DNA of 64,000 nt from the NCBI GenBank assembly GCA_947489705.1, contig CANLEQ010000001.1, forward strand, positions 186,001-250,000, given 5' to 3'. A model generated the notes under the pieces. That model did not search any database and had not been told where the DNA came from. It was given only the letters and a program-made list of their open reading frames with translations. The stretch is from an uncultured Paracoccaceae bacterium (GTDB lineage Bacteria > Pseudomonadota > Alphaproteobacteria > Rhodobacterales > Rhodobacteraceae). The position numbers and the translations under genes are program-made. The number at the start of each line of letters is the position of its first letter. Position 1 is the first letter of the stretch. This document shows positions 1 through 64,000 of this stretch, in pieces.

Positions 1-222
1 ATGGGCCTGTCGCCCGGCACCGTCGCGACCGAGATGCAGCGCGAGATCAAGGCCTCCGGCGTCAATCCGATCAGCAAGCTCGACTGGGACGACCACATCC
101 CGCCCGAATGGCCCGCGCGCGCGCTCGTCTGGATGTGCGGATCCGGGGCGGACGACTATCTCGGCCAGGAGATTTCGCTCCGCGACGAAGGGGTTCGTGA
201 CAGGATCGGTCTTTCCCGGTAG
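1..222 (+). CDS. SDR family oxidoreductase, C-terminal fragment
   Basis: This is the last ~73 residues of a protein that starts left of the window. The PGTVATEMQ stretch at the beginning matches the P-G-x-x-x-T segment that follows the catalytic YxxxK in short-chain dehydrogenases/reductases, and the end (SGADDYLGQEISLRDE) matches the usual SDR tail that closes the substrate pocket. The Rossmann nucleotide site and catalytic residues lie outside, so cofactor and substrate cannot be read. The in-frame ATG at base 1 is very unlikely to be the true start. A crotonase-fold gene follows after 50 bases in the same direction and may share the operon, which would fit acyl-CoA or hydroxy-acid metabolism. 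Confidence 0.75.
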   Translation: MGLSPGTVATEMQREIKASGVNPISKLDWDDHIPPEWPARALVWMCGSGADDYLGQEISLRDEGVRDRIGLSR

Positions 223-272
223 GTCTCGGCTCCAGTCCGCAGCGGCGGAACGGGCAATCGGGATTTCCATAC

Positions 273-926
273 TTGAGCAGACATGAAGAGAGCCTCGGCG
301 CCACCGCATCGCACGTGGCGGAAGAAGGCATAATCGTCGCGGGCGACGAGCAGAGGCTGACGATTACCCTGAACCGGCCGAGCAAGGCCAACGCGATGAC
401 CGAGGACATGCTGGTCGCGCTGCGCGACGCCGTGCTCGGCGCGCGCGCCAAGGCGCTCGTCCTGACCGGCGCGGGACCGGTTTTCAGCGGCGGCGCCGAT
501 CTCGCCGCCGCGCGCGAGGGTCTCGCCACATCGCCCAGATGGGAAGAGGTGACCGGCGCGCTGGCCGCATATCCGGGCCTGACCATCGCGGCGCTGAACG
601 GATCCTGCGCGGGCGGGGCGCTCGGCATGGCGCTGGCCTGCGACCTGCGGATCGCGGTGCCGGGCGCACGGCTCTTCTATCCGGTGATGAAACTCGGCTT
701 CAAGCCGCAGCCCTCCGATCCCGCACGGCTTGTGCGCCTGGTGGGACCGGCGCGCGCAAAGCTCATCCTGATGTGCGGCGCGAAGATTTCCGCCGAGGAG
801 GCCCTGGCCTTCGGTCTGGTGGACATCGTCACCGACGCCATCGGCTCGCGGATCCCGGACCTTTGCCAGCACCTGACAGCCGCGCGATCCGAGCATGTCC
901 ACGCCGTCAAGCGGATGATCGGCTAG
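273..926 (+). CDS. Enoyl-CoA hydratase/isomerase (crotonase) family protein
   Basis: A crotonase-fold protein of 217 residues (family usual 250-270). The CoA/oxyanion-hole segment FSGGADL lies at about residue 70 and GGALGMALACD at about 110. In true enoyl-CoA hydratases two glutamates sit at GGxCELA and PExxLG; here the aligned positions read GGALGMA and YPVMKLG, so both are replaced. Hydratase activity is therefore doubtful; an isomerase, hydrolase or non-catalytic role is possible. The longest frame begins with TTG; a GTG at 315 is an alternative and would shorten it by 14 residues. It probably shares an operon with the preceding SDR gene and its stop overlaps the convergent HNH gene. Confidence 0.8.
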   Translation: MSRHEESLGATASHVAEEGIIVAGDEQRLTITLNRPSKANAMTEDMLVALRDAVLGARAKALVLTGAGPVFSGGADLAAAREGLATSPRWEEVTGALAAYPGLTIAALNGSCAGGALGMALACDLRIAVPGARLFYPVMKLGFKPQPSDPARLVRLVGPARAKLILMCGAKISAEEALAFGLVDIVTDAIGSRIPDLCQHLTAARSEHVHAVKRMIG

Positions 927-1228
927 CGGCGTCCGCGCCCCGCGCGGCGCCCGCCCGGCGTCTTCGAGCGAAACCCCGGCGGGCGTTTCGACACCCAGGC
1001 CACGAATTTCGCGATTCGCGGATGCCCCCGCAACGCGTCGATTGTCGCGAAATTGCGCGCAAGCTCCGCCTCCGAGAAGGTCGCGTGGATCTCGTTGTGG
1101 CAGATCTGATGAAGCAGGACCAGCGGTCCGCCCTTGCCGCCGCGCAGCTTCGGAATGAGGTGATGTGCGCTTTGCGGCACGTCTGGCGGGATCGGACGGT
1201 CGCAAAGGGGACAGACGGGATCGCTCAT
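923..1228 (-). CDS. Small HNH-type zinc-finger nuclease-like protein
   Basis: A 101-residue protein beginning MSDPVCPLCDRP. A CxxC pair near the N-terminus, then AHHLIPKLRGG and CHNEIHATFSE, give the Cys-Cys/His-His/Cys-His arrangement of HNH endonuclease domains with a structural zinc and a beta-beta-alpha metal motif. The C-terminus is rich in Arg and Gly. Proteins of this size occur as single genes in many alphaproteobacteria; the substrate is unknown to me. The ATG at 1228 was chosen because homology begins there; upstream in-frame codons only extend into low-complexity sequence. It is convergent with the crotonase gene, overlapping by four bases, and lies downstream of the GMC gene in the same direction. 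Confidence 0.75.
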   Translation of the reverse strand: MSDPVCPLCDRPIPPDVPQSAHHLIPKLRGGKGGPLVLLHQICHNEIHATFSEAELARNFATIDALRGHPRIAKFVAWVSKRPPGFRSKTPGGRRAGRGRR

Positions 1229-1283
1229 GACCCCGAAGATGGTGTCGCCGATACCCCGTGGCAAGCGCCTCGCATCCCCGCGA

Positions 1284-2897
1284 TCAGGCCGCCTGACGGC
1301 TGGCCTTCCGTGCGACACCCAGAATGTGATCCGCCGCCTTCTCGCCCGTCATGATCGAGGGCCCGTTGAGATTGCCGTTGGGGATGCGCGGAAAGATCGA
1401 GCTGTCGGCCACCCGTAGCCCCTCGACCCCGATCACCCGTGTCTCCGGATCGACGACCGCATCGATATCGTCGGCTTTGCCCATGCGGCAGGTGCCGCAG
1501 GGATGATAGGCCGATTCGACATGCTCGCGGATGAAGTCGTTCAGATCCTCCCTGGTCCGCACGTCGGCCCCGGGCTGGATCTCCGCGCCGCGCACCCCGT
1601 CGAAGGCCGGCTGGGAAAAGATGTCGCGCGTCATCTCGATGACCCGCCGGAAATCGCTCCAGTCCTTGTCGTGCGCCATGTAGTTGAACCGGATCGACGG
1701 CGGTACGGCCGGGTCGTCCGACGCAAGCCGCACGGCACCGCGCGACGGCGAGCGCATCGGCCCCGCATGTGCCTGGAATCCATGCCCCTTGGCCGCCTTG
1801 CCGTCGTATCGCACGGCGAGCGGCAGGAAATGGTACTGAACGTCGGGATAGGCCTCGGACGGATCGCTGCGCAGGAAGGCGGCGCTGTCGAACTGGTTCG
1901 AGGCGCCGAGCCCGCCCCCCGTCAGCAGCCATTCGAGGCCGACCCGCGCCTTGCCGCGGAGATTCCAGTGCGAATATAGGCTGATCGGCTGGCTCGACTG
2001 CATCTGCAGGTAGAGCTCGAGGTGATCCTGAAGGTTCCGGCCGACGCCCGGGCGATGGACCCGCACGTCGATCCCGTGATCCCTCAGGTGACGCTCGTCG
2101 CCGATCCCCGACAGCATCAGCAGCTTCGGAGAATTGATGGAGGACGCCGCGACGATGACCTCGCGACGCGCGCGCAGGTGTCTCCGGCGCCGTCCCTGCG
2201 CGATGTCGAGCCCGGTGGCCCGATCGCCGGCAAAGGTCACCTGCAGGGCCAGTCCGCGCAGCAGCGTGCAGTTGGGCCTTGCGAGAGCGGGGCGCAGATA
2301 GGCCTGCGCGGTTGACCAGCGCACGCCGCGCCAGATCGTGCGCTCCATCGCGCCGAACCCTTCCTGGTGCGCGCCGTTGTAATCGTCGGTGACGGGATAG
2401 CCCGCCTCCTTGCCCGCGGCGCGGAACATGGCGTGGAGCGGGTTCGACCGGTCGGCGCGCGTCACATGCAGCGGGCCGTCGGTGCCGCGAAGGTCGCTGG
2501 CGCCGCCGTGCCACGTCTCCATCCTCCTGAAATACGGCAGGACCGAGGCATGGTCCCACCCTTCGGCACCGGCATCGGCCCAATGGTCGAAATCCATCGG
2601 ATTGCCCCGCACGAAGACCATGCCGTTGATCGACGACGATCCGCCGATCACCTTGCCGCGCGGCACGGGCAGCCGCCGGCCGCCCAGATGCGGCTCGGGT
2701 TCGGTCCGAAATCCCCAATCGTAGCGCGGCATGTTCATCGGATAGCTCAGCGCGCCCGGCATCCGGATGAGGGGCGACCGATCCCCGCCCCCATGCTCGA
2801 CCACGATGACGTCGTGACCCGCCTCGGCCAGGCGATAGGCGATGGCGGCGCCGGCCGAACCGGCGCCCACGATGATGTAATCCGCGATATCTCTCAT
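1284..2897 (-). CDS. GMC family oxidoreductase (choline dehydrogenase-like)
   Basis: A 537-residue flavoprotein of the glucose-methanol-choline family. The FAD-binding GAGSAGAA motif is at about residues 11-18 and is followed by VVEHGGG (the ribose-binding acid). GGSSSINGM at about 85 and the C-terminal [12 protein letters not shown], holding the active-site His, are diagnostic. The family oxidises primary alcohols such as choline, ethanolamine derivatives or polyethylene glycol; no betaine-aldehyde dehydrogenase or betI is nearby, so choline is not assured. It starts at ATG 2897. A TetR-like inverted repeat lies 20 bases upstream. A second paralogue is at 40063-41712. Confidence 0.88.
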
Positions 2898-2916
2898 ATC
2901 GGGAATATGTATTTGA

Positions 2917-2932
2917 TTGACTGGTCAGTCAA
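2917..2932. promoter_or_regulatory. Candidate TetR-type operator upstream of the GMC gene
   Basis: TTGACTG and CAGTCAA form perfect 7-base arms around a 2-base centre, 20 bases before the GMC start codon. Sites of this form are typical of TetR/BetI-like repressors. No regulator gene of that family is in the window, so the factor is unknown. Confidence 0.5.
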
Positions 2933-3144
2933 CAACCGGACAGCGAGATTTCGGCGTCTTCGATCCGCGGATCTTTCGGTTTCGGGGATGCGCGTTCTCA
3001 AACTGCCAAATTAACTTCTCACGGCGCCGAAACCTGCCTAAGATTTAGAACGAATCAAATTCTGCGCTTCGCGTCGGTCCACCAATGGATCTCGGGAGAA
3101 CGCAGGATGAACGCGCCGCTCCCGCCTCAGGGGCAGCGACGGGA

Positions 3145-3194
3145 CACGCGGGTGGCGGCGGCCGGGGGGAGAAAGCGCCGCCGCCACCCGCGTG
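3145..3194. repeat. Perfect 17-bp-stem inverted repeat (orphan terminator or RNA hairpin)
   Basis: Arms 3145-3161 and 3178-3194 are perfectly complementary over 17 bases (core ACGCGGGTGGCGGCGG), separated by a 16-base purine-rich loop. On the plus strand the stem is followed by CTTTCCTCC rather than a clean T run. No gene ends nearby on either strand, so it does not terminate an annotated gene; it could end a small RNA starting near 3050 or shape the mrpA leader. Confidence 0.6.
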
Positions 3195-3251
3195 CTTTCC
3201 TCCGGGTTTTCTCCGAACGGTCGAGGTTTTTCGCACGCGCAGCGCTGAAAA

Positions 3252-3265
3252 GCGAAATGTTTCGC
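3252..3265. promoter_or_regulatory. Short inverted repeat upstream of mrpA
   Basis: GCGAAA and TTTCGC arms with a 2-base spacer, 46 bases before the mrpA ATG, where an operator could overlap the promoter. The half-site resembles that of the longer palindromes at 11714 and 45274 in reversed order. Factor unknown. Confidence 0.3.
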
Positions 3266-3311
3266 CCCCGAGCCCATTGCCCCCCGCGCTCCATCGGGCA
3301 TATTCCCGTCC

Positions 3312-6167
3312 ATGTCGTTGTTCCTGATCGTCGCCCTACCCTTTCTCGGCGCGCTGCTTCCCGGCCTGATGAACCAGGCTGGCCGGCAGACATGTTTCAT
3401 GGCCACCTTCACGGTGACGCTTCTCGCGGCGCTGGGGGTTGCCACCCATATTCCCGCGATCCTCTCTGGCGACGTCGTGACGGCACGGCTGGACTGGCTC
3501 CCGTCGCTGGGGATGAACGTCAACCTGTTCCTCGACCCGCTGGGGTTGCTGTTCGTCGGCCTGATCCTCGGGATCGGCCTGCTCATCATCGCCTATGCCC
3601 GGCTCTATCTGTCGCGCGATGACAATATGGGCGAATTCTTCAGCTACCTCCTGCTGTTCCAGGGCGCGATGGTCGGGATCGTCCTTTCGGACAACATCCT
3701 GATGATGCTTGTCTTCTGGGAGCTTACATCGCTGTCGTCGTTCCTGCTGATCGGGTTCTGGAAGCACCTGCCCGAAGGCCGGCAGGGCGCGCGCATGGCG
3801 CTGACCGTGACCGGCATGGGCGGTCTCGCGCTGATCGGGGGCATGCTGATCCTCGGCAACATCGTGGGCAGCTACGACCTGACGGTGATCCTGGAAAACC
3901 GCGACGTGATCCAGCAATCGCCGCTCTACGTGCCGGCGCTCCTGCTGATCCTGCTGGGGTGTTTCACCAAGTCGGCACAGTTCCCGTTCCATTTCTGGCT
4001 GCCGCACGCGATGGCCGCCCCCACGCCCGTCTCGGCCTATCTGCATTCGGCCACCATGGTGAAGGCGGGCCTCTTCCTGATGGCACGCCTCTGGCCGGTC
4101 CTGTCGGGTAGCGAGTGGTGGTTCTGGCTCGTCGCCGGCGCGGGGCTGGTGACGATGGTGCTGGGCGCGATCATCGCGCTCTTCAAGGACGACCTGAAGG
4201 CGTTGCTGGCCTTCTCGACCGTCAGTCACCTCGGCCTCATCACCTTCCTTCTGGGCACCGGGTCGGGCTTCGCCGCGATGGCGGCCGTCTTTCACATCAT
4301 CAACCACGCCTGCTTCAAGGCCGCGCTCTTCATGACCGCCGGCATCGTGGATCACGAGGCCCATACCCGCGACATGACCCGGCTCGGAGGGCTTCGCAGG
4401 CTCATGCCCGTGACCTTCGCGATCGGAACGCTCGCGGCGCTCGCCATGGCGGGCATTCCGCTCTTCAACGGGTTCGTTTCCAAGGAGATGATGCTCGAAG
4501 AGGCCGCGCATACGGTGATCTTCGAGCTGCCATGGCTGGTTCCGGCGATCGCGACGCTGGGCGCTCTCTTTTCCGCCGCCTATTCCTTCCGGTTCATCGT
4601 GCACACGTTCCTCGGGCCCGTCCGCGACGATTATCCGGCGAAGCCCCATGACCCGCCGGCGGGCATGTGGTTGCCCCCGGCGCTCTTGATCGTGCCGGTG
4701 ATGGCGCTCGGTGTGGCACCGTTCCTCGCCGAACCCTTCGTCAAGACCGTGACGGGCGCCGTCCTTCGCGGCACCGCCGAGGTTCCCGACTACCACCTCG
4801 CCGTCTGGCACGGCGTCACGCCCGCGCTGATGATGTCGGTCGTGGCCGTGCTGGGCGGCGCGCTGCTGCTGGCGCTCTTCCCGCCCCTCGCACGGGGCTG
4901 GAACGCCGCGCCGCGCCCCGAGGCCAAGTCGATCTTCGACGGGGTGATCGGCGGAGCCGTGTCGCTCGCCCGGACGATCACCGGCGGCCTCCATGACGGG
5001 TCCTTCACCCGGTATGCGGCCATCATGATCGTCACGGTGGTGGCGGCGGGCGCGCATGCGTGGTTCAGCGGCGCGATCGGGCTGCCCACGCGCGCCATGA
5101 TGCCCATGAACATAAACGCCGTGCTGTCCTGGGGCCTGCTCATCGTCGCCACCGCGACGCTGGTCGTCGTGCATCGCAACCGCCTGATCACGCTGATCCT
5201 GATGGGGATCGTCGGCGTCGTCGTCTCGCTCGGCTTCAACCATTTCTCGGCGCCCGACCTCGCGCTCACCCAGATCAGCGTCGAGGTGGTGACGATCATC
5301 CTGCTGCTGCTGGCCCTGAACTTCCTGCCCAACAGGACACCCAAGGAATCGTCGTCCGGCCGCAAAATCCGCGACGCGGCGATCGCCGTCGCGGGGGGAA
5401 TCGGCTCCGGCGCGCTGATCTACGCCATGCTGATGCGGGACTTCGTCGCGCCCTCGATCTCGGACTATCACCTCGAGAACAGCTACAAGGGCGGCGGCGG
5501 CGACAACGTGGTCAACGTGATCCTGGTGGATTTCCGCGGCTTCGACACGTTCGGCGAGATCATCGTTCTCGGCATCGCGGCGCTCGTCATCTACGCGCTG
5601 ACCGAAACCCTGCTTTCCGGGCCGGTCCGGGCGCGGCTGCTCAAACGCGGCTACGAGGAACGGCGCGCGGGCGACGCGCACCCGCTGATGATGGTGGTGC
5701 TGACACGCGTCATGCTGCCCGTCGTCCTGATGGTCGGCGTCTACATCTTCCTGCGCGGCCATAACGAACCGGGCGGCGGCTTCATCGCGGGCCTCGTCGT
5801 CGCGATCGGCGTGGTGATGCAGTACATGGCTTCCGGCTTTGCCTGGGCCGATGCGCGGCAACGCTATCCCTATCACGCGATCATCGGGGCGGGCGTTCTC
5901 GTCGCCGGCGTGACGGGCATCGGCGCGTGGTTCTTCGGGCATCCGTTCCTGACGTCGTCGTTCGGCTATTTCCGCATCCCCCCGATGGAGGAATTCGAAC
6001 TCGCGACCGCGATGGGGTTCGATCTGGGCGTGTTCCTCGCCGTCGTGGGAGCCGTCATGCTCTCGCTGGAGAGCTTCTCCCGCCTGTCGAGACGCCAGGG
6101 CGACCGGCCGAGCGAACACCCGATGGACATCGATCCGTCCCGAGAAAATTCCGAAGAGGACGCCTGA
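3312..6167 (+). CDS. mrpA: Mrp-type Na+(K+)/H+ antiporter subunit A fused to B (MrpAB/PhaAB)
   Basis: A polytopic inner-membrane protein of 951 residues and the largest subunit of the Mrp complex, which exchanges cytoplasmic Na+ or K+ for protons. The N-terminal ~600 residues resemble complex I NuoL, with the INHACFKAALFMTAGIVDHEAHTRD signature split here over residues ~330-354 and a quinone-oxidoreductase-like core. PDLALTQISVEVV marks the MrpA-specific C-terminal part. From about 790 the sequence LRGHNEPGGGFIAGL is that of MrpB, so B is fused to A as in rhizobial PhaAB. The start ATG lacks a strong Shine-Dalgarno sequence. First gene of a six-gene operon, three bases from mrpC. Confidence 0.95.
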   Translation: MSLFLIVALPFLGALLPGLMNQAGRQTCFMATFTVTLLAALGVATHIPAILSGDVVTARLDWLPSLGMNVNLFLDPLGLLFVGLILGIGLLIIAYARLYLSRDDNMGEFFSYLLLFQGAMVGIVLSDNILMMLVFWELTSLSSFLLIGFWKHLPEGRQGARMALTVTGMGGLALIGGMLILGNIVGSYDLTVILENRDVIQQSPLYVPALLLILLGCFTKSAQFPFHFWLPHAMAAPTPVSAYLHSATMVKAGLFLMARLWPVLSGSEWWFWLVAGAGLVTMVLGAIIALFKDDLKALLAFSTVSHLGLITFLLGTGSGFAAMAAVFHIINHACFKAALFMTAGIVDHEAHTRDMTRLGGLRRLMPVTFAIGTLAALAMAGIPLFNGFVSKEMMLEEAAHTVIFELPWLVPAIATLGALFSAAYSFRFIVHTFLGPVRDDYPAKPHDPPAGMWLPPALLIVPVMALGVAPFLAEPFVKTVTGAVLRGTAEVPDYHLAVWHGVTPALMMSVVAVLGGALLLALFPPLARGWNAAPRPEAKSIFDGVIGGAVSLARTITGGLHDGSFTRYAAIMIVTVVAAGAHAWFSGAIGLPTRAMMPMNINAVLSWGLLIVATATLVVVHRNRLITLILMGIVGVVVSLGFNHFSAPDLALTQISVEVVTIILLLLALNFLPNRTPKESSSGRKIRDAAIAVAGGIGSGALIYAMLMRDFVAPSISDYHLENSYKGGGGDNVVNVILVDFRGFDTFGEIIVLGIAALVIYALTETLLSGPVRARLLKRGYEERRAGDAHPLMMVVLTRVMLPVVLMVGVYIFLRGHNEPGGGFIAGLVVAIGVVMQYMASGFAWADARQRYPYHAIIGAGVLVAGVTGIGAWFFGHPFLTSSFGYFRIPPMEEFELATAMGFDLGVFLAVVGAVMLSLESFSRLSRRQGDRPSEHPMDIDPSRENSEEDA

Positions 6168-6169
6168 TC

Positions 6170-6547
6170 ATGGAGCTTCTGGTCGCCTCGGCCATCGGTG
6201 TGATGACCGCCGCCGGGATCTATCTCGTGCTGCGGCTGCGCACCTTTCCCGTCATCATCGGCATCTCGCTGCTGACCTATGCCGTCAACGTGTTCCTGTT
6301 CGCGGCCGGGCGGCTGACGACGGACGCGCCCGCCGTGCTGCGCGACGGGGTGGAAACCTACGCCGATCCGCTGCCGCAGGCGCTGGTCCTGACGGCGATC
6401 GTGATCTCGTTCGGGATGACTGCCGTGGTCGTGATCATCGCGCTGGGGTCCTGGCTCAGCTGCGATGACGACCTGATCGACACCCCTCGCTCCGAATCCG
6501 ACCCGGAGGTCGCGGATGTCGTTCCGCGCGGAGGCGTGAGCCGATGA
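6170..6547 (+). CDS. mrpC: Mrp antiporter subunit C
   Basis: A 125-residue membrane protein homologous to NuoK/MnhC with three predicted membrane helices (about 3-22, 28-47, 70-95). The segment LRTFPVIIGISLLTYAVNVF followed by DPLPQALVLTAIVI is characteristic of this subunit, which sits beside MrpA and MrpD in the antiporter. The acidic C-terminal tail is cytoplasmic. The start was set at ATG 6170, three bases after the mrpA stop; its own stop overlaps the mrpD start (ATGA), implying translational coupling. Confidence 0.94.
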   Translation: MELLVASAIGVMTAAGIYLVLRLRTFPVIIGISLLTYAVNVFLFAAGRLTTDAPAVLRDGVETYADPLPQALVLTAIVISFGMTAVVVIIALGSWLSCDDDLIDTPRSESDPEVADVVPRGGVSR

Positions 6548-8151
6548 ACCACTGGATCGTCGCCCCCGTCCTCCTGCCCGCGATGCTGGCGGCCATCATC
6601 GTGCTGGCCGCACGGTTCCATAACGGCCTCGCGCGGGTCATGTCGGTCGCGGGAACGGTGGCCCTTCTGGCCATCACGCTCGGCCTGTTCCTGGGCGCCT
6701 CCGACGGATCGATCGGCGTCTACCTGCTCGGCGACTGGGCGGCCCCGTTCGGCATCGTCCTCGTGACGGACCGGCTCTCCACGCTGATGACGCTTCTGAC
6801 GGCCATCCTGGCGGTCCCGGTTCTCCTCTATGCGATCGGATCGAACTGGGATCGCCGCGGGCGGCACTTCCACGCCCTCTTCCAGTTCCAGCTCATGGGC
6901 ATCATGGGCGCGTTCCTGACCGGAGACATCTTCAACCTCTTCGTGTTCTTCGAGATCCTGCTGATCGCCAGCTACGGCCTGATGATCCATGCCGGCGGAG
7001 GGGCGCGCCTGCGGGCCGGGACGCAATACGTGCTCTACAACCTGCTCGGATCGACGCTCTTCCTCTTCGCGCTCGGCACGCTCTATGCCGAGACGGGAAC
7101 GCTCAACATGGCGGATCTCGCCGGCCGCGTGGCGGCGATCGATGCGGGCGCATCGTCAGGCATCCGCGTGGCCGCGGTGCTGCTGTTGCTGGTCTTCGCG
7201 GTGAAGGCAGCGATCCTGCCGCTGCATTTCTGGCTCCCGGCGAGCTATTCCGAGGCGCCGGCGCCCGTCGCGGCGCTCTTCGCCATCATGACCAAGGTCG
7301 GGGCCTACGGGATCATCCGGATCTACACGCTGGTCTTCCCGCCCGACCTCGCCTCGACCCAGGGGCTGTTCGATACGTGGCTCCTGCCGGCGGCGCTGCT
7401 GTCGGTGGCGGTGGGCATGATCGGGGTTCTGGGATCGGAGCGGCTGGACCGCCTCGTGGCGTTTTCCGTCGTGGGCTCGATGGGCATGCTGATGATCGCG
7501 CTGTCGGTCTTCACCGCGCAGGGAATATCGGCCGCGCTCTATTACGCGATCCACTCGACGCTCGCCACCGCGGCACTGTTCCTGCTGGTGGATCTGGTGC
7601 GCGACCGCCGCGGCGATGTCGGCACGGATCTCGAGGACGCGACGCCGATCGCGGGCAGCCCGCTGGTCGCGGGGATGTTCTTCGCCGCGGCGATCGCCAT
7701 GTGCGGCCTGCCCCCGCTCTCGGGGTTCGTGGGCAAGCTGCTGGTCCTCGAGGCCGCCCGCGCCTCCGATCTCGTGGTGCTGGCCTGGGCCGTGGTCCTT
7801 TCGACGTCGCTCGTCGCGATCGTCGGGTTCAGCCGTGCGGGCTCGCAGGTCTTCTGGAAGGCCCACGAGGTCGCCGCCCGTCGGGCCGACGATCTCGAAA
7901 CCGAGGCGGACGAGGCGAATGTCGAGGACAGCACGCCGAATCCCGCCCCCCTTCCGGTCGTCTCCGTCGGCTTCCTCCTCGCTTTGATCGTCGCCGCGAC
8001 GGTCTTTGCCGGGCCGCTGACCGAGATGATGGACGCCACCTCGGCGCAGCTTTTCGCGCCAGAGGCCTATATCTCGACCGTTCTCGAGGCGAACGGCAAG
8101 GTGATCGAGTATGATGGCGGCCACGGCACGGAAGAAGGAGAAGCGCATTGA
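6544..8151 (+). CDS. mrpD: Mrp antiporter subunit D
   Basis: A 535-residue polytopic subunit homologous to NuoM/NuoN and MnhD. FNLFVFFEILLIASYGL at about 135 and LPLHFWLPASYSEAPAP at about 220 carry the conserved Glu and Lys/His of the proton path in antiporter-like subunits. A hydrophilic acidic insertion at ~440-465 precedes the last helices and a long charged C-terminus. With MrpA it forms the presumed ion-translocating pair. It overlaps mrpC by four bases and mrpE by one. Confidence 0.95.
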   Translation: MNHWIVAPVLLPAMLAAIIVLAARFHNGLARVMSVAGTVALLAITLGLFLGASDGSIGVYLLGDWAAPFGIVLVTDRLSTLMTLLTAILAVPVLLYAIGSNWDRRGRHFHALFQFQLMGIMGAFLTGDIFNLFVFFEILLIASYGLMIHAGGGARLRAGTQYVLYNLLGSTLFLFALGTLYAETGTLNMADLAGRVAAIDAGASSGIRVAAVLLLLVFAVKAAILPLHFWLPASYSEAPAPVAALFAIMTKVGAYGIIRIYTLVFPPDLASTQGLFDTWLLPAALLSVAVGMIGVLGSERLDRLVAFSVVGSMGMLMIALSVFTAQGISAALYYAIHSTLATAALFLLVDLVRDRRGDVGTDLEDATPIAGSPLVAGMFFAAAIAMCGLPPLSGFVGKLLVLEAARASDLVVLAWAVVLSTSLVAIVGFSRAGSQVFWKAHEVAARRADDLETEADEANVEDSTPNPAPLPVVSVGFLLALIVAATVFAGPLTEMMDATSAQLFAPEAYISTVLEANGKVIEYDGGHGTEEGEAH

Positions 8152-8639
8152 TGTCCCGGATCCTTCCGCATCCCTTCCTCACGCTGCTGCTGATCGTGGT
8201 GTGGTGCCTGCTGATCAATTCGCTGAGCCTCGGCACCGTCGTCTTCGGGACGATCGCGGGGCTCCTGATTCCGATCGCCACCGCGGCCTACTGGCCCCAT
8301 GCGCCCCGGATCGTGCGGCCCTTCCGGCTCGTCTTCTATTTCTTCGTGGTCGTGTGGGAGATCCTGAAGGCCAACATGACCGTCGCGATGATCGTGCTCT
8401 TCAAGCCCAACCGTGAGATGAAGTCGAGCTGGGTGACCGTGCCTCTGGATCTCAAGACGCCCGAGGCGATCACCGTGCTCGCCGGCACGATCACCCTGAC
8501 CCCCGGCACCGTCAGCGCCGATCTGAGCGACGACGGCTATTCGCTGCTCGTTCACGCACTCGATGCGCCGCATCCCGACGAGGTGCGTGACGAGATCAAG
8601 ACCCGGTTCGAACGCAGATTGAAGGACATTTTCGAATGA
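8151..8639 (+). CDS. mrpE: Mrp antiporter subunit E
   Basis: A 162-residue protein with two N-terminal membrane helices and a soluble C-terminal domain, as in MnhE. FLVVWEILKAN-like text (FFVVVWEILKANMTVA) and VPLDLKTPEAITVLAGTITLTPGT are family hallmarks. The ATG at 8151 overlaps the mrpD stop by one base; an in-frame TTG three bases earlier is a less likely start. The subunit stabilises the complex and is needed for full antiport in studied homologues. Confidence 0.93.
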   Translation: MSRILPHPFLTLLLIVVWCLLINSLSLGTVVFGTIAGLLIPIATAAYWPHAPRIVRPFRLVFYFFVVVWEILKANMTVAMIVLFKPNREMKSSWVTVPLDLKTPEAITVLAGTITLTPGTVSADLSDDGYSLLVHALDAPHPDEVRDEIKTRFERRLKDIFE

Positions 8640-8905
8640 TCGACATCGCGATCCACATAACTTTCGTCGCCGTGGGCATTTCCCAGCTTCTCGCCATGGT
8701 CCGCTTGCTGCGGGGCCCGCATGTCGGCGACAGGATCCTCGCGCTCGACACGATGGTGATCAACGCCATCGCGCTCATCGTTCTGCTGGGCATGTACTGG
8801 GGCACCGAAATCTATTTCGAAAGCGCCATGATCTTCGCGATGCTGGGCTTCGTCTCGACCGTCGCGCTGGCCCGTTTCGTGCTCAGGGGGGACATCATCG
8901 AATGA
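8636..8905 (+). CDS. mrpF: Mrp antiporter subunit F
   Basis: An 89-residue membrane protein with three helices. VRLLRGPHVGDRILALDT is the conserved MnhF/PhaF motif. It overlaps both neighbours by four bases (ATGA), so translation of E, F and G is likely coupled. Some homologues also transport bile acids, but the operon context makes antiporter function the straightforward reading. Confidence 0.94.
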   Translation: MIDIAIHITFVAVGISQLLAMVRLLRGPHVGDRILALDTMVINAIALIVLLGMYWGTEIYFESAMIFAMLGFVSTVALARFVLRGDIIE

Positions 8906-9261
8906 TCGTCGACCTTCTCATCGCGGCGTGGCTGATCATCGGGGCGTTCTTCCTGGTCGTCGGGTCGGTGGGCCTGCTGAAGCTCGATTCGCCGATGAAA
9001 CGGCTGCACGCCCCCACCAAGGCATCGACGCTCGGGGTGGGCGCGCTGCTTCTGGCCTCGATGATCAACGCGTTCGCCTATCACGACGGATCGCTGCACG
9101 AAGTGCTGATCATGGCGTTCCTGTTCGTCACGGCGCCGATCTCCGCGCATCTCATCGCCAAGGTGAACATCCACCACGAGGCCACCGATCAGCCGCTCCC
9201 GACGCCGCCCAACGACGATGTCTGGGCGACGCAGGACAGGCCGGCCGACCGCTCGCTCTAG
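8902..9261 (+). CDS. mrpG: Mrp antiporter subunit G
   Basis: The last subunit, 119 residues, three membrane helices followed by a hydrophilic tail. LLKLDSPMKRLHAPTKASTLGVG is typical of MnhG/PhaG. It completes a full A(B)-C-D-E-F-G set, so the antiporter should be functional for alkali-cation homeostasis in a saline habitat. The next gene (phnE) converges with only five bases between stop codons, where CTAGCG-C-CGCTAG forms a small palindrome; no obvious terminator is present. Confidence 0.94.
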   Translation: MIVDLLIAAWLIIGAFFLVVGSVGLLKLDSPMKRLHAPTKASTLGVGALLLASMINAFAYHDGSLHEVLIMAFLFVTAPISAHLIAKVNIHHEATDQPLPTPPNDDVWATQDRPADRSL

Positions 9262-9266
9262 CGCCG

Positions 9267-10079
9267 CTAGATGAGCGCCTGCCTGACCTTTGCGGAGACC
9301 CATTCGCTGACGATCACGGTGCCGAGGATCAGCAGAAGGATAACCGTGACCTGCGACCAGGCGAGGGTGTTCATTGAGGCCTGCAGTTTCAGGCCGATCC
9401 CGCCCGCCCCCACGAGCCCGAGGATCGTGCTTTCGCGGATGTTGATGTCCCACCGGAAGACCGAGATCCCCCAGAAGGCCGGCAGGATCTGCGGCACGAT
9501 CCCGTAGCTGAGGGTCTGCGCGCCGCTCGCGCCGGTGGCCTCGATGGCCTCGATCTGGCGGCGGTCGGTCTCCTCGATCGCCTCGTAGAGCAGCTTGCCG
9601 ACGAACCCGATGGAGCGCAGCGCGATCGCGACGATCCCCGCCAGGAGCCCCGGCCCGATGATCGCGACGAGCAGAAGCGCCCAGATCAGCGAGTTGATCG
9701 AGCGCGACGCCACGATGATGAACAGCGCGACGGGACGAAGGATGGCGGGCGACGGCGACGTGTTGCGCGCGGCCGCGAAGGCCACCGGAACCGCCATGAT
9801 CACGCCGCCGATCGTGCCGAGCGTCGCGATGTTGATCGTGTCCCAGAGCGGCCCCATCAGTTCCGGAAGATAGCTCAGCCGCGGCGGGAACATCCGCGAT
9901 CCGATATCGGCCGCCTGCCGCGGCGCGTCCCAGACAAAGGCCCAGATCGTGCCTGCCGTCATCACCTGCCAGCACCAGACGAAGAGCGCGACGAGTGCCG
10001 CCCAGAACGCCCAGAGCATCAGGCGCGTCTTCGGCGTGCGGTGCGTCCAGACCTGGCTGTAATGGTCGATCTCGCTCAT
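9267..10079 (-). CDS. phnE: Phosphonate/phosphite-type ABC permease (second PhnE)
   Basis: A 270-residue inner-membrane permease with about six helices. The EAA loop is EETDRRQIEAIEATGASGAQ, the site that docks the ATPase, and GLVGAGGIGLKLQ near the end is common to PhnE proteins. It is the last gene of the phnD-phnC-phnE-phnE operon and overlaps the first phnE by four bases, so the two probably form a heterodimer. The start is ATG 10079. Confidence 0.92.
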   Translation of the reverse strand: MSEIDHYSQVWTHRTPKTRLMLWAFWAALVALFVWCWQVMTAGTIWAFVWDAPRQAADIGSRMFPPRLSYLPELMGPLWDTINIATLGTIGGVIMAVPVAFAAARNTSPSPAILRPVALFIIVASRSINSLIWALLLVAIIGPGLLAGIVAIALRSIGFVGKLLYEAIEETDRRQIEAIEATGASGAQTLSYGIVPQILPAFWGISVFRWDINIRESTILGLVGAGGIGLKLQASMNTLAWSQVTVILLLILGTVIVSEWVSAKVRQALI

Positions 10080-10879
10080 TGCAGGAACTTCCTGAGATAG
10101 CTCGAGCCGTATTCGGCGATCATCACGACCCCGATGATGATCAGCAGGATCGCCCCCGCGCTGTCGTATTCGTAGCGGTCGATGGCGGTGTTGAGCGTCG
10201 CGCCGATCCCGCCCGCGCCGACGATGCCGATCACCGCGCTCTCGCGAAAGTTGATGTCGAGCCGGTAGAGCGACAGGCCGATCAGGCGCGGCATGACCTG
10301 CGGCTGGACCGCGTAGTTGACGAGCTGCCCCCAGGAGGCGCCGGTCGCGCGCACCGCCTCGGCCTGGCGGGCGTCGATCTCCTCGATATCGTCGGCGAGC
10401 AGCTTGCCCAGGAACCCGATCGTGGCGAAGGCGAGCGTCAGGAACCCGGCAAAGGGGCCGAACCCGAACATCGCGACCAGAAAGATGGCGATGATGATCT
10501 CCTGCAACGACCTGCTGACCGCGATGATCGACCGGCAGACGTAATAGACCGGTCGCGGCGCGAGATTGCGCGCGGCACCGATGCCCAGAGGCACCGAAAG
10601 CGCGACGCCGAGGACGGTCGATGTGAGCGTCATCGTCAGGCTTTCGATCAGGCCCCGCAGGATGTCGTCCCAGCGGCTGACGAAATCGGGCTGCAGGAAC
10701 CCCATGACGAATCGCTGGCCGCGCTCCATGCCCGTCGCGACCCGGGCCCAGTCGACCTCGAGCGTTCCGATGGCGAGAACGAGGTAGATCGCGATCCCCA
10801 CCTGCAAGCCGATCCGGACCCGCCGGTCGGTCAGGATCTGCGGCGGACGGCGCCATGTCGACGGATAGCTGCCCTCCAT
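10076..10879 (-). CDS. phnE: Phosphonate/phosphite-type ABC permease (first PhnE)
   Basis: A 267-residue permease paralogous to the downstream gene. The EAA loop EEIDARQAEAVRATGASWGQ and the closing GIVGAGGIGATLN segment are visible. The N-terminal ~90 residues include a longer periplasmic region before the core domain, as in many PhnE proteins. The ATG at 10879 overlaps the phnC stop codon, indicating translational coupling. Confidence 0.92.
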   Translation of the reverse strand: MEGSYPSTWRRPPQILTDRRVRIGLQVGIAIYLVLAIGTLEVDWARVATGMERGQRFVMGFLQPDFVSRWDDILRGLIESLTMTLTSTVLGVALSVPLGIGAARNLAPRPVYYVCRSIIAVSRSLQEIIIAIFLVAMFGFGPFAGFLTLAFATIGFLGKLLADDIEEIDARQAEAVRATGASWGQLVNYAVQPQVMPRLIGLSLYRLDINFRESAVIGIVGAGGIGATLNTAIDRYEYDSAGAILLIIIGVVMIAEYGSSYLRKFLQ

Positions 10880-11700
10880 CAGGCGATCGCCTCCAGTCGC
10901 GCGCGCTGTTCGGTCTCGGCGGATTTCTGGTCCTCGTCGTCCTTGCGCATCGCGTCCCAATCTTCCGCACCATAGATCTCGGTTAGCACGGATTGCGTGA
11001 GCTGGTCGGGCGACCCGTCGAAGACGATGCGCCCAGCCCGCAGACCGACGATCCGCTGGACGAATTGCTGTGCGAGCGGCACGTCGTGGATGTTGACGAT
11101 GGCCGGCAGGTCGCGCTCGGCGCAGATCTCCGTCAGCAGGCGCATGATCTGGCGGCTGGTCTTGGGATCGAGGCTGGCGGTCGGTTCGTCCACCAGCAGC
11201 AATTCGGGATCCTGCGCAAGGGCGCGGGCGATGCCGACGCGCTGTCTCTGGCCGCCCGAAAGCGCATCGGCGCGCTTGTCGGCGTGGTCGATCAGGCCCA
11301 CCCGGTCGAGCAGGCGATAGGCGCGCTGCACGTCGGCGCCGGGATAGCGGCGCAGGAAACTGCGCCAGAACGACACGTATCCGAGCCGGCCTGACAGGAC
11401 GTTCTCCATCACGGTCAACCGCTCGACCAGCGCATATTCCTGAAAGATCATGCCAATGCGCCGCCGCTGCCGGCGCAACTCGCGCTTGCCGAGGGCGGCG
11501 AGATCGACATCGCCGAGCATCACCTTGCCCTTCGTGGGCTCGACGAGCCGGTTGATGCACCTGATCAGCGTGGACTTGCCGGCGCCAGACGGGCCGATCA
11601 GGCCGACGATCTGGCCCTTCGGCACCGACAGATCGACATCGCCCAAGGCGGTGTCGCCGGTCTTGTAGGTCTTCGACAGCCCTTCGAGTCTCAACATCAT
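10879..11700 (-). CDS. phnC: Phosphonate/phosphite-type ABC transporter ATPase
   Basis: A 273-residue ABC ATPase with Walker [10 protein letters not shown] (about 36-44), Q-loop [10 protein letters not shown], signature [15 protein letters not shown] and Walker [13 protein letters not shown]. It energises uptake through the two PhnE permeases. The start ATG at 11700 follows AGGAG by five bases; a second ATG lies directly after it. A terminator hairpin between phnD and phnC should reduce ATPase expression relative to the binding protein. No C-P lyase or phosphonatase genes are present, so the substrate among phosphonate, phosphite or similar compounds is open. Confidence 0.93.
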
Positions 11701-11712
11701 CGGATCTCCTGA

Positions 11713-11730
11713 TGTTTCGCGCGCGAAACA
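11713..11730. repeat. Perfect 18-bp palindrome between phnD and phnC
   Basis: TGTTTCGCGCGCGAAACA is fully self-complementary. Its inner 16 bases occur again at 45274-45289. Here it directly follows the T run of the phnD terminator and ends 12 bases before the phnC start, so it could be an operator for internal initiation or an RNA element. Confidence 0.6.
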
Positions 11731-11764
11731 AAAACGCATGGGCGGCACAATGGCCGCCCATGCG
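11730..11764 (-). terminator. Intrinsic terminator/attenuator after phnD
   Basis: Read on the minus strand, 11-base arms CGCATGGGCGG (11764-11754) and CCGCCCATGCG (11745-11735) enclose an 8-base loop and are followed at once by five T. It lies 21 bases after the phnD stop and before phnC, a position expected to give high binding protein and lower membrane-component expression. Confidence 0.85.
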
Positions 11765-11784
11765 CGATCTGTCACCCGTTCAGA

Positions 11785-12738
11785 TCAGTTGCACTCGTAA
11801 GTCACACCGTTCGCGTCGTCGATCGTGCGGATGACTTCCCACTCGTCCTGGAACGCGATTTCAATGAACTGCTCTTCGCCCGACTGGCTGAATTCCTGCG
11901 CCAGCCCGGAATTCTCCCAGTCGAAGCTGAAGAATGCCTCGTGGATCTTGTCCTGAAGCTCGGGCGTCAGGTTGTTGACGGTGCCATAGGCCGTGGTCGG
12001 GAAGGTCTGCGACGTGTAGATCGACACGATCTGGTCGTCGCTCACCACGTCACGCTCCAGCATCCGGTTCATGACCGAATTGGCGACGGCGGCGACGTCG
12101 TAATCCTGGTTGGCCACGCCCAGCACCGACGAATCATGAGCGCCGGAATAGGTCACCTCGAAATCCTCGCCCGCGGTCAGCCCGAATTCCGATTCCAGGA
12201 TCGCCGAGGGCGCCTTGTTGCCGGAATTCGAGGTCTCCGAGGTGAAGGCCATCGTCGCGCCCGCGATATCCTCGGGGCTTTGGACGGGCGATCCGGGATA
12301 GGTGATGATCTCCATCTCGTAGCCGAACGAGCCGTCCTCGGCCGCCATCATCGCGAAGGGCCGGAAGCCCGCGCAGGCCACGGCGAGCGGCGTGCCGCCC
12401 GTGTTGACGCCCGCCACGTGCAGGCGCCCGGCGCGCATCGCCTCGATCTGGGCGGCGTTGGACTGGACGGGGAAGAACTGGACGTCCTTGCCAGTGACTT
12501 CGGAGAGGTGTTCGAGAAAGCCTTCCCAGACGCCTTCGTAGACGGCCGGATCCTCGACGGGCGTGTAGGAAAAGATGAGCGTCGAGGGATCGATCAGCGC
12601 GCTCTCGTCGCCGGGAATGTCGGCGACGAGATCTCCGTCCTCGTCCGAGTAACGGTCGGCCAGCTGGAATTCCGCGTAGGCAGGCGCCGCCAGCGCAAGG
12701 GTCAAGATGCCAAGGGTCGCTGAGTATTTCGAGATCAT
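11785..12738 (-). CDS. phnD: Phosphonate/phosphite-type ABC substrate-binding protein
   Basis: A 317-residue periplasmic protein with a signal peptide ending near AAPAYA (about residue 22). The YTPVEDPAVYEGVWEGF start and the VNTGGTPLAVACAGFRPF and TSETSNSGNKAPS segments are typical of the PhnD group; TSxTSxSG binds the phosph(on)ate oxyanion. First gene of the operon. The ATG at 12738 was chosen because it gives a proper signal peptide and follows GGAGAGG; longer frames have no basis. A Pho-box-like repeat lies 45-62 bases upstream. Confidence 0.92.
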   Translation of the reverse strand: MISKYSATLGILTLALAAPAYAEFQLADRYSDEDGDLVADIPGDESALIDPSTLIFSYTPVEDPAVYEGVWEGFLEHLSEVTGKDVQFFPVQSNAAQIEAMRAGRLHVAGVNTGGTPLAVACAGFRPFAMMAAEDGSFGYEMEIITYPGSPVQSPEDIAGATMAFTSETSNSGNKAPSAILESEFGLTAGEDFEVTYSGAHDSSVLGVANQDYDVAAVANSVMNRMLERDVVSDDQIVSIYTSQTFPTTAYGTVNNLTPELQDKIHEAFFSFDWENSGLAQEFSQSGEEQFIEIAFQDEWEVIRTIDDANGVTYECN

Positions 12739-12782
12739 GTCGGTCCTCTCCGGTTTCGTCGCCCGCTTCATGCAGGAAGTTT

Positions 12783-12800
12783 GTAACGCCAGCGTGACGC
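12783..12800 (-). promoter_or_regulatory. Candidate Pho box for phnDCEE
   Basis: On the minus strand GCGTCAC-GCTG-GCGTTAC gives two 7-base direct repeats with a 4-base spacer, the geometry of PhoB sites (consensus CTGTCAT-N4-CTGTCAT). Matches are partial, mainly the GT-A core. The location before a phosphorus transporter supports phosphate-starvation control. Confidence 0.45.
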
Positions 12801-12847
12801 CTCGCGCCGCTTTCGTCACCAAAAAACCTGGAAGATCGACGTGCCCC

Positions 12848-12880
12848 CCCCCCCCCGGCCCCGGATTGGCCGGGGGGGGG
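12848..12880 (-). terminator. GC-rich hairpin after uxuB
   Basis: Nine C plus GGCC pair with GGCC plus nine G around a 7-base loop, six bases beyond the uxuB stop. The C tract itself is 13 long (12844-12856). There is no immediate T run on the minus strand, so it may act as a transcript-end stabiliser or a weak terminator. Confidence 0.55.
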
Positions 12881-12885
12881 TCGGT

Positions 12886-14358
12886 TCAGCCTCTACGCGC
12901 TTCTTGCCCGATGGTCGCTGCGGCCCCCGCGGAGACGAAGAGCGACAGGCATTCCGCGACCGCCTCGCGGAACGGCACGTGATCGCGCAATTCCTGCGGT
13001 ACGAGGCGCGGCAGATCGAGAAGCGTCTCCGCGATGGCCCGGGGATCTTCGACCCCTTCGAGCGCCGCGCGAATCTCGTCCTCGCGCGGATCGCGAAGCG
13101 CATATTCTTCGCCCTCTTCCGTCCGTCCGGTGCAATAGCGCATCCATGCGGCGGTGGCGAAGGCGAACGGGCGCAGATCCTGGCCCGCGGCCAGCGCGTC
13201 GCGGGCCGGCGCGAAGATCCTCTGGGGCAGCTTTTCCGTGCCGTCCATGGCGATCTGGTAGGTTTCGTGACCGAGATGCGGATTCTCGAACCGCGCGGCC
13301 AGATCCTCGGCGTAGGTCGCGAAATCGACCCCCTCCAACGGCGCCAGCGTGGCGGCGGCCGCCTTCAGATGACGACGCACGAGGGCGGCGAGATCACCGT
13401 CCGCCATCACGTCGCGGACGTATTTGTGCCCGCCCACGAAGCCGGCATAGGCCAGCATTGAATGCGCACCGTTCAGCATCCGAAGCTTCATGTGCTCGTA
13501 GGGCGCGACATCGTCGACGAGCAACGCGCCGGCACGGTCCCAGGCCGGGCGGCCCTGCGGAAACCGGTCCTCGATCACCCATTGCCGGAACCGCTCGGCG
13601 CGGATAGGGGCGTGGTCCTCGCAGCCGATCATCTCGCGCACCTCGTCGAGCAGCTCGGACGTGGCGGCCGGCGTGATTCGGTCGACCATGGACGAGGGAA
13701 AGGCCACGTTCTCGGCGATCCAGTCGCGCAATTCGGGCGCGGTTCGCCCCCCGAAATCGAGGATCAGCCCGCGCACCAGCGCGCCGTTCTCGGGCAGGTT
13801 GTCGCAGCAAAGGATCGTGAAGGGCGGCGTTCCCGCGTCGCGTCTCTGCCGCAGGGCCAGGGTAAGAAGGCCCGCCACACCCTGGGGATCGTCGGGATGG
13901 GCGAGGTCGTGCGCGATCGCGGGATGGTCCGGATCGACCCCGCCGGTATCGCGGTCGATCCCGTATCCCTTTTCGGTCACCGTCAGCGTCACGATGCGGG
14001 TCCCGGGTGCGGCCAGTGCCGCGCGCACGCGTTCGGCGTCGCCATGCGCGAAGGACGAAAGACTGCCCACGCTGCCGATGACGCGCGCCGAAACGCCGGT
14101 CGCATCGGCCTCGACGAGAGTATAGAGCCCGTCCTGCGGGCGGAGCGCGTCGACCGCCTCGGACGAGCGCAGGCTGACACCGTGGATGCGCCAGTCGCCG
14201 CCCTCCGCGGCCAGCGCGTCGTCGGTGTAAAGCGCCTGATGCGCCTTGTGGAACGCGCCGAATCCCAGATGCACGATGCCTTCCTCGAGGGTATCGCGAT
14301 CGTAGGCGGGTGCCTCGACGCCCTCGCGCAACTTCGTGTCGTTTCCCAGTCGTGTCAT
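12886..14358 (-). CDS. uxuB: Fructuronate reductase (mannitol dehydrogenase family)
   Basis: A 490-residue polyol-specific long-chain dehydrogenase. GFGAFHKAHQALY near residue 32 belongs to the NAD-binding part, and KLRMLNGAHS gives the catalytic Lys291, Asn296 and His299 of the family. Mannitol 2-dehydrogenases and fructuronate reductases are close, but the four-base overlap with uxuA upstream makes D-fructuronate to D-mannonate reduction with NADH the most likely reaction. Length agrees with E. coli UxuB (486). The start is ATG 14358, overlapping the uxuA stop. Confidence 0.88.
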   Translation of the reverse strand: MTRLGNDTKLREGVEAPAYDRDTLEEGIVHLGFGAFHKAHQALYTDDALAAEGGDWRIHGVSLRSSEAVDALRPQDGLYTLVEADATGVSARVIGSVGSLSSFAHGDAERVRAALAAPGTRIVTLTVTEKGYGIDRDTGGVDPDHPAIAHDLAHPDDPQGVAGLLTLALRQRRDAGTPPFTILCCDNLPENGALVRGLILDFGGRTAPELRDWIAENVAFPSSMVDRITPAATSELLDEVREMIGCEDHAPIRAERFRQWVIEDRFPQGRPAWDRAGALLVDDVAPYEHMKLRMLNGAHSMLAYAGFVGGHKYVRDVMADGDLAALVRRHLKAAAATLAPLEGVDFATYAEDLAARFENPHLGHETYQIAMDGTEKLPQRIFAPARDALAAGQDLRPFAFATAAWMRYCTGRTEEGEEYALRDPREDEIRAALEGVEDPRAIAETLLDLPRLVPQELRDHVPFREAVAECLSLFVSAGAAATIGQEARRG

Positions 14359-15566
14359 CGTGTCACCTCCGCATGCGACAAGGCGGCCGCGATACCGCGC
14401 AATTCGGCCAGCCCCTTCAGCCGTCCGATTGCGGGATAGCCGGGCTGCGCCTTGCGGGCCTGGTCGTCGAGGATGTCCTGCCCGTGATCGGGGCGGAACG
14501 GGATCGAATGGTCGTCGCGCCCGGCCTCGCGGCGTCGCGCCTCCTCGCGAAGGACGGCGGCGATGACGGCGACCATGTCGGTATCCCCGCCCAGGTGCTC
14601 CGCCTCGTGGAACGATCCGCGCACGGCGTCGCTTTCGCGGGTGACGTTCCTGAGATGCAGGAAATGAATGCGATCGCCGAGCCGGTCGATCATCCCGGGC
14701 AGGTCGTTGTCGGCGCGCGCCCCGAGCGATCCGGTGCAGAACGTGATGCCCGAAGCCCGGCTCGGGACCGCCTGCATCACGCGGGCGTAATCCTCTTCGG
14801 TCGACATGATGCGCGGCAGGCCCAGAAGCGGGAAGGGCGGATCGTCGGGATGACAGCAGAGCCGCATTCCCAGTTCCTCGGCCACCGGAGTCACGGCTTC
14901 GAGAAAGGCTATGAGGTTGGCGCGCAGATCCTCCGCAGAAATCTCCGCATAGACGCCAAGCTGCGTCCGCACGTCGGAAAGGGTGAAGCTCTCGGCGGCA
15001 CCCGGCAGGCCGAAGACGACGTTGCGGGCGAGCCCCTCGCGCCTGTCTGCATCCATCGCCTCGAACCGGGTGCGCGCCTCGCGGCGCAGCGCCTCGTCGT
15101 AATCCGCCTCGGCCCCGTCGCGCTCCAGCACGAAGAGGTCGAAGGCCGCGAAGTCGGTCAGATCGAAGCGCATGCAGGTCGCCCCGGTCGCCACTTCATG
15201 GGCGAGATCGGTGCGCGTCCAGTCGAGAACCGGCATGAAATTGTAGCACACGGTCGAGATGCCGGCATCCGCAAGGTGGCGCAGGCTCTCTGTCCAGGCG
15301 TCGATATGGGCCTGCCAGTTGCCGCTGCGGGTCTTGATGTCCTCGGAGACGGGAAGGCTTTCGACCACCTCCCAGACGAGGCCGGAGGGGCGCCCGTCGC
15401 CCCGTCGGGCCACCTCGCCTTGTCGCCTGGCGATCTCGTCGGCCGTCCACACGGTTCCGGTCGGCACGTGGTGCAGCGCGGTTACCACGCCCTCGACCCC
15501 GGCCTGGAGCATGTCGGATATTCCGACCAGATCCCCCGGCCCGAACCATCGCCAAGTCCTGCGCAT
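14355..15566 (-). CDS. uxuA: Mannonate dehydratase
   Basis: A 403-residue enzyme that dehydrates D-mannonate to 2-keto-3-deoxy-D-gluconate. The start MRRTWRWFGPGD aligns with the E. coli UxuA start, and GVVTALHHVPTG, VCYNFMPVLDWTRTDL, CCHPDDPPFPLLGLPRI and HFLHLRN are family landmarks holding the metal-binding His and Asp. I chose ATG 15566 for the homology and for a GGGGGA sequence about nine bases upstream; ATG 15575 is also possible. First gene of uxuAB. A motif shared with the TRAP-uxaC promoter lies about 66 bases upstream. Confidence 0.92.
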   Translation of the reverse strand: MRRTWRWFGPGDLVGISDMLQAGVEGVVTALHHVPTGTVWTADEIARRQGEVARRGDGRPSGLVWEVVESLPVSEDIKTRSGNWQAHIDAWTESLRHLADAGISTVCYNFMPVLDWTRTDLAHEVATGATCMRFDLTDFAAFDLFVLERDGAEADYDEALRREARTRFEAMDADRREGLARNVVFGLPGAAESFTLSDVRTQLGVYAEISAEDLRANLIAFLEAVTPVAEELGMRLCCHPDDPPFPLLGLPRIMSTEEDYARVMQAVPSRASGITFCTGSLGARADNDLPGMIDRLGDRIHFLHLRNVTRESDAVRGSFHEAEHLGGDTDMVAVIAAVLREEARRREAGRDDHSIPFRPDHGQDILDDQARKAQPGYPAIGRLKGLAELRGIAAALSHAEVTR

Positions 15567-15630
15567 ATCCCTCATTCCCCCTTCTGGGCCGTTTCCGCCG
15601 CGCGGCACGGCCGGTGCCTGTCCTGTCACC

Positions 15631-15645
15631 TACTAGTATGTCAGT
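15631..15645. promoter_or_regulatory. Candidate GntR-family operator for uxuAB
   Basis: TACTAGTATGTCAG contains the octamer ACTAGTAT; its reverse complement ATACTAGT recurs at 25949-25956 in the promoter of the TRAP-uxaC-gntR operon. The TAGTATGTCA part resembles the T-N-GT-NN-AC-N-A pattern of FadR-type GntR sites, imperfectly. It sits between divergent uxuA and modA. Confidence 0.5.
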
Positions 15646-15720
15646 TCCGCGGCGACCGGCAAGGGCCGGCGGCCATCGGCGGCGGTCAGATTGCGCTTGC
15701 GCCCCGAAGCCGGGCACTGC

Positions 15721-15743
15721 GATATGATCCCTTCGGGCATATC
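15721..15743. promoter_or_regulatory. Candidate ModE-type site upstream of modA
   Basis: GATATG and CATATC arms 11 bases apart, 20 bases before the modA start codon. ModE/Mop boxes are inverted repeats with CGATAT/ATATCG-like halves, so this could be molybdate-responsive repression. No modE gene is in the window. Confidence 0.35.
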
Positions 15744-15762
15744 ACCATCGAAAGGTCGCGCG

Positions 15763-16536
15763 ATGACAGATCGGCACTCCGCGCTCGGCTGGCCGGTCCT
15801 TCTCGCCGTGGCGCTCCTTGCGGCGCCGGTGCGGGCGGAAGACGTCACCGTCTTCGCCGCGGCCAGCCTCACCGATGCCATGACCGAGATCGAACCGCTG
15901 TTCGAGGATGCCGGCCCGCACGATCTGACCGTGGTGCTGGCCGGATCATCGGTCCTCGCGCGACAGATCCAGGCGGGCGCACCGGCCGATATCTTCCTCT
16001 CGGCCAATCCCGACTGGATGGATGTGCTTCAGGATGACGGGCTGATCGCGAAGGGAACGCGCCGCGACCTGCTGGGCAACCGGCTCGTCCTCGTGGCGCA
16101 CGATCCCGACGTTCCGCCGATCGAGATCGGGCCGGAGACGGATCTTGGCGCACTTCTGGGCGGGGGACGGCTCGCCATGGCGTTGGTCGATGCGGTGCCG
16201 GCCGGCCTCTACGGCAAGGCGGCGTTGCAGGCGCTCGGGCTCTGGAGCGGGATCGAGGCGCAGGTGGTGCAATCCGACAATGTCCGGGCCGCCCTGGCCC
16301 TCGTCGCGACCGGCGAGGCGCCGCTCGGGATCGTCTATGCCACCGATGCCGAAGCGCAGCCGAGGGTGACGGTCGCGGGGACCTTCCCGGCCGAAAGCCA
16401 CCCGCCGATTGTCTATCCGGTGGCGGCGATCGCGGGCCGTGCGGGGCCGGCCGAAGCGGCGTTCCTCGATTTCCTGGCGACCGACGACGCCCGCGCGGCG
16501 TTCGAGCGACAGGGTTTCTCCGTGATGACCGATTGA
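15763..16536 (+). CDS. modA: Molybdate ABC transporter substrate-binding protein
   Basis: A 257-residue periplasmic protein with signal peptide (cleavage near APVRAED). VFAAASLTDAM and VVLAGSSVLARQIQAGAPADIFLSA are the classical ModA segments, whose Ser residues bind the oxyanion; the VPAGLYGK and YATDAE segments complete the site. The ATG at 15763 follows AAAGG by seven bases. First gene of modABC; it supplies molybdenum for molybdoenzymes. Confidence 0.94.
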   Translation: MTDRHSALGWPVLLAVALLAAPVRAEDVTVFAAASLTDAMTEIEPLFEDAGPHDLTVVLAGSSVLARQIQAGAPADIFLSANPDWMDVLQDDGLIAKGTRRDLLGNRLVLVAHDPDVPPIEIGPETDLGALLGGGRLAMALVDAVPAGLYGKAALQALGLWSGIEAQVVQSDNVRAALALVATGEAPLGIVYATDAEAQPRVTVAGTFPAESHPPIVYPVAAIAGRAGPAEAAFLDFLATDDARAAFERQGFSVMTD

Positions 16537-16540
16537 CGGG

Positions 16541-17239
16541 ATGACGGACTGGCTCGGCCCCGAGGAATGGCGCGCGGTCGCCCTGTCGCTCAAGGTCTCG
16601 TTCTGGGCGGTCCTGCTCAGCCTGCCGCCCGGCATCTTCATCGCCTATGCGCTCGCGCGCTGGTCCTTTCCGGGCAAGCAGATCGTCAACGGCCTCGTGC
16701 ATCTGCCGCTGATCCTACCGCCGGTGGTGACGGGCTATGTGCTCCTGCTGACCTTCGGGACGCGCGGACCCGTGGGAAGCCTCCTGGCCGAGATCGGCGT
16801 GGTGCTGGCCTTTCGCTGGACCGGGGCGGCGCTCGCCGCCGCCATCATGGCCTTTCCCCTGATGGTGCGGGCCATCCGCCTGTCGATCGAAGCGGTGGAT
16901 CCAAAGCTCGAAGAGGCGGGTGCGACGCTCGGGGCCGGGCCGCTGTGGGTGTTCGGAACGGTCACCTTGCCGATCATCGCGCCCGGTATCATCGCGGGCG
17001 CGATCCTCGCCTTCGCCAAGGCGATGGGCGAGTTCGGGGCCACCATCACATTCGTCTCCAACATTCCCGGCGAGACGCGAACCATCCCCACGGCGATCTA
17101 TGCCTTCCTCCAGGTGCCGGGCGGCGAGGCGTCGGCGATCAAACTGGTCATCGTTTCCGTCGTGGTGGCGATGGGTGCGCTGCTGCTGTCGGAGGTGATC
17201 GGACGCCGCGTGGCGGCGCGGCTGGGCGGTCCGGGATGA
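16541..17239 (+). CDS. modB: Molybdate ABC transporter permease
   Basis: A 232-residue permease with five membrane helices. The LPLILPPVVTGYVLLL segment and the EAA loop EEAGATLGAGPLWVFGTVTLP are typical of ModB, as is the closing MGEFGATITFVSNIPGETRT. It begins four bases after modA and its stop overlaps the modC start. Confidence 0.94.
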   Translation: MTDWLGPEEWRAVALSLKVSFWAVLLSLPPGIFIAYALARWSFPGKQIVNGLVHLPLILPPVVTGYVLLLTFGTRGPVGSLLAEIGVVLAFRWTGAALAAAIMAFPLMVRAIRLSIEAVDPKLEEAGATLGAGPLWVFGTVTLPIIAPGIIAGAILAFAKAMGEFGATITFVSNIPGETRTIPTAIYAFLQVPGGEASAIKLVIVSVVVAMGALLLSEVIGRRVAARLGGPG

Positions 17240-18318
17240 TCGAGATCGCCCTGCGCCACGCCTTCGCGGATTTCACGCTCGACGCGAGCTTCACCGCGCC
17301 GCCCGGCATCACCGTCCTCTTCGGCCGGTCGGGGTCGGGAAAGACCAGCATCGTCAAGGCCGCGGCGGGCCTTCTCGCGCCCGACAGCGGCCGCGTCGTG
17401 GCGGGCGAGCGGGTGCTGCTCGATACCGCGCGGGGCATAAATCTCGCGCCATACCGCCGCCGCATCGGCTATATCTTTCAGGAAGGGCGGCTCTTTCCGC
17501 ATCTGACGGTGCGGCAGAACCTGCGCTACGGCGCCTGGTTCGCCCCGAAGGATGCGCCGCGCGAGGATGCGGGCCGCGTGATCGATCTGCTCGGCATCGG
17601 CCACCTTCTCGACCGGCGTCCCGCCTCGCTGTCGGGCGGGGAGCAGAGCCGCGTCGCGATCGGCCGGGCGCTTCTCTCGGCGCCGCGCCTCATCCTGGCC
17701 GACGAGCCGCTGGCCGCCCTCGACGAGCCGCGCAAGGCCGAGATCCTGCCCTATTTCGAGCGGCTGCGCGACGAGGTGTCGGTTCCGATCCTCTATGTCA
17801 GCCATTCGGCCTCCGAGGTGGCGCGGCTGGCCACAACGGTCGTGGCCCTCGACGCGGGACGGGTCGCCCGGCAGGGCCCGGCCGCCGAGGTGCTCGGGGA
17901 TCTGTCGGTCCTGCCGGCCGGCACGCGCGAGGCCGGCGCGCTGCTGACCGCGCGCGTCGCCGCCCACCATGAGGACGGGCTGACCGAACTCGACGCGAGC
18001 GGCGCGCCGCTCTTCCTGCCGCGCATCCCGCAGCCGCCCGGAAGTCGTGTGCGGATCAGGATCGCCGCGCATGACGTCATCCTGGCGCGCGACCGCCCGG
18101 TGGGGCTCTCGGCGCTGAACATCGTCGCGGGCACGATCGCGGAGATGCGCCACGGCGACGGTCCCGGCGCCATCGTCGCGATCGACACGCCCGCCGGACG
18201 GCTGCTGGCCCGCATCACGCGCCGCTCCGCCATGGCGCTCGGCCTCGCACCAGGGCTGCGGGTCCATGCGGTGGTCAAGAGCGTCGCCATCGCGCGCGGC
18301 GATATCGGCACGCGCTGA
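17236..18318 (+). CDS. modC: Molybdate ABC transporter ATPase
   Basis: A 360-residue ATPase with Walker A GRSGSGKTS (about 31-39), signature LSGGEQSRVAIGRAL, Walker B LILADEPLAALD and a C-terminal TOBE/Mop-like domain (about 290-355) that binds oxyanion in homologues. The ATG overlaps the modB stop. The gene converges on the RND pump gene with 16 bases between and no clear terminator. Confidence 0.94.
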   Translation: MIEIALRHAFADFTLDASFTAPPGITVLFGRSGSGKTSIVKAAAGLLAPDSGRVVAGERVLLDTARGINLAPYRRRIGYIFQEGRLFPHLTVRQNLRYGAWFAPKDAPREDAGRVIDLLGIGHLLDRRPASLSGGEQSRVAIGRALLSAPRLILADEPLAALDEPRKAEILPYFERLRDEVSVPILYVSHSASEVARLATTVVALDAGRVARQGPAAEVLGDLSVLPAGTREAGALLTARVAAHHEDGLTELDASGAPLFLPRIPQPPGSRVRIRIAAHDVILARDRPVGLSALNIVAGTIAEMRHGDGPGAIVAIDTPAGRLLARITRRSAMALGLAPGLRVHAVVKSVAIARGDIGTR

Positions 18319-18334
18319 CCTCGCCTGTATCGGC

Positions 18335-21300
18335 TCAGGCGGCAGCGGCGCGCTCGGCGCGGCGCGCCCCGGGGAACATGAGGTAATAGAGCACGGGCGC
18401 CGCGATCAGCGTCAGGATCGTCGCGAAGGCGAGGCCCCCCATGATCGTCACGGCCATCGACGCGAAGAACGCGTCCCAGAGCAGCGGCAACATGCCGAGG
18501 ATGGTGGTGACCGCCGCGAGGACCACCGGCCTCAGGCGCGAGGTCGACGCCTCGATCACCGCGCGGGTGAAGGGAACTCCCTCGGCGCGGGTGAGGTCGA
18601 TCTCCTCCACGAGGACGATGCCGTTCTTGATCAGCATCCCCGACAGGCTGAGCAGTCCCAGAAGGGCCGTGAACGAGAATGGCAGCCCCGACGCCAGCAG
18701 GCCGATCGCCACGCCGTTGACCGCCATCGGCACCAGAAGCCAGATGATCAGCGGCTGGCGCAGCTTGCCGAAGAGCAGCACCGAGATCAGCACCATCGCC
18801 AGAAGCGACAGCGGCAGCCGGCTGCCGAGGCTTTCCTGCGCGTCGGTCGAGCTTTCGTATTCGCCGCCCCATTCCATCGCATAGCCTTCGGGAACGGGCA
18901 TCTGCTCGACCGTGCCGCGGATCTCGCGAAAGACGGCGTCGGCATTCACGCCGGCCGGCACGCCCGCCTGCACCGAGATGGTGGGAACGCGGTTGCGCCG
19001 GCGGATGAGCGTGTCCTGCGCCTCGTATTCGAACCCGTCGAGAAGCTGGGCGAGTGGCACGAAACTGCCCGACGCCTCGGAATAGACCGGCTGATCGACG
19101 ATATGGCTGCCCCCTTCCGACGCGGCGCCCGGCGACCGGACGATGATCGGGATGAGGCGGCTATGCTCGCGGTAGGTGCCCGCCGTCACGCCTTCGGTGG
19201 CGATGGCGAGCGCATCGGCCACGTCGCTGCGCGCGACGCCGGCGGTCTGCGCGCGCCCTTCGTCGTAGAGCGGCCGCAACGTCAGCTCGCGCTCGCGCCA
19301 GTCGGTGCGCAGGTCGAGCAACCGGTCCGACGCCTCCCGCATCCGCCCCTCTGCCATCTCGGCGAGATTTCGCAGGACATCGGGATCGGGCCCCGAGAAC
19401 CGCACCGCGATGGGCGCGCCGCCGCCGGGGCCGAAGGCCAGACGCTCGGTCCTGAATTCCCCCTCGGGCAGGGCATCGCGGCCGAACGCTTCCAGATCGG
19501 CGCGCAATGCCGGGATGCTTTCCAGCGACGTGGTGCGGATGATGATATGTCCGTAGGTCGGCAATCCTTCCTCCGGCGCATAGGTCAGCATGAACCGCGT
19601 GGCCCCGCCGCCCACGAAGGTGGTGGCGGAAACGACCTCGTCGCGCCCGGCAAGCCAGTCCTCGACGATCGCCATGTCGGCCGATGTGGCCTCGATGTCG
19701 CTGCCCTGGGGCAACTTGTAGTGGACGTAGAAGATCGGCGTGTTGCTGTCGGGAAAGAATTGCTGCTGCACCATCCCGAAGCCGACATAGCAGGCGGCCG
19801 TGATCGCCAGCAACGCCGCGAGGAACAGCCAGCGCAGCCGGATGGCGACCCGCAGGGTGGCGGCATAGGCGCGAAAGACCGGGCCGTCGTAGCTGCCCAC
19901 ATCGCCGGTACCGCGCTTGAAGACGTAATGCGCCAGAAGCGGTGTGGCCGTGATGGCGAGAAGCCACGACAGCAATAGCGAGATCCCGATCACCGCGAAG
20001 AGCGAGAACAGGAACTCGCCCGTCGCGTCGGGCGAAAGGCCGATGCCGGAAAACGCCATGATGCCGATCACGGTCGCCCCCAGAAGCGGGATCTGCGTCT
20101 TGCTGGCGACATCCTCGGCCGCGTCGCGTGCGGACTTGCCGCCCGACATGTCGTTCTGCATCCCCTCGGCCACCACGATGGCGTTGTCGACCAGCATCCC
20201 CATCGCGATGATCAGCGCCCCGAGCGAGATCCGTTCCATCTCGATGCCGAAGACCGCCATGAAGGCGATGGTGCCCACCACCGTGAGGAACAGGGTCGTT
20301 CCCACCACGACCGCCGCGCGCCACCCCATGAAGAGCGCCAGCACGATCGCCACGATCGCGACCGACAGCGCGAGGTTCACCAGGAACGCGTTGGACGCCT
20401 CGTCCACGACGACATGCTGCTGATAGATCGGGTGCAGGTCGACGCCCACGGGGATGTCGGCCCGAAGCGCGGCGAGCCGCGCGTCCACGCGTTCTCCCAC
20501 CTCGACGATGTTGAGCCCGTCCTGACCCGACACGCCGAGGGTGAAGGCCTCGACCCCGTCGTGACGAATGATCATCGACGGATCCTCGACCCGGCCGCGG
20601 CTGACATCGGCGAAGTCGGTCATGTCGACGATCTCGCCGCCCACGCCGATGGTCAGGTCGCGGATCTGCGCGACGCTTCCCGAGCCTTCCGGGGCCTGGA
20701 GCCGGATCGACTGGCCCTCCCGCTGGACCGAGCCGGCGGGGACGACCGCATTGGAGGCCGAAATCGCCTGCGCGATGGCCGATGGCGGCAGGCCGAGATT
20801 GGTGATGATCGCGCTGTTGGGCTCGACGAAGATCGCCTCTTCCGGCAGCCCCGCCAGGGCCACGTCGGCCACGCCCTCGACCGCGAGGATCTCGCGCCGG
20901 AGAAAGTCCGCGACGTCGTGGATCTCGGAATCGGTGAACCCCGGCGCCGTCAGCGCGTAGAAGATCCCGTAGACGTCGCCGAAACTGTCGTTGACGATCG
21001 GGGTGGCCGCGTCCGAGGGCAGCGAGCGTCGCGCATCCGAGACCCGCGCGCGCAGCTTGTCCCAGATCTGCGGCAATTCGGTCCCGTCGAACGTGTCGGA
21101 GACCTCGACGTTGATCCGGCTCTGCCCCGGCTTGCTCGACGAGGTGATGGTGTCCACCTCCGACATCTGCTGGATCGCGGATTCCAGCGGCTCGGTGACC
21201 TCTCGCGCCACCTCTTCGGGCGACGCGCCCGGATATTGCGTGATGATGATGGCGTTCTTGATGGTGAAGGCCGGATCCTCGAGCCGCCCGAGCGTCGCAA

Positions 21301-21385
21301 AGCCCCAAAGGCCGCCCAGAAGGCAGGCCAGCATGAGAATCCACGTGACGAGCGAGCGGTCGATGGCGGCGCGGGCGATCGACAT
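18335..21385 (-). CDS. RND family efflux transporter permease
   Basis: A 1016-residue inner-membrane proton-driven exporter of the AcrB/hydrophobe-amphiphile type, with two repeats of six helices and two large periplasmic loops. Helix 4 reads GMLVDNAIVVAEG: the second Asp of the AcrB DD pair is Asn, as in several related subgroups. IDRSLVTWILMLACLL at the start and LLWDAFFASMAVTIMGGL near the end are typical. Substrate unknown. It lies five bases after the adaptor gene; no TolC-like outer-membrane channel is in the window. Confidence 0.92.
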   Translation of the reverse strand: MSIARAAIDRSLVTWILMLACLLGGLWGFATLGRLEDPAFTIKNAIIITQYPGASPEEVAREVTEPLESAIQQMSEVDTITSSSKPGQSRINVEVSDTFDGTELPQIWDKLRARVSDARRSLPSDAATPIVNDSFGDVYGIFYALTAPGFTDSEIHDVADFLRREILAVEGVADVALAGLPEEAIFVEPNSAIITNLGLPPSAIAQAISASNAVVPAGSVQREGQSIRLQAPEGSGSVAQIRDLTIGVGGEIVDMTDFADVSRGRVEDPSMIIRHDGVEAFTLGVSGQDGLNIVEVGERVDARLAALRADIPVGVDLHPIYQQHVVVDEASNAFLVNLALSVAIVAIVLALFMGWRAAVVVGTTLFLTVVGTIAFMAVFGIEMERISLGALIIAMGMLVDNAIVVAEGMQNDMSGGKSARDAAEDVASKTQIPLLGATVIGIMAFSGIGLSPDATGEFLFSLFAVIGISLLLSWLLAITATPLLAHYVFKRGTGDVGSYDGPVFRAYAATLRVAIRLRWLFLAALLAITAACYVGFGMVQQQFFPDSNTPIFYVHYKLPQGSDIEATSADMAIVEDWLAGRDEVVSATTFVGGGATRFMLTYAPEEGLPTYGHIIIRTTSLESIPALRADLEAFGRDALPEGEFRTERLAFGPGGGAPIAVRFSGPDPDVLRNLAEMAEGRMREASDRLLDLRTDWRERELTLRPLYDEGRAQTAGVARSDVADALAIATEGVTAGTYREHSRLIPIIVRSPGAASEGGSHIVDQPVYSEASGSFVPLAQLLDGFEYEAQDTLIRRRNRVPTISVQAGVPAGVNADAVFREIRGTVEQMPVPEGYAMEWGGEYESSTDAQESLGSRLPLSLLAMVLISVLLFGKLRQPLIIWLLVPMAVNGVAIGLLASGLPFSFTALLGLLSLSGMLIKNGIVLVEEIDLTRAEGVPFTRAVIEASTSRLRPVVLAAVTTILGMLPLLWDAFFASMAVTIMGGLAFATILTLIAAPVLYYLMFPGARRAERAAAA

Positions 21386-21390
21386 GCGGC

Positions 21391-22434
21391 TCAGTTCCCC
21401 AGCCCGGTGAAGCGCCGCACCTCCTGCCCGTCGCGCAGCTGGCTGGCGCCGGGGCTGACGATCAGGGTACCCGGCGCGGGGCCGTCGCGCTGGACGATCT
21501 GCGCATCGTCGCGCACGTCGATCTCGACGGGCATGCGCGCGACGGTTCCCCGGTCGGGATCGGCCTCCGACGGCGTGAAGACCATGACACCCGGCGCGCC
21601 GTCCGCGTCGAAGACCAGCGCGCCTTCGGGCAGGACGATGGCATCCTCCTGCGCCTCGAGCCTTGCCGTCACCGTGGCGGTGGCTCCGGGCAGGACCCAT
21701 CCCGGGACGTCCTCGGTAAAGGCGAGGGTGATGGTGAAGGTCTGCGTGATGTCGGCGGTCTCGGCCTCGAATTCCCGCAGGACGAGATCATAGCTCTCGG
21801 TCGAGCCCGGGAAGCTCGCGCGGAAGGCGATCCCCGCATCGTCGGCTTGGCGGAACAGCACTTCGGGCACGTCGATATCGACCCGGAGCTCGGACATGTC
21901 GTGCAGCCGCACGACCGGCTCGCCCGCGGCGACGGTGGTCTGGTTGGCAACCTCGCGCCGCGCGACGAGCGCGTCGAAGCTGGTGCGGAGCGTCGCGTCC
22001 TCGAGGGCGTCGCGCGCCTCCTCCCTGGCGATCTCGGCCAGATCCCGCTCCGTTTCCGCGTCGCGGATCTGGACGTCGGAGACGCTCGAGCCCGACAATT
22101 CGCGCAGCCGGGCGAGATCGCGCTCGGCCTTGGCGAGATTGACCTCCGCGCGGCGCAGCTCGCGCCGGAACGGTACCGGGTCGAGCTGCGAGATGAGAGC
22201 GCCGGCCGCGACGGGCGCGCCCTCGGCCACGGGAAACTCGACGATCTGGCCGCCGACCTGAAAGGCGAGCTCCACCGTGTCGCGCGCCCGGACCCGCCCG
22301 AAGAACTGACGCTCCACCACGCCGTCGCCCTCGGCAAGCTCCAGAAGTTTCACGGGGCGAAGCACGGATGTCTGCGCGGCGACGGCCTGGGGCATCAGGA
22401 GCGCGAGCGTCAGCAGAAGACGGAAGAGTTTCAT
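21391..22434 (-). CDS. RND efflux periplasmic adaptor subunit
   Basis: A 347-residue membrane-fusion protein with a signal peptide (cleavage near VAAQT). The lipoyl-type half motifs (GQIVEFPVAEGAPVAAGALI and TTVAAGEPVVRLHD) flank an alpha-helical hairpin at about 90-165 that contacts the outer channel. It links the RND pump to a TolC-type protein. The ATG at 22434 follows GGGGAGG. It is the first gene of the two-gene pump operon; a perfect palindrome lies 42 bases upstream. Confidence 0.91.
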   Translation of the reverse strand: MKLFRLLLTLALLMPQAVAAQTSVLRPVKLLELAEGDGVVERQFFGRVRARDTVELAFQVGGQIVEFPVAEGAPVAAGALISQLDPVPFRRELRRAEVNLAKAERDLARLRELSGSSVSDVQIRDAETERDLAEIAREEARDALEDATLRTSFDALVARREVANQTTVAAGEPVVRLHDMSELRVDIDVPEVLFRQADDAGIAFRASFPGSTESYDLVLREFEAETADITQTFTITLAFTEDVPGWVLPGATATVTARLEAQEDAIVLPEGALVFDADGAPGVMVFTPSEADPDRGTVARMPVEIDVRDDAQIVQRDGPAPGTLIVSPGASQLRDGQEVRRFTGLGN

Positions 22435-22974
22435 GTCGCCTCCCCGACGGGGCGGTCGCCGTGCCATCCCGCGGGCGCGGAAATTCCGCGGAGCGAGCCG
22501 GAATTCGGTGCGGCGCTTCGCGCGACGCGTGCTCTTTCTTTCTCCGGATGAGAAGTCAAACCGTGCGGCCCTTCCTGATCTGAAAACGGCAGGCCGGCGA
22601 TCAGCCCGGGCCAGCACATGGGGTTTCGGGGCCGCCGTGGCAAGGCGACGGGTCGGGATTCCTACCCGGCCGCCTCGCGTCCCTGCACATGCGAATGCCG
22701 CCGGAAAGCGGCGCCGCTCTCCGTGCGACCAGCGTGGCGACCCGGTTGCACCACCCGAAGGACGGCGCGGGAGGATCGTTGGCAAGGGCCGGAAAGGCCT
22801 CGATGTCACCGAAACAGGCGTGAAATGAGTCACGCGACCGCCCCGGCCGCAAAATTGCACACTTGTCGCAAGAGATGTTTTATGTTTACACAACCGTACC
22901 GTTTGCCGATGTTCAGGGCGCTGACGGTTGAGAGACTGGCGCGTGCTCTTGCCCTCGCATCAGGAGCCTCGCAA
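22435..22974. other. 540-base intergenic region before the Crp/Fnr gene
   Basis: The spacer between the divergent pump and Crp/Fnr genes holds the palindrome at 22476-22490 and otherwise GC-rich sequence in which I recognise no protein, RNA family or riboswitch. Toward the right end AT-richer DNA (about 22860-22900) probably carries the Crp/Fnr promoter. An upstream in-frame ATG at 22882 could extend that gene. Confidence 0.5.
22476..22490. promoter_or_regulatory. Palindromic operator candidate for the RND pump operon
   Basis: CGCGGAA-A-TTCCGCG, a 15-base perfect palindrome with a single central base, placed 42 bases before the adaptor start where a repressor would overlap the promoter. Efflux operons are commonly controlled by TetR or MarR proteins; none is adjacent. 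Confidence 0.45.
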
Positions 22975-23697
22975 ATGGTGGATTCACCGTTCGCATTCGA
23001 GCAGAATCTTCTTCTTGCCACCCTTGCCCCTCAGGACAGGGACTATCTCGTCCCGCATCTGGAGCATCTCACGCTCAATGTCTATGCGTTCATGGAGCGC
23101 CCGGGTGTTCCGATCACCCATGTCTATTTCCCCCTCTCCGGTCTGGGCTCGGTGGTCGCGATCGGGTCGCGCCAGAAGGACCAGCGCATCGAGACGGCAA
23201 TCGTGGGGCGCGAGGGCATGTCTGGCATTCCCGTGGTCCTGGGCGTCGACCGGGGGCCGTGCGAGGTCTACATGCAGATTGCGGGCGATGCTTTGCGGAT
23301 GCCGGTCGAGGCTCTGCGGGATGCGCTCGACGCGCGTCCGGCCATCCGCGGCCTCTTGTTGCGTTACGCCTATGCGGCGCAGGTCCAGACGGCCTATACG
23401 GCGCTGGCGAACGGGCGCGACAAGATCGAGACGCGGCTCGCCCGCTGGCTCCTGATGGCGCATGACCGGGTGGATGGCGACGTGTTGCGCCTGACGCACG
23501 AGTTCCTGTCGCTGATGCTTGGCGTTCGCCGCGCCGGCGTGACGGTCAGCACGCAGTCGCTGGAGCATGCCGGCCTGATCTCGACCGGGCGCGGAACCTT
23601 CACCTTGCTCGACCGCGAGGGCCTGGTGGCGATTGCCGACGGATCCTATGGGACGCCGGAGGCCGAATATGCCCGCGTCATCGGGCGCCCGATCTAG
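22975..23697 (+). CDS. Crp/Fnr family transcriptional regulator
   Basis: A 240-residue regulator with an N-terminal cyclic-nucleotide-binding-like beta roll (ITHVYFPLSGLGSVVAIG, VGREGMSGIPVVLG) and a C-terminal winged helix (LTHEFLSLMLGVRRAGVTVS). There is no N-terminal Cys cluster for an FeS centre, so it is not a classical FNR oxygen sensor. I chose ATG 22975, preceded by AGGAG at eight bases; ATG 22882 would add 31 residues. It converges on the histidine kinase gene, overlapping by four bases. Confidence 0.88.
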   Translation: MVDSPFAFEQNLLLATLAPQDRDYLVPHLEHLTLNVYAFMERPGVPITHVYFPLSGLGSVVAIGSRQKDQRIETAIVGREGMSGIPVVLGVDRGPCEVYMQIAGDALRMPVEALRDALDARPAIRGLLLRYAYAAQVQTAYTALANGRDKIETRLARWLLMAHDRVDGDVLRLTHEFLSLMLGVRRAGVTVSTQSLEHAGLISTGRGTFTLLDREGLVAIADGSYGTPEAEYARVIGRPI

Positions 23698-24374
23698 GCA
23701 AGCGGTACCCGCACGTCGAAGACGGCGCCGCCATCGCTCCGGGCCGTCAGCGTTCCGCCGATGCTCTCGACCGCGCCGGTGACGATCGACATGCCGAGCC
23801 CTCCGCCTGCCCGGTCGACGCTGAACCCGTCGGGCAGGCCGCTTCCATGGTCCGAAACGGTCATCTGCAGCATGTCGCCCTGGCGTCGGCACACGAGCGC
23901 GATGGCCCCGCCCGGCTGATTCTCGTAGGCATGCTTGACCGCGTTCATCACGAGTTCGCTCATGACGACGGCCAGTTGGGTGGCGATCCGTGTCGGGACC
24001 ATCGCCTCGTCGCTCTCGATGCTCAGATCGACGCCCAGAGCGTGCCGCAGCCCGCCCCCGAAATCTTCGAGGAACGCGCGGATCGCGACGTCGCCATTGC
24101 CGCCCCGGTCGCAGATGTAGCGGTGGATCCGGGCGATGCCCTCCAGGCGCATCTCCGCGCCGAAGAGCGCCAGGCGCGCATCCTCGGACCCGATGCGCCG
24201 CCGCTCTGCCCGAAGGAATGCCGCGGCGCTCTGGATGCTGTTGGCGATCCGGTGGTTCGCCTCATCCCTATCGTGCCGCGCGCGATCGAGAAGGCTCCGC
24301 AAGCCATCCGGATCGTCGGGGGCGATCGGGGTGCCGCACAGGCCGTCACGTGGGGGTGAGATGGAATGTCGCAT
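23694..24374 (-). CDS. HWE/HisKA_2-type sensor histidine kinase
   Basis: A 226-residue soluble kinase with no visible sensor or membrane domain. EANHRIANSIQSAAAFL near residue 40 is the phospho-acceptor His region of HWE/HisKA_2 kinases; SELVMNAVKHAY (N box), DHGSGLPDG and GGGLGMSIV complete the ATP-binding domain. Kinases of this class often feed the alphaproteobacterial general stress response through PhyR, but phyR, nepR and ecfG are not here. ATG 24374 was chosen; the region further upstream looks non-coding. Convergent with the Crp/Fnr gene. Confidence 0.85.
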   Translation of the reverse strand: MRHSISPPRDGLCGTPIAPDDPDGLRSLLDRARHDRDEANHRIANSIQSAAAFLRAERRRIGSEDARLALFGAEMRLEGIARIHRYICDRGGNGDVAIRAFLEDFGGGLRHALGVDLSIESDEAMVPTRIATQLAVVMSELVMNAVKHAYENQPGGAIALVCRRQGDMLQMTVSDHGSGLPDGFSVDRAGGGLGMSIVTGAVESIGGTLTARSDGGAVFDVRVPLA

Positions 24375-24769
24375 GCCATTCAAGATGAACAGTATCGTTG
24401 TTGATACAACCTGAAGTATGGTCCGCTCTCGTACCATGGATCAAGGCAAACCGTCTCATCTTGGTACGTTTCCGTATCACACCCCTAGGTTGTCGCCCCT
24501 CTCTGTCGGAACTCTGCGCCCCGACACCCCGCGCGCGGACCGGTCGCCGCTCTTCGCCCAGGGGCGAGATCGCCCTTCAGCATCGCCGGCCCTCCACCGG
24601 TCCGCCGGCCCTTCGCCGCGCCGAAATGCGGGCCGGTCGGCCGCGTCCCGCGCGGGGGCCGTCAGACCGTAACGTCAAGCGCATATCACGAAACTGCAGC
24701 ATGCCCGTCACATTGGCGGCCTATGCGGGCGGGGTGCCGCTTCGACGGCGCCATCCAGAAAGGACGTCC
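24375..24769. other. 395-base intergenic region, kinase and GDPD promoters
   Basis: Divergent promoters are expected here. Short inverted repeats include GTATC-GTTGTT-GATAC close to the kinase start. On the minus strand GGAAA-N17-GTT (24473-24449) weakly resembles a general-stress sigma promoter. No gene is recognisable. Confidence 0.4.
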
Positions 24770-25831
24770 ATGAAAACCCTCGCTCACGCATCCGCCGTCG
24801 CACTTTGCGCCTGCACCGTCGCCACGACCGCCGACGCGGCTTCGGTCGGCTATCCCTACAACACGCTTTCGGGCGAGGCGCCGCTCGTCATCGGACATCG
24901 CGGCGCGCCGGCCTACCTGCCCGAGAACACGATCGGCGGCAACGCGCTCGCGGCTGACATGGGCGCGGATTTCGTCGAGACCGACGTCATGATGACGAAG
25001 GACAACGTGCTGATCGCGATGCACGACGCGACGCTCGACCGGACCACCGATGTCGAGGAAGTTCTCGGCGCGCGCAACGGCGGCTATGCGGTCGCCGACT
25101 ATACCTACGACGAGATCCGCCAGCTCACCGTCCAGCCGACCGGCACCGGCGACACCACCTATCCGGGCTTCACCCCGACCGGGCTCGATCCCTACCGCGT
25201 GTCGACCTTCGCCGACATGCTCGATGCGCTGACCGCCTATAACGAGGCCAACGGCACCGATGTCGGCATGCTGACCGAGGGCAAGTATTCCGACGATGCC
25301 GCCACCAGCCGCGCGGTGATCGAGACACTGATCGAAAAGGGATACGACACGCCGGAAAAATCCGCGGTGCAATCCTTCGATTTCGAGAATGTCAGGGATT
25401 ATGCCGACCTTCTGCAGGCGGCGGGGGTCGACATGGGCATCGCCCAGCTCGGGGTGGGCGGCCAGGTCGACGACACCTGGTATGTCAGTGAAACCGAAAG
25501 CTTCGCGACGCTGGCCGGCTATACCGACACCGTGGCACTCTATGCCGACTACACCAGCGAGGCGCTCATCAAGGCGGCGCACGATCTGGGGCTCAGCGTC
25601 TATGCCTGGACCTTCCGTCCGGAAGACATGGACGACGCCTTCGACATGGCCGCGCCGTTCCTCGACTGGGGGCTCGACGGATTCATCACCGACAATCCCG
25701 ACTATATCCTGGAAGCAGTGAACGCCTACGGGGGCACGATCGCGCCCGTCCCGCTTCCTGCCGCGCTGCCGCTCCTGGCATTCGGCATGGCGGGCCTTGC
25801 AGGGTTCGGCCTGAAGCGCCGCCGGAGCTGA
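24770..25831 (+). CDS. Secreted glycerophosphodiester phosphodiesterase with VPLPA-CTERM tail
   Basis: A 353-residue exported protein. After a signal peptide (to about residue 24), IGHRGAPAYLPENT and ETDVMMTKDNVLIAMHD give the GDPD active site (His-Arg, Glu, Asp, His), and the domain closes with GLDGFITDNPDY. The C-terminus VPLPAALPLLAFGMAGL followed by KRRRS is a VPLPA-CTERM sorting signal: motif, hydrophobic helix, basic end. This predicts processing by an exosortase and surface anchoring. It would release glycerol phosphate from phosphodiesters outside the cytoplasm. The ATG follows AAAGGA. Confidence 0.92.
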   Translation: MKTLAHASAVALCACTVATTADAASVGYPYNTLSGEAPLVIGHRGAPAYLPENTIGGNALAADMGADFVETDVMMTKDNVLIAMHDATLDRTTDVEEVLGARNGGYAVADYTYDEIRQLTVQPTGTGDTTYPGFTPTGLDPYRVSTFADMLDALTAYNEANGTDVGMLTEGKYSDDAATSRAVIETLIEKGYDTPEKSAVQSFDFENVRDYADLLQAAGVDMGIAQLGVGGQVDDTWYVSETESFATLAGYTDTVALYADYTSEALIKAAHDLGLSVYAWTFRPEDMDDAFDMAAPFLDWGLDGFITDNPDYILEAVNAYGGTIAPVPLPAALPLLAFGMAGLAGFGLKRRRS

Positions 25832-25936
25832 TCGGGCCCCCGTCGCGGGACGGGAACGGTCCGGCGCGCGCACGACGTGCCGCCCGCCGGACCTCTCAAC
25901 CCCGCCGGTTGCCGCCCCGGCATCCTGCGATGCGCC

Positions 25937-25965
25937 TTGACAGCTTGTATACTAGTCTGCAATCT
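25937..25965 (+). promoter_or_regulatory. Promoter with overlapping operator for dctPQM-uxaC-gntR
   Basis: TTGACA (25937-25942), a 17-base spacer and CAATCT (25960-25965) form a good sigma-70 promoter 42 bases before the dctP start. The spacer holds TTGTATACTAGTC, which fits the FadR-type half pattern T-N-GT-NN-AC-N-A and shares ATACTAGT with the uxuA upstream region. Confidence 0.6.
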
Positions 25966-26006
25966 TCTCCCGTTCGCCTATCAAGGTGGTAACGGGAGGA
26001 GATCCA

Positions 26007-26987
26007 ATGTCCTATTCCGCGAAACTCGCATTCGTATCGCTGTCCGCCGCCACGTGCCTTTCGGGCATGGCCATGGCGCAGGAATATCAGCTCAACATCA
26101 ATACCGCGCTCGCCGAGAGCGACCCGCTCTATGCCGGCCTCCAGTCCTACGAGCAGAACCTCGAGGAGAAATCCGACGGCCGGATCGAGGTCACGCTCTA
26201 TCCGAACTCGCAGCTCGGCTCCAACGAGGACGTGCTGGAACAGGCCCGCGCCGGCGCCCCCGTGGCGATCGTCACCGATGGCGGGCGGCTCGCCGTCTTC
26301 GTCGAGGAATTCGGCATCCTCGGCGGGCCCTTCCTCGCCGATGGCTACGAGGGGATCCGCAAGGTCGTGACCTCCGACCTCTTCGAGGAATGGGCGACGG
26401 ACCTGCACGACAGTGCCGGCCTCCAGGTGCTCAGCTTCAACTGGTGGCAGGGGCAGCGGAACCTGCTGACCAATGTCGAGGTGAACGAGCCCGCCGACCT
26501 GAGCGGCATCCGCATGCGCACGCCCGGCGCCCCGGTCTGGACCGAGACGATCCGCGCGATGGGCGCCACCCCCACGCCGCTGCCCTGGGGCGAGGTCTAT
26601 TCCGGCATCCAGCAGAACGTGATCGACGCGGCCGAGGCGCAGCTGCCCGCGGTCGTGGGCGCCAATCTGCAGGAGGTCATCGACGTCGTGACCCTGACCG
26701 GGCACATCAACCTCATCACCGGGATCGTGACCTCGGCAATGTGGTTCGACAGCCTGCCGGAGGACCTGCAGACGCTCGTCCGCGACGAGGCGCTGGCCGC
26801 CGGCGACATCGCGAGCCAGGGCACGCAGGAGTCGCTCGAGCAGATCAAGTCCGACCTGACCGAAGCCGGCGTCGCCGTGAACGAGGTCGACAAGACCCCC
26901 TTCATCGAGGCCACGCGTCCCGTCTACGAGACGCTCGACCTGGCCGATCTGCGCGTTCAGGTCCAGGAGATCCTCGACGCCGAATGA
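26007..26987 (+). CDS. dctP: TRAP transporter substrate-binding protein (DctP family)
   Basis: A 326-residue periplasmic protein with signal peptide ending near AMAQE. NPGT-type TRAP features are seen: LYPNSQLGSNEDVLEQARAG and LSGIRMRTPGAPVWTETIRAMGATPTPLPWGE, the latter with the conserved Arg that grips a substrate carboxylate. The adjoining uxaC suggests a hexuronate such as glucuronate or galacturonate. The ATG at 26007 follows GGGAGGAG. First gene of the operon, separated from dctQ by a hairpin. Confidence 0.92.
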   Translation: MSYSAKLAFVSLSAATCLSGMAMAQEYQLNINTALAESDPLYAGLQSYEQNLEEKSDGRIEVTLYPNSQLGSNEDVLEQARAGAPVAIVTDGGRLAVFVEEFGILGGPFLADGYEGIRKVVTSDLFEEWATDLHDSAGLQVLSFNWWQGQRNLLTNVEVNEPADLSGIRMRTPGAPVWTETIRAMGATPTPLPWGEVYSGIQQNVIDAAEAQLPAVVGANLQEVIDVVTLTGHINLITGIVTSAMWFDSLPEDLQTLVRDEALAAGDIASQGTQESLEQIKSDLTEAGVAVNEVDKTPFIEATRPVYETLDLADLRVQVQEILDAE

Positions 26988-27012
26988 GCGGTCGCGTTCG
27001 ACAGCGACACTG

Positions 27013-27038
27013 GCATGCCACCCCGTCGGGTGGCGTGC
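27013..27038 (+). terminator. Hairpin between dctP and dctQ
   Basis: GCATGCCACCC (27013-27023) pairs with GGGTGGCGTGC (27028-27038) over 11 positions including one G-U, with a 4-base loop. It follows the dctP stop and no long T run follows, so an mRNA-stabilising or attenuating stem favouring dctP expression is likely. Confidence 0.65.
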
Positions 27039-27063
27039 TCCCTTCACCGTTGCAGAGGTTACG

Positions 27064-27567
27064 ATGGGCAAGATCCTCGACCAGGCGGAATTCCTGATCG
27101 GTGCGGCGCTTCTCGCCATCATCACCGGGCTGGTCTTCATCGCCGCCGTGATGCGCTTTTTCGGCGTGCCGCTGATCTGGTCCGTCGACATGGCGCAGCT
27201 TCTCTTCATCTGGGTCTGCTTTCTCGGCGCCGCCCGTGCGATGCGCCGCCATGCGCATCTCGGCGTGGATCTCCTGGTGGCCCTGCTGCCGTTCCGGGCG
27301 CGACGCGCGCTCGAACTGGCCCTCGCGGCAATCGTGTTCGCCTTTCTGGCCCTGCTCGCATGGCAGGGATGGCGGCTGACGATGATGAACACCGCGCGCG
27401 TCTTCGGCGACAGCGGCCTTCCCTACTGGCTCGTCACGGTGGCGGTTCCGGTGGGGGCGATCCATCTCGCAATCGCCCTCGCCGCCAACGTGGTGCGCGC
27501 GCTCCGCTCGGACACCGCGCTCGTCTTCACCCGCCCCGACGACATCGTCGAAGGACAGGAACTCTGA
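27064..27567 (+). CDS. dctQ: TRAP transporter small permease (DctQ family)
   Basis: A 167-residue membrane protein with four predicted helices. FIAAVMRFFGVPLIWSVDMAQLLFIWVCFLGAA and the RRHAHLGVDLLV segment are typical of DctQ. It couples DctP to the large permease. It ends one base before dctM. Confidence 0.92.
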   Translation: MGKILDQAEFLIGAALLAIITGLVFIAAVMRFFGVPLIWSVDMAQLLFIWVCFLGAARAMRRHAHLGVDLLVALLPFRARRALELALAAIVFAFLALLAWQGWRLTMMNTARVFGDSGLPYWLVTVAVPVGAIHLAIALAANVVRALRSDTALVFTRPDDIVEGQEL

Positions 27568-27568
27568 C

Positions 27569-28849
27569 ATGGGCCTTCTGAGCGCCGTCTTCGCCGTCCT
27601 GCTGGTCCTCGGCCTGCCCGTGGCCTTCGCCATCGGGATCGCCGGGTTCACCTTCTTCATGACCAATGGCGTCATGCCGATCCAGATCGGCGTGCAGCGC
27701 ATCGCGGCAATGTCGCAGAGCTTTCCGCTGCTCGCCGTGCCGTTCTTCGTCCTGGCCGGCCACATGATGAACGAAAGCGGCATCACCGAACGGCTCTTCG
27801 CCTTCTCGCGCACCGCCGTCGCGTGGATGGCCGGCGGCCTTGCGCAGGTCTCGATCATCCTGTCGACGCTGATGGGCGGCGTTTCGGGCTCGGCCGTCGC
27901 CGATGCCGCGATGGAAAGCCGCGTGCTCGGCCCCGAAATGGAGCGCGAAGGCTATGCCCGCGGCTATTCCGCCGCCGTGATCGCGCTCTCCTCGCTCATC
28001 ACCTCGACCATTCCACCCTCGATCGGGCTGATCCTCTTCGGTTTCGTCGGCGAGGTGTCGATCGGGCGCCTGTTCCTCGCGGGGATCGTGCCGGGCCTTC
28101 TGATGATGACGGTGCTGATGGTGACCGCGTGGCTCGTGGCCCGCCGCCGCGGCTACGTCGATCCCGAGGCCGAAAAGCCCACCATGCCCGCGCTGCGGCG
28201 CACCGCGTGGGACGCGAAATGGGCCCTGCTTTTTCCGGTCCTGCTGATCGTGTCGATCCGCGGCGGTCTCTTCACCCCGTCCGAAGTCGGCGCCTTCGCG
28301 GTGGTCTACGCCCTGCTCGTGGGCCGGTTCGCCCACAAGGTCCTGCGGCTCGAAGGGCTGCGCCGGTCGTTCGACGACGCCGTCACCGATATCGGGATGA
28401 TCATGCTGATCATCCTCATGTCTGGCATGGTGGGCTTCGCGATCACCTTCCTGCGCGTCCCGCAGGAGCTGTCGGAATTCCTGCTCGAGGGGCTGAAGAA
28501 CCCGACGCTCATCGTCGGCGCGATCCTGGTCTTCCTCTTCGTGGCGGGGCTCTTCTTCGAAAGCACGATCCTCGTCCTGCTTCTGACGCCGATCTTCGTG
28601 CCGGTGATCCGCAGCGTCGGCTTCGACCCGGTGCATTTCGGCATCCTGATGATGACGCTGGTCACGCTCGGCTCGATGACGCCGCCCGTCGGGGTCTGCA
28701 TGTACACGGTCTGCAGCCTGCTGAACTGCCGGATCGAGGATTACGTCCGCGAATCCCTCCCCTTCCTCGCCGCGGTCCTGATGCTCGTCGTCGTGCTGCT
28801 GATCTTCCCGCAACTGGTCCTCTTCCTGCCCAACTGGGCGTTCGGATGA
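27569..28849 (+). CDS. dctM: TRAP transporter large permease (DctM family)
   Basis: A 426-residue sodium-coupled permease with about 12 helices. Landmarks are LAVPFFVLAGHMMNESGITERL, GGVSGSAVADAAM and the repeat-end VTLGSMTPPVGVCMYTVCSL. Together with dctP and dctQ it makes a complete tripartite importer. It is followed after 43 bases, including GGGGAGG, by uxaC. Confidence 0.94.
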   Translation: MGLLSAVFAVLLVLGLPVAFAIGIAGFTFFMTNGVMPIQIGVQRIAAMSQSFPLLAVPFFVLAGHMMNESGITERLFAFSRTAVAWMAGGLAQVSIILSTLMGGVSGSAVADAAMESRVLGPEMEREGYARGYSAAVIALSSLITSTIPPSIGLILFGFVGEVSIGRLFLAGIVPGLLMMTVLMVTAWLVARRRGYVDPEAEKPTMPALRRTAWDAKWALLFPVLLIVSIRGGLFTPSEVGAFAVVYALLVGRFAHKVLRLEGLRRSFDDAVTDIGMIMLIILMSGMVGFAITFLRVPQELSEFLLEGLKNPTLIVGAILVFLFVAGLFFESTILVLLLTPIFVPVIRSVGFDPVHFGILMMTLVTLGSMTPPVGVCMYTVCSLLNCRIEDYVRESLPFLAAVLMLVVVLLIFPQLVLFLPNWAFG

Positions 28850-28892
28850 CCACGCGGCAACACCGCCCAACGGACCGAAAGGGGAGGTCACG

Positions 28893-30296
28893 ATGACCGG
28901 ACTCCACCCAGACCGCCTGCTGCCGGCCGATCCCGCGACGCGCGCGATCGCACGCGACCTCCATGACGGGATCGCCGGCATGCCGATCATTTCGCCGCAC
29001 GGCCATACCGAGCCGGAATGGTTCGCCTCGGACCCGGCCTTCCGGGATCCGGCGCATCTCTTCGTCATACCGGACCACTACGTCCTGCGGATGCTGCGCA
29101 GCCGCGGCGTATCCTACGACGCCCTCGGCGTGCCGCGCCGCGACGGCGCGCCGGTCGCCGATGCGCGCAGCGCCTGGGGCGTCTTCGCGCAGAACTATCA
29201 CCTCTTTGCCGGCACGCCGTCGGGATTGTGGCTCGACCACGCCCTTTCCTGGGCCTTTGACATCGACGAGGCACCTTCGGCCGACAATGCCGACGCGCTC
29301 TACGACCGGATCGCGCAGCGTCTCGGGACCCCCGAATTGCGGCCCCGCGCGCTGCTCGACCGCGCGGGCGTGAAGCTCATCGCGACGACCGATTTCGCGT
29401 TGGCCGATCTCGAGATCCATGAACGCATCGCCACGGCCGGCCTCACGGGGCGGGTCCGACCGACCTATCGGCCGGATGACGTGACCGATCCCGATCTGCC
29501 GGATTTCGCCGCCAACCTGGCCCGGCTCTCCGAGATCACCGGCCACGACACCGCCGATTACGCGGGTCTCCTCGATGCCCACCGGGTGCGCCGCGCGGCG
29601 TTCCGGGCGCTTGGCGCGACGGCGACCGATCACGGCCCGGCGACGATCGAGACCGCCGACCTCGATCGCGACGCGGCACAGCGCCTGCTGACGACCTGCC
29701 TCTCGGGCGAGGCGACGCCGCGCGACCGCGCCCTCTTCCGGGCGCAGATGCTGACCGAGATGGCGGGGCTCTCCGCCGAGGACGGCATGGTGATGCAGAT
29801 CCACCCCGGATCGGTGCGATCGACCGATCCCGCGATGCTGGCGGCGCGCGGCGCGAATATGGGCGCCGATATTCCGCGCCGTGTCGATTTCGTCACGGGC
29901 CTGCAACCGCTCCTGTCGCGGCACGGACAGGCGCCGGAGCTGCGGATCATCCTCTTCACCCTCGACGAGAGCACCTACGCGCGCGAACTCGCGCCGATGG
30001 CGGGATATTGGCCGTGTCTGACCATCGGTCCTCCCTGGTGGTTCCACGACAGCCCCAACGGCATCCGCCGCTATCTCGACCAGGTGTTCGAGACGGCCGG
30101 GGCCGCCAACCTGGCCGGCTTCAACGACGACACGCGCGCGCTCCTTTCGATCCCGGCGCGGCACGACGTCTGGCGACGGATGGTCGCGGGATTCCTGGCG
30201 GGATTGGTGGCCGAGCACAGGGTATCGCGCGGCGTCGCGGCCGAGCTTGCCGCATGGCTCGCGCACGGTGCGGCCAAGGCGGCCTACCGGGTCTGA
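28893..30296 (+). CDS. uxaC: Glucuronate (uronate) isomerase
   Basis: A 467-residue amidohydrolase-fold enzyme that converts D-glucuronate to D-fructuronate (or galacturonate to tagaturonate). IISPHGHTEPEWFA carries the metal-binding HxH; KLIATTDFALADLEIHE and VMQIHPGSVRSTDP, then PPWWFHDSPNGIRRYLDQV are family landmarks. E. coli UxaC is 470 residues. The protein feeds UxuB and UxuA, encoded some 14 kb away on the other strand. Preceded by a strong ribosome-binding site. Confidence 0.94.
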   Translation: MTGLHPDRLLPADPATRAIARDLHDGIAGMPIISPHGHTEPEWFASDPAFRDPAHLFVIPDHYVLRMLRSRGVSYDALGVPRRDGAPVADARSAWGVFAQNYHLFAGTPSGLWLDHALSWAFDIDEAPSADNADALYDRIAQRLGTPELRPRALLDRAGVKLIATTDFALADLEIHERIATAGLTGRVRPTYRPDDVTDPDLPDFAANLARLSEITGHDTADYAGLLDAHRVRRAAFRALGATATDHGPATIETADLDRDAAQRLLTTCLSGEATPRDRALFRAQMLTEMAGLSAEDGMVMQIHPGSVRSTDPAMLAARGANMGADIPRRVDFVTGLQPLLSRHGQAPELRIILFTLDESTYARELAPMAGYWPCLTIGPPWWFHDSPNGIRRYLDQVFETAGAANLAGFNDDTRALLSIPARHDVWRRMVAGFLAGLVAEHRVSRGVAAELAAWLAHGAAKAAYRV

Positions 30297-30405
30297 GCGG
30301 CGCGGGGCGTCCCATCGGACCGAGGCGCCGCGCACCCTGCCAGATCTCGAGCGATCCGCTCGACCGCAACCTATGTCGACTTGCCAGTATTCCACCGGGA
30401 CCGCG

Positions 30406-31083
30406 ATGCAGATTGGACTGAAACCCACCGAAGGGGCGCTCGGGCCGCAGCTTTTCCGGCTGCTACGGGACCGCATCATCAGCGCCGACATCGCGCCCGG
30501 CAGCCGTATCTCGGAAAGCGAGATCGCACGCTTCTATCACGTCAGCCGGCAACCCGTGCGAGAGGCATTCTTCCGTCTTGCCGATGCGGGTCTCGTGCAG
30601 GTCCTGCCCCAGCGCGGCACGCTCGTGAAACGCATCTCCGTGCGCGAGGTGACGGATGCCCGCTTCGTCCGCGAGGCGATCGAGGCGGATATCGTGCGGA
30701 TCGTGGCCGAGACTCCCGACCCGCGGACGCTCGACGAACTCGCCGAACTGATCGACCGCCAGCAGGCCGCGGACGGCGACACCGCCGCGTTCCTGCGCCT
30801 CGACGAGGCGTTCCATCACACGCTGGCGCGCGTCGCCGACAAGTCCTTCGCGTGGCGCATCGTCGAGGAGGTCAAGAGCCAGATGGACCGGGTGCGGGTC
30901 CTCTCGACGAAGTATTTCCCGACCGAGCGCCTCGTGCAGCAGCATCGTGACATCCTCGACGCGATCGCCGCGCGCGATCCCGACGCGGCCGAACGCGCGA
31001 TGCGCAATCACCTTCAGGGCGTGCTGCGCGACCTGCCCGAGATCGCCCGCCAGGTCCCCGACTACTTCAGCGAGGGCGGTTGA
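30406..31083 (+). CDS. GntR-family (FadR subfamily) transcriptional regulator
   Basis: A 225-residue regulator. The N-terminal winged helix includes SESEIARFYHVSRQPVREAFFRL (about residues 38-60); the C-terminal FCD domain shows DEAFHHTLA, QQHRDIL and RNHL, whose Asp and His residues bind metal in homologues. As the last gene of the TRAP-uxaC operon it is the natural candidate for hexuronate-responsive control of this operon and of uxuAB. ATG 30406 was chosen; ATG 30373 would add 11 residues and neither has a strong ribosome-binding site. Confidence 0.88.
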   Translation: MQIGLKPTEGALGPQLFRLLRDRIISADIAPGSRISESEIARFYHVSRQPVREAFFRLADAGLVQVLPQRGTLVKRISVREVTDARFVREAIEADIVRIVAETPDPRTLDELAELIDRQQAADGDTAAFLRLDEAFHHTLARVADKSFAWRIVEEVKSQMDRVRVLSTKYFPTERLVQQHRDILDAIAARDPDAAERAMRNHLQGVLRDLPEIARQVPDYFSEGG

Positions 31084-31118
31084 CGCCATGTGGCCCGGGC
31101 CGGGGACCCATACTTCAC

Positions 31119-32312
31119 CTACCCGCGCGCCCTGACGCAGAGATAGGCCCAGCTCAGCCCCGCCGCGCCCAGTTGCAGCAGCGCCATCTGCGCCGCGTCC
31201 CCCGTCTGCGAGAGCGGAATGCCGAACGCGGCGATGACCGCGATCCGGATCACGCGGGCCTCGAGGATCGCGCGAGGCCGGAGGCGCCCGTGGAGGAGCG
31301 CCTCGAGCGGCGCATGCGCGAGGATCACCAGTGCGGCCAGGGCAAGCGGCACGAAGACGGAGCCGCCCGCCCAGATCTCCGCAGGCAGGAGCCATGGTGC
31401 AACGAGATATTCCGCCGCAAGCACGAGTACAGAGAGCGCCAGCATGGCGCCGGTCCATCTCATTGCCAGGGAAAGAAACCGGCGCGTGGCGACGGCGCCG
31501 CGAACCGCGACCTCGGCCGACAGATGTTCGAAGAGGCCGGCATAGATCAGGAAGATTCCGAACATCAGCGACAGGGCGAGGGAGAATTTCCCCGCCTCGA
31601 CGGGCTGATCCCCGACGAGCAGGAGCATCAGGATCGCCAGCTGTCCGCCCAGCGCGGAGAGAAGCTGCGCCACTCCCTGCCAGCGGGTATAGCGCAGCAT
31701 CGTCGCGACGAGGGCCCCGCCCGGCCAATGCGCCCCGCGTGCGGCAAACCCGATCGCCACGGCGCCCAGGCCCGCGCCGCTGCCGGCCCATGCGACAAGA
31801 AGCGCGTCGCGACCGGGCAGTGTGACGGCCACGGCCGCCACCACCAGGAACCTCAAGACCGCCGTTCCGGCCTGCGCGGCCAGCGCACCGTGGTGATGCC
31901 CGCGGGCGAGGAAGATCCAGTAGGAAAGCTCGACCAGCGCCCATCCGATCGCGGCCGCCACCGTCGCCGCCACCGGCCACCGGCTGCCGGGCGCCACGGC
32001 CGACAGGACCGGCAACGCGCCGAGCACGAGTACCGCCGAAAGCCCCGCGGTGATCACCAGCGTTGCGCCGAGCAGGCCTGCGTCGGCCCCGTCATGCTCG
32101 GGCAGCGCGCGCAACCGCATGAAGGCATGCTCGCAACTCAGCGTTGCGATGCGCCCCAGAAGCAGAATGGCCGCGGTCGCGGCACCGAACACGCCGAACG
32201 CCGCGGCATCGAGCGCGTGGGCCGCGACGAACAGCACCCCGGCATTGGCCGCTGCGGTCGCGAGCTTGCTGAGCCCGATCGTCGCGGATCGGCCGGAAAG
32301 ACGAGCGTTCAT
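31119..32312 (-). CDS. Polysaccharide flippase-like membrane protein
   Basis: A 397-residue protein with about 12 predicted membrane helices, Ala/Leu-rich, resembling oligosaccharide flippases (Wzx/MATE-like superfamily). LAGRIATLSCEHAFMRLRAL-like text near residue 55 and several Arg-containing loops agree. It would move lipid-linked sugars across the inner membrane. It is divergent from the methyltransferase gene (79 bases between starts), forming a possible small surface-glycan locus; no glycosyltransferase or polymerase is adjacent. Confidence 0.7.
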   Translation of the reverse strand: MNARLSGRSATIGLSKLATAAANAGVLFVAAHALDAAAFGVFGAATAAILLLGRIATLSCEHAFMRLRALPEHDGADAGLLGATLVITAGLSAVLVLGALPVLSAVAPGSRWPVAATVAAAIGWALVELSYWIFLARGHHHGALAAQAGTAVLRFLVVAAVAVTLPGRDALLVAWAGSGAGLGAVAIGFAARGAHWPGGALVATMLRYTRWQGVAQLLSALGGQLAILMLLLVGDQPVEAGKFSLALSLMFGIFLIYAGLFEHLSAEVAVRGAVATRRFLSLAMRWTGAMLALSVLVLAAEYLVAPWLLPAEIWAGGSVFVPLALAALVILAHAPLEALLHGRLRPRAILEARVIRIAVIAAFGIPLSQTGDAAQMALLQLGAAGLSWAYLCVRARG

Positions 32313-32391
32313 GAAATCTCCCCTTCGGGCCCCGGCGCGGAGCGTGTCGCGAAAACCGGCTGGCTACCATAGGGCGACTGGCGCGTTAACC

Positions 32392-33270
32392 ATGATAACG
32401 AAATTCGGCGAGGGGGCCCTGCACGGCATGCGCGACAACGAGACCGAGGCGCGATACTGGAACGAGGAGATCCTGGCCGCGAGAGGCGCGAGCGACGACG
32501 CGATCTGGTACCGCTACATGGAGGGGGTCTACGGCGACCTGATCGCCCGCGCGATTGCCGATGCGCCGCCCGGTCGGTCCCTCAAGACCGACCTCTACGA
32601 AGAGGCCCGCGGCGCGCATTCCCCGCTCGCGCATCTTCCCCATCCCCGCGGGGGCATCGACCAGTCCGACGAGGTCGTCGCCGCCGCGCGACTGAACGCG
32701 GAGCGCCTCGGGGTGGAGTGCGATCTGGTCGTGGGCGACGTGCGCGACCTTCCGTTTTCGGACGGCCATTTCCACTTCGTCCTGTCGGGATCGACGCTCG
32801 ATCATTTCGCGCGCCGCGAGGACATCTTCGTCGCCCTCAACGAAATCAGCCGCGTGCTGGCGCCGGGCGGGACGTTCGTTCTCACGCTCGACAATCCGCA
32901 CAATCCGATGCTGGTCCTCCGCCGGCGTGTCGCCGCGCTGTCGCGCCTGCGGCTGCGGCCCTATTTCGTCGGGGAAACCCTGTCGATCGAGGCGGGCATC
33001 GAGGCGCTCGGGCAGGCCGGTCTCGAAGTGCGCGGCGTCCGGGCGGTCGCACATGCCCCGAGGGATCCCGCGATGCGGCTCGCACGGCTCGGCGCGCGGT
33101 TCGGCCCCGGGGCCTCGACGGATCTCCTGCTCGGGGCGTTACGGCGGTGCGAGGCGCTCGAACACATGCCGAGCCGCCGCCTCACGGGGTATTACCTCGC
33201 CTTCGAGGCGGTCAAGCCGCCGTGCGCCCGCGGCCCCGCACCCGCGCGCCCGCCGGGGCGGGCGGCATGA
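32392..33270 (+). CDS. Class I SAM-dependent methyltransferase, divergent motif I
   Basis: A 292-residue protein. DLVVGDVRDLPFSDGHFHFVLSGSTLDHF and EISRVLAPGGTFVLTLDNP match motifs II-IV of Methyltransf_11 proteins. Motif I, normally a GxGxG loop, is replaced by LKTDLYEEARGAHSP followed by GGIDQSDEVVAAAR, where the Asp after the second strand is kept. SAM binding may thus be unusual. A Pro/Arg-rich tail ends the protein. The start ATG is 79 bases from the divergent flippase; the stop overlaps the GNAT start. Confidence 0.8.
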   Translation: MITKFGEGALHGMRDNETEARYWNEEILAARGASDDAIWYRYMEGVYGDLIARAIADAPPGRSLKTDLYEEARGAHSPLAHLPHPRGGIDQSDEVVAAARLNAERLGVECDLVVGDVRDLPFSDGHFHFVLSGSTLDHFARREDIFVALNEISRVLAPGGTFVLTLDNPHNPMLVLRRRVAALSRLRLRPYFVGETLSIEAGIEALGQAGLEVRGVRAVAHAPRDPAMRLARLGARFGPGASTDLLLGALRRCEALEHMPSRRLTGYYLAFEAVKPPCARGPAPARPPGRAA

Positions 33271-33872
33271 GGCAGCCCGTCCCCTTCCGCACATTCACGA
33301 TGAAGGTCAGGACCACGTTCCACCGGCGCATGTTCCTCATGCGCCGTCCGCTGGACGCGGCCATCCCCGAGCCCGATCCGCGGGGGAGTTTCGACTTTCG
33401 CGAGATGACGCCCGAAACGAGGCCCCTCTACACGGCCATGCTGCCCGAAAGGGGGCCGCTCATCGATGCGCGCCTGCGAAGGGGCGCACGATGCTTTCTC
33501 GCCCTGGACGGCGACCACATCGCGCACGGATACTGGATGGCCGCGGGCCGCGTGCGGATCGACTACATGGAATGCGATCTCGTCCTGCCCGAAGGGGGCG
33601 TCTATACGTTCGACTCGTATTCGCCCGCGTCCTATCGCGGACGGGGGCTGGCGCAGGCCGTCGGGCTGCACGTGCTGAAGGTTGCCCGCGACGAGGGCAA
33701 CCGCGCGGCCTGGTGCCTGCCGGCCGTCGAGAACGCCGCCGGCATCCGACCGGTGGAGGCGATCGGCTATCGCCCGACCTCGACGCTCCACTATGTCCGG
33801 GCCGGTCCCCTGCGGCACCGCTGGAGCGTGCCGCCCGCGGCGCCGGACCATCCCGTCCTCGCATCCCCCTGA
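33267..33872 (+). CDS. GNAT-family N-acetyltransferase
   Basis: A 201-residue protein. YTFDSYSPASYRGRGLAQAVG carries the acetyl-CoA loop (R-G-R-G-L-A), followed by the helix and NAAGIRPVEAIGYRPT segment of GNAT proteins. It overlaps the methyltransferase stop by four bases, so the two are probably made together and may modify the same sugar or lipid-linked intermediate. The substrate is unknown. The next 149 bases to the convergent gene contain nothing I recognise. Confidence 0.75.
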   Translation: MRQPVPFRTFTMKVRTTFHRRMFLMRRPLDAAIPEPDPRGSFDFREMTPETRPLYTAMLPERGPLIDARLRRGARCFLALDGDHIAHGYWMAAGRVRIDYMECDLVLPEGGVYTFDSYSPASYRGRGLAQAVGLHVLKVARDEGNRAAWCLPAVENAAGIRPVEAIGYRPTSTLHYVRAGPLRHRWSVPPAAPDHPVLASP

Positions 33873-34021
33873 CCGACGAGGCCCGTGCCACGATACCGCA
33901 GGGGACCGCTCCGGATGACGTTCCGGCCCGCTGGTTCGCTACACGCCGGATCAGGACGCCTGGCGGAAAGCCCGCGATCCTCCGCAGCAGGGTGGATTTG
34001 CCGCCACGCGCGCACGTAGGA

Positions 34022-34588
34022 TCAGCGCGCGATGCGGCGGCGCAAGCCCAAGAGACCGAGGCCCGAAAGCAGCAGCAGGCCCCCGGCGGGAAGCGGGATC
34101 GGCGCGACGTTCGCCAGTGGGCTGATCTCCAGACGGGCGGGCGCGAAAATCTCCGCCATCGCGAAGGCGCCGTCTGTTCCGAACTCGCCGAACAGGACCG
34201 CGAGGGCCCGGTCGCCGAAATCCCCCGCCAGATCGCCGCCATCCACGTTCAGCAGGAATTCGAACCTGTCGCCGCCATCGGTGCCCGCGTCGATCTCGAA
34301 CCCGAAATCCACGACCGACGCCGAAAGCGCGCTTCCGACAAGCAGGGCGCCGGGCGCCACATCGGGGTCGAGCATGCCCGCCTCCGTGATCCCGGCCACG
34401 GCGGAGATGTCGAAGCCCGTCTCCGACATGCCGACGAAGGACAGATCGCTGCCGGGCAGGTAGACGACCTCGCCCGTGCCGCCGACGCGCGGGGCACCGG
34501 TATCGAAGCCCAGGGTCGCGGCATGGCCGATCGCGCCCGAGGAGGCGAGGCCGGCTGCAAGAACGAGGCGGGCGATGAATGTGCGCAT
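34022..34588 (-). CDS. Exported VPLPA-CTERM-type surface protein of unknown function
   Basis: A 188-residue protein with a signal peptide (cleavage near GHAAT) and a C-terminal sorting signal: IPLPAGGLLLLSGLGLLGL then RRRIAR. The mature part is acidic and rich in Gly, Ala and Asp (DFGFEIDAGTDGGDRFEFLLN) and predicted mostly beta; no enzymatic motif is visible. It should be anchored by the same exosortase system as the GDPD protein at 24770. It lies 72 bases downstream of the RTX nuclease gene in the same direction. Confidence 0.8.
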   Translation of the reverse strand: MRTFIARLVLAAGLASSGAIGHAATLGFDTGAPRVGGTGEVVYLPGSDLSFVGMSETGFDISAVAGITEAGMLDPDVAPGALLVGSALSASVVDFGFEIDAGTDGGDRFEFLLNVDGGDLAGDFGDRALAVLFGEFGTDGAFAMAEIFAPARLEISPLANVAPIPLPAGGLLLLSGLGLLGLRRRIAR

Positions 34589-34660
34589 GAAGGATGTCTT
34601 TCCGTTTGGGTGATGGATCGGGGCACGCGGCCGACCCGCGCGCCCCCTTGTGAGACGGGA

Positions 34661-37507
34661 TCAGCCGAAAATCAGGCTGTCGTCGGTAAAGGCCAGGTCA
34701 TCGACGCCCACGCCCCGCAGGAGGATCGAGTCGCCGTCGTTCTCGAGCTGCAGCAACGTGTTCTCGCCGAGCTCGCGGACATTCGCCAGCACCGCGCCCG
34801 CCAGATCGACGAGATCCCCGTCGGCCCTGTCGAAGTCGAGGATGTGAACCGTGTTGCGATCGCCGATCCCGTCGGTGAACTCGAACACGTCCGCCCCGCC
34901 GCCGCCCGTGAGCACGTCGAGCCGGCCGCCGCCCGAGACCAGGATCTCGCCCGCATCGGTGCCGTTCAACCGGTCGTTGCCGCCGTCGCCCGTGATGACG
35001 ATCGGGTCGGCATCCGACGACAGGTCGAGCCCCACGACGATCGGATCGTGGTCCGAGGCCCGTACCGGGCTCGCGTCGTCGAAGAGCCCCTGATCGGCCG
35101 GCCGAAGCTGGTTGGTGAAGGTCCCGTCGAGATTGTAGTCGTAGAAGACCGGCTCCTCGTCGTTGATGTCCCAGATCGTGGCGCCGGTGACCTGGGTTTC
35201 CAGCGCCACGTTCGCGAGCGCGTAGTCGAGCGTGCCGACCTGCCCCGAAAAGCGGTAGGAGGTGCTTTCGAGGCCCTCGTACTGGGCGACGAGATTGGTG
35301 AACCCGGCCTGCTGCAGGATCCGGAGCGGCGTCTCCTGCGCGTAGGAATTGAGATCGCCGAGGATCAGCCGGTCCGGATTGCCCGATCCGGTGGGATCGC
35401 TGGCGAGCCAGGCATCGACGGCCGCCGCCGCCTGGGCCCGCGCCTCGTCGTTGGCGCCGGACCCGTCGCCGGTATCGGCATTGTCACCGAACGGGCTCAC
35501 CGATCCCTTGGACTTGAAGTGGTTCGCGGCGGCCGTGAACCGCTCGCCGCTGGCGATTTCCTCGAAAGTCACGGCGACCGGCACGCGGGCGGTGCCCGGC
35601 CCCTCGAAGATCGGATTGCCCGGATCGGCGCCGAGGGCGGCGAGCTGGTCGTCGGTGAGCGTCGCGACCGTCGTGCCCGGCGCGATGCGGGTCGTCTCGC
35701 TGTTGTAGAGGAAGCCCACCGCGATCGCGTCGCCGCCCACGAATTCCTGGCCGGGATCGGCGAAGGCCCAGGGGTCGCCCTCGGCATTCGCGTTGAGCCG
35801 ATCGACCAGCTCGCCGATCGCGAAGGTGCCGCCCGCGAAATCGTTCTCGATCTCGTTGAGCGCGATCACGTCCGAATCGAGCCCCTCGATGATCGAGACG
35901 AGCTTCTCGCTCTGGCGTTCGAACTCGGCGGTGTTGGCGGCACCGCGCGGTCCCTGACCGATATCGGTCTGCCCCTCCAGCGTGGTGAAGTAGTTCAGTA
36001 CGTTGAGCGTCGCGACCTTGTAGTCGCTGCCGACATCCGCCGGGCTCTCGGGCCGGCCCTCGCCCGGGATCGCCTCGAATTCGGCGCCCTCCGGAAGCCG
36101 CAGGCGCCACTCGCCGAAATCGTAATCCATGATCGCGGTCAGATCGACGTCCTGACCCAGGCGCACGCCATCGGCGAGCGAGAAGAGATCGCCGTCGGGC
36201 TCGGGGATGGGATCGAAATCCTCGCGCGCATCGTTGGTGCCGTCGTCGATCGTGATGGTTCGATCCGCGACCTCCTCGAGATAGGTCGCGTTGCCCGCGA
36301 CGTCGGGCGCGTTGAGCTGGGTATACTGGTAGACCGGACCGCCGGCGGCCAGCGTGCCCTGGTTGAACGCCTCGTAGTCGAACGCCTCGGTGAAGGTCAG
36401 CGGCTCCGTGATGTCGAGCAGCATGCTCTCGAACGCCTCCCGGCCCTCGAGTGTCGGCAGCGCGGTCTCGACGGCGAGCGACAGCACGTCGGGCTCCGCC
36501 GCCTCGCCCTCGATGCGGATCTCGCCCACCTCGATCGTGGTCTTGCCGAACCGCTCGATCACCGTGCCGAGCACCCGCACCCGGTCGCCGGCCTCGACGT
36601 CGAGCGTCATCGTGTCGCCCTCGAACGCGAAAAGCCCTTCGGAGGTCGTGTCGTCCGCGTCGAAATCGCCGCGCTCTTCCATGAGGAAGAACCCGCCGAG
36701 ATCGCGGAACGTGTCGGCGTCGCCACTCTGGAAATCGCCGGTGACGATGGCCTCGACCACCACGGTCTGTCCGACGAGCGGGCTCACGTCGCCCGCGCCC
36801 TGGATCGCGCTGATCAGGGTGGGATCGTCGTCGATCGTCGCCCCCGCGCCCGGCTCCCCGCCGTCATCGCCGGAGGTGCCCGCGGTGGGCGAGTTCGGCG
36901 GCGAGGCGTTCGAGAAGGACAGGATCTCGAAATCCGACGCCCGGTCGGTATCGACGCCCGCCTCGACCCGGCCGATCCCGGCGGGCAGGAAGGTGCCGTC
37001 CGGCCCCACGACCGGTGCGGCGAAGGCAAAGCTTTCGGGGCCCTCGCCGTCGGTCACGCCCGCCGCATCCAGCACGACCTCGCTGCCCGTCACGACGTCG
37101 CCCGAAAGGCTCGCCGTCTCGACCAGCGCGATGGTATAGGCGGAATTCTCGATGGCGTTCGCGTCGATCTCGATATCGGGCGTGACGCCGTAGGTGGCCG
37201 CGGCGGTGGCATTCGCGGCCAGGAAATAGCCGTTCTGCCCGATCGCGTCCCCGGCATCGAAGTCCAGCCGGAAGTCGATGGCGCCGTTGCTCTCCTGATC
37301 GTCGCTTTCGACCACGATCACGCTCAACCCGCCGAGCGACGCGCCCGCCTCGCCGAAGAGCTCGATATATTCGCTGTCGGTCCCGGTCGTCGACCCCAGC
37401 ACCTCGTTGATGACCAGCGGCTGGCCATCGGTCGCATCGTCGAACACCGCAGTCCTATCGGTGCTGTCGCCCTCGGAAGGCTGGATCGGATCGGTGAATT
37501 GGGCCAC
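34661..37507 (-). CDS. Extracellular endonuclease/exonuclease/phosphatase-family nuclease with RTX tail
   Basis: A 948-residue protein resembling ExeM/NucH extracellular nucleases. An N-terminal lamin-tail-like domain (about 28-200, LVINEVLGSTTGTDSEYIELFG) is followed by an OB-fold-like segment (about 230-340) and an EEP nuclease domain (about 495-850) with VIALNEIEND, ILGDLNSYAQETP and ASDHDPIVVGL holding the catalytic Glu, Asp, Asn and His. RTX-like repeats near 860-900 (GDGGNDRLNGTDAGE, GGGGADVFEF) bind calcium. No signal peptide is seen, consistent with type I secretion; the exporter is not in the window. It may degrade DNA for phosphate or biofilm turnover. Confidence 0.9.
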   Translation of the reverse strand: MAQFTDPIQPSEGDSTDRTAVFDDATDGQPLVINEVLGSTTGTDSEYIELFGEAGASLGGLSVIVVESDDQESNGAIDFRLDFDAGDAIGQNGYFLAANATAAATYGVTPDIEIDANAIENSAYTIALVETASLSGDVVTGSEVVLDAAGVTDGEGPESFAFAAPVVGPDGTFLPAGIGRVEAGVDTDRASDFEILSFSNASPPNSPTAGTSGDDGGEPGAGATIDDDPTLISAIQGAGDVSPLVGQTVVVEAIVTGDFQSGDADTFRDLGGFFLMEERGDFDADDTTSEGLFAFEGDTMTLDVEAGDRVRVLGTVIERFGKTTIEVGEIRIEGEAAEPDVLSLAVETALPTLEGREAFESMLLDITEPLTFTEAFDYEAFNQGTLAAGGPVYQYTQLNAPDVAGNATYLEEVADRTITIDDGTNDAREDFDPIPEPDGDLFSLADGVRLGQDVDLTAIMDYDFGEWRLRLPEGAEFEAIPGEGRPESPADVGSDYKVATLNVLNYFTTLEGQTDIGQGPRGAANTAEFERQSEKLVSIIEGLDSDVIALNEIENDFAGGTFAIGELVDRLNANAEGDPWAFADPGQEFVGGDAIAVGFLYNSETTRIAPGTTVATLTDDQLAALGADPGNPIFEGPGTARVPVAVTFEEIASGERFTAAANHFKSKGSVSPFGDNADTGDGSGANDEARAQAAAAVDAWLASDPTGSGNPDRLILGDLNSYAQETPLRILQQAGFTNLVAQYEGLESTSYRFSGQVGTLDYALANVALETQVTGATIWDINDEEPVFYDYNLDGTFTNQLRPADQGLFDDASPVRASDHDPIVVGLDLSSDADPIVITGDGGNDRLNGTDAGEILVSGGGRLDVLTGGGGADVFEFTDGIGDRNTVHILDFDRADGDLVDLAGAVLANVRELGENTLLQLENDGDSILLRGVGVDDLAFTDDSLIFG

Positions 37508-37696
37508 GGTGTCGTCCTTGTCAGGGTCATCATTCGCCGCGGCCCGGAAATCCCGGCCGCCCGGCCATCATGTCCCAGGATTGTGACAAGGTCATTAAGG
37601 TTAATCAAAGATTGTCCCGACCCCTTGCAGCCGTGCCGCACCATGCCCCCGGGGCGGACGCCTGGCTCATTCGGGTATCGGGCCGCCACCGCTCCG

Positions 37697-39934
37697 TCAG
37701 TGCAGGGCGGCCCCTGCGAGGTCGCAGCGGGCGGGCCCCGCGCGCAGCGAGCGGCCGATCTCTCCCAGAAGGTCGGCGCGCTTGATCGGCTTGGGAAGAA
37801 AGCCGTCCATCCCCGCGTCGAAACAGGCTCGCCGGTCGCGGTCGAACGCATTGGCCGTGAGCGCGATGATCACGACGTCGCTGTCGCGGACGGTCCGTCG
37901 GATCTCGCGCGTCGCGGCGCAGCCGTCCATTCCGGGCATCGAGACATCCATCAGGATCAGATCCGGCGCCAGCCTGCCGGCCAGATCGACGGCCTCGAAC
38001 CCGTCGGCCGCGAAATGCAGCTCGGCCCCGGTGCCGCGCAGCAATCGTTCGATCAGGAACCGGTTGGTCCGGTTATCCTCCGCGACGAGGATGCGGGTCC
38101 CCTCCAGGCTGACCGGCGGCGACGCCGCCGCGCTGGCGGGTCCGGCCGGCGCCGGTGCCTCCGCTGCGAGGACGGGAAGCGTCACGGTGAAGGTCGACCC
38201 GATGCCGGGCGCGCTTTCCACCGTGATGCCGCCTCCCATCTGGCGGGCGAGCTGGCGCGAGATCGACAGCCCGAGCCCGGTGCCGCCGAACTGCCTCGCC
38301 CGATCCTCGTCCTCGTGGGCAAAACTGTCGAAGATTTTGTCGGCCCGGTCCCCGGCAATGCCGATCCCGGTATCGATGACCGACACGACCAGGCTGTCCC
38401 CATCCCGGCCGACCCGAACCTCGACGCGTCCGGCATGGGTGAACTTGATCGCGTTGCCGACCAGATTGGACAGGATCTGCCGCAGGCGACCCTTGTCGCC
38501 CACGATACGTCGCGGAATGTCCGGCTCGACCGTCATCTCGAGGGCAAGCCCCTTCTGCGCGGCGAGCGCCCGCATGAGATCGACAACCTCCGCCACGCAG
38601 GCCTCCGGATCGAAGGCCTCCTTGGCCAGGGTCATGCGCCCGTTCTCGAGATTGGTGACGTCGAGCACCATGTTGACGATATGGAGCAGGGCCGTTCCCG
38701 AATGCCGCAGCGTTTCGGCATAGCTGCGCTGATCCGCGTCGAGCGCGCTCTGCTCCAGCAGGTCCGTCGTGGCGAGGATGCCGTGGAGCGGCGTGCGGAT
38801 CTCGTGGCTCATGATCGCCATGAAGCGGTTCTTGCTGTGCAGGCTTTCCTCGGCCGCAAGTCGCGCCGCGTTGAGCTCGCCTTGCTTCTCCTTGGCCTCG
38901 GTGATGTCGCGCAGGACGTTGACGTGCCCCGAGAGCTTGTCATTCTCGTCGAGCAACGGCGTGATCGCGGTTTCCATCCAGCGCGGGGTGCCGTCCGGGC
39001 CGGTGCATTGGAATTCCGTCCGGCTCGGTTTTTTCTGCCGGATCAGCTCGGAGATCTCGCAGCGGCGCTGCTCGCTCAGATCCGAAAAGAAGCTGCACAC
39101 CGAGAGCCCTGCCAGATCGCCGAGATCCTTGCCCGTCATGCGGGTGAACGCGGCGTTGACGAATTCGAACCTGCCGTCGGCTCCGGCGATGATGATGCCG
39201 TCGTTCACCGACCGCGAGACGAGCGACAGGCGATGGGCGAGCTGCGTCTGGACCTTGAGCGAGCGGTGCGCCCTTTCGAGCTGCACCCCCCGTTGCAGCA
39301 TGTCGCGCTGCCACTGCACGCGACGCTGGAAACTGCGATGCAGGTCGCGCGCGGCGAGCCAGATCAGCTGCCCGGCCATCAACGCCGCGCCCATCTCGAC
39401 CGAGGTCCTGTAGAGCGCGTAGTCGGGATCGAGCATCGACTGAATGAGCAGCGTGAAGAGGGCCACAGTGAAGATCGCGCATCGCAATATGGCGATCCTG
39501 GGCACGTAGGAATAGGTCAGGCTGGCGTTCAGGATCCCGCCGGCAGCCATCGCGATGAACAGAACGTTGAGGTCCCAGCTTCCGATTGCCTGCGAAAAGA
39601 CCAAGAGCGCCGCCGCGGGGACGAGCGACGAGAGCCCGGCGACAAGCTGGGTCGTCCTGACGACGCGGCGCGGGATCTCGTCCTCCGCCGTGAAACGACG
39701 CAGCACCCGCCGAAGGTAAAGGCATTCGCCCGCATCCATCAGAATGGCCAGCACCAGGGCAACGAGACCCAGAAGCGATCCCAGGACCCAGAGTAGACCG
39801 ACCATGCCGAGCGACAGGAACATCTGGCGGGCCAGGAAACTCGACACCCGTCCGCGCGCATAGCGCAGGAGCAGGCCCCCGGAACTGTAGCGCGCCTCGA
39901 AGCTTCTGAGCTCGGCTCGTCTGGAATCGGTCAT
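37697..39934 (-). CDS. Membrane hybrid sensor histidine kinase/response regulator
   Basis: A 745-residue protein. About six N-terminal membrane helices (35-200) are followed by a PAS domain (235-350), a HisKA domain with MSHEIRTPLHG (His377), an ATPase domain (NAIKF N box, DTGIGI, GGTGLGLS) and a C-terminal receiver with the phospho-acceptor in LILMDVSMPG (Asp663). The final LPKPIKRADLL holds the receiver Lys. An Hpt partner is not seen. The ATG at 39934 was chosen over an upstream ATG for lack of support there. It lies upstream of the nuclease gene in the same direction, 189 bases away. Confidence 0.92.
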   Translation of the reverse strand: MTDSRRAELRSFEARYSSGGLLLRYARGRVSSFLARQMFLSLGMVGLLWVLGSLLGLVALVLAILMDAGECLYLRRVLRRFTAEDEIPRRVVRTTQLVAGLSSLVPAAALLVFSQAIGSWDLNVLFIAMAAGGILNASLTYSYVPRIAILRCAIFTVALFTLLIQSMLDPDYALYRTSVEMGAALMAGQLIWLAARDLHRSFQRRVQWQRDMLQRGVQLERAHRSLKVQTQLAHRLSLVSRSVNDGIIIAGADGRFEFVNAAFTRMTGKDLGDLAGLSVCSFFSDLSEQRRCEISELIRQKKPSRTEFQCTGPDGTPRWMETAITPLLDENDKLSGHVNVLRDITEAKEKQGELNAARLAAEESLHSKNRFMAIMSHEIRTPLHGILATTDLLEQSALDADQRSYAETLRHSGTALLHIVNMVLDVTNLENGRMTLAKEAFDPEACVAEVVDLMRALAAQKGLALEMTVEPDIPRRIVGDKGRLRQILSNLVGNAIKFTHAGRVEVRVGRDGDSLVVSVIDTGIGIAGDRADKIFDSFAHEDEDRARQFGGTGLGLSISRQLARQMGGGITVESAPGIGSTFTVTLPVLAAEAPAPAGPASAAASPPVSLEGTRILVAEDNRTNRFLIERLLRGTGAELHFAADGFEAVDLAGRLAPDLILMDVSMPGMDGCAATREIRRTVRDSDVVIIALTANAFDRDRRACFDAGMDGFLPKPIKRADLLGEIGRSLRAGPARCDLAGAALH

Positions 39935-40062
39935 GCGCCACCCTTCTAGTGCGATGGCAGAGCGTGTCATACGCGGGTAAATACAATCTTTACGCGAATG
40001 CCCCGCGTCGTCGGAACCGCGCGGAATTCGCGCCCCGGATGTGCCGCGGGCGGATCCTCCGG

Positions 40063-41712
40063 TCAGGCCGGCTGCGCGCCGCGTGCATCCTCCGCGATCA
40101 TCTCCGCCGCCTTCTCGGCGATCATCACCACCGGGCTCGCTGTGTTGCCCGACACGATACGCGGCATCACCGAGGCATCCACGACACGCAGCCCCGCAAG
40201 GCCCCGCACGCGAAGGCGCGGATCGACCACGGCGCCGTCATCGGTGCCCATGCGGCAGGTGCCGACCGGGTGGAAGATCGTCGTGCCGATATCGCCGATA
40301 GACCGCATCAGCGCCTCGTCCCCGACCACCTCGGGCCCCGGAAGGACCTCTCTGGGGGCATATCTGGCGAGGGATCTCGCGGCCATGATGTCGCGCGATT
40401 GCCGGATCGCCCGCAGCGCCACGCGCCGGTCGTTGGCATCGCTCAGGTAGTTCGGCCGGATCTCGGGATGCGCCGCCGCGTCATCGCGCCGGATATGGAC
40501 GCTCCCGCGACTGTCGGGGCGCAGGTTGCACACCGATACGGTGATCGCGGGAAAGCCGTGCAGCGGATCGCCGAGCTTGTCGGTCGAGAGCGGCTGCACG
40601 TGGTATTCCAGATCCGGCGTGGCCAGCGACGGATCGGACTTGGTGAACATCCCGAACTGGCTCGGCGCCATCGACAGCGGGCCGCCCCGCGTGGCGAGAT
40701 ATTCGAGACCCATCCACGCCTTGCCGGTCCAGGAATTCGCGATGGTGTTGAGCGTTCGCGCGCCCTTGACCTTGTAGATCGTCCGCAGCTGCAGGTGGTC
40801 CTGCAGGTTCTCGCCGACCTGCGGTGCGGCGTGCCGGGTCTCGATGCCCAGAGCGGCAAGCCGTTCGGGATCGCCGATGCCCGAAAGCTCCAGCAGCTTC
40901 GGCGAATTGACCGCCCCCGCCGCCAGGATCACGCCGGCCCGCGCCGCGATCTCCGTGCTGCGCCCCTTGTGGCGGACCCGCACGCCCGTCACGCGCCGCC
41001 CGTCGAGCACCAGCCGTTCGGTCTCGGCATGGGTCAGCAGGCGCAGGTTGCCGCGGCGAAGCGCGGGACGCAGGAAGCCGCGCGCGGTGTTCCACCTCTG
41101 GCCACCCGACTGGTTGACCTCGAAGAAGCCGCTGCCCTCGTTGTCGCCGTCGTTGAAATCGGCGCGCGGCTGGATTCCGGACTCCTTCGCGGCCTCCTGG
41201 ATCTCGCGCAGGATCTTCCATTTCAGCCGCTGCGGCGACACCTTCCACTCGCCGCCGCTGGAATGGAGCGCATTCGTGCCGCCGTGGTGATCCTCGGATC
41301 TGAGGAAATAGGGCAGCACGTCGTCCCAGCCCCACCCGACATTGCCGAGTTGCCGCCAGAGGTCGTAATCGGCGGCCTGTCCGCGCATGTAGATCATGCC
41401 ATTGATCGACGAACAGCCGCCGAGCACCTTGCCGCGCGGATAGCTGAGGCTGCGACCGTTGAGCCAGGGCTCGGCCGCCGTCTTCATCATCCAGTCGGTG
41501 CGCGGATTGCCCATGCAATAGAGGTATCCGACCGGGATCCGCACCCAGTGATAGCGATCCGTCCCCCCGGCCTCGAGCAGCAGGACCCGGTTGCCCGGAT
41601 CGGCGCTCAGGCGGTTGGCGAGAACACAGCCCGCCGTGCCGCCCCCCACGATGACGTAATCGTATTCCCCCTCAAGCGCGCGATCCCCCGCGCCGTCCCC
41701 CGTCCTGTCCAT
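40063..41712 (-). CDS. GMC family oxidoreductase (choline/alcohol dehydrogenase-like)
   Basis: A 549-residue flavoprotein with GGGTAGCVLANRL at about 24 (FAD), LGGCSSINGMIYMRG at about 98 and the C-terminal IFHPVGTCRMG with the catalytic His, ending in GNTASPVVMIAEKAAEMI. It resembles BetA-like and other alcohol dehydrogenases; no choline pathway genes adjoin, so the alcohol is unknown. ATG 41712 gives better spacing from GGGGAGGA than ATG 41718 two codons earlier. Divergent from the ATP-grasp gene. Confidence 0.89.
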   Translation of the reverse strand: MDRTGDGAGDRALEGEYDYVIVGGGTAGCVLANRLSADPGNRVLLLEAGGTDRYHWVRIPVGYLYCMGNPRTDWMMKTAAEPWLNGRSLSYPRGKVLGGCSSINGMIYMRGQAADYDLWRQLGNVGWGWDDVLPYFLRSEDHHGGTNALHSSGGEWKVSPQRLKWKILREIQEAAKESGIQPRADFNDGDNEGSGFFEVNQSGGQRWNTARGFLRPALRRGNLRLLTHAETERLVLDGRRVTGVRVRHKGRSTEIAARAGVILAAGAVNSPKLLELSGIGDPERLAALGIETRHAAPQVGENLQDHLQLRTIYKVKGARTLNTIANSWTGKAWMGLEYLATRGGPLSMAPSQFGMFTKSDPSLATPDLEYHVQPLSTDKLGDPLHGFPAITVSVCNLRPDSRGSVHIRRDDAAAHPEIRPNYLSDANDRRVALRAIRQSRDIMAARSLARYAPREVLPGPEVVGDEALMRSIGDIGTTIFHPVGTCRMGTDDGAVVDPRLRVRGLAGLRVVDASVMPRIVSGNTASPVVMIAEKAAEMIAEDARGAQPA

Positions 41713-41878
41713 CGTCATTCCTCCCCGGCTGGGAGGCGTCCTAGCACAGCCGCGCCGGGAGGCCGAGAACCTTCCGGCCGCATCACCGGGGGCCGGCCGC
41801 ACGACCTTCTCTTTTCCGGAACATTCGCGCCCGAGGCCGCATTTTCGTGACAAAGCGACCCTTGTTCCACAAACCGGG

Positions 41879-43201
41879 ATGATATTCATGCCCTCGACCA
41901 AGACGATCTGCATCGTCGGCAACGATCCGTTCAACGACGATTTCATCAAGCGCATTCCCGATGCGGAAAACTGGAACATCGTGACGGTGCTCGAGAACCG
42001 CGAGGTTCAGCCCGACGACGAAAGCATCGACTTCGACGCCCTCTACGACCGGGCCCGCGAGCAGATCGCGGCGCTCGATCCCGGTCCCGACGCGATCATC
42101 GGGCATCTCGACTTTCCGGTGACCTCGCTCGTCGCCCTGCTGAACCGCGAATTCGGTCTGCGCGGCGCCTCGCCCGAGGCCGTCGCGCGGTGCGAGCACA
42201 AGTACTGGATGCGCGAGGAACAGCGAAAGGTCTTTCCCGACACCACGCCGAAAGTCACGGCGATCAACCCGTTCGACCCCGATGCGGCGCTCGCGGCCGC
42301 GCCCGGCTTTCCGTTCTGGCTGAAGCCCGTGAAGGGCCATTCCTCTAAGCTCGGGTTCCTCGTGCGCGAGGAAAGCGATTTCCACAAGGCGCTGCACGAA
42401 TGCCGGCTCTTCATTCACCAGCACGGCGCGCCCTTCAACCGCTTCCTCGCGCGGCTCGACACCTCGAGCGGCTGCCCCAAGGATGTGGACGGCAACTTCG
42501 CCGTCGCCGAGGAACTGATCAGCGCGGATCGGCTCTTCACCATCGAGGGATTCGTGCGGGACGGCGAGACCCGGGTGGTGGGCGTGGTCGAATCGCTGAA
42601 GGGCGGCCGGGAATCGGTTAGCTTCTCGCGCTATCAATATCCCGGCGAGATCCCCGAAAAGACGGTCGAGGCGGCCCGCGCCACGGTGGCAAAGCTGCTT
42701 TCGGCATTCGAGTTCGATAACGGGCCCTTCAACGTGGAATTCTTCTGGGACGAGGAGACCGACGATCTGCGCCTGCTAGAGATCAATCCGCGGCTCTCGA
42801 AATCGCACACTCCGCTCTTTCACATCGTCGACGGGGCGAGCCATCACCGGCAGGCGATCCAGCTCGCGCTCGGCGAAGAGCCCGCGCTGCCCGATGGCGC
42901 CGGCCACAGCCAGATGGCCGCCAAGTTCATGATCCGCAGCCAGGAAGAGGACGGCATCGTCAAGGGCGTCCCCTCTGCCGATCAGATCGACGAGCTGAAG
43001 AAGTTGGTGCCCGATTTCGAGACGCAGATCCTCGTCGAAGAGGGCCAGCGCCTCTCGGCTCTCGCCGATCAGGACAGCTATTCCTACGAACTGGCGGATC
43101 TCTTTATCGGCGGATCGAGCCTCGAGATGATCGAGGACACCTATCTGCGGTGCCGCCATTCGCTCGATTTCCTGATCAAACCGATCCCGGAGGACCTGTG
43201 A
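41879..43201 (+). CDS. ATP-grasp domain protein (carboxylate-amine ligase-like)
   Basis: A 440-residue ATP-grasp enzyme. The N-terminal part reads TICIVGNDPFNDDF; FPFWLKPVKGHSSKLGFLV gives the ATP-binding Lys-containing strand, and FNVEFFWDEETDDLRLLEINPRLS the Mg-binding Glu and Asn. Such enzymes join a carboxylate to an amine or thiol through an acyl phosphate. No carboxylase or biotin domain is present. The stop overlaps the start of the CocE/NonD hydrolase gene (TGATG). The ATG at 41879 lacks a strong ribosome-binding site; ATG 41888 is an alternative. Product unknown. Confidence 0.85.
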   Translation: MIFMPSTKTICIVGNDPFNDDFIKRIPDAENWNIVTVLENREVQPDDESIDFDALYDRAREQIAALDPGPDAIIGHLDFPVTSLVALLNREFGLRGASPEAVARCEHKYWMREEQRKVFPDTTPKVTAINPFDPDAALAAAPGFPFWLKPVKGHSSKLGFLVREESDFHKALHECRLFIHQHGAPFNRFLARLDTSSGCPKDVDGNFAVAEELISADRLFTIEGFVRDGETRVVGVVESLKGGRESVSFSRYQYPGEIPEKTVEAARATVAKLLSAFEFDNGPFNVEFFWDEETDDLRLLEINPRLSKSHTPLFHIVDGASHHRQAIQLALGEEPALPDGAGHSQMAAKFMIRSQEEDGIVKGVPSADQIDELKKLVPDFETQILVEEGQRLSALADQDSYSYELADLFIGGSSLEMIEDTYLRCRHSLDFLIKPIPEDL

Positions 43202-45216
43202 TGGAGATCGTCGATACCTTTCCGCACGAGATCATCGTCGAGGAGCACGTGCGCATCCCCGTGACTGACGGGCTGCACCTTTCGGCCAAGATCTGGCGCC
43301 CGAAGGACGGCAAGCCGGTGCCGGCGATCCTGGAATACATCCCCTATCGCAAGCGGTTCGGCACCAAGGTCCGCGATGCGCATACTCATCCGTTCCTCGC
43401 CGGCCACGGCTATGCCTGCGTGCGGCTCGACATCCGCGGCTCGGGCGAGAGCGAGGGCGTGCTGCTCGACGAATACCTGCAAAGCGAGCTCGACGACGGC
43501 GTGGCCGCCATCGAGTGGATCGCCGCGCAGGATTGGTGCGACGGCAATCTCGGCATGATGGGCATTTCCTGGGGCGGCTTCAACGGGTTGCAGATCGCGG
43601 CGTTGCAGCCCGAGGCGCTCAAGGCCATCGTCACGGTCAGTTCGACGGACGACCGCTATTCCGACGACATCCACCACATGGGCGGCACCCTTCTGGGCGA
43701 CAACCTGTCGTGGTCGGGGGTGATGTTCGCCTACAATGCCCTGCCGCCCGACCCGGCGCTGGTCGGCGATCGCTGGCGCGAGATGTGGCTGGAGCGGCTC
43801 GACCACGCGCGGCCCTGGATCGCAGACTGGCTCACCCATCAGCGGCGCGACGCCTATTGGCGGCACGGATCCATCTGCGAGGATTACGACGCGGTGAAGA
43901 TCCCCGTCTTCGCGGTCAGCGGCTGGACCGACGGCTATACCAACAGCGTGTTCCGCCTGATGGAGCATCTGAAGGGCCCGCGGAAGGGCCTGATCGGCCC
44001 CTGGGGCCACATCTATCCGCATTTTGGACGGCCCGGCCCCGCGATCGACTTTTTGGGCGAGATGCTGCGCTGGTGGGACCGCTGGCTCAAGGGGATCGAG
44101 ACCGGCGTCGAGGACGATCCGATGATCTGCGCCTGGATGCAGGAGAGCGTGGCCCCGAACACGGAATACGACGAACGCCCCGGCCGCTGGGTGGCCGAGC
44201 CCGTCTGGCCCTCGTCCCGGACCCGGGCGCATGAGCTGGTGCTCGGCCCGGGGCGCGATCTGGTCGAGCCCGGCGAGAATATCGCCCGTCGCGACATCGA
44301 CGTGCAATCCCCGGTGACATCCGGCCTCGCCTCGGGCAAGTGGTGCTCCTACGCCAACGCGCCCGATCTCGCCGGCGATCAGCGGATCGACGACGGCGGG
44401 GGCCTCGTCTTCCAGACCGAGCCGCTGGAGGAGGATCTTGAGCTTCTGGGCGCGCCGGAGGTCGAGCTCACGCTCTCGTCCGACCGTCCCGATGCGATTG
44501 TCGCGGTGCGGCTGTCGGACATGCGGCCCGATCACCAGGTCACGCGGCTGAGCTACGGGCTCCTGAACCTCACCCATCGCGACAGCCGCCAGCATCCCGA
44601 GAAGCTCGAGCCCGGCAAGAGCTATACCGTGCGCGTGCCGATGAACTACATCGCCGAACGCGTGCCGGCGGGGCATCGTTTGCGGCTGACCGTCTCGACC
44701 GTCTACTGGCCGCTCGCCTGGACGCCGCCCGAGCCCGTCAAGCTCACCATCAAGACGGGCGAGAGCCGCCTGATCCTGCCGCATCGCCCCGTCCCCCGGG
44801 ACGACCGCGCGCCGCAATTCGGCCCGCCGCGGCGCGCCCCGAGTCCGCCGTTGAGTTCGCTCGCCGCACCGGACCACCGCTGGCTGGTCAAGCACGACCT
44901 CGGCGCGCAGGTCTCCGAGCTCGAGGTGATCGACGATCGCGGCATCGTGCGGCACGACGATATCGGGCTGACCGTGGGCGCGCGGGCCGTGGAACGCTAC
45001 ACCGCGTCGCCCGGCGATTTCGCCTCGGCCGCGGGCGAGAGCGAATGGACCTACACCCTGTCGCGCGACGACTGGTCGATCCATGTCCGCACCCGGACCC
45101 GGTTGACCGCGGACCGCGAGACCTTCCACGTCTATGCCGAGCTCGACGCCTACGAGGGCGAGAAGAGGATCCGCTCGGAAACCTGGACGGAAACCATCCC
45201 GCGCGACCACGTCTGA
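43201..45216 (+). CDS. CocE/NonD family hydrolase (S15 peptidase-like)
   Basis: A 671-residue serine hydrolase of the X-Pro dipeptidyl-peptidase/cocaine-esterase type. The alpha/beta-hydrolase domain includes VRLDIRGSGESEG, the nucleophile elbow GISWGGFNG (Ser123), then VSGWTDGYTNSV (acid) and GPWGHIYPH (His). The C-terminal jelly-roll domain (about 350-580) is of X-Pro/CocE type. No signal peptide, so cytoplasmic. GGAGG precedes the ATG, which overlaps the ATP-grasp stop. It would cleave an ester or an acyl/peptide bond, perhaps in the product of its partner. Confidence 0.9.
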   Translation: MEIVDTFPHEIIVEEHVRIPVTDGLHLSAKIWRPKDGKPVPAILEYIPYRKRFGTKVRDAHTHPFLAGHGYACVRLDIRGSGESEGVLLDEYLQSELDDGVAAIEWIAAQDWCDGNLGMMGISWGGFNGLQIAALQPEALKAIVTVSSTDDRYSDDIHHMGGTLLGDNLSWSGVMFAYNALPPDPALVGDRWREMWLERLDHARPWIADWLTHQRRDAYWRHGSICEDYDAVKIPVFAVSGWTDGYTNSVFRLMEHLKGPRKGLIGPWGHIYPHFGRPGPAIDFLGEMLRWWDRWLKGIETGVEDDPMICAWMQESVAPNTEYDERPGRWVAEPVWPSSRTRAHELVLGPGRDLVEPGENIARRDIDVQSPVTSGLASGKWCSYANAPDLAGDQRIDDGGGLVFQTEPLEEDLELLGAPEVELTLSSDRPDAIVAVRLSDMRPDHQVTRLSYGLLNLTHRDSRQHPEKLEPGKSYTVRVPMNYIAERVPAGHRLRLTVSTVYWPLAWTPPEPVKLTIKTGESRLILPHRPVPRDDRAPQFGPPRRAPSPPLSSLAAPDHRWLVKHDLGAQVSELEVIDDRGIVRHDDIGLTVGARAVERYTASPGDFASAAGESEWTYTLSRDDWSIHVRTRTRLTADRETFHVYAELDAYEGEKRIRSETWTETIPRDHV

Positions 45217-45251
45217 CCCCCCCTCCGCTGACCGCCGACGGCCCGGGGGGG
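45217..45251 (+). terminator. C7/G7 stem after the CocE/NonD gene
   Basis: Seven C directly after the stop codon pair with seven G at 45245-45251 across a 21-base loop that can itself fold. No T run follows, so termination strength is uncertain. Confidence 0.4.
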
Positions 45252-45273
45252 ATCGGTTGCCCGTGGCCCGAAT

Positions 45274-45289
45274 GTTTCGCGCGCGAAAC
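45274..45289. repeat. Second copy of the 16-bp palindrome GTTTCGCGCGCGAAAC
   Basis: Identical to 11714-11729 in the phnD-phnC spacer. Here it follows the CocE/NonD gene and lies about 325 bases before lldP. The perfect symmetry and duplication suggest a protein-binding site, but the factor is unknown. Confidence 0.55.
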
Positions 45290-45613
45290 GTAAACAGCGG
45301 TTGACGGCGCGCCGGCCCATGGGATCAATTGGCGCAACCGACGCGTGCCTGCATCCCGGGCTGCAAACGGAACGGATGCAAGTGTCGGTCCTTCGGGGGA
45401 GGTTGAGATCATCGACGCTATCGTTATGCGCGCCGCGTCCCGCGGGGCGCCAATACCCTTGAAAGGGCGCCCGCGCCCCGGTGTGGGATGCAGCGCCGGA
45501 CCCTGCCGATCGGCCCGTGCCGTCGTCGAAGATCCCGGCCGGCGTTCCGGTGACGTCCCCGCCATCGCACCCGAAACGATCCAATCACACACAGCAAAAA
45601 GGTGGGCGCGCCC

Positions 45614-47392
45614 ATGATCTACGTTCTTCTGGCCGCCGTACCGATCCTGATCGTGTTCGTCCTTCTGGTGGTGATGCGGTTCTCCGCCAAGGTCGCGATG
45701 CTCGCGGCCTATGTGGCGACCGCCCTGACCGCCCTGACCGTCTGGGGGCAATCCTTCGGAACCGTGGCCGCGGCGACGATCAACGGCGTCGTCACCGCGC
45801 TGACGCTGCTCTTCATCATCTTCGGGGCGATCCTGGTGATGCAGACCGTGCAGGAAAGCGGCGCGATCCGGACGATCCGCCGGGGCTTCACGGATCTCTC
45901 GCCGGACCGGCGGATCCAGACGATCATCATCGCCTGGCTCTTCGGATGCATGATCGAGGGCGCGTCGGGCTTCGGTACGCCCGCGGCCGTCGCGGCGCCG
46001 CTGCTCGTCGCGATCGGGTTTCCCGCCATGGCGGCCGTTCTCGTGACGCTGATCATCCAGTCGGTGCCGGTGTCGTTCGGGGCAGTGGGCACGCCGATGC
46101 TGGTGGGCGTGCAGACGGGCCTGTCGAACAGCCCGCTGGTCCAGGAGGCGATCGCGCCCATGACGATGATCGACTACGTGGTCGACATCGCGGCCCATGT
46201 CGCGCTGGTCCATACCATCGTCGGCTTCGTCATCCCGCTGCTGATGGTGGGCATGCTGACCCGCTTTTTCGGGGCCAACAAGTCGGTCATGGAGGGCTTC
46301 AGGGTGTGGAAATTCGCGCTCTTCGCCGGGTTCGCCTTCACCCTGCCCTATCTCGCGGTCGGATGGTTCCTCGGCCCGGAATTCCCGTCCTTGCTGGGCG
46401 GTCTGATCGGGCTTTTGATCGTCGTGCCGGCCGCGAAACGCGGGTTCCTGCTGCCGAAGGACCGGTTCGACTTCCCCCCGCGCACGCAGGCGAACGAGCA
46501 TTGGTTCGGCACGCTGGCCCCCGAAGCGGACGAGGGCCGCGCCTCCGCCGAAGCGGGCGGGATCTCGCTCCTGCGGGCATGGTCTCCCTATATCGTGATC
46601 GCCGTTCTGCTCGTCGCCACGCGGATCATCGCGCCGGTCAAGGCGGCCCTGACATCGCCCCTGGCGACGATCGGCTTTTCCGACATCTTCGGATCGGGCA
46701 TCAATTCCAGCGCCCAGCTTCTCTATTCTCCCGGCGCGATCCTGATCCTGACCTCGGTGATCTCCATGTTCATCTACGGCATGCGGCCCGCGGCCTACGG
46801 ACGGGTCTGGGCCGCATCGGGGCGGACCATGGTCGCGGCGGCTCCGGCCCTGCTGCTCGCCGTGCCGATGGTGCAGGTGTTCCTCAATACCGGCCGCGGC
46901 CCGCTGGAATCCATGCCGCTGACGCTCGCTCAGGGCTTCTCCGGGCTGGCGGGTGAGACATGGCCGCTCTTCGCGCCGATCATCGGTGCGCTGGGCGCGT
47001 TCATCGCGGGCTCCAACACCGTGTCGAACATGATGTTCTCGCTCTTCCAGTTCTCGGCCGCGGAACAGATCGGGCTGGCCGCCGGCAGCGGGGCCATGAT
47101 GGTCGTCGTGCTGCAGGCGATCGGGGGTGCTGCGGGCAACATGATCTGCGTGCACAACGTGGTCGCCGCCTCGGCGGTGGTGGGCCTGACCGATCGCGAG
47201 GGCGAGGTCATCCGCATGACGCTGATCCCGATGGCCTATTACGTGGTGCAGGCGGGGCTGGTCGGGATGGCCTTCATCTACAGCGGAATCTGGGCCGTGG
47301 CGGCGGTGCTCTGGCTGATCCTCGTCATCTTCGCCATGAGCCGGAACACCGGCCGCAAGATCACGGCCGATCCCGCCCCGGCATCGCGGTGA
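45614..47392 (+). CDS. lldP: L-lactate permease (LctP family)
   Basis: A 592-residue polytopic transporter (about 14 helices). [29 protein letters not shown] and [18 protein letters not shown] are the conserved LctP/LldP segments. It imports lactate or glycolate with protons. A cytoplasmic loop lies at about 275-320. ATG 45614 is preferred, nine bases after AAAAGGTGG; a GTG at 45602 is possible. No lactate dehydrogenase adjoins, so substrate choice is by family only. Confidence 0.9.
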
Positions 47393-47394
47393 CG

Positions 47395-47436
47395 GATCGG
47401 GCGATGGCGCGCCCGGTATCGCGCCGTCGCCCGATC
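47395..47436. terminator. Nested two-stem hairpin after lldP
   Basis: GATCGGGCGA (47395-47404) pairs with TCGCCCGATC (47427-47436), enclosing a second perfect stem GGCGCG/CGCGCC (47406-47411 with 47420-47425). It begins two bases after the lldP stop. No T run follows; a rho-independent role is not certain, but the structure is very stable. Confidence 0.6.
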
Positions 47437-47565
47437 GGCTGATCGCTCCGCAGGCGGACGAGGCTCGCAGGGCAAGGATCTTCACTCCGCCGCCGCTCGC
47501 GGCGAACGAACGTCCCTCGGGCCGCGTTGACCCGTCTCTGTTGTCGGACCCCCGGAGGACATTTG

Positions 47566-48915
47566 GTGCTGGATACGGTGATCGTCGGAGCAGGCTTCGC
47601 AGGCCTGTCGGCCGCAAGGGCGTTGATGTCGGAGGGCCGCGATTTCGTGATCCTCGAGGCGCGGGACCGGGTCGGAGGGCGCACCAAGCCGGGCACGCTC
47701 GGCGATCTGCGCATCGACCTCGGGGGCATGTGGATGGCGCCGATGCAGACCCGCCTCAAGCGTCTGGCCGCGCATTACCGCATCCGACCCTATCCCACAT
47801 ATCTCGAAGGCGACGCGATCTTTCGCATCGGCGCCCGCGAGAGAACCGGCCCGCGCGAGGATCTGAGCCGCCTGTTCGGGATCGGCGGCGGGCTCGCCTA
47901 TCTCTTCGCGCGCTGGAAGCTCGACCGGCTGATGCGGCCGCTCGATGTGGCGCAGCCCTGGGCCCATCCCGAGGCCCGGGCGCTCGACGCGACGACGGTG
48001 GAAACCTGGATCGCCCGCAACGTCCATCATCCGCTGCCGCGCGCGGCGTTCCGGACGGTCTGTACTACGCTGCTCTGCGCCGAGCCGTCGCAGGTCTCGC
48101 TGCTCTTCTTCCTGCATTACCTCAAGGCGGGCGGCGGGATCGACGTGCTCATCTCGTCGGATACGGGCGGCGCGCAGAACCTGCTCTTTCACGGCGGCAT
48201 CCACCAGATCAGCCGGCTCATGGCGGACGAGCTGGGGCAAAGACTCCATCTCGAGGCGCCCGTCACGCGGATCGCCTGGCGCGACGGCGCCGTGACCGTC
48301 ACGAGCGACAAGGGGACATTCACGGCCCGCAAGGCCATCATCGCGGTTCCGCCGACCCTTCTGCGGCGAATCGAGTTCACCCCCCGGCTGCCGAGCGCCA
48401 AATCCGTCCTGCACGACCGCGTCGCCATGGGCTCCTCGATCAAGTTCTGGCTGCTCTACGCGCGGCCCTTCTGGCGCGACAAGGGGCTGAACGGCACGAT
48501 CCTGCGCGACGACGTTCCGGCAAAACCGGTGATGGACGTCTCGCCGCCCGGTCAGGACAAGGGCGTTCTCGTCGGCTTCTTCGACGGCGCCTCGGCGGTC
48601 GACCACGCGGATCTCGCGAGCGCGGAGCGCCGGGACGTGGTGACGGCGATCCTCGCGGAGCATTTCGGCCCGGAGGCGCTGCACCCGATCGACTATGCGG
48701 ATCACGACTGGACCGGCGAGGAATGGTCGGGCGGGTGCTACGGCGCCTATGCGCCCCCCGGCCTCTTCGCCCGGCACGGCCGGGAATTGCGAACGGCGAT
48801 CGGCCCGCTGCACTGGGCCGGAACCGAGACGTCGTCGCACTGGACGGGATATATCGAGGGCGCCATCGGATCGGGCGAGCGCGCCGCGCAGGAGGTCACA
48901 CAGGACCTCGGCTAG
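47566..48915 (+). CDS. Flavin monoamine oxidase-like FAD-dependent oxidoreductase
   Basis: A 449-residue protein with the FAD-binding VIVGAGFAGLSAARAL at the very N-terminus, VGGRTKPG (the MAO-type GG-R-T motif) at about 40 and a C-terminal IGPLHWAGTETSSHWTGYIEGAIGSGERAA that holds the flavin and substrate cage. The substrate amine is unknown. I chose GTG 47566, seven bases after GGAGG; the frame extends further but without homology. Confidence 0.87.
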   Translation: MLDTVIVGAGFAGLSAARALMSEGRDFVILEARDRVGGRTKPGTLGDLRIDLGGMWMAPMQTRLKRLAAHYRIRPYPTYLEGDAIFRIGARERTGPREDLSRLFGIGGGLAYLFARWKLDRLMRPLDVAQPWAHPEARALDATTVETWIARNVHHPLPRAAFRTVCTTLLCAEPSQVSLLFFLHYLKAGGGIDVLISSDTGGAQNLLFHGGIHQISRLMADELGQRLHLEAPVTRIAWRDGAVTVTSDKGTFTARKAIIAVPPTLLRRIEFTPRLPSAKSVLHDRVAMGSSIKFWLLYARPFWRDKGLNGTILRDDVPAKPVMDVSPPGQDKGVLVGFFDGASAVDHADLASAERRDVVTAILAEHFGPEALHPIDYADHDWTGEEWSGGCYGAYAPPGLFARHGRELRTAIGPLHWAGTETSSHWTGYIEGAIGSGERAAQEVTQDLG

Positions 48916-49040
48916 CTTACCGGGACGCGCTGAACGAAAGCGCTGCTATTGGGTTCTATGGGGCCACTTTGCCGCGCGCGGTGGTGTCCCTTTGGGAAAC
49001 CGGATCGCTAGAGGCAGATCGGGGGGCGGTTCGGATCGGC

Positions 49041-49084
49041 GCCGCGTCGACCGGGCGAGCAGGCCGCGTCGACCGGGCGAGCAG
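49041..49084. repeat. Tandem duplication of a 22-base unit
   Basis: Two perfect head-to-tail copies of a 22-base unit starting GCCGCGTCGACCGGGCGAGC lie at 49041-49062 and 49063-49084, in the otherwise unremarkable spacer between the amine oxidase and DUF1328 genes (48916-49183). A recent slippage duplication is the simplest explanation. Confidence 0.85.
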
Positions 49085-49183
49085 GGAGCCGAATTTCGAA
49101 CATCAAACAGCCGCCGGCATTCGAGCAAGGGGGCAATCGGTAGAGTGGGACGCGGAAAGCAGGTTCCGGCCGCGTCACGTCGC

Positions 49184-49348
49184 TCAGCGCTCGTTTCTGA
49201 GGGTGATCGCGAACATGATCATCGCCAGAAGCAGGCATACGAAGAATGCCAGCTGGGCGAACCCCGCCAGCGCGCTGGCCAACCCTCCGAAGCCCAGCAA
49301 TCCGAAGGTCAGCGCAATCAAGAAAAACCCGAAAGCACAATATAACAT
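49184..49348 (-). CDS. DUF1328 (UPF0391) small membrane protein
   Basis: A 54-residue protein, two membrane helices, beginning MLYCAFGFFLIALTFGLLGF, then GGLASALAGFAQLAFFVCLL and ending TLRNER. This matches the UPF0391/DUF1328 family (YtjA-like). GGAG lies seven bases before the ATG. A good general-stress-type promoter (GGAAC-N17-GTT) lies 33-57 bases upstream. Function is unknown; relatives are often stress-induced. Confidence 0.88.
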   Translation of the reverse strand: MLYCAFGFFLIALTFGLLGFGGLASALAGFAQLAFFVCLLLAMIMFAITLRNER

Positions 49349-49380
49349 GTGGTCGCTCCGCTGTACGTCATTTCACATGC

Positions 49381-49405
49381 AACAGGCTTGCACGTGACCA
49401 GTTCC
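49381..49405 (-). promoter_or_regulatory. EcfG-like promoter for the DUF1328 gene
   Basis: On the minus strand GGAAC (49405-49401), 17 bases, then GTT (49383-49381) match the alphaproteobacterial general-stress sigma consensus GGAAC-N16/17-CGTT except for the base before GTT, which is T. The spacing to the gene (start 49348) is suitable. Confidence 0.55.
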
Positions 49406-49458
49406 ACCGGTGCCCGAATGAATCGTGCCGATGACGCGTTTGTAACAAAGGAGCGACA

Positions 49459-52400
49459 CTAATAGTCGCGTTCGTAGAAGATCCCGAGGCTGGTATCACC
49501 GCTGCTCGACGCGCCGCCGCGCACGGTCACCGAGTCGCTTAGATCAAGGTTGAGGTTGATCTCGGCCTCGCCGCCCGCCTCGACGGTCACGTCGGAATAA
49601 AGGTTTTCCGACAGGTACTTGCCCGCCCGCAGCCCGACATTCCCCTCTTCGTCCGTGGTCACGTCGAGATCGTCGAGCCCGGTCCGGGCGCGCAGATTCG
49701 CGATGATCCCGTCCCCGCCGCGCCCGGCCAGCGTCGCGACCGCGGAGGCGAGCTGCGCGGCCTGCAGCGGTGAGATATCGTCGATCGACCGCCCGAAAAG
49801 CAGCCGCGAGAGAACCTCGTCCTCGGGCAGTTCTGGGCTCGATTCGAACCGGATCTCCGGTGAGACGGCCGGACCTTCGACGACGATCCGGACGGTCACC
49901 TCGCCCGCATCGGTCTCGGCGACGAGCCTGATGAACGGGGTGAAATCGCCTTGCAGCGTCACAAGCCCCTCGGTCAGGACGATCCGCTGGCCCAGCAGAT
50001 CCAGCCGACCGCGAATGAGTTCGAACTGGCCCGCCGGGACGATGTTGGCGGTGGTCCCCCGAAGGGTCAGCGCACCGCCGAATTCCGCATCGAGCCCGCG
50101 GCCGCGGATGAAGATCTGGTTGGGCGCGCGGATCGTGAGGTCGAGCGGATAGGCGGTCCCGCCCCCGCCGCCGCTATCGGTGGACGTATCCTCTTCGATC
50201 AGCCCGGCACGCCGGCGCGTCGCACGCACATCGCCGGGCTCGCCCACATGTTCGAGCCCGTCGGGAATGGGCCCCGTCGCCCCGAGCCCGGTGGAGGGAA
50301 TGCGGATCTCGGTGGCGTCGAGCGTCAGCAGCCCGCCGATCGTCGCACCTCCGGCGAGCGGTCCGTCGACGCTGATCTCGCCATCGACCTCGGTCCGGTA
50401 GAGCCGCGGATCGGCCACGACCAGATCGTCGAGCTCGATTTGCAGGCCGGCATCGAGCCCAACGGTCAGGGCGATCGGCCCTTCCACGGAAATCCGGCCG
50501 CCTTCCTGGTTCCGCGCCGTCAGGCTCAGCCGGACGGTCTCTCCCGACAGATTCGCGGTGGCGTTGACGTTCTCGAGAACCAGCGGCAGCGACGGCTCCA
50601 CGAAGCGGCCCTCGGAGACGGTCACCTGGCCCGAGAGGGACGCGAGCGCCAGCGGCCCGTTCAGCGACAGGTCAAAATTCGCCAGACCCTCGATCGACCG
50701 GGGTTCGAGGAACGGATTGGCCAGCCGCAGCGGCGCGCTTCCGTCGATATCGAGATCGGCGGTAGCGAAACTGTCGGCGATCTGGCCCGAAATGTCGGCC
50801 TGCATTCCCTGCGGGCCCGCGAGATCGACGTCGAGCGTGAAGGCCGACCCCGCCTGGCCCGCCTCGCCGCTCAGGGTCACGGGACCGTCGATGCCGTCCA
50901 CGAAGGCGCCGAGATCGGCCAGCCGCGCGTCGAAGGTCAGATCGCTTTCGCCACCGAGGATGCTTCCCTGGGCGGATGCGTCGAGCCCCGTGGCGTCGAG
51001 CTCGAACGTCTCGACGCGGATCGGGGCGTCGGCACCCTCGCGGGACGCGGCGAGATCGAGCTGCGTGGTCCCGGTCAGGAGCTGGTCGACCTCGGCGATG
51101 CCCGTCGCGAGGGATTGTGCCGCCGCACTGCCGGTCACGTCGAACACGCTTCCGTCGATCCGGGCGCTGCCCCGGGCTTCGAGATCGATGGAGCCTGCGA
51201 TGGGCCGGTCGACAAGCGTCCTGAACCGCGAGAGTCCGCTGGCGGTCAACGTGATCCGGCCATCGACGAGCGGCGTCGCCTCGATATCCGAAATCTCGGC
51301 CGCCGCGTCGAGCGCGACACCCGCCCCCGACCCGTCGAGCGTGACCTGCCACGCCTCGCCGGTTTCCTCGGCGAAGAGCGTGATGTTGCCCGGTCCGGAC
51401 ATCTCCGGAACGATCTCTGCGAGGTCCGGAAAGCGGATATCGGCCTGGATCGCGTTCTCACCCGGTCCGTAGCGGCCGTTCGCCGCGACGGTGACCTGCG
51501 GGTTTTCGAGCCGCAGCGTGTCGACCGCGATCGTCTCGCCGTCCTTCTCGACATCGGCGGCGAGCTCGGTCACGCCGCTGAAGAGCCGGTCGAGCTCGGG
51601 CTGGCCCAGCGCAAGATCCCGCGTCGTTCCGTCGAGATCGAGCGCGGCCGTCGACAGGTCGAACCGCGCCTGTCCCTCGGCATCGAGATCGATGCTGCCG
51701 CCCAGATCGCGCCCCGCCAGTTCGGAGAAGTTCCCGAGATCCTCGACCCGGATCGACACGGTCCCGGCCCCGAGCGGCGCTTCGGCATCGAGATCGCTCA
51801 CCCGGCCGTCGGCCGTGACCTCCGCCCCCGCGCCGGAGCCGTCGAGATCGATGACCCACCCCTCGCCATCCTCGCTTGCGACGAGGGTCAGCGCGGCGGG
51901 CCCCTCCATCGAGGGCACGATTTCCGACAGGTCAGGGAGGCGGACCGCCAGATCGACATCGCTGTCCTCGGGGGCGATATCGGCCGTGCCCGTGACGGTG
52001 ATCTGCGGATTCCGGATGTCGAGCTCCGGCACGTCGATCCGGTCGCCATCCTTGTCGATCCGCGCGGCGAGCTCTGTGGTACCGCGCAGAAGGCGGTCGA
52101 TCTCGGCCTGTCCGATCGCGATGTCGCGCATCTGGCCGTCGATCTCCGCAGCGAGTGTCGAGGCGTCGAGACGCCCCTGCCCGCTCGCCGAGATGTCCAA
52201 TGATCCGCCGAGCTCGCGCCCGACGATGGGCGAGAAGAGCGACAGATCGGCGGCCGATACCTGCGCGCTCCCTTCGGCCAGCGGCGCATCGGCCTCGAGG
52301 TCCGACACGGTCACGTCGGCGTCGATATCGGCCTGCGCCCCGGCGGCCGTCAGGTCGATGTCCCATGCCGATCCGGGATTGACGGCATCGAGCGACAGGG

Positions 52401-54231
52401 TGGCGGGCCCGTCGAGCGTGGGGTCGATGCGGCCCAGATCGTCGATCCGCGCCTCGAGCGACACCTCGCCGTCGTCGGAGGAAAGGGCGGCCGAACCGGT
52501 CAGGTCGATTGCCGCGTTGTCGAGCGTGAGCGTCCGAACCGTCAGGCCGGTCTCGTCGCGCTGTGCTTCAAGTTGCAGAACCGTCTCGCCGGTCAGGAGC
52601 GGATCGAGCTGCGGCACGTTCAGCGAAAGCTCCCGCGCGGTGCCGTCGAGCGCGAGGTCGAAGCCCTGGTCCTGCAACGTCGCGGCAAGATCCATCCGCG
52701 CCGAGATCCCGCCCCCGAGGTTGCGGCCCGCCAGCGCCGAGAACACCGCGAGATCGTCGGCGTCGAGCTGCGCCTCGAGGGTGAGGGGGAGGTTCTCGCC
52801 GTCGGGATCGAGGCTGCCCTCGCCCTCGAGCGCGAATCCCGCCCCGGAAAGGCGCAGGACGTCCATCATGATGTCTTCTCCGGCGGCGTAATCTACCTCG
52901 ATCCGGCCCTCGAGCGCCTCGCCCACAGCGTCCCCGAGGCCGGGATCGTCGAAGTCGAGACCGCTGGCCGCGAAGTCGAAATCGGTCGCGACCTCGAGCG
53001 TCTCGCCGGCCCCCGAAATGATGCCGCTCCCGTCGAGGGCGATGCGCGCGATGCGCAGATCGGTGCGTTGCAGATCCTCGACCACCACCTGGCCGGTCCA
53101 GTCGTCGCCCTGGCTCTCGTCGAACTGCACGTCGAGCCCGACGCGGCCGACGCGAAGATCCTGGCCGACCGGCAGGACGACACCGTCCTCGTCGCCCGCG
53201 ATCTCGCCGGTGACGTCGATGAGGTCCGGAACGCCGTCGGCCCCGATCAGGATCTGCCCTTGCAGGTCGAGCGACTGGGCCGACAGCGCGAAGGCGTCGA
53301 GCCGTATCGCGCCGTCCCCGGCAACCGCGCCGTCGGCGGTGAGCTGGATGTCGGGCCCGAAGAACGGGCGGTATTGCGGGGTGAAGACCGGCGCGATGTC
53401 GCCGCCGATATCCACGGAGAAGCCCTGGCCGCCATCGGCCTCGGTCAGCGACACGGTGCCCGCGAGCCGCGGCTCACCGGCGGTGGCCAGCGCGATCTCG
53501 GCGGTGAAGTCGGAAAGCGGTCCCGACCCCTCGACGCCGAGCTGCAGCGACGGCGCACCGGGAAGGTCGATCAACGAGCCGACGATGCCGCCCTCGCCCT
53601 CGTCGATGCCGAGATCGACGGTCAATTCGCGCGAGTCGTTGTCGAAGCTGCCGGCGATGTTATAGACGCCGGTTTCCGTATCGAGGCGGTTGGCCTCGAT
53701 ATCGACGCTTCCCTCGCCATCGGCGAGCGAGGCGGATCCCTCGACGCTCAGCACGGCCGCCTCGCCGATGACGGGCTGACCCAGCTCGACGCGATTCGCG
53801 GCGATGCGGCCGATCTGGATCGAGACGGGCAGATCGGGAAGCGAGAACGGCGTCGCCTCGGGCTCGGGCACGTCGATGCTGTCGTCGCCCTGCGGCAGGC
53901 GGGGCAGCAGGATTTCCTCGGCCGTCAGCTCTTCGACCGAAAGCCGCCCGCGCAGCAGCGCCGAGCGATTCCAGTCGAGCACGGCGTTGTTGATGGTAAG
54001 CCACGGACCTTCATCGTCGGAGATGATCAGCGCCTCGATCGTCGCCCGCGACGACAGCGCGCCTTCGAAGCCGCGGACATCGACCTCGAATCCCGGCCCG
54101 GAGAGCCGATCCTCGATCAGGTTCTCGAGGAAGCCGCCGCCATCCTCCTCCTGCGCCGCGACGGGCCAGGCGACCAGGCCGAGGATCAGGGCGCCGCGCG
54201 CCGTCCAGCGATGAGGGAGCAACCGTACCAT
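49459..54231 (-). CDS. tamB: Translocation and assembly module subunit TamB
   Basis: A 1590-residue protein with an N-terminal signal/anchor (to about 26) and a long run of repeated beta-rich AsmA/TamB-like segments, e.g. repeated LDLDGTxRDLALGQPELDRL and GxWxIDLDGSGAGAE patterns, forming a hydrophobic groove across the periplasm. The C-terminal ~320 residues are the TamB (DUF490) domain, with GQFELIRGRLDLLGQRI and LSRLLFGRSIDDISPLQAAQ. It works with TamA in outer-membrane protein insertion and/or lipid transport. Four bases after tamA, same direction. Confidence 0.93.
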   Translation of the reverse strand: MVRLLPHRWTARGALILGLVAWPVAAQEEDGGGFLENLIEDRLSGPGFEVDVRGFEGALSSRATIEALIISDDEGPWLTINNAVLDWNRSALLRGRLSVEELTAEEILLPRLPQGDDSIDVPEPEATPFSLPDLPVSIQIGRIAANRVELGQPVIGEAAVLSVEGSASLADGEGSVDIEANRLDTETGVYNIAGSFDNDSRELTVDLGIDEGEGGIVGSLIDLPGAPSLQLGVEGSGPLSDFTAEIALATAGEPRLAGTVSLTEADGGQGFSVDIGGDIAPVFTPQYRPFFGPDIQLTADGAVAGDGAIRLDAFALSAQSLDLQGQILIGADGVPDLIDVTGEIAGDEDGVVLPVGQDLRVGRVGLDVQFDESQGDDWTGQVVVEDLQRTDLRIARIALDGSGIISGAGETLEVATDFDFAASGLDFDDPGLGDAVGEALEGRIEVDYAAGEDIMMDVLRLSGAGFALEGEGSLDPDGENLPLTLEAQLDADDLAVFSALAGRNLGGGISARMDLAATLQDQGFDLALDGTARELSLNVPQLDPLLTGETVLQLEAQRDETGLTVRTLTLDNAAIDLTGSAALSSDDGEVSLEARIDDLGRIDPTLDGPATLSLDAVNPGSAWDIDLTAAGAQADIDADVTVSDLEADAPLAEGSAQVSAADLSLFSPIVGRELGGSLDISASGQGRLDASTLAAEIDGQMRDIAIGQAEIDRLLRGTTELAARIDKDGDRIDVPELDIRNPQITVTGTADIAPEDSDVDLAVRLPDLSEIVPSMEGPAALTLVASEDGEGWVIDLDGSGAGAEVTADGRVSDLDAEAPLGAGTVSIRVEDLGNFSELAGRDLGGSIDLDAEGQARFDLSTAALDLDGTTRDLALGQPELDRLFSGVTELAADVEKDGETIAVDTLRLENPQVTVAANGRYGPGENAIQADIRFPDLAEIVPEMSGPGNITLFAEETGEAWQVTLDGSGAGVALDAAAEISDIEATPLVDGRITLTASGLSRFRTLVDRPIAGSIDLEARGSARIDGSVFDVTGSAAAQSLATGIAEVDQLLTGTTQLDLAASREGADAPIRVETFELDATGLDASAQGSILGGESDLTFDARLADLGAFVDGIDGPVTLSGEAGQAGSAFTLDVDLAGPQGMQADISGQIADSFATADLDIDGSAPLRLANPFLEPRSIEGLANFDLSLNGPLALASLSGQVTVSEGRFVEPSLPLVLENVNATANLSGETVRLSLTARNQEGGRISVEGPIALTVGLDAGLQIELDDLVVADPRLYRTEVDGEISVDGPLAGGATIGGLLTLDATEIRIPSTGLGATGPIPDGLEHVGEPGDVRATRRRAGLIEEDTSTDSGGGGGTAYPLDLTIRAPNQIFIRGRGLDAEFGGALTLRGTTANIVPAGQFELIRGRLDLLGQRIVLTEGLVTLQGDFTPFIRLVAETDAGEVTVRIVVEGPAVSPEIRFESSPELPEDEVLSRLLFGRSIDDISPLQAAQLASAVATLAGRGGDGIIANLRARTGLDDLDVTTDEEGNVGLRAGKYLSENLYSDVTVEAGGEAEINLNLDLSDSVTVRGGASSSGDTSLGIFYERDY

Positions 54232-54234
54232 GAT

Positions 54235-56028
54235 CTAGAATGCCTGTCCGATGCCGACATAGACTTCGAAGCCCGAAGGATCGTCGGGCCCGTCGACGGG
54301 GGCCGCGACATCGAGCCGGATCGGCCCGATGGGCGTGAGATAGCGGACGCCGAGGCCTGCGCCGGAATGGCTGTCGGCATCGCTGCCGGGGGTCGAATCC
54401 TCGCCCACCAGGCCGTAATCGGCGAAGGCAACGAGCCCGATGCTCTCGGTGATCTCGGCGCGGAACTCGGCCTGAAGGCCGATATAGGACGCGCCGCCCG
54501 AATCGATCCCGTCGATCGTGACGCCGAGGGACTGGTAATCCTGGCCGCGCACGGTGCCGCCGCCGCCGGAATAGAAGCGGTATTCGTTGGGAACCTCGAG
54601 CAGGTCGGCGCCCAGGATGCTGCCGCCTTGGAGCCTGCCGGCAAGGGTGAATCGATCCTCCGTGCCGAAGCTGAGATAGCTGCGGGCGTCGAAGGTCAGT
54701 CGCGCGCCGTCGCCCGTCTGGTCGTTCAGACCCAGGAAGGGGGTCGCCGTGAGATTGGCATAGACCCCCTCCTTGGCGTTGAGGGGCATCTCTCGATTGT
54801 CGAAGATCGCGGCGAGCGGCACGGTCAGCATGGAATAGTCGGTCGTTCCGCTGTCATCGTCGACCCGGCTGAAGCGATAGGCGAGCCCGTAGGAGATCGA
54901 GACCGATTCGTTGACCAGCCGCTCGATCCCGAAGCCCAGCGTGCCGACATCCGAGGTGTAGTCGGGCTCGTTCAGGCGGGCGATCTCGGCATCGATGAAG
55001 AAGGTGTTGCGCGGCGAGAAGGTCGCCGGCCGCTGGAACCGCGCGTCGATGCCGTAATCGGTGCCGCCGGTATTGCCGCCGATGCCCGACACCGACCCGT
55101 CGATGCGGAACCGCTCCGCCCCGCCGAGCAGGTTGCGATGCAGCCAGAAGGCCGTCAGCCCGACGCCCTCGACGGTGGAAACCTCCGCGCCGAAGCCGAT
55201 GCGCCGCGGCTCCTGCGCGGCGAGCTGGGCGACGATGTCCATGCTGTTGTCCGGTCCGAGCGAGTCGGCCTCGCTCAGGGCCACGCTGGAAAAGACCTGG
55301 GTGCGGCGCAGGCGATCGGCCGATTGCTGGAGCTCGTCGGGATCGAACACGTCGCCCGTGGGCAGGCCCGCGATGGCGCGGAGCCGCTCGGGGCGGACGG
55401 CCTCGCTGCCGCGCAGGATCAGATCCCCGAACGTGACGCGCGGCCCCGGGGCCACGTCGATCCCGACGGCCAGCGTATCGGCCTCGTGCTGGGCGAGGAC
55501 GCGCTGATCGGAAATGCCCGCCTTGGCATGGCCCACCTCGCGCCAGCCTGCGATCGCGGCATTGGCCGCATCCTCGACATAGGTCGACCGTGCGGTCTCG
55601 CCCACGGCGAATTCCTCAGGCAGCTCGGTGCCGGCGGCCAGCGGGCCGATCTCGGCGCGCGAGAATGTGTAGGAGGGGCCGGGCGCCACGTTCACCGTGA
55701 TCTGGTCGATCCGCCCCAGCCGGGCGAGGGGCGAGATCCCGGCGGCCTCGGTACCGTTGACGAGGATGTTGATGACGCCGCCGTAATAGCCCTGATTGTA
55801 GAGCGACCCGATCAGGCGGCCGTAATCGGCGCGCGCCGCGGCCAGCAATTCCTGCGGATCCTCGACATCCTCGTTCTCGGCCGCGACCAGGAGCGACGAG
55901 TTGCGAAGCTGCTCCCGGAGATCCTCATCCCCCTGGACGGAGAAGCGCAGATCATCAAGCGCCGCAGCCGGACCCGCGGCAAGCCAGATCGTGCATCCCA
56001 GGGATGCTCCCACACAAAATCGTAACAC
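54235..56028 (-). CDS. tamA: Autotransporter/outer-membrane assembly protein TamA (Omp85 family)
   Basis: A 597-residue outer-membrane protein with a signal peptide (VLRFCVGASLGCTIWLAAG then PAAALDD), POTRA-like domains to about 240, and a C-terminal beta-barrel ending in VYVGIGQAF with terminal Phe, the usual outer-membrane protein signature. GSVLGADLLEVPNEYRFYSGGGGTVRG-type residues (GGGGTVRGQ) match the Omp85 VRGF loop. I chose GTG 56028, after a G-rich ribosome-binding site, because it gives a signal peptide; an ATG at 56094 would extend it by 22 residues. Confidence 0.92.
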   Translation of the reverse strand: MLRFCVGASLGCTIWLAAGPAAALDDLRFSVQGDEDLREQLRNSSLLVAAENEDVEDPQELLAAARADYGRLIGSLYNQGYYGGVINILVNGTEAAGISPLARLGRIDQITVNVAPGPSYTFSRAEIGPLAAGTELPEEFAVGETARSTYVEDAANAAIAGWREVGHAKAGISDQRVLAQHEADTLAVGIDVAPGPRVTFGDLILRGSEAVRPERLRAIAGLPTGDVFDPDELQQSADRLRRTQVFSSVALSEADSLGPDNSMDIVAQLAAQEPRRIGFGAEVSTVEGVGLTAFWLHRNLLGGAERFRIDGSVSGIGGNTGGTDYGIDARFQRPATFSPRNTFFIDAEIARLNEPDYTSDVGTLGFGIERLVNESVSISYGLAYRFSRVDDDSGTTDYSMLTVPLAAIFDNREMPLNAKEGVYANLTATPFLGLNDQTGDGARLTFDARSYLSFGTEDRFTLAGRLQGGSILGADLLEVPNEYRFYSGGGGTVRGQDYQSLGVTIDGIDSGGASYIGLQAEFRAEITESIGLVAFADYGLVGEDSTPGSDADSHSGAGLGVRYLTPIGPIRLDVAAPVDGPDDPSGFEVYVGIGQAF

Positions 56029-56118
56029 GGGCACCCCCCACCGAATGCTTCGATTCGAGGTTAGGACGTCGCGCGCGGATACGCCAGAAGGCACGTGGTC
56101 ACTTTTCGCAAGAGCCGC

Positions 56119-56985
56119 TTATTCCTCGACTTCTTCCTTGACCTGGCCCCAGGTGATGAGGGTGAAGACCACCGTTCCGCCCACGACGTTGCCGAGGAAG
56201 ACCGGGATGAAGAACCCGAAGATCGCCTGCCGGAACCCCATCTCATGATAGAGAATCATGTAGGCCATCTCGACCGATCCCGCGATGATGTGCGTGAAGC
56301 CGCCCGCCGAGATGAGCCAGGTGAAGAACAGGATGATGAAGAACGGGTTCTGCGGCTGGGTCGGGATCATCCACACGATGGCGGCGATCAGCACGCCCGC
56401 CGGGACCGCCTTCACGAACCCTTCGAGCGGCGGCATCGTGGTGGCGTGTTCGCTGATCTGATGCACCGCGGAGAGGACTTCGGGGCTGAAGGCACCCGTG
56501 GAGCCGATGAAGGCCGCCGCGATGAACGCGCCCACGACGTTGGCCGCGAGGACCATCAGCCACAGCCGGGCCGTGAGCCACAGATATTCCCAGCACGGCT
56601 TGGCCATCAGCGGCAGCACCGTGGTAATCGTGTTCTCGGTGAAAAGCTGCATCCGCCCGAGGATGACGAGGATGAATCCGGTCGTGTATCCAAGCGCCTC
56701 GACCATCGGCACCCATTCGGCCCCAATCGGCAGGTGCGCCCTGAGAAGCGCCACCGTCACCACGGAGAACGAGATCAGGATGCCCGCCGCGAGGCCCGAA
56801 TAGACCAGCGAGGATTTGGGCCGCGACATCTCCTCGGCGCCGTCGCGGCGGACAACCTCGTAGATCAGGGGTGCGGTCAGGCGGGTCGCCCGGCTGACCG
56901 ATTTCTCCTCGGTCGTCCCGGTCTTGCCCTTCGCCGCCGCGTTGTCGCGCTTGAGATTGTTTTCAGCTTCACCCATGGCAGTCAT
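56119..56985 (-). CDS. Formate/nitrite transporter family protein (YfdC-like)
   Basis: A 288-residue channel with six helices after a ~65-residue charged, Lys/Glu-rich N-terminus. LGRMQLFTENTITTVLPLM and AGGFTHIIAGSVEMAYMILYHEMG are FNT-family motifs, the latter with the pore His; the family forms pentamers permeable to formate, nitrite or hydrosulfide. The long N-terminal extension is like the YfdC subgroup, whose substrate is unknown. ATG 56985 follows GGAGG by seven bases. Divergent from the Rho-N-like gene. Confidence 0.9.
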   Translation of the reverse strand: MTAMGEAENNLKRDNAAAKGKTGTTEEKSVSRATRLTAPLIYEVVRRDGAEEMSRPKSSLVYSGLAAGILISFSVVTVALLRAHLPIGAEWVPMVEALGYTTGFILVILGRMQLFTENTITTVLPLMAKPCWEYLWLTARLWLMVLAANVVGAFIAAAFIGSTGAFSPEVLSAVHQISEHATTMPPLEGFVKAVPAGVLIAAIVWMIPTQPQNPFFIILFFTWLISAGGFTHIIAGSVEMAYMILYHEMGFRQAIFGFFIPVFLGNVVGGTVVFTLITWGQVKEEVEE

Positions 56986-57002
56986 CCTCGATCCTCCGGC
57001 GG

Positions 57003-57028
57003 GGAACCCCGCACGAACCCGTGCCGTT
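57003..57028 (+). promoter_or_regulatory. EcfG-like promoter for the Rho-N-like gene
   Basis: GGAAC (57003-57007), 17 bases, CGTT (57025-57028) match the general-stress sigma consensus fully, 29 bases before the start codon of the small gene at 57057. Confidence 0.65.
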
Positions 57029-57056
57029 CGAGTGATACCTAGAGCCGGAGGATGAG

Positions 57057-57320
57057 ATGACCAAGGATCACGGATCGTCGGTGAAGAGCGACGAGACCTA
57101 CGAGGCCCTGCGCGAAGACGGCGCGTCCAAGGAGAAGGCCGCGCGCATCGCCAATGCGCAGGCCAGCGACGACATGGCGCCCGGCAAGACGGGCGGAAAG
57201 CATCCGCCCTACGAGGAATGGACCAGGGACGAGCTTTACGACCAGGCGCGCAGCATCGGGATCGAGGGGCGTTCCGACATGACGAAGGACGAACTGATCG
57301 AGGCGCTCCGCGCGCATTGA
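57057..57320 (+). CDS. Small stress-type protein with Rho-N-like C-terminal domain
   Basis: An 87-residue hydrophilic protein. The N-terminal half is a charged, low-complexity KGG-like region (SSVKSDETYEALREDGASKEKAARIANAQA); the C-terminal half (WTRDELYDQARSIGIEGRSD then MTKDELIEALRAH) has the helix-extended-loop-helix pattern of Rho termination factor N-terminal/SAP-like domains, suggesting nucleic-acid binding. GGAGG lies seven bases before the ATG and an EcfG-like promoter precedes it. Likely a general stress protein. Confidence 0.8.
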   Translation: MTKDHGSSVKSDETYEALREDGASKEKAARIANAQASDDMAPGKTGGKHPPYEEWTRDELYDQARSIGIEGRSDMTKDELIEALRAH

Positions 57321-57399
57321 TTGCCCCCGTCGATTGCCCCTGACGTCCCCGCCCGGTAACAGGGCCCGGAACCTTCCTACGCCTCGACGGGGACGCTCC

Positions 57400-58011
57400 A
57401 TGGCCAACAATCTCCACCAGAACGACCTGCCCGCCGATCTCGACCTGGGGGACGTCGTCGCCATCGACTGCGAGACGATGGGTCTCAACCCGCATCGCGA
57501 CCGGCTTTGCGTCGTGCAATTGTCGGCGGGCGACGGTAACGCGCATCTGGTCCAGATCGCCCCCGGCCAGACCAGCGCCCCGAACCTCTCGCGCCTTCTG
57601 GAAAACCCCGCGGTGCTGAAGCTCTTCCATTTCGGCCGCTTCGACATCGCGGCGATGTACCACGCCTTCGGCGCGCTCGCCGCACCGGTCTATTGCACCA
57701 AGATCGCCAGCAAGCTGACGCGGACCTATACCGACCGGCACGGGCTCAAGCAGCTTCTGCAGGAGCTGACCGATGTCGACATCTCCAAGTTCCAGCAGCA
57801 AAGCGATTGGGGTGCGCCGGTTCTGAGCGACGCCCAGATCGCCTATGCCGCGTCCGACGTGCTCCATCTTCACAAGCTGCGCGAGGTACTCGACGCCCGG
57901 CTCGCGCGGGAGGGACGGACGGACCTCGCGCAGGCCTGCTTCGATTTCCTGCCGACGCGCGCCCGGCTCGACCTCGGGGGATGGCCGGAGATCGACATCT
58001 TCGCCCATTGA
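57400..58011 (+). CDS. Ribonuclease D-like 3'-5' exonuclease
   Basis: A 203-residue DEDDy exonuclease domain. VAIDCETMGL gives the first Asp and Glu, LFHFGRFDIAAM the third acid, and SDAQIAYAASDVLHLHKLREVL the Tyr and last Asp. It lacks the HRDC domains of full RNase D (about 375 residues), so it is the short alphaproteobacterial type. It lies 72 bases before lptC, same direction. The ATG at 57400 was selected because the fold begins right after it. Confidence 0.88.
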   Translation: MANNLHQNDLPADLDLGDVVAIDCETMGLNPHRDRLCVVQLSAGDGNAHLVQIAPGQTSAPNLSRLLENPAVLKLFHFGRFDIAAMYHAFGALAAPVYCTKIASKLTRTYTDRHGLKQLLQELTDVDISKFQQQSDWGAPVLSDAQIAYAASDVLHLHKLREVLDARLAREGRTDLAQACFDFLPTRARLDLGGWPEIDIFAH

Positions 58012-58083
58012 CGCCGGCCTTATCATCGGCGGTCCGAGACGCTATGTCGTGTCGGATGGCGCATTCGATCGAACCGGGCCGCG

Positions 58084-58695
58084 ATGGCCGTCTATGACAA
58101 CCGGCACAGCCGGCGTGTCGCCCTCCTCAAGGTGGTGCTGCCGCTCGTCGCGCTCGCGATCCTGTCGACGCTGTTCCTCGTGGCCGACCGGCGGGGCAGC
58201 GGTCAGGCCGTTCCCTTCTCGTCCGTCGAGCTCGACCAACTGGCCGCGGGACAGCAGATCGCCGGACCCAACTACACGACCGTGACCGAGGACGGCACCG
58301 CCGTGACGCTGGCGGCCCGCAACGTCGCCCCCGACGGCGAAACCCCCGACGGCATGGCGGCACGCAATCTGATCGCCGTGGTGGAATCCCCCGAAGGCGC
58401 GCGGCTCGACCTGACCGCGCAGGACGGAACGCTCGCCACCGGCGCGGATGTGGCGCGTCTCGTGGGCGAGGTCGCCCTGCGCAGCTCGACCGGCTACCGC
58501 CTGCGGGGTGACGCCTTCGACATCTCCCGCCGGACCGGCGAAGTGACCTCCGGCGGGGCAGTGACCGGCACCGGCCCGCCCGGCCGGCTCGAGGCGGGGC
58601 GCCTCAGCGCGGTGCGGCGGAATGGCGATTACGTTCTGAACTTCACCGGCGGCGTGAAGCTGATATACCAACCCCCGGACGGCAACGGAGAATGA
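58084..58695 (+). CDS. lptC: LPS export protein LptC
   Basis: A 203-residue bitopic protein with one N-terminal membrane helix (about 14-35, VVLPLVALAILSTLFLVADR) and a periplasmic beta-jellyroll of the LptC/YrbK type (YTTVTEDGTAVTLAARNV, GDAFDISRRTGEVTSGG). It passes LPS from the inner-membrane LptB2FG complex to LptA. First of lptC-lptA-lptB, separated from lptA by four bases. Confidence 0.88.
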   Translation: MAVYDNRHSRRVALLKVVLPLVALAILSTLFLVADRRGSGQAVPFSSVELDQLAAGQQIAGPNYTTVTEDGTAVTLAARNVAPDGETPDGMAARNLIAVVESPEGARLDLTAQDGTLATGADVARLVGEVALRSSTGYRLRGDAFDISRRTGEVTSGGAVTGTGPPGRLEAGRLSAVRRNGDYVLNFTGGVKLIYQPPDGNGE

Positions 58696-58699
58696 CGCG

Positions 58700-59197
58700 G
58701 TGAAACTGGTATTTCGGACGGTCGCGTTGATTCTGGTCCTCGGATCCTCGCTTGCCATGGCGCAGGGAACGTCGATCGAATTCGGCGGGCTGCGCCAGGA
58801 CACGTCCCTGCCGGTCGAGGTGGCGTCCGACGAGCTGCAGGTCAGCCAGACCGACGGAACCGCGATCTTCTCGGGCAACGTGCTGGTGACGCAGGGCGAG
58901 ATGCGCCTCTCGGCCGCGCGCCTGCACGTCGTCTACGGCGACGGCACGGGATCGTCCGGCACCATCGAGGAGCTTCGGGCCTCCGGCGGCGTCACGCTCG
59001 TCAGCGGAACCGAAGCGGCCGAGGCCGAGGAGGCCGTCTACGACATCGGCGCAGGCCGCGTGGTGATGACCGGCGACGTCATCCTCACCCAGGGGCCGAA
59101 CGCCCTGTCGTCGAACGCCCTGACCATCGATCTCACCACCGGCACCGGCACGATGCAGGGCCGGGTCCAGACGATCTTCCAGACCGGCGAGCCGTAA
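58700..59197 (+). CDS. lptA: LPS transport periplasmic protein LptA
   Basis: A 165-residue periplasmic protein with signal peptide (cleavage near LAMAQG) and the OstA/LptA jellyroll: PVEVASDELQVSQTDGTAIFSGNV and ARLHVVYGD. It bridges the inner and outer membrane for LPS. GTG start at 58700. Very short gaps to lptC and lptB. Confidence 0.9.
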   Translation: MKLVFRTVALILVLGSSLAMAQGTSIEFGGLRQDTSLPVEVASDELQVSQTDGTAIFSGNVLVTQGEMRLSAARLHVVYGDGTGSSGTIEELRASGGVTLVSGTEAAEAEEAVYDIGAGRVVMTGDVILTQGPNALSSNALTIDLTTGTGTMQGRVQTIFQTGEP

Positions 59198-59200
59198 GGC

Positions 59201-59956
59201 GTGGCATCCGACGCAACACCGGCCGACGGGGCGCGCGGGCTGGTCGTGCGCAACCTGCGCAAGAGCTATCGCAAGCGGATCGTCATCCGCGACGTGAGCC
59301 TGACGCTCGGCCGGGGCGAGGTCGCGGCCCTGCTCGGGCCCAACGGATCGGGCAAGACCACGTGCTTTTACGCGATTGCGGGCCTGCTCGTGCCCGAAGG
59401 CGGTCACGTGGTCATCGACGGGCGAGAGATCACGCAATTGCCGATGTATCGCCGGGCCCGGATGGGAATCGGCTACCTGCCGCAGGAGAACTCAATATTC
59501 CGCGGTCTTTCGGTCGAGGACAACATCCTCGCAATCCTCGAGCTGTCCGAGCCCGACCGCCGCAAGCGCGCGAAGCGCCTTGAGACGCTTCTGTCGGAAT
59601 TCTCGATCGAGCATCTGCGCAAGACCCCCGCCCCGGCGCTTTCGGGCGGCGAGCGGCGGCGCGCCGAGATCGCGAGATGCCTCGCCGCCGATCCGAAATA
59701 CCTGCTTCTGGACGAGCCCTTCGCGGGCGTCGATCCGATCGCGGTGGGCGACATCCGGGCTCTGGTCGCGAACCTTACGCATCGCGGCATCGGTGTCCTC
59801 ATCACCGATCACAACGTGCGCGAGACCCTGTCGATCGTGGACCGCGCCTATATCCTGCACGACGGGACCGTGCTCAAGAGCGGCACCCCCGCCGAGGTCG
59901 TGGCCGACGCGCATGTGCAGCGGGTCTATCTCGGCGAGGGGTTCCAGCTCGGCTGA
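59201..59956 (+). CDS. lptB: LPS export ABC transporter ATPase LptB
   Basis: A 251-residue ATPase: Walker A GPNGSGKTT (about 47-55), Q-loop YLPQENSIFRGLSVEDN (LptB-type PQE), signature LSGGERRRAEIARCL and Walker B YLLLDEPFAGVDP, then the His switch in LITDHNVRETL. It powers LPS extraction with LptFG, encoded elsewhere. GTG start. The gene that normally follows in many proteobacteria, rpoN, is missing. Confidence 0.94.
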   Translation: MASDATPADGARGLVVRNLRKSYRKRIVIRDVSLTLGRGEVAALLGPNGSGKTTCFYAIAGLLVPEGGHVVIDGREITQLPMYRRARMGIGYLPQENSIFRGLSVEDNILAILELSEPDRRKRAKRLETLLSEFSIEHLRKTPAPALSGGERRRAEIARCLAADPKYLLLDEPFAGVDPIAVGDIRALVANLTHRGIGVLITDHNVRETLSIVDRAYILHDGTVLKSGTPAEVVADAHVQRVYLGEGFQLG

Positions 59957-60041
59957 GGCGTGCGGGGGATGGGATCTATTGACAGATGGACCCAAACAAG
60001 GCCCAAATAGTTGGATCGGGACCGTGGTGGGATACTGAAGG

Positions 60042-60061
60042 ATCGCGATTAGCCTCGCGAT
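60042..60061 (+). promoter_or_regulatory. Hairpin in the lptB-hpf spacer
   Basis: ATCGCGA and TCGCGAT arms, 7 bases each, with a 6-base loop, in the 214-base spacer before hpf. A TTGACA at 59979-59984 could be the -35 of an hpf promoter, though no convincing -10 follows at 17 bases. Confidence 0.4.
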
Positions 60062-60121
60062 ACCAATGCCTTGGCTTGAAGAACGGGCGGTCGAGCCGGT
60101 TCGTCAGGTTCTTTTCTCTCT

Positions 60122-60137
60122 GGCCGGATATCCGGCC
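60122..60137. promoter_or_regulatory. Perfect 16-bp palindrome upstream of hpf
   Basis: GGCCGGATATCCGGCC is fully self-complementary and ends 33 bases before the hpf ATG. It could be an operator or a leader hairpin controlling synthesis of the hibernation factor. Confidence 0.5.
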
Positions 60138-60170
60138 TCATCGTGTCGACAAACTCCGAAAGGATCGATC

Positions 60171-60755
60171 ATGCGTTACCAGATCAGCGGCAAGCAAATT
60201 GACATAGGCGACGCCCTCCAGTCCCATTGCAGGTCCGAGATCGAAGAGGTCATCTCGAAATATCCGGGGCGGCCCACCGACGCGCTGATCGTGTTCTCCA
60301 GGGACGCGCACGAATATGCCTGCGAGACGGTCGTTCACCTCTCGACCGGCATGACCGTCCAGGCGAAGGCGAAGACCACCGAGATCTATGCCGCCTTCGA
60401 CGCGGCGAATGCCAAGATGGAAAAGCAATTGCGCCGCTACAAGCGCCGGTTGAAGAACCATCATCAGGAGCGTACGCACCCCGTTGAACTTTCCAACGCT
60501 TCATCCTATATCCTCGCCGCCAACGCAGACGGCGCGGACGAGGCGGATGAACCCGAAACGTTGACGCCCATCATCGTGGCCGAGATGGAGACGCATATTC
60601 CGTCGCTGTCGGTCGGCGAGGCGGTGATGCAGATGGAACTGGCGGGGGCACCGGTACTGGTCTTTCGCAACGACAAACAGGCGAACGGCGTGAACGTCGT
60701 CTATCGCAGGGACGACGGAAATATCGGGTGGATCGACCCCAACGCAGCGACCTGA
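60171..60755 (+). CDS. hpf: Ribosome hibernation promoting factor, long form
   Basis: A 194-residue protein with an N-terminal ribosome-binding domain (residues 1-105, ending KQLRRYKRRLKNHHQE) and a C-terminal dimerisation domain (about 135-190, MQMELAGAPVLVFRNDKQAN then VVYRRDDGNIGWIDP). The long form drives 100S ribosome dimer formation in starvation. The ATG follows AAAGGATC. PtsN follows after 31 bases. Confidence 0.93.
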   Translation: MRYQISGKQIDIGDALQSHCRSEIEEVISKYPGRPTDALIVFSRDAHEYACETVVHLSTGMTVQAKAKTTEIYAAFDAANAKMEKQLRRYKRRLKNHHQERTHPVELSNASSYILAANADGADEADEPETLTPIIVAEMETHIPSLSVGEAVMQMELAGAPVLVFRNDKQANGVNVVYRRDDGNIGWIDPNAAT

Positions 60756-60786
60756 CACCTTGTCGGGCACAGTCGGACAGGCATTC

Positions 60787-61251
60787 ATGACACTAGCGAA
60801 CTTGCTCACGCTCGAATCCGTTCGGGTGATCCCCGCGATCACCAGTAAGAAGCGGTTGTTCAACACGCTGGGCGATTTCGCGGCCGAGGTGCACCATCTC
60901 GACGCGGATATCACCAGCGAAGCGCTCATGGACCGCGAGAAGCTTGGTCCGACCGGGGTGGGGCGCGGCGTCGCCCTGCCCCATGCGCGGCTGGACGATC
61001 TCGACCGGGTACGCGGATTGTTTCTCAAGCTCGAACACCCGGTCGACTTCGCATCCGTCGATCGTCAGCCGGTGGATCTCATTTTCTGCCTGCTGGCGCC
61101 GTCGAATGCCGGCGTGGAGCATCTCAAGGCGCTCGCCTCGGTGTCGCGCACGCTGCGCGATCCGGATCTCTGCGCGAAGCTTCGGGCCAACGACCATGCG
61201 CAGACGCTGCACGCCGTCCTGACCGACCGAAGCGTGACACGCGCCGCCTGA
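60787..61251 (+). CDS. ptsN: Nitrogen PTS regulatory protein EIIA-Ntr
   Basis: A 154-residue protein of the fructose/mannitol EIIA domain. GVGRGVALPHARL carries the phosphorylated His66; DLIFCLLAPSNAGVEHLKAL is also conserved. It is the output of the PtsP-NPr-PtsN chain that senses nitrogen and regulates potassium and other systems. ATG 60787 gives the usual length; a TTG at 60760 is unlikely. Confidence 0.93.
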   Translation: MTLANLLTLESVRVIPAITSKKRLFNTLGDFAAEVHHLDADITSEALMDREKLGPTGVGRGVALPHARLDDLDRVRGLFLKLEHPVDFASVDRQPVDLIFCLLAPSNAGVEHLKALASVSRTLRDPDLCAKLRANDHAQTLHAVLTDRSVTRAA

Positions 61252-61268
61252 GGGCGGCGCGAGACCCT

Positions 61269-61294
61269 GCCACGGGTGCGAAACGTGGCTTTTT
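61269..61294 (+). terminator. Intrinsic terminator after ptsN
   Basis: GCCACG and CGTGGC form a 6-base-pair stem with a 9-base loop, followed by five T (61290-61294), 17 bases after the ptsN stop. Confidence 0.65.
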
Positions 61295-61376
61295 CGAACA
61301 TCTGTCTACGCCGATCGTCCCCGGACGACCGACCTCGCGCGGTCGTCGCGCGGCCCCACGGCCTGCTAGCGGGAAC

Positions 61377-61406
61377 GGCAGCGCCGGCCACGGGGCCGGC
61401 GCTGCC
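61377..61406 (-). terminator. Hairpin after galU
   Basis: GGCAGCGCCGGC pairs perfectly with GCCGGCGCTGCC over 12 bases around a 6-base loop, eight bases after the galU stop on the minus strand. Only a short GTT follows, so it is a strong hairpin with a weak T run. Confidence 0.65.
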
Positions 61407-61414
61407 CCTGTCGA

Positions 61415-62293
61415 TCAGTCCAGCTTCAATCCGCGCAGGAATTCCTTGAATTCGGGGCCGAGATCGTCGCGCGCCATTCCGAAGGCGACGGTGGCCTGGA
61501 GGAAGCCGCCCTTGTTGCCGCAATCGAACCGCTCGCCGTCGAAGATCAGGCCCGACACGCCGGGATCCTTTCCGATCTGCTGCGCGATGGCATCCGTCAG
61601 CTGGATCTCGCCGCCGGCACCGCGGCCGGTTTCGTGCAGGTTCTCGAGCACCTGGGGCGTCAGGATGTACCGGCCGATCACGGCGAGGTTCGACGGCTGG
61701 GTGCCGGCTTCGGGCTTCTCCACCATTCCCTTGACCTTGACCACGTTGCCGTCGCGGCTCTCGGCATCGAGGATACCGTAGGCACTGGCCTTGTCGGGCT
61801 CGACCTCCATCGCGGCCATCATGCAGCCGCCGATCTCGTTGTGGGCCTCGATCATCTGGGCGAGGACCGGCTCGTCTGCGGCGATGAGGTCGTCCGGCAG
61901 CACGACGGCGAAGGGCTCGTCGCCGATCAGGCGACGCGCGCACCACACCGCGTGGCCGAGACCCATCGCCTGCTGCTGGCGCACGTAGGAGATCGCGCCG
62001 GAGGGCATGTTGGTATCCTCGAGGACCTGCATCAGCTGGTCCTTGCCCTTCGCCTCGAGCGCATGTTCGAGTTCGGGCGCCCGGTCGAAATAATCCTCGA
62101 GGGCCGACTTGCCGCGCGACGTGACGAAGATGAAATCCGTGATGCCGGCACCGCGCGCCTCGTCGATCGCGTACTGGATCAGCGGCCGGTCGACGAGCGT
62201 CATGATCTCCTTGGGGATCGACTTCGTCGCGGGCAGGAATCTCGTGCCCAGACCGGCAACGGGGAATACGGCTTTGGTGACGGGTTTGACCAT
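61415..62293 (-). CDS. galU: UTP-glucose-1-phosphate uridylyltransferase
   Basis: A 292-residue nucleotidyltransferase making UDP-glucose for envelope glycans. PVAGLGTRFLPATKSIPKEI carries the nucleotide-binding loop and active-site Lys; GLGHAVWCARRLIGDEPFAVVLPDD, with the metal Asp, and FDGERFDCGNKGGFLQA match GalU. It lies 76 bases downstream of cysQ in the same direction and may have its own promoter in that gap. Confidence 0.94.
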   Translation of the reverse strand: MVKPVTKAVFPVAGLGTRFLPATKSIPKEIMTLVDRPLIQYAIDEARGAGITDFIFVTSRGKSALEDYFDRAPELEHALEAKGKDQLMQVLEDTNMPSGAISYVRQQQAMGLGHAVWCARRLIGDEPFAVVLPDDLIAADEPVLAQMIEAHNEIGGCMMAAMEVEPDKASAYGILDAESRDGNVVKVKGMVEKPEAGTQPSNLAVIGRYILTPQVLENLHETGRGAGGEIQLTDAIAQQIGKDPGVSGLIFDGERFDCGNKGGFLQATVAFGMARDDLGPEFKEFLRGLKLD

Positions 62294-62369
62294 CTAAACG
62301 TCCTCAATGATTTTGCCCCACCGGATCGGCAAGGCTGATTCGACACGTGTATACGGGGTTTTCAACGAA

Positions 62370-63167
62370 TTATCCCTGACGCAGGTTCACGCCGGGCGCG
62401 TGGGCGATGAAGAACGGGTTCTCGAATCCGGCCTTTCCGTAGCGCAGTTCGCCGTGATCGTCGAAGCGGACGACATGCCCCCCCGCGCCCGCGAGGACCG
62501 CATGGCCGGCCGCGGTATCCCACTCCATCGTGCGGCCGAGACGCGGATAGAGATCCGCCTCCCCCGTCGCGACGAGACAGAATTTCAGCGACGATCCCGC
62601 GCTCTTCATGTCGCGCACGTCGTACTTGCCGATATAGGCGTCGGTCGCGGCGTCGCGATGCGATTTCGACGCCACCACCATGAGGGCCGCATTGTCGGGC
62701 TCCGAGACGCGGATCGGCGCAGTATCGCCCGGCTGGCCGCGCGAGAATTCTCCGGTCTCCTCGACGGATGTCCCGTCGGCGAGAGTATAGAAGAGACGCC
62801 CCTTGGCGGGTGCGTAGACGATCCCGCGGATCGGACGGCCATTTTCCACATAGGCGATGTTCACCGTGAAATCGCCGCGCCGCTGCACGAATTCCTTGGT
62901 TCCGTCCAGCGGATCCACGATCAGGAACGTGTCGACGTCCTGTGCGTGCGAGGCGGATTGCTCTTCGGTCACCAGCGGAACGTCCGGAAACGCAGCGCGC
63001 AGCCCCGCCGAGATCAGCACATCCGCCGCCTCGTCGGCCGCGGTCACGGGACTTTCGTCGAGCTTGGCGCGCACGTCGAGATCGTCGCTGCGGTATATCT
63101 CCATGATCGCCTCGCCCGCATCCAGTGCGAGACGGCGCATCACCTGCGCCAGGGTGTCGTGATCCAT
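62370..63167 (-). CDS. cysQ: 3'(2'),5'-bisphosphate nucleotidase CysQ
   Basis: A 265-residue Mg-dependent phosphatase of the inositol monophosphatase family. PLVTEEQSA, IVDPLDGTKEFVQRRGDFTVNI and TMEWDTAAGHAVL provide the metal-binding Glu and Asp residues; the KEF after DGT is the CysQ subtype signature. It degrades PAP from sulfate assimilation. ATG 63167 follows AAGGAAG; longer frames are unsupported. Confidence 0.92.
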   Translation of the reverse strand: MDHDTLAQVMRRLALDAGEAIMEIYRSDDLDVRAKLDESPVTAADEAADVLISAGLRAAFPDVPLVTEEQSASHAQDVDTFLIVDPLDGTKEFVQRRGDFTVNIAYVENGRPIRGIVYAPAKGRLFYTLADGTSVEETGEFSRGQPGDTAPIRVSEPDNAALMVVASKSHRDAATDAYIGKYDVRDMKSAGSSLKFCLVATGEADLYPRLGRTMEWDTAAGHAVLAGAGGHVVRFDDHGELRYGKAGFENPFFIAHAPGVNLRQG

Positions 63168-63263
63168 GTCGGTCTTCCTTCCGGGCGCCTGCGCGCCGCG
63201 TCTGCCTTGGCTCACCTTATGGGCATACTGCGACAAAACGGCAAGTTTGTCCGCAAATCAGAG

Positions 63264-63884
63264 TTAGCGCGCCGAAGATCCGCTCACGGCGGTGGCCACG
63301 CGCATCGTGACGTTGATCCGCCCGCCCCCGGGCAGAAGATCGCTCGATCCGAAGCGGATCCGGTCGATTCCGTGATAGACCATGCGCCCCGGCCCGCCCA
63401 GCACCGCGACATCGCCCGAGGCGAGCCAGACCGACCGCGTGGGTCCGCCCCGCTCGAGGCCGCCGACGCGAAAGAGCGCCTGGTCCCCCAGCGAGAGCGA
63501 CACGACCGGATACTCGGTCGACGCCTCGTCGCGATCCTGATGGAGGCCCATCCTCGCCCCTTCGCCGTAGAAGTTCACGAGGCAGGTATCGAGAGGCGTG
63601 CCGCATTCCGCGACCGCACGCCAGAGATCGAGGAGTGCGAGCGGGATCGCGGGCCAGGCCCCGCCCGAGGGATGCCGGGGTTCGTACCGATAGCCCTTGC
63701 GGTCGCTGGTCCACCCGACCGCGCCCGCCGAGGTCATGCGCACGCTCATCTTGCGGCCGCGCGCCGTTTCGGGCCGGAAGAGCGGGGCCTCGCGGGCGAC
63801 ATCGCGCAGCTGCGCGACCAGATCCTCCTGCGCCGCACGGTCGAGACAGCTTTGGTGTATCGTCACGCCTCCGAGGTCGAGCAT
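63264..63884 (-). CDS. alkB: AlkB-type 2-oxoglutarate/Fe(II)-dependent dioxygenase
   Basis: A 206-residue dioxygenase. The iron ligands are His115 and Asp117 (GLHQDRDE) and His171 (VYHGIDRIRFG); Arg189 and Arg195 (GGRINVTMR) bind 2-oxoglutarate, with the six-residue spacing of E. coli AlkB. VNFYGEGARMG and WTSDRKGYRY are also AlkB-like. It removes N-alkyl lesions from DNA or RNA. Ninety-six bases upstream of cysQ. Confidence 0.93.
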   Translation of the reverse strand: MLDLGGVTIHQSCLDRAAQEDLVAQLRDVAREAPLFRPETARGRKMSVRMTSAGAVGWTSDRKGYRYEPRHPSGGAWPAIPLALLDLWRAVAECGTPLDTCLVNFYGEGARMGLHQDRDEASTEYPVVSLSLGDQALFRVGGLERGGPTRSVWLASGDVAVLGGPGRMVYHGIDRIRFGSSDLLPGGGRINVTMRVATAVSGSSAR

Positions 63885-63939
63885 CCCGGCTTCCTCTCCT
63901 TTTTGACGGAAAAGACTGCAACCTCTCGCTCCCGCATCG

Positions 63940-64000
63940 CTTGCAGCCCAGAAACGCCATTCCTATATACCGCTTCAACGCCGTACCCCGGAGGCGTAAA
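63940..64000 (+). promoter_or_regulatory. Strong heat-shock-like promoter and ribosome-binding site at the right edge
   Basis: CTTGCAG (63940-63946) and TATATA (63964-63969, inside CCTATATA) are 17 bases apart: good for sigma-70 and close to the sigma-32 form CTTG-N-CYTAT. GGAGG (63990-63994) sits at normal distance from a start codon just beyond base 64000. A highly expressed gene, possibly a chaperone, begins outside the window; its identity cannot be seen. Confidence 0.6.

Follow-up and report, generated by a model that had tools for sequence, protein, structure and literature searches.

A conserved gene pair encoding an ATP-grasp ligase and a CocE/NonD hydrolase in overlapping frames, with a paralogous pair beside cyanophycin genes

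Here we describe two overlapping genes within a 64,000-nt stretch of DNA (the window) from an uncultured Paracoccaceae bacterium (Table 1). The ligase frame opens with an ATG at 41879 and closes with a TGA at 43199-43201 (440 amino acids); because its homologues fit the second ATG, three codons on (MPSTKTICIVGND), the true start is probably at 41888. The hydrolase frame runs from an ATG at 43201-43203 to a stop ending at 45216 (671 amino acids); a mechanical list of open reading frames opens it at a GTG at 43150. A previous sequence-only reading of this DNA had noted that the ligase stop overlaps the hydrolase start and that a good ribosome-binding site lies inside the first gene, and both can be read directly. 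Judged from these signals, the two proteins would be produced together through translational coupling, as that reading proposed. It had also found no signal peptide in either protein, and none was apparent when both N-termini were inspected by eye. A promoter and terminator scan gave nothing beyond chance. According to Pfam, the neighbours of the window pair are a hybrid histidine kinase, a GMC oxidoreductase, a lactate permease and an amine oxidase; no cphA or cphB lies within 5 kb of it, and a PADLOC scan for defence systems gave no match.

Table 1. Features of the ligase-hydrolase gene pair (positions in the window)
Feature	Position	Strand	Basis
ATP-grasp carboxylate-amine ligase, predicted L-amino-acid-ligase-like fold, type I	41879..43201	+	Open reading frame, PF13535, alignment, model
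Hydrolase ribosome-binding site GGAGG, within the ligase gene	43189..43193	+	Read directly; 7 bases 5' of ATG
TGATG stop/start overlap, one base in common	43199..43203	+	Read directly
CocE/NonD family serine hydrolase (Peptidase_S15 + PepX_C), triad S123/D244/H270	43201..45216	+	Open reading frame, Pfam, NCBIfam, model, alignment

The first protein belongs to the ATP-grasp superfamily by its Pfam ATP-grasp_4 score (PF13535; 37.3 bits, cut-off 27), its invariant catalytic residues and its structural model. The ligase alignment (A3) comprised 75 rows, namely the window protein and 74 of 75 listed ligases (L066 was left out), and E287, E301, N303 and R305 were kept in 73/73 loci when one ligase row was counted per locus. 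No NCBIfam family cut-off was passed (best match 38.7 bits against 625), TIGR03103 (NAGGN synthetase) did not occur among the NCBIfam matches at E <= 0.001, and phmmer gave no PDB match at E <= 0.01, so that no known enzyme of an unrelated pathway emerged as the best alignment. The best profile matches by sequence were urea amidolyase and carbamoyl-phosphate synthase. Assignment as a biotin carboxylase was rejected, the urea carboxylase and biotin carboxylase models of NCBIfam giving only 17-18 bits, far below cut-off.

The predicted ligase structure (pLDDT 94.8) had the L-amino acid ligase BL00235 as its top fold match in VIA (Z 30.2, 385 residues) and BacD as its second (28.1), with PurK, PurD-like and PurT entries about 2.5-3 Z units below the top (Z 27-28) and biotin carboxylases about 5-6 below. 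Foldseek placed a PurD-like entry at the top, and neither search singled out one known enzyme. By VIA score, the modelled fold is nearest to the L-amino acid (dipeptide) ligases, with the purine ATP-grasps close behind; a dipeptide product does not follow from a common fold alone. The window ligase matches BL00235 and BacD/YwfE in fold over its whole length and retains the ATP-grasp active-site residues, but shares about 16-17% identity with them. Neither of these enzymes is known to have a CocE/NonD-family hydrolase as partner. One genome collection encodes at least 585 relatives of the ligase, and no assigned function was found for this family. It is present in several phyla in a tree in which 2 of 5 distant rows survived the length filter, fused ligases were trimmed of their first 130 residues, and one ligase (L023_5) is classed as 'other' despite its cph linkage.

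The second protein scored 229.4 bits against Peptidase_S15 and 154.1 bits against PepX_C in Pfam and exceeded the NCBIfam CocE_NonD cut-off (TIGR00976; 234.5 vs 66.3 bits); its scores for Xaa-Pro dipeptidyl-peptidases (104.2, 36.5 and 31 bits) fell below the respective cut-offs (642, 711 and 881). S123, D244, H270 and Y49 were identical in 62/62 rows of the hydrolase alignment (A4; the window protein and 61 of 63 hydrolases, L057 and L117 being left out). By analogy with cocaine esterase, to which the model is nearest in fold, we take the first three to be the catalytic triad and Y49 to be the oxyanion tyrosine, and the intact Ser-Asp-His triad reported earlier therefore stands. The window hydrolase shares the TIGR00976 family, triad and fold with cocaine esterase but differs in an additional all-beta C-terminal region (about residues 550-671), in an acidic motif past the nucleophile strand that is invariant among the aligned hydrolases, and in its putative coupling to a ligase.

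A neighbourhood survey demonstrated that the pair is not confined to the window genome. The survey covered 90 loci, 80 of them in named genomes (the best 80 of at least 585 ligase relatives); genes at unannotated loci were called by script, and those with no family score were named from similarity searches or by eye. A hydrolase lay within the fetched flank in 69/80 of the best relatives. Both genes were called in 68/90 loci, the ligase at five others (L010, L019, L047, L061 and L098) having escaped the gene caller, and in 67/68 the ligase was followed directly by CocE in the same orientation. With start codons, and hence gap sizes, as set by the gene caller, 61 of the 67 adjacent pairs were separated by 60 bases or less and 24 of the 67 had a 4-base overlap. 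Among sampled Pseudomonadota, 10/398 genomes encode a strong ligase (> 500 bits), and CocE was adjacent in 12/12 strong loci, two of which are the window genome's own. The same order in 67/68 and 12/12 loci is more than chance, and adjacency by accident was rejected. Pairwise distances of the ligases and hydrolases correlate (r = 0.91, 59 loci), a value in which common descent is included.

The 11/80 loci with no CocE in the fetched flank include two that end less than 200 bases from the ligase (L065 and L094), two with about 1 kb past it (L079 and L121) and three that bear an ectoine-synthase (EctC) fusion (L094, L111 and L121), and 11/12 genomes without CocE next to the ligase locus encode one elsewhere. 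Ligase and hydrolase are separated at L019 and L134 by a short ORF on the opposite strand. An operonic neighbour (< 60 bases) was present upstream in 8/67 and downstream in 3/67 adjacent pairs; there was no conserved third gene, the widest other family, a TRAP permease by eye, occurring in 10/90 loci. A further ligase fusion, at L147, was dismissed, its long frame being simply a GC-rich open frame. Seven plasmid records carry distant ligases (27-31% identity), and the four that were viewed have different neighbours; among viral contigs, none of 25 pattern matches encodes a relative. These data suggest that, in the best 80 of at least 585 relatives, the ligase is usually paired with the hydrolase, across several phyla.

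The absence of a biosynthetic cluster, as stated in the sequence-only reading, holds for the window copy but not for a second, divergent pair (type II) of the same genome, which lies outside the window, about 76 kb from the window pair, and adjoins cphB-cphA. The adjoining genes of this paralogous pair (L010) exceed their family cut-offs (cphA 1093.9 vs 850 bits, cphB 222.7 vs 126.6 bits), and this cphA, the one found in the genome, lies about 74 kb from the window pair. Type II pairs adjoin cphB-cphA in 11 genomes (the window genome and 10 others), with CphA over its cut-off in each; L053 (G312) and L017 (G006), whose ligases are identical and which probably stem from a single genome, were counted once. 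A cphB is also present at L019. The paralogous pair thus sits in clusters of the known cyanophycin type (cphA1, cphB, iaaA/iadA; PMC10206079), of which the window pair is not part. The only earlier account in print that we found is one sentence in that paper, which proposes a cocaine-esterase-like gene beside cphA1 as an isoaspartyl dipeptidase and does not mention the ligase; the term ATP-grasp is absent from the main text of the paper.

The explanation that we favour, at about even confidence, is a self-contained, coupled module in which an amide- or dipeptide-type ligase and an amidase or peptidase act on a small cytoplasmic nitrogen compound, and of which a paralogue was recruited to cyanophycin metabolism. 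In the manner of L-amino acid (dipeptide) ligases, the ATP-grasp protein would use ATP to activate a carboxylate for coupling to an amine, and the CocE/NonD protein may act as a cytoplasmic serine hydrolase cutting the amide (or ester) bond of the same molecule or a near relative. Together they would control how much of a nitrogenous amide or dipeptide the cell contains. The divergent pair would have been taken into cyanophycin clusters, where its most likely substrates are derivatives of Asp, Arg or beta-Asp-Arg. The families, conserved catalytic residues and predicted folds support the ligase-plus-hydrolase chemistry put forward earlier; from them we infer amide formation, a common substrate and a cytoplasmic make-and-cleave role. 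At five loci (L071, L106, L112, L163 and L165) the hydrolase adjoins an M20 peptidase, and the two of these peptidases that were scanned (L163 and L165) exceed the NCBIfam ArgE/DapE deacylase cut-off, which also fits the favoured reading. Without regulation, however, synthesis and hydrolysis of one product from one coupled mRNA would be a futile cycle. A make-and-cleave pair had been regarded as new; the pair itself is real and conserved, but operons of a peptide ligase and a peptidase were already known as a general idea. The N-acetylglutaminylglutamine amide (NAGGN) osmolyte operon, with its ATP-grasp/GNAT ligase, amidotransferase and M42 peptidase, likewise holds ligase and peptidase in one operon; it differs in that the window ligase lacks a TIGR03103 match at the threshold given above and the window hydrolase is of another family.

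By the example of that operon, the pair may be an osmolyte module of saline habitats: the ligase would make a compatible solute, an amide or dipeptide, from which the hydrolase would recover the nitrogen. We hold this to be unlikely but the best of the alternatives. Nearly all of the best 80 relatives in named genomes belong to marine, hypersaline or soda-lake taxa, judged by name, although this list is biased because the query lineages may all be saline. Their hosts include autotrophs (Thioalkalivibrio, Nitrosomonas marina and Nitrococcus), which suggests that the compound is made and not merely eaten. Salinisphaera, Nitrococcus and Halospina encode a related ligase that carries a fused EctC domain, and the window genome's paralogous cluster adjoins ectoine-use genes. 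Ectoine synthase (PF06339) was present in 8/10 ligase-bearing and 51/388 other sampled Pseudomonadota genomes (Fisher p = 5.4e-6, uncorrected for phylogeny, four of the ten being one family and one the window's own), but in just 23/46 ligase-bearing genomes of a second set (those of 38 of the 80 loci and 8 others), and osmotic genes are not conserved next to the pair.

Two-step catabolism or detoxification, in which the ligase would add a tag to a carboxylate (or a carboxyl group to an amine) and the hydrolase would open the intermediate that follows, with nothing stored, seems to us improbable. It would fit the weak similarity of the ligase to urea carboxylase and the setting of hydrolases at 41-51% identity that have no window-family ligase, which lie a few genes from ABC importers, mostly Opp-type, and often by catabolic genes (8/8 plasmid records viewed, of 476 matching, and L013-L015 by eye). 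However, neither transporter nor catabolic genes are conserved beside the pair, and paired hydrolases carry the motif DDR(Y/F)xDDxHxMGG, whereas the importer-linked L013-L015 carry (V/T)DRxxDDIHxKGG; the exception is L011, which retains the paired form in a stretch with no window-family ligase. At L011, a 304-aa gene overlapping CocE resembled an ATP-grasp by eye and had no match in Pfam, PDB or profile comparison.

Least probable of all is that cyanophycin-derived nitrogen metabolism is the ancestral, general role, with both pairs acting on beta-Asp-Arg or released Asp/Arg and the hydrolase being an isoaspartyl dipeptidase: the 11 type II clusters and the window genus, in which all three type I genomes of 14 also carry type II, speak for it, but cphA exceeded its cut-off in only 7/46 ligase-bearing genomes searched (those of 46 of the 80 loci), with no pair beside it in 2 of the 7, lay in the flank of 1/80 loci, and 9/11 clusters come with an isoaspartyl peptidase gene (IaaA- or IadA-like) of their own, which would make another superfluous.

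The favoured module offers three handles on its function, namely the putative coupled expression, the paralogue in cyanophycin clusters and the ligase-ectoine synthase fusion, and knowing that function may uncover a novel intracellular metabolite of saline bacteria, an amide or peptide, or supply a step that is lacking from cyanophycin turnover. More speculatively, and with little expectation that it is right, marine and halophilic bacteria may use the module to make and recycle amide or dipeptide compatible solutes (or a soluble reserve of nitrogen) of a class not described before, with some lineages drawing on cyanophycin; the EctC-fused ligase of Salinisphaera, Nitrococcus and Halospina would then both ligate and cyclise a diamine amide within one polypeptide, giving an ectoine-like amidine.

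The ligase-hydrolase pair of the window is genuine and conserved. Its ATP-grasp gene and the following CocE/NonD hydrolase gene lie on the same strand, the sequence has their stop and start sharing one base, and a GGAGG stands 7 bases 5' of the hydrolase ATG; the sequence-only reading was right to call a coupled pair with a TGATG overlap and an internal ribosome-binding site. Judging by its homologues, 41888 is a likelier start for the ligase than 41879. Pfam and NCBIfam assigned the hydrolase firmly to the CocE/NonD family and the ligase only to broad ATP-grasp families, with no model close to its cut-off in the NCBIfam scan.

A profile from ten ligases, searched against named genomes (E <= 1e-3), found at least 585 stretches with a relative, and the best 80 loci were kept; CocE lay inside the fetched flank in 69 of these 80. 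Gene order was counted over 90 loci, the best 80 of at least 585 plus ten further ones. Our own gene calls held both genes in 68, and CocE was directly downstream on the same strand in 67, so the pairing is not confined to one genome. The gap was 60 bases or less in 61 of the 67, and 24 had a 4-base overlap; the sole exception (L073) has CocE on the opposite strand, about 3.6 kb off. In a less biased test, 398 Pseudomonadota genomes were searched with a 75-row ligase profile. Strong matches (>500 bits) occurred in 10 genomes, the window's own included, with CocE adjacent at 12 of 12 loci; a weak eleventh match (163 bits) was without adjacent CocE. Where a ligase locus lacked an adjacent hydrolase, 11 of 12 genomes encoded one elsewhere, the remaining one being a metagenome bin. 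Operonic neighbours of adjacent pairs were rare (upstream 8/67, downstream 3/67) and the surroundings, by eye, vary even inside the window's genus; the pair is therefore a self-standing unit. Two ligase genes in tandem precede the hydrolase at L087:9983-12658 and L089:246-2833. Distant ligases at L048:1070-3071 and L050:9765-12063 (37% and 34% identity to the ligase of the second, type II pair described below) adjoin an MBL-fold, ETHE1-like hydrolase by eye, with no CocE among nearby gene calls.

The predicted ligase model was confident (pLDDT 94.8). The L-amino acid ligases BL00235 (Z 30.2) and BacD (28.1) were its top VIA matches, with PurK and PurD-like enzymes close behind (27-28), and a PurD-like entry ranked first in Foldseek. 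E287, E301, N303 and R305 are invariant in the alignment, at a spacing that we take to be about that of the BacD metal and catalytic residues. The hydrolase model (pLDDT 91.7) best matched cocaine esterase, with an extra C-terminal beta region. Y49, S123, D244 and H270 were kept in 62 of 62 rows, as were D150, D151, D155, D156 and H158, which could bind a cationic group. The most likely ligase reaction is amide formation between small substrates resembling amino acids, and the hydrolase would cleave amides in the same chemical space. Ligase-free hydrolases (L028-L035, L013-L015; 41-51% identity) lie near Opp-type or glycine-betaine ABC importers, and some near apparent betaine, carnitine or hydroxyproline catabolism genes; those of L013-L015 have V or T in place of D150 and K in place of M160. 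The L011 hydrolase keeps the paired-form motif in a stretch without a ligase of this family. There, a 304-aa gene without a Pfam match overlaps the CocE gene by 4 bases (9197-10111 / 7203-9200); by eye its product looks like a divergent ATP-grasp protein, a candidate only.

The context of the pair exceeds one genome and takes in cyanophycin and, for a related ligase, an ectoine synthase domain. The earlier statement that no biosynthetic cluster surrounds the pair was right for the pair in the window, whose flanks are ordinary by Pfam (upstream an opposite-strand GMC oxidoreductase, downstream lactate permease and amine oxidase), but not for the second pair of the same genome, which adjoins cyanophycin genes. 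This genome has exactly two ligases and two hydrolases of these kinds (E <= 1e-10). The second pair (35% ligase and 50% hydrolase identity to the first) is encoded some 76 kb from the first, beyond the window, with the genes arranged as cphB, cphA, ligase, hydrolase; CphA (1093.9 vs 850) and CphB (222.7 vs 126.6) exceed curated cut-offs, and an adjoining isoaspartyl-peptidase-like gene scores 319 bits, under its cut-off of 567. With G006, G012, G002, G003, G038, G319 and G343 (the last two Psychromarinibacter and Tranquillimonas), two Salinisphaera and Nitrococcus, cph-linked pairs occur in 11 genomes, each with CphA over cut-off and, by similarity, all four genes in one stretch. A short opposite-strand ORF separates ligase from hydrolase in G006 and G343 (L019, L134). 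An IaaA- or IadA-like (isoaspartyl peptidase) gene is present in 9 of the 11 stretches (L022 and L023 are without), lying between cphA and ligase as an IadA-like gene in Salinisphaera and Nitrococcus. Cyanophycin is not the general partner of the pair, because CphA was over cut-off in just 7 of 46 ligase-bearing genomes searched and in two of these (Halomonas urmiana, Halospina) no pair adjoins it. At L010:5108-8289, the cph-linked type II pair of the window's genome also adjoins genes for ectoine/hydroxyectoine use (EutB, EutC and DoeA over cut-off), and L020:10602-17863 and L022:10642-17915 have neighbours related to these by eye.

Operons combining a ligase and a peptidase are an already known kind. 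Full-text searches of open-licence literature listed no paper on this pair, an absence that is weak evidence. One paper names, as a possible isoaspartyl dipeptidase among adjacent genes, a gene with weak cocaine esterase similarity that accompanies a CphA1-cyanophycinase cluster in a single genome; its main text has no occurrence of ATP-grasp (PMC10206079). Background on peptide ligases of the ATP-grasp kind is given in PMC4431377 and PMC6920838.

Six of the best 80 loci (of at least 585 stretches) encode a longer ligase, some 560 aa, in which the N-terminal 125 residues are EctC-like. Pfam found both domains in all four fusions tested (Ectoine_synth 127.7-159.2 bits, cut-off 27; ATP-grasp_4), and PF06339 also matched long frames in the L121 and Halospina genomes.

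Coordinates of the window overlap and of the EctC-ATP-grasp fusions
Feature	Stretch	Position	Basis
TGATG stop/start overlap, ligase/hydrolase	window	43199-43203	sequence
EctC-ATP-grasp fusion	L071	9596-11278	
EctC-ATP-grasp fusion	L094	9596-11275	
EctC-ATP-grasp fusion	L106	9596-11275	
EctC-ATP-grasp fusion	L111	3691-5364	
EctC-ATP-grasp fusion	L112		similarity or eye
EctC-ATP-grasp fusion	L121		similarity or eye
EctC-ATP-grasp fusion	L163	6077-7747	similarity or eye

Among five aligned fusions, one histidine from the second half of the EctC domain is present in L111 and L094 and absent in L071, L106 and L163. In L071, L106 and L112 genes for a ligase, a hydrolase and an M20 peptidase follow one another and meet the fusion gene tail to tail; in Halospina denitrificans a single stretch (L163:6077-17906) combines the fusion with three CocE hydrolases, one ArgE/DapE deacylase and an additional ligase. 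In the ligase tree, six fused ligases form a single clade (SH-aLRT 100), the window ligase falls in a 12-row clade (100), and eight cph-linked alphaproteobacterial ligases form a separate clade (100) with Salinisphaera as sister (94).

An osmolyte role for the pair is a candidate reading, attractive but unproven. Going by their names, we take nearly all organisms of the best 80 loci (of at least 585) to be marine, hypersaline or from soda lakes, autotrophs included. Among the sampled Pseudomonadota, ectoine synthase scored over its cut-off in 8 of the 10 genomes with the ligase versus 51 of the 388 without it, raw counts that ignore relatedness, and in only 23 of 46 ligase-bearing genomes of a separate set. 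A lone EctC-like protein of 133 aa is encoded in Tranquillimonas (L168:7998-9940) and Salinisphaera (L169:8877-9278), near an amidase family gene (by Pfam and by eye, respectively) and with a second EctC elsewhere in the genome.
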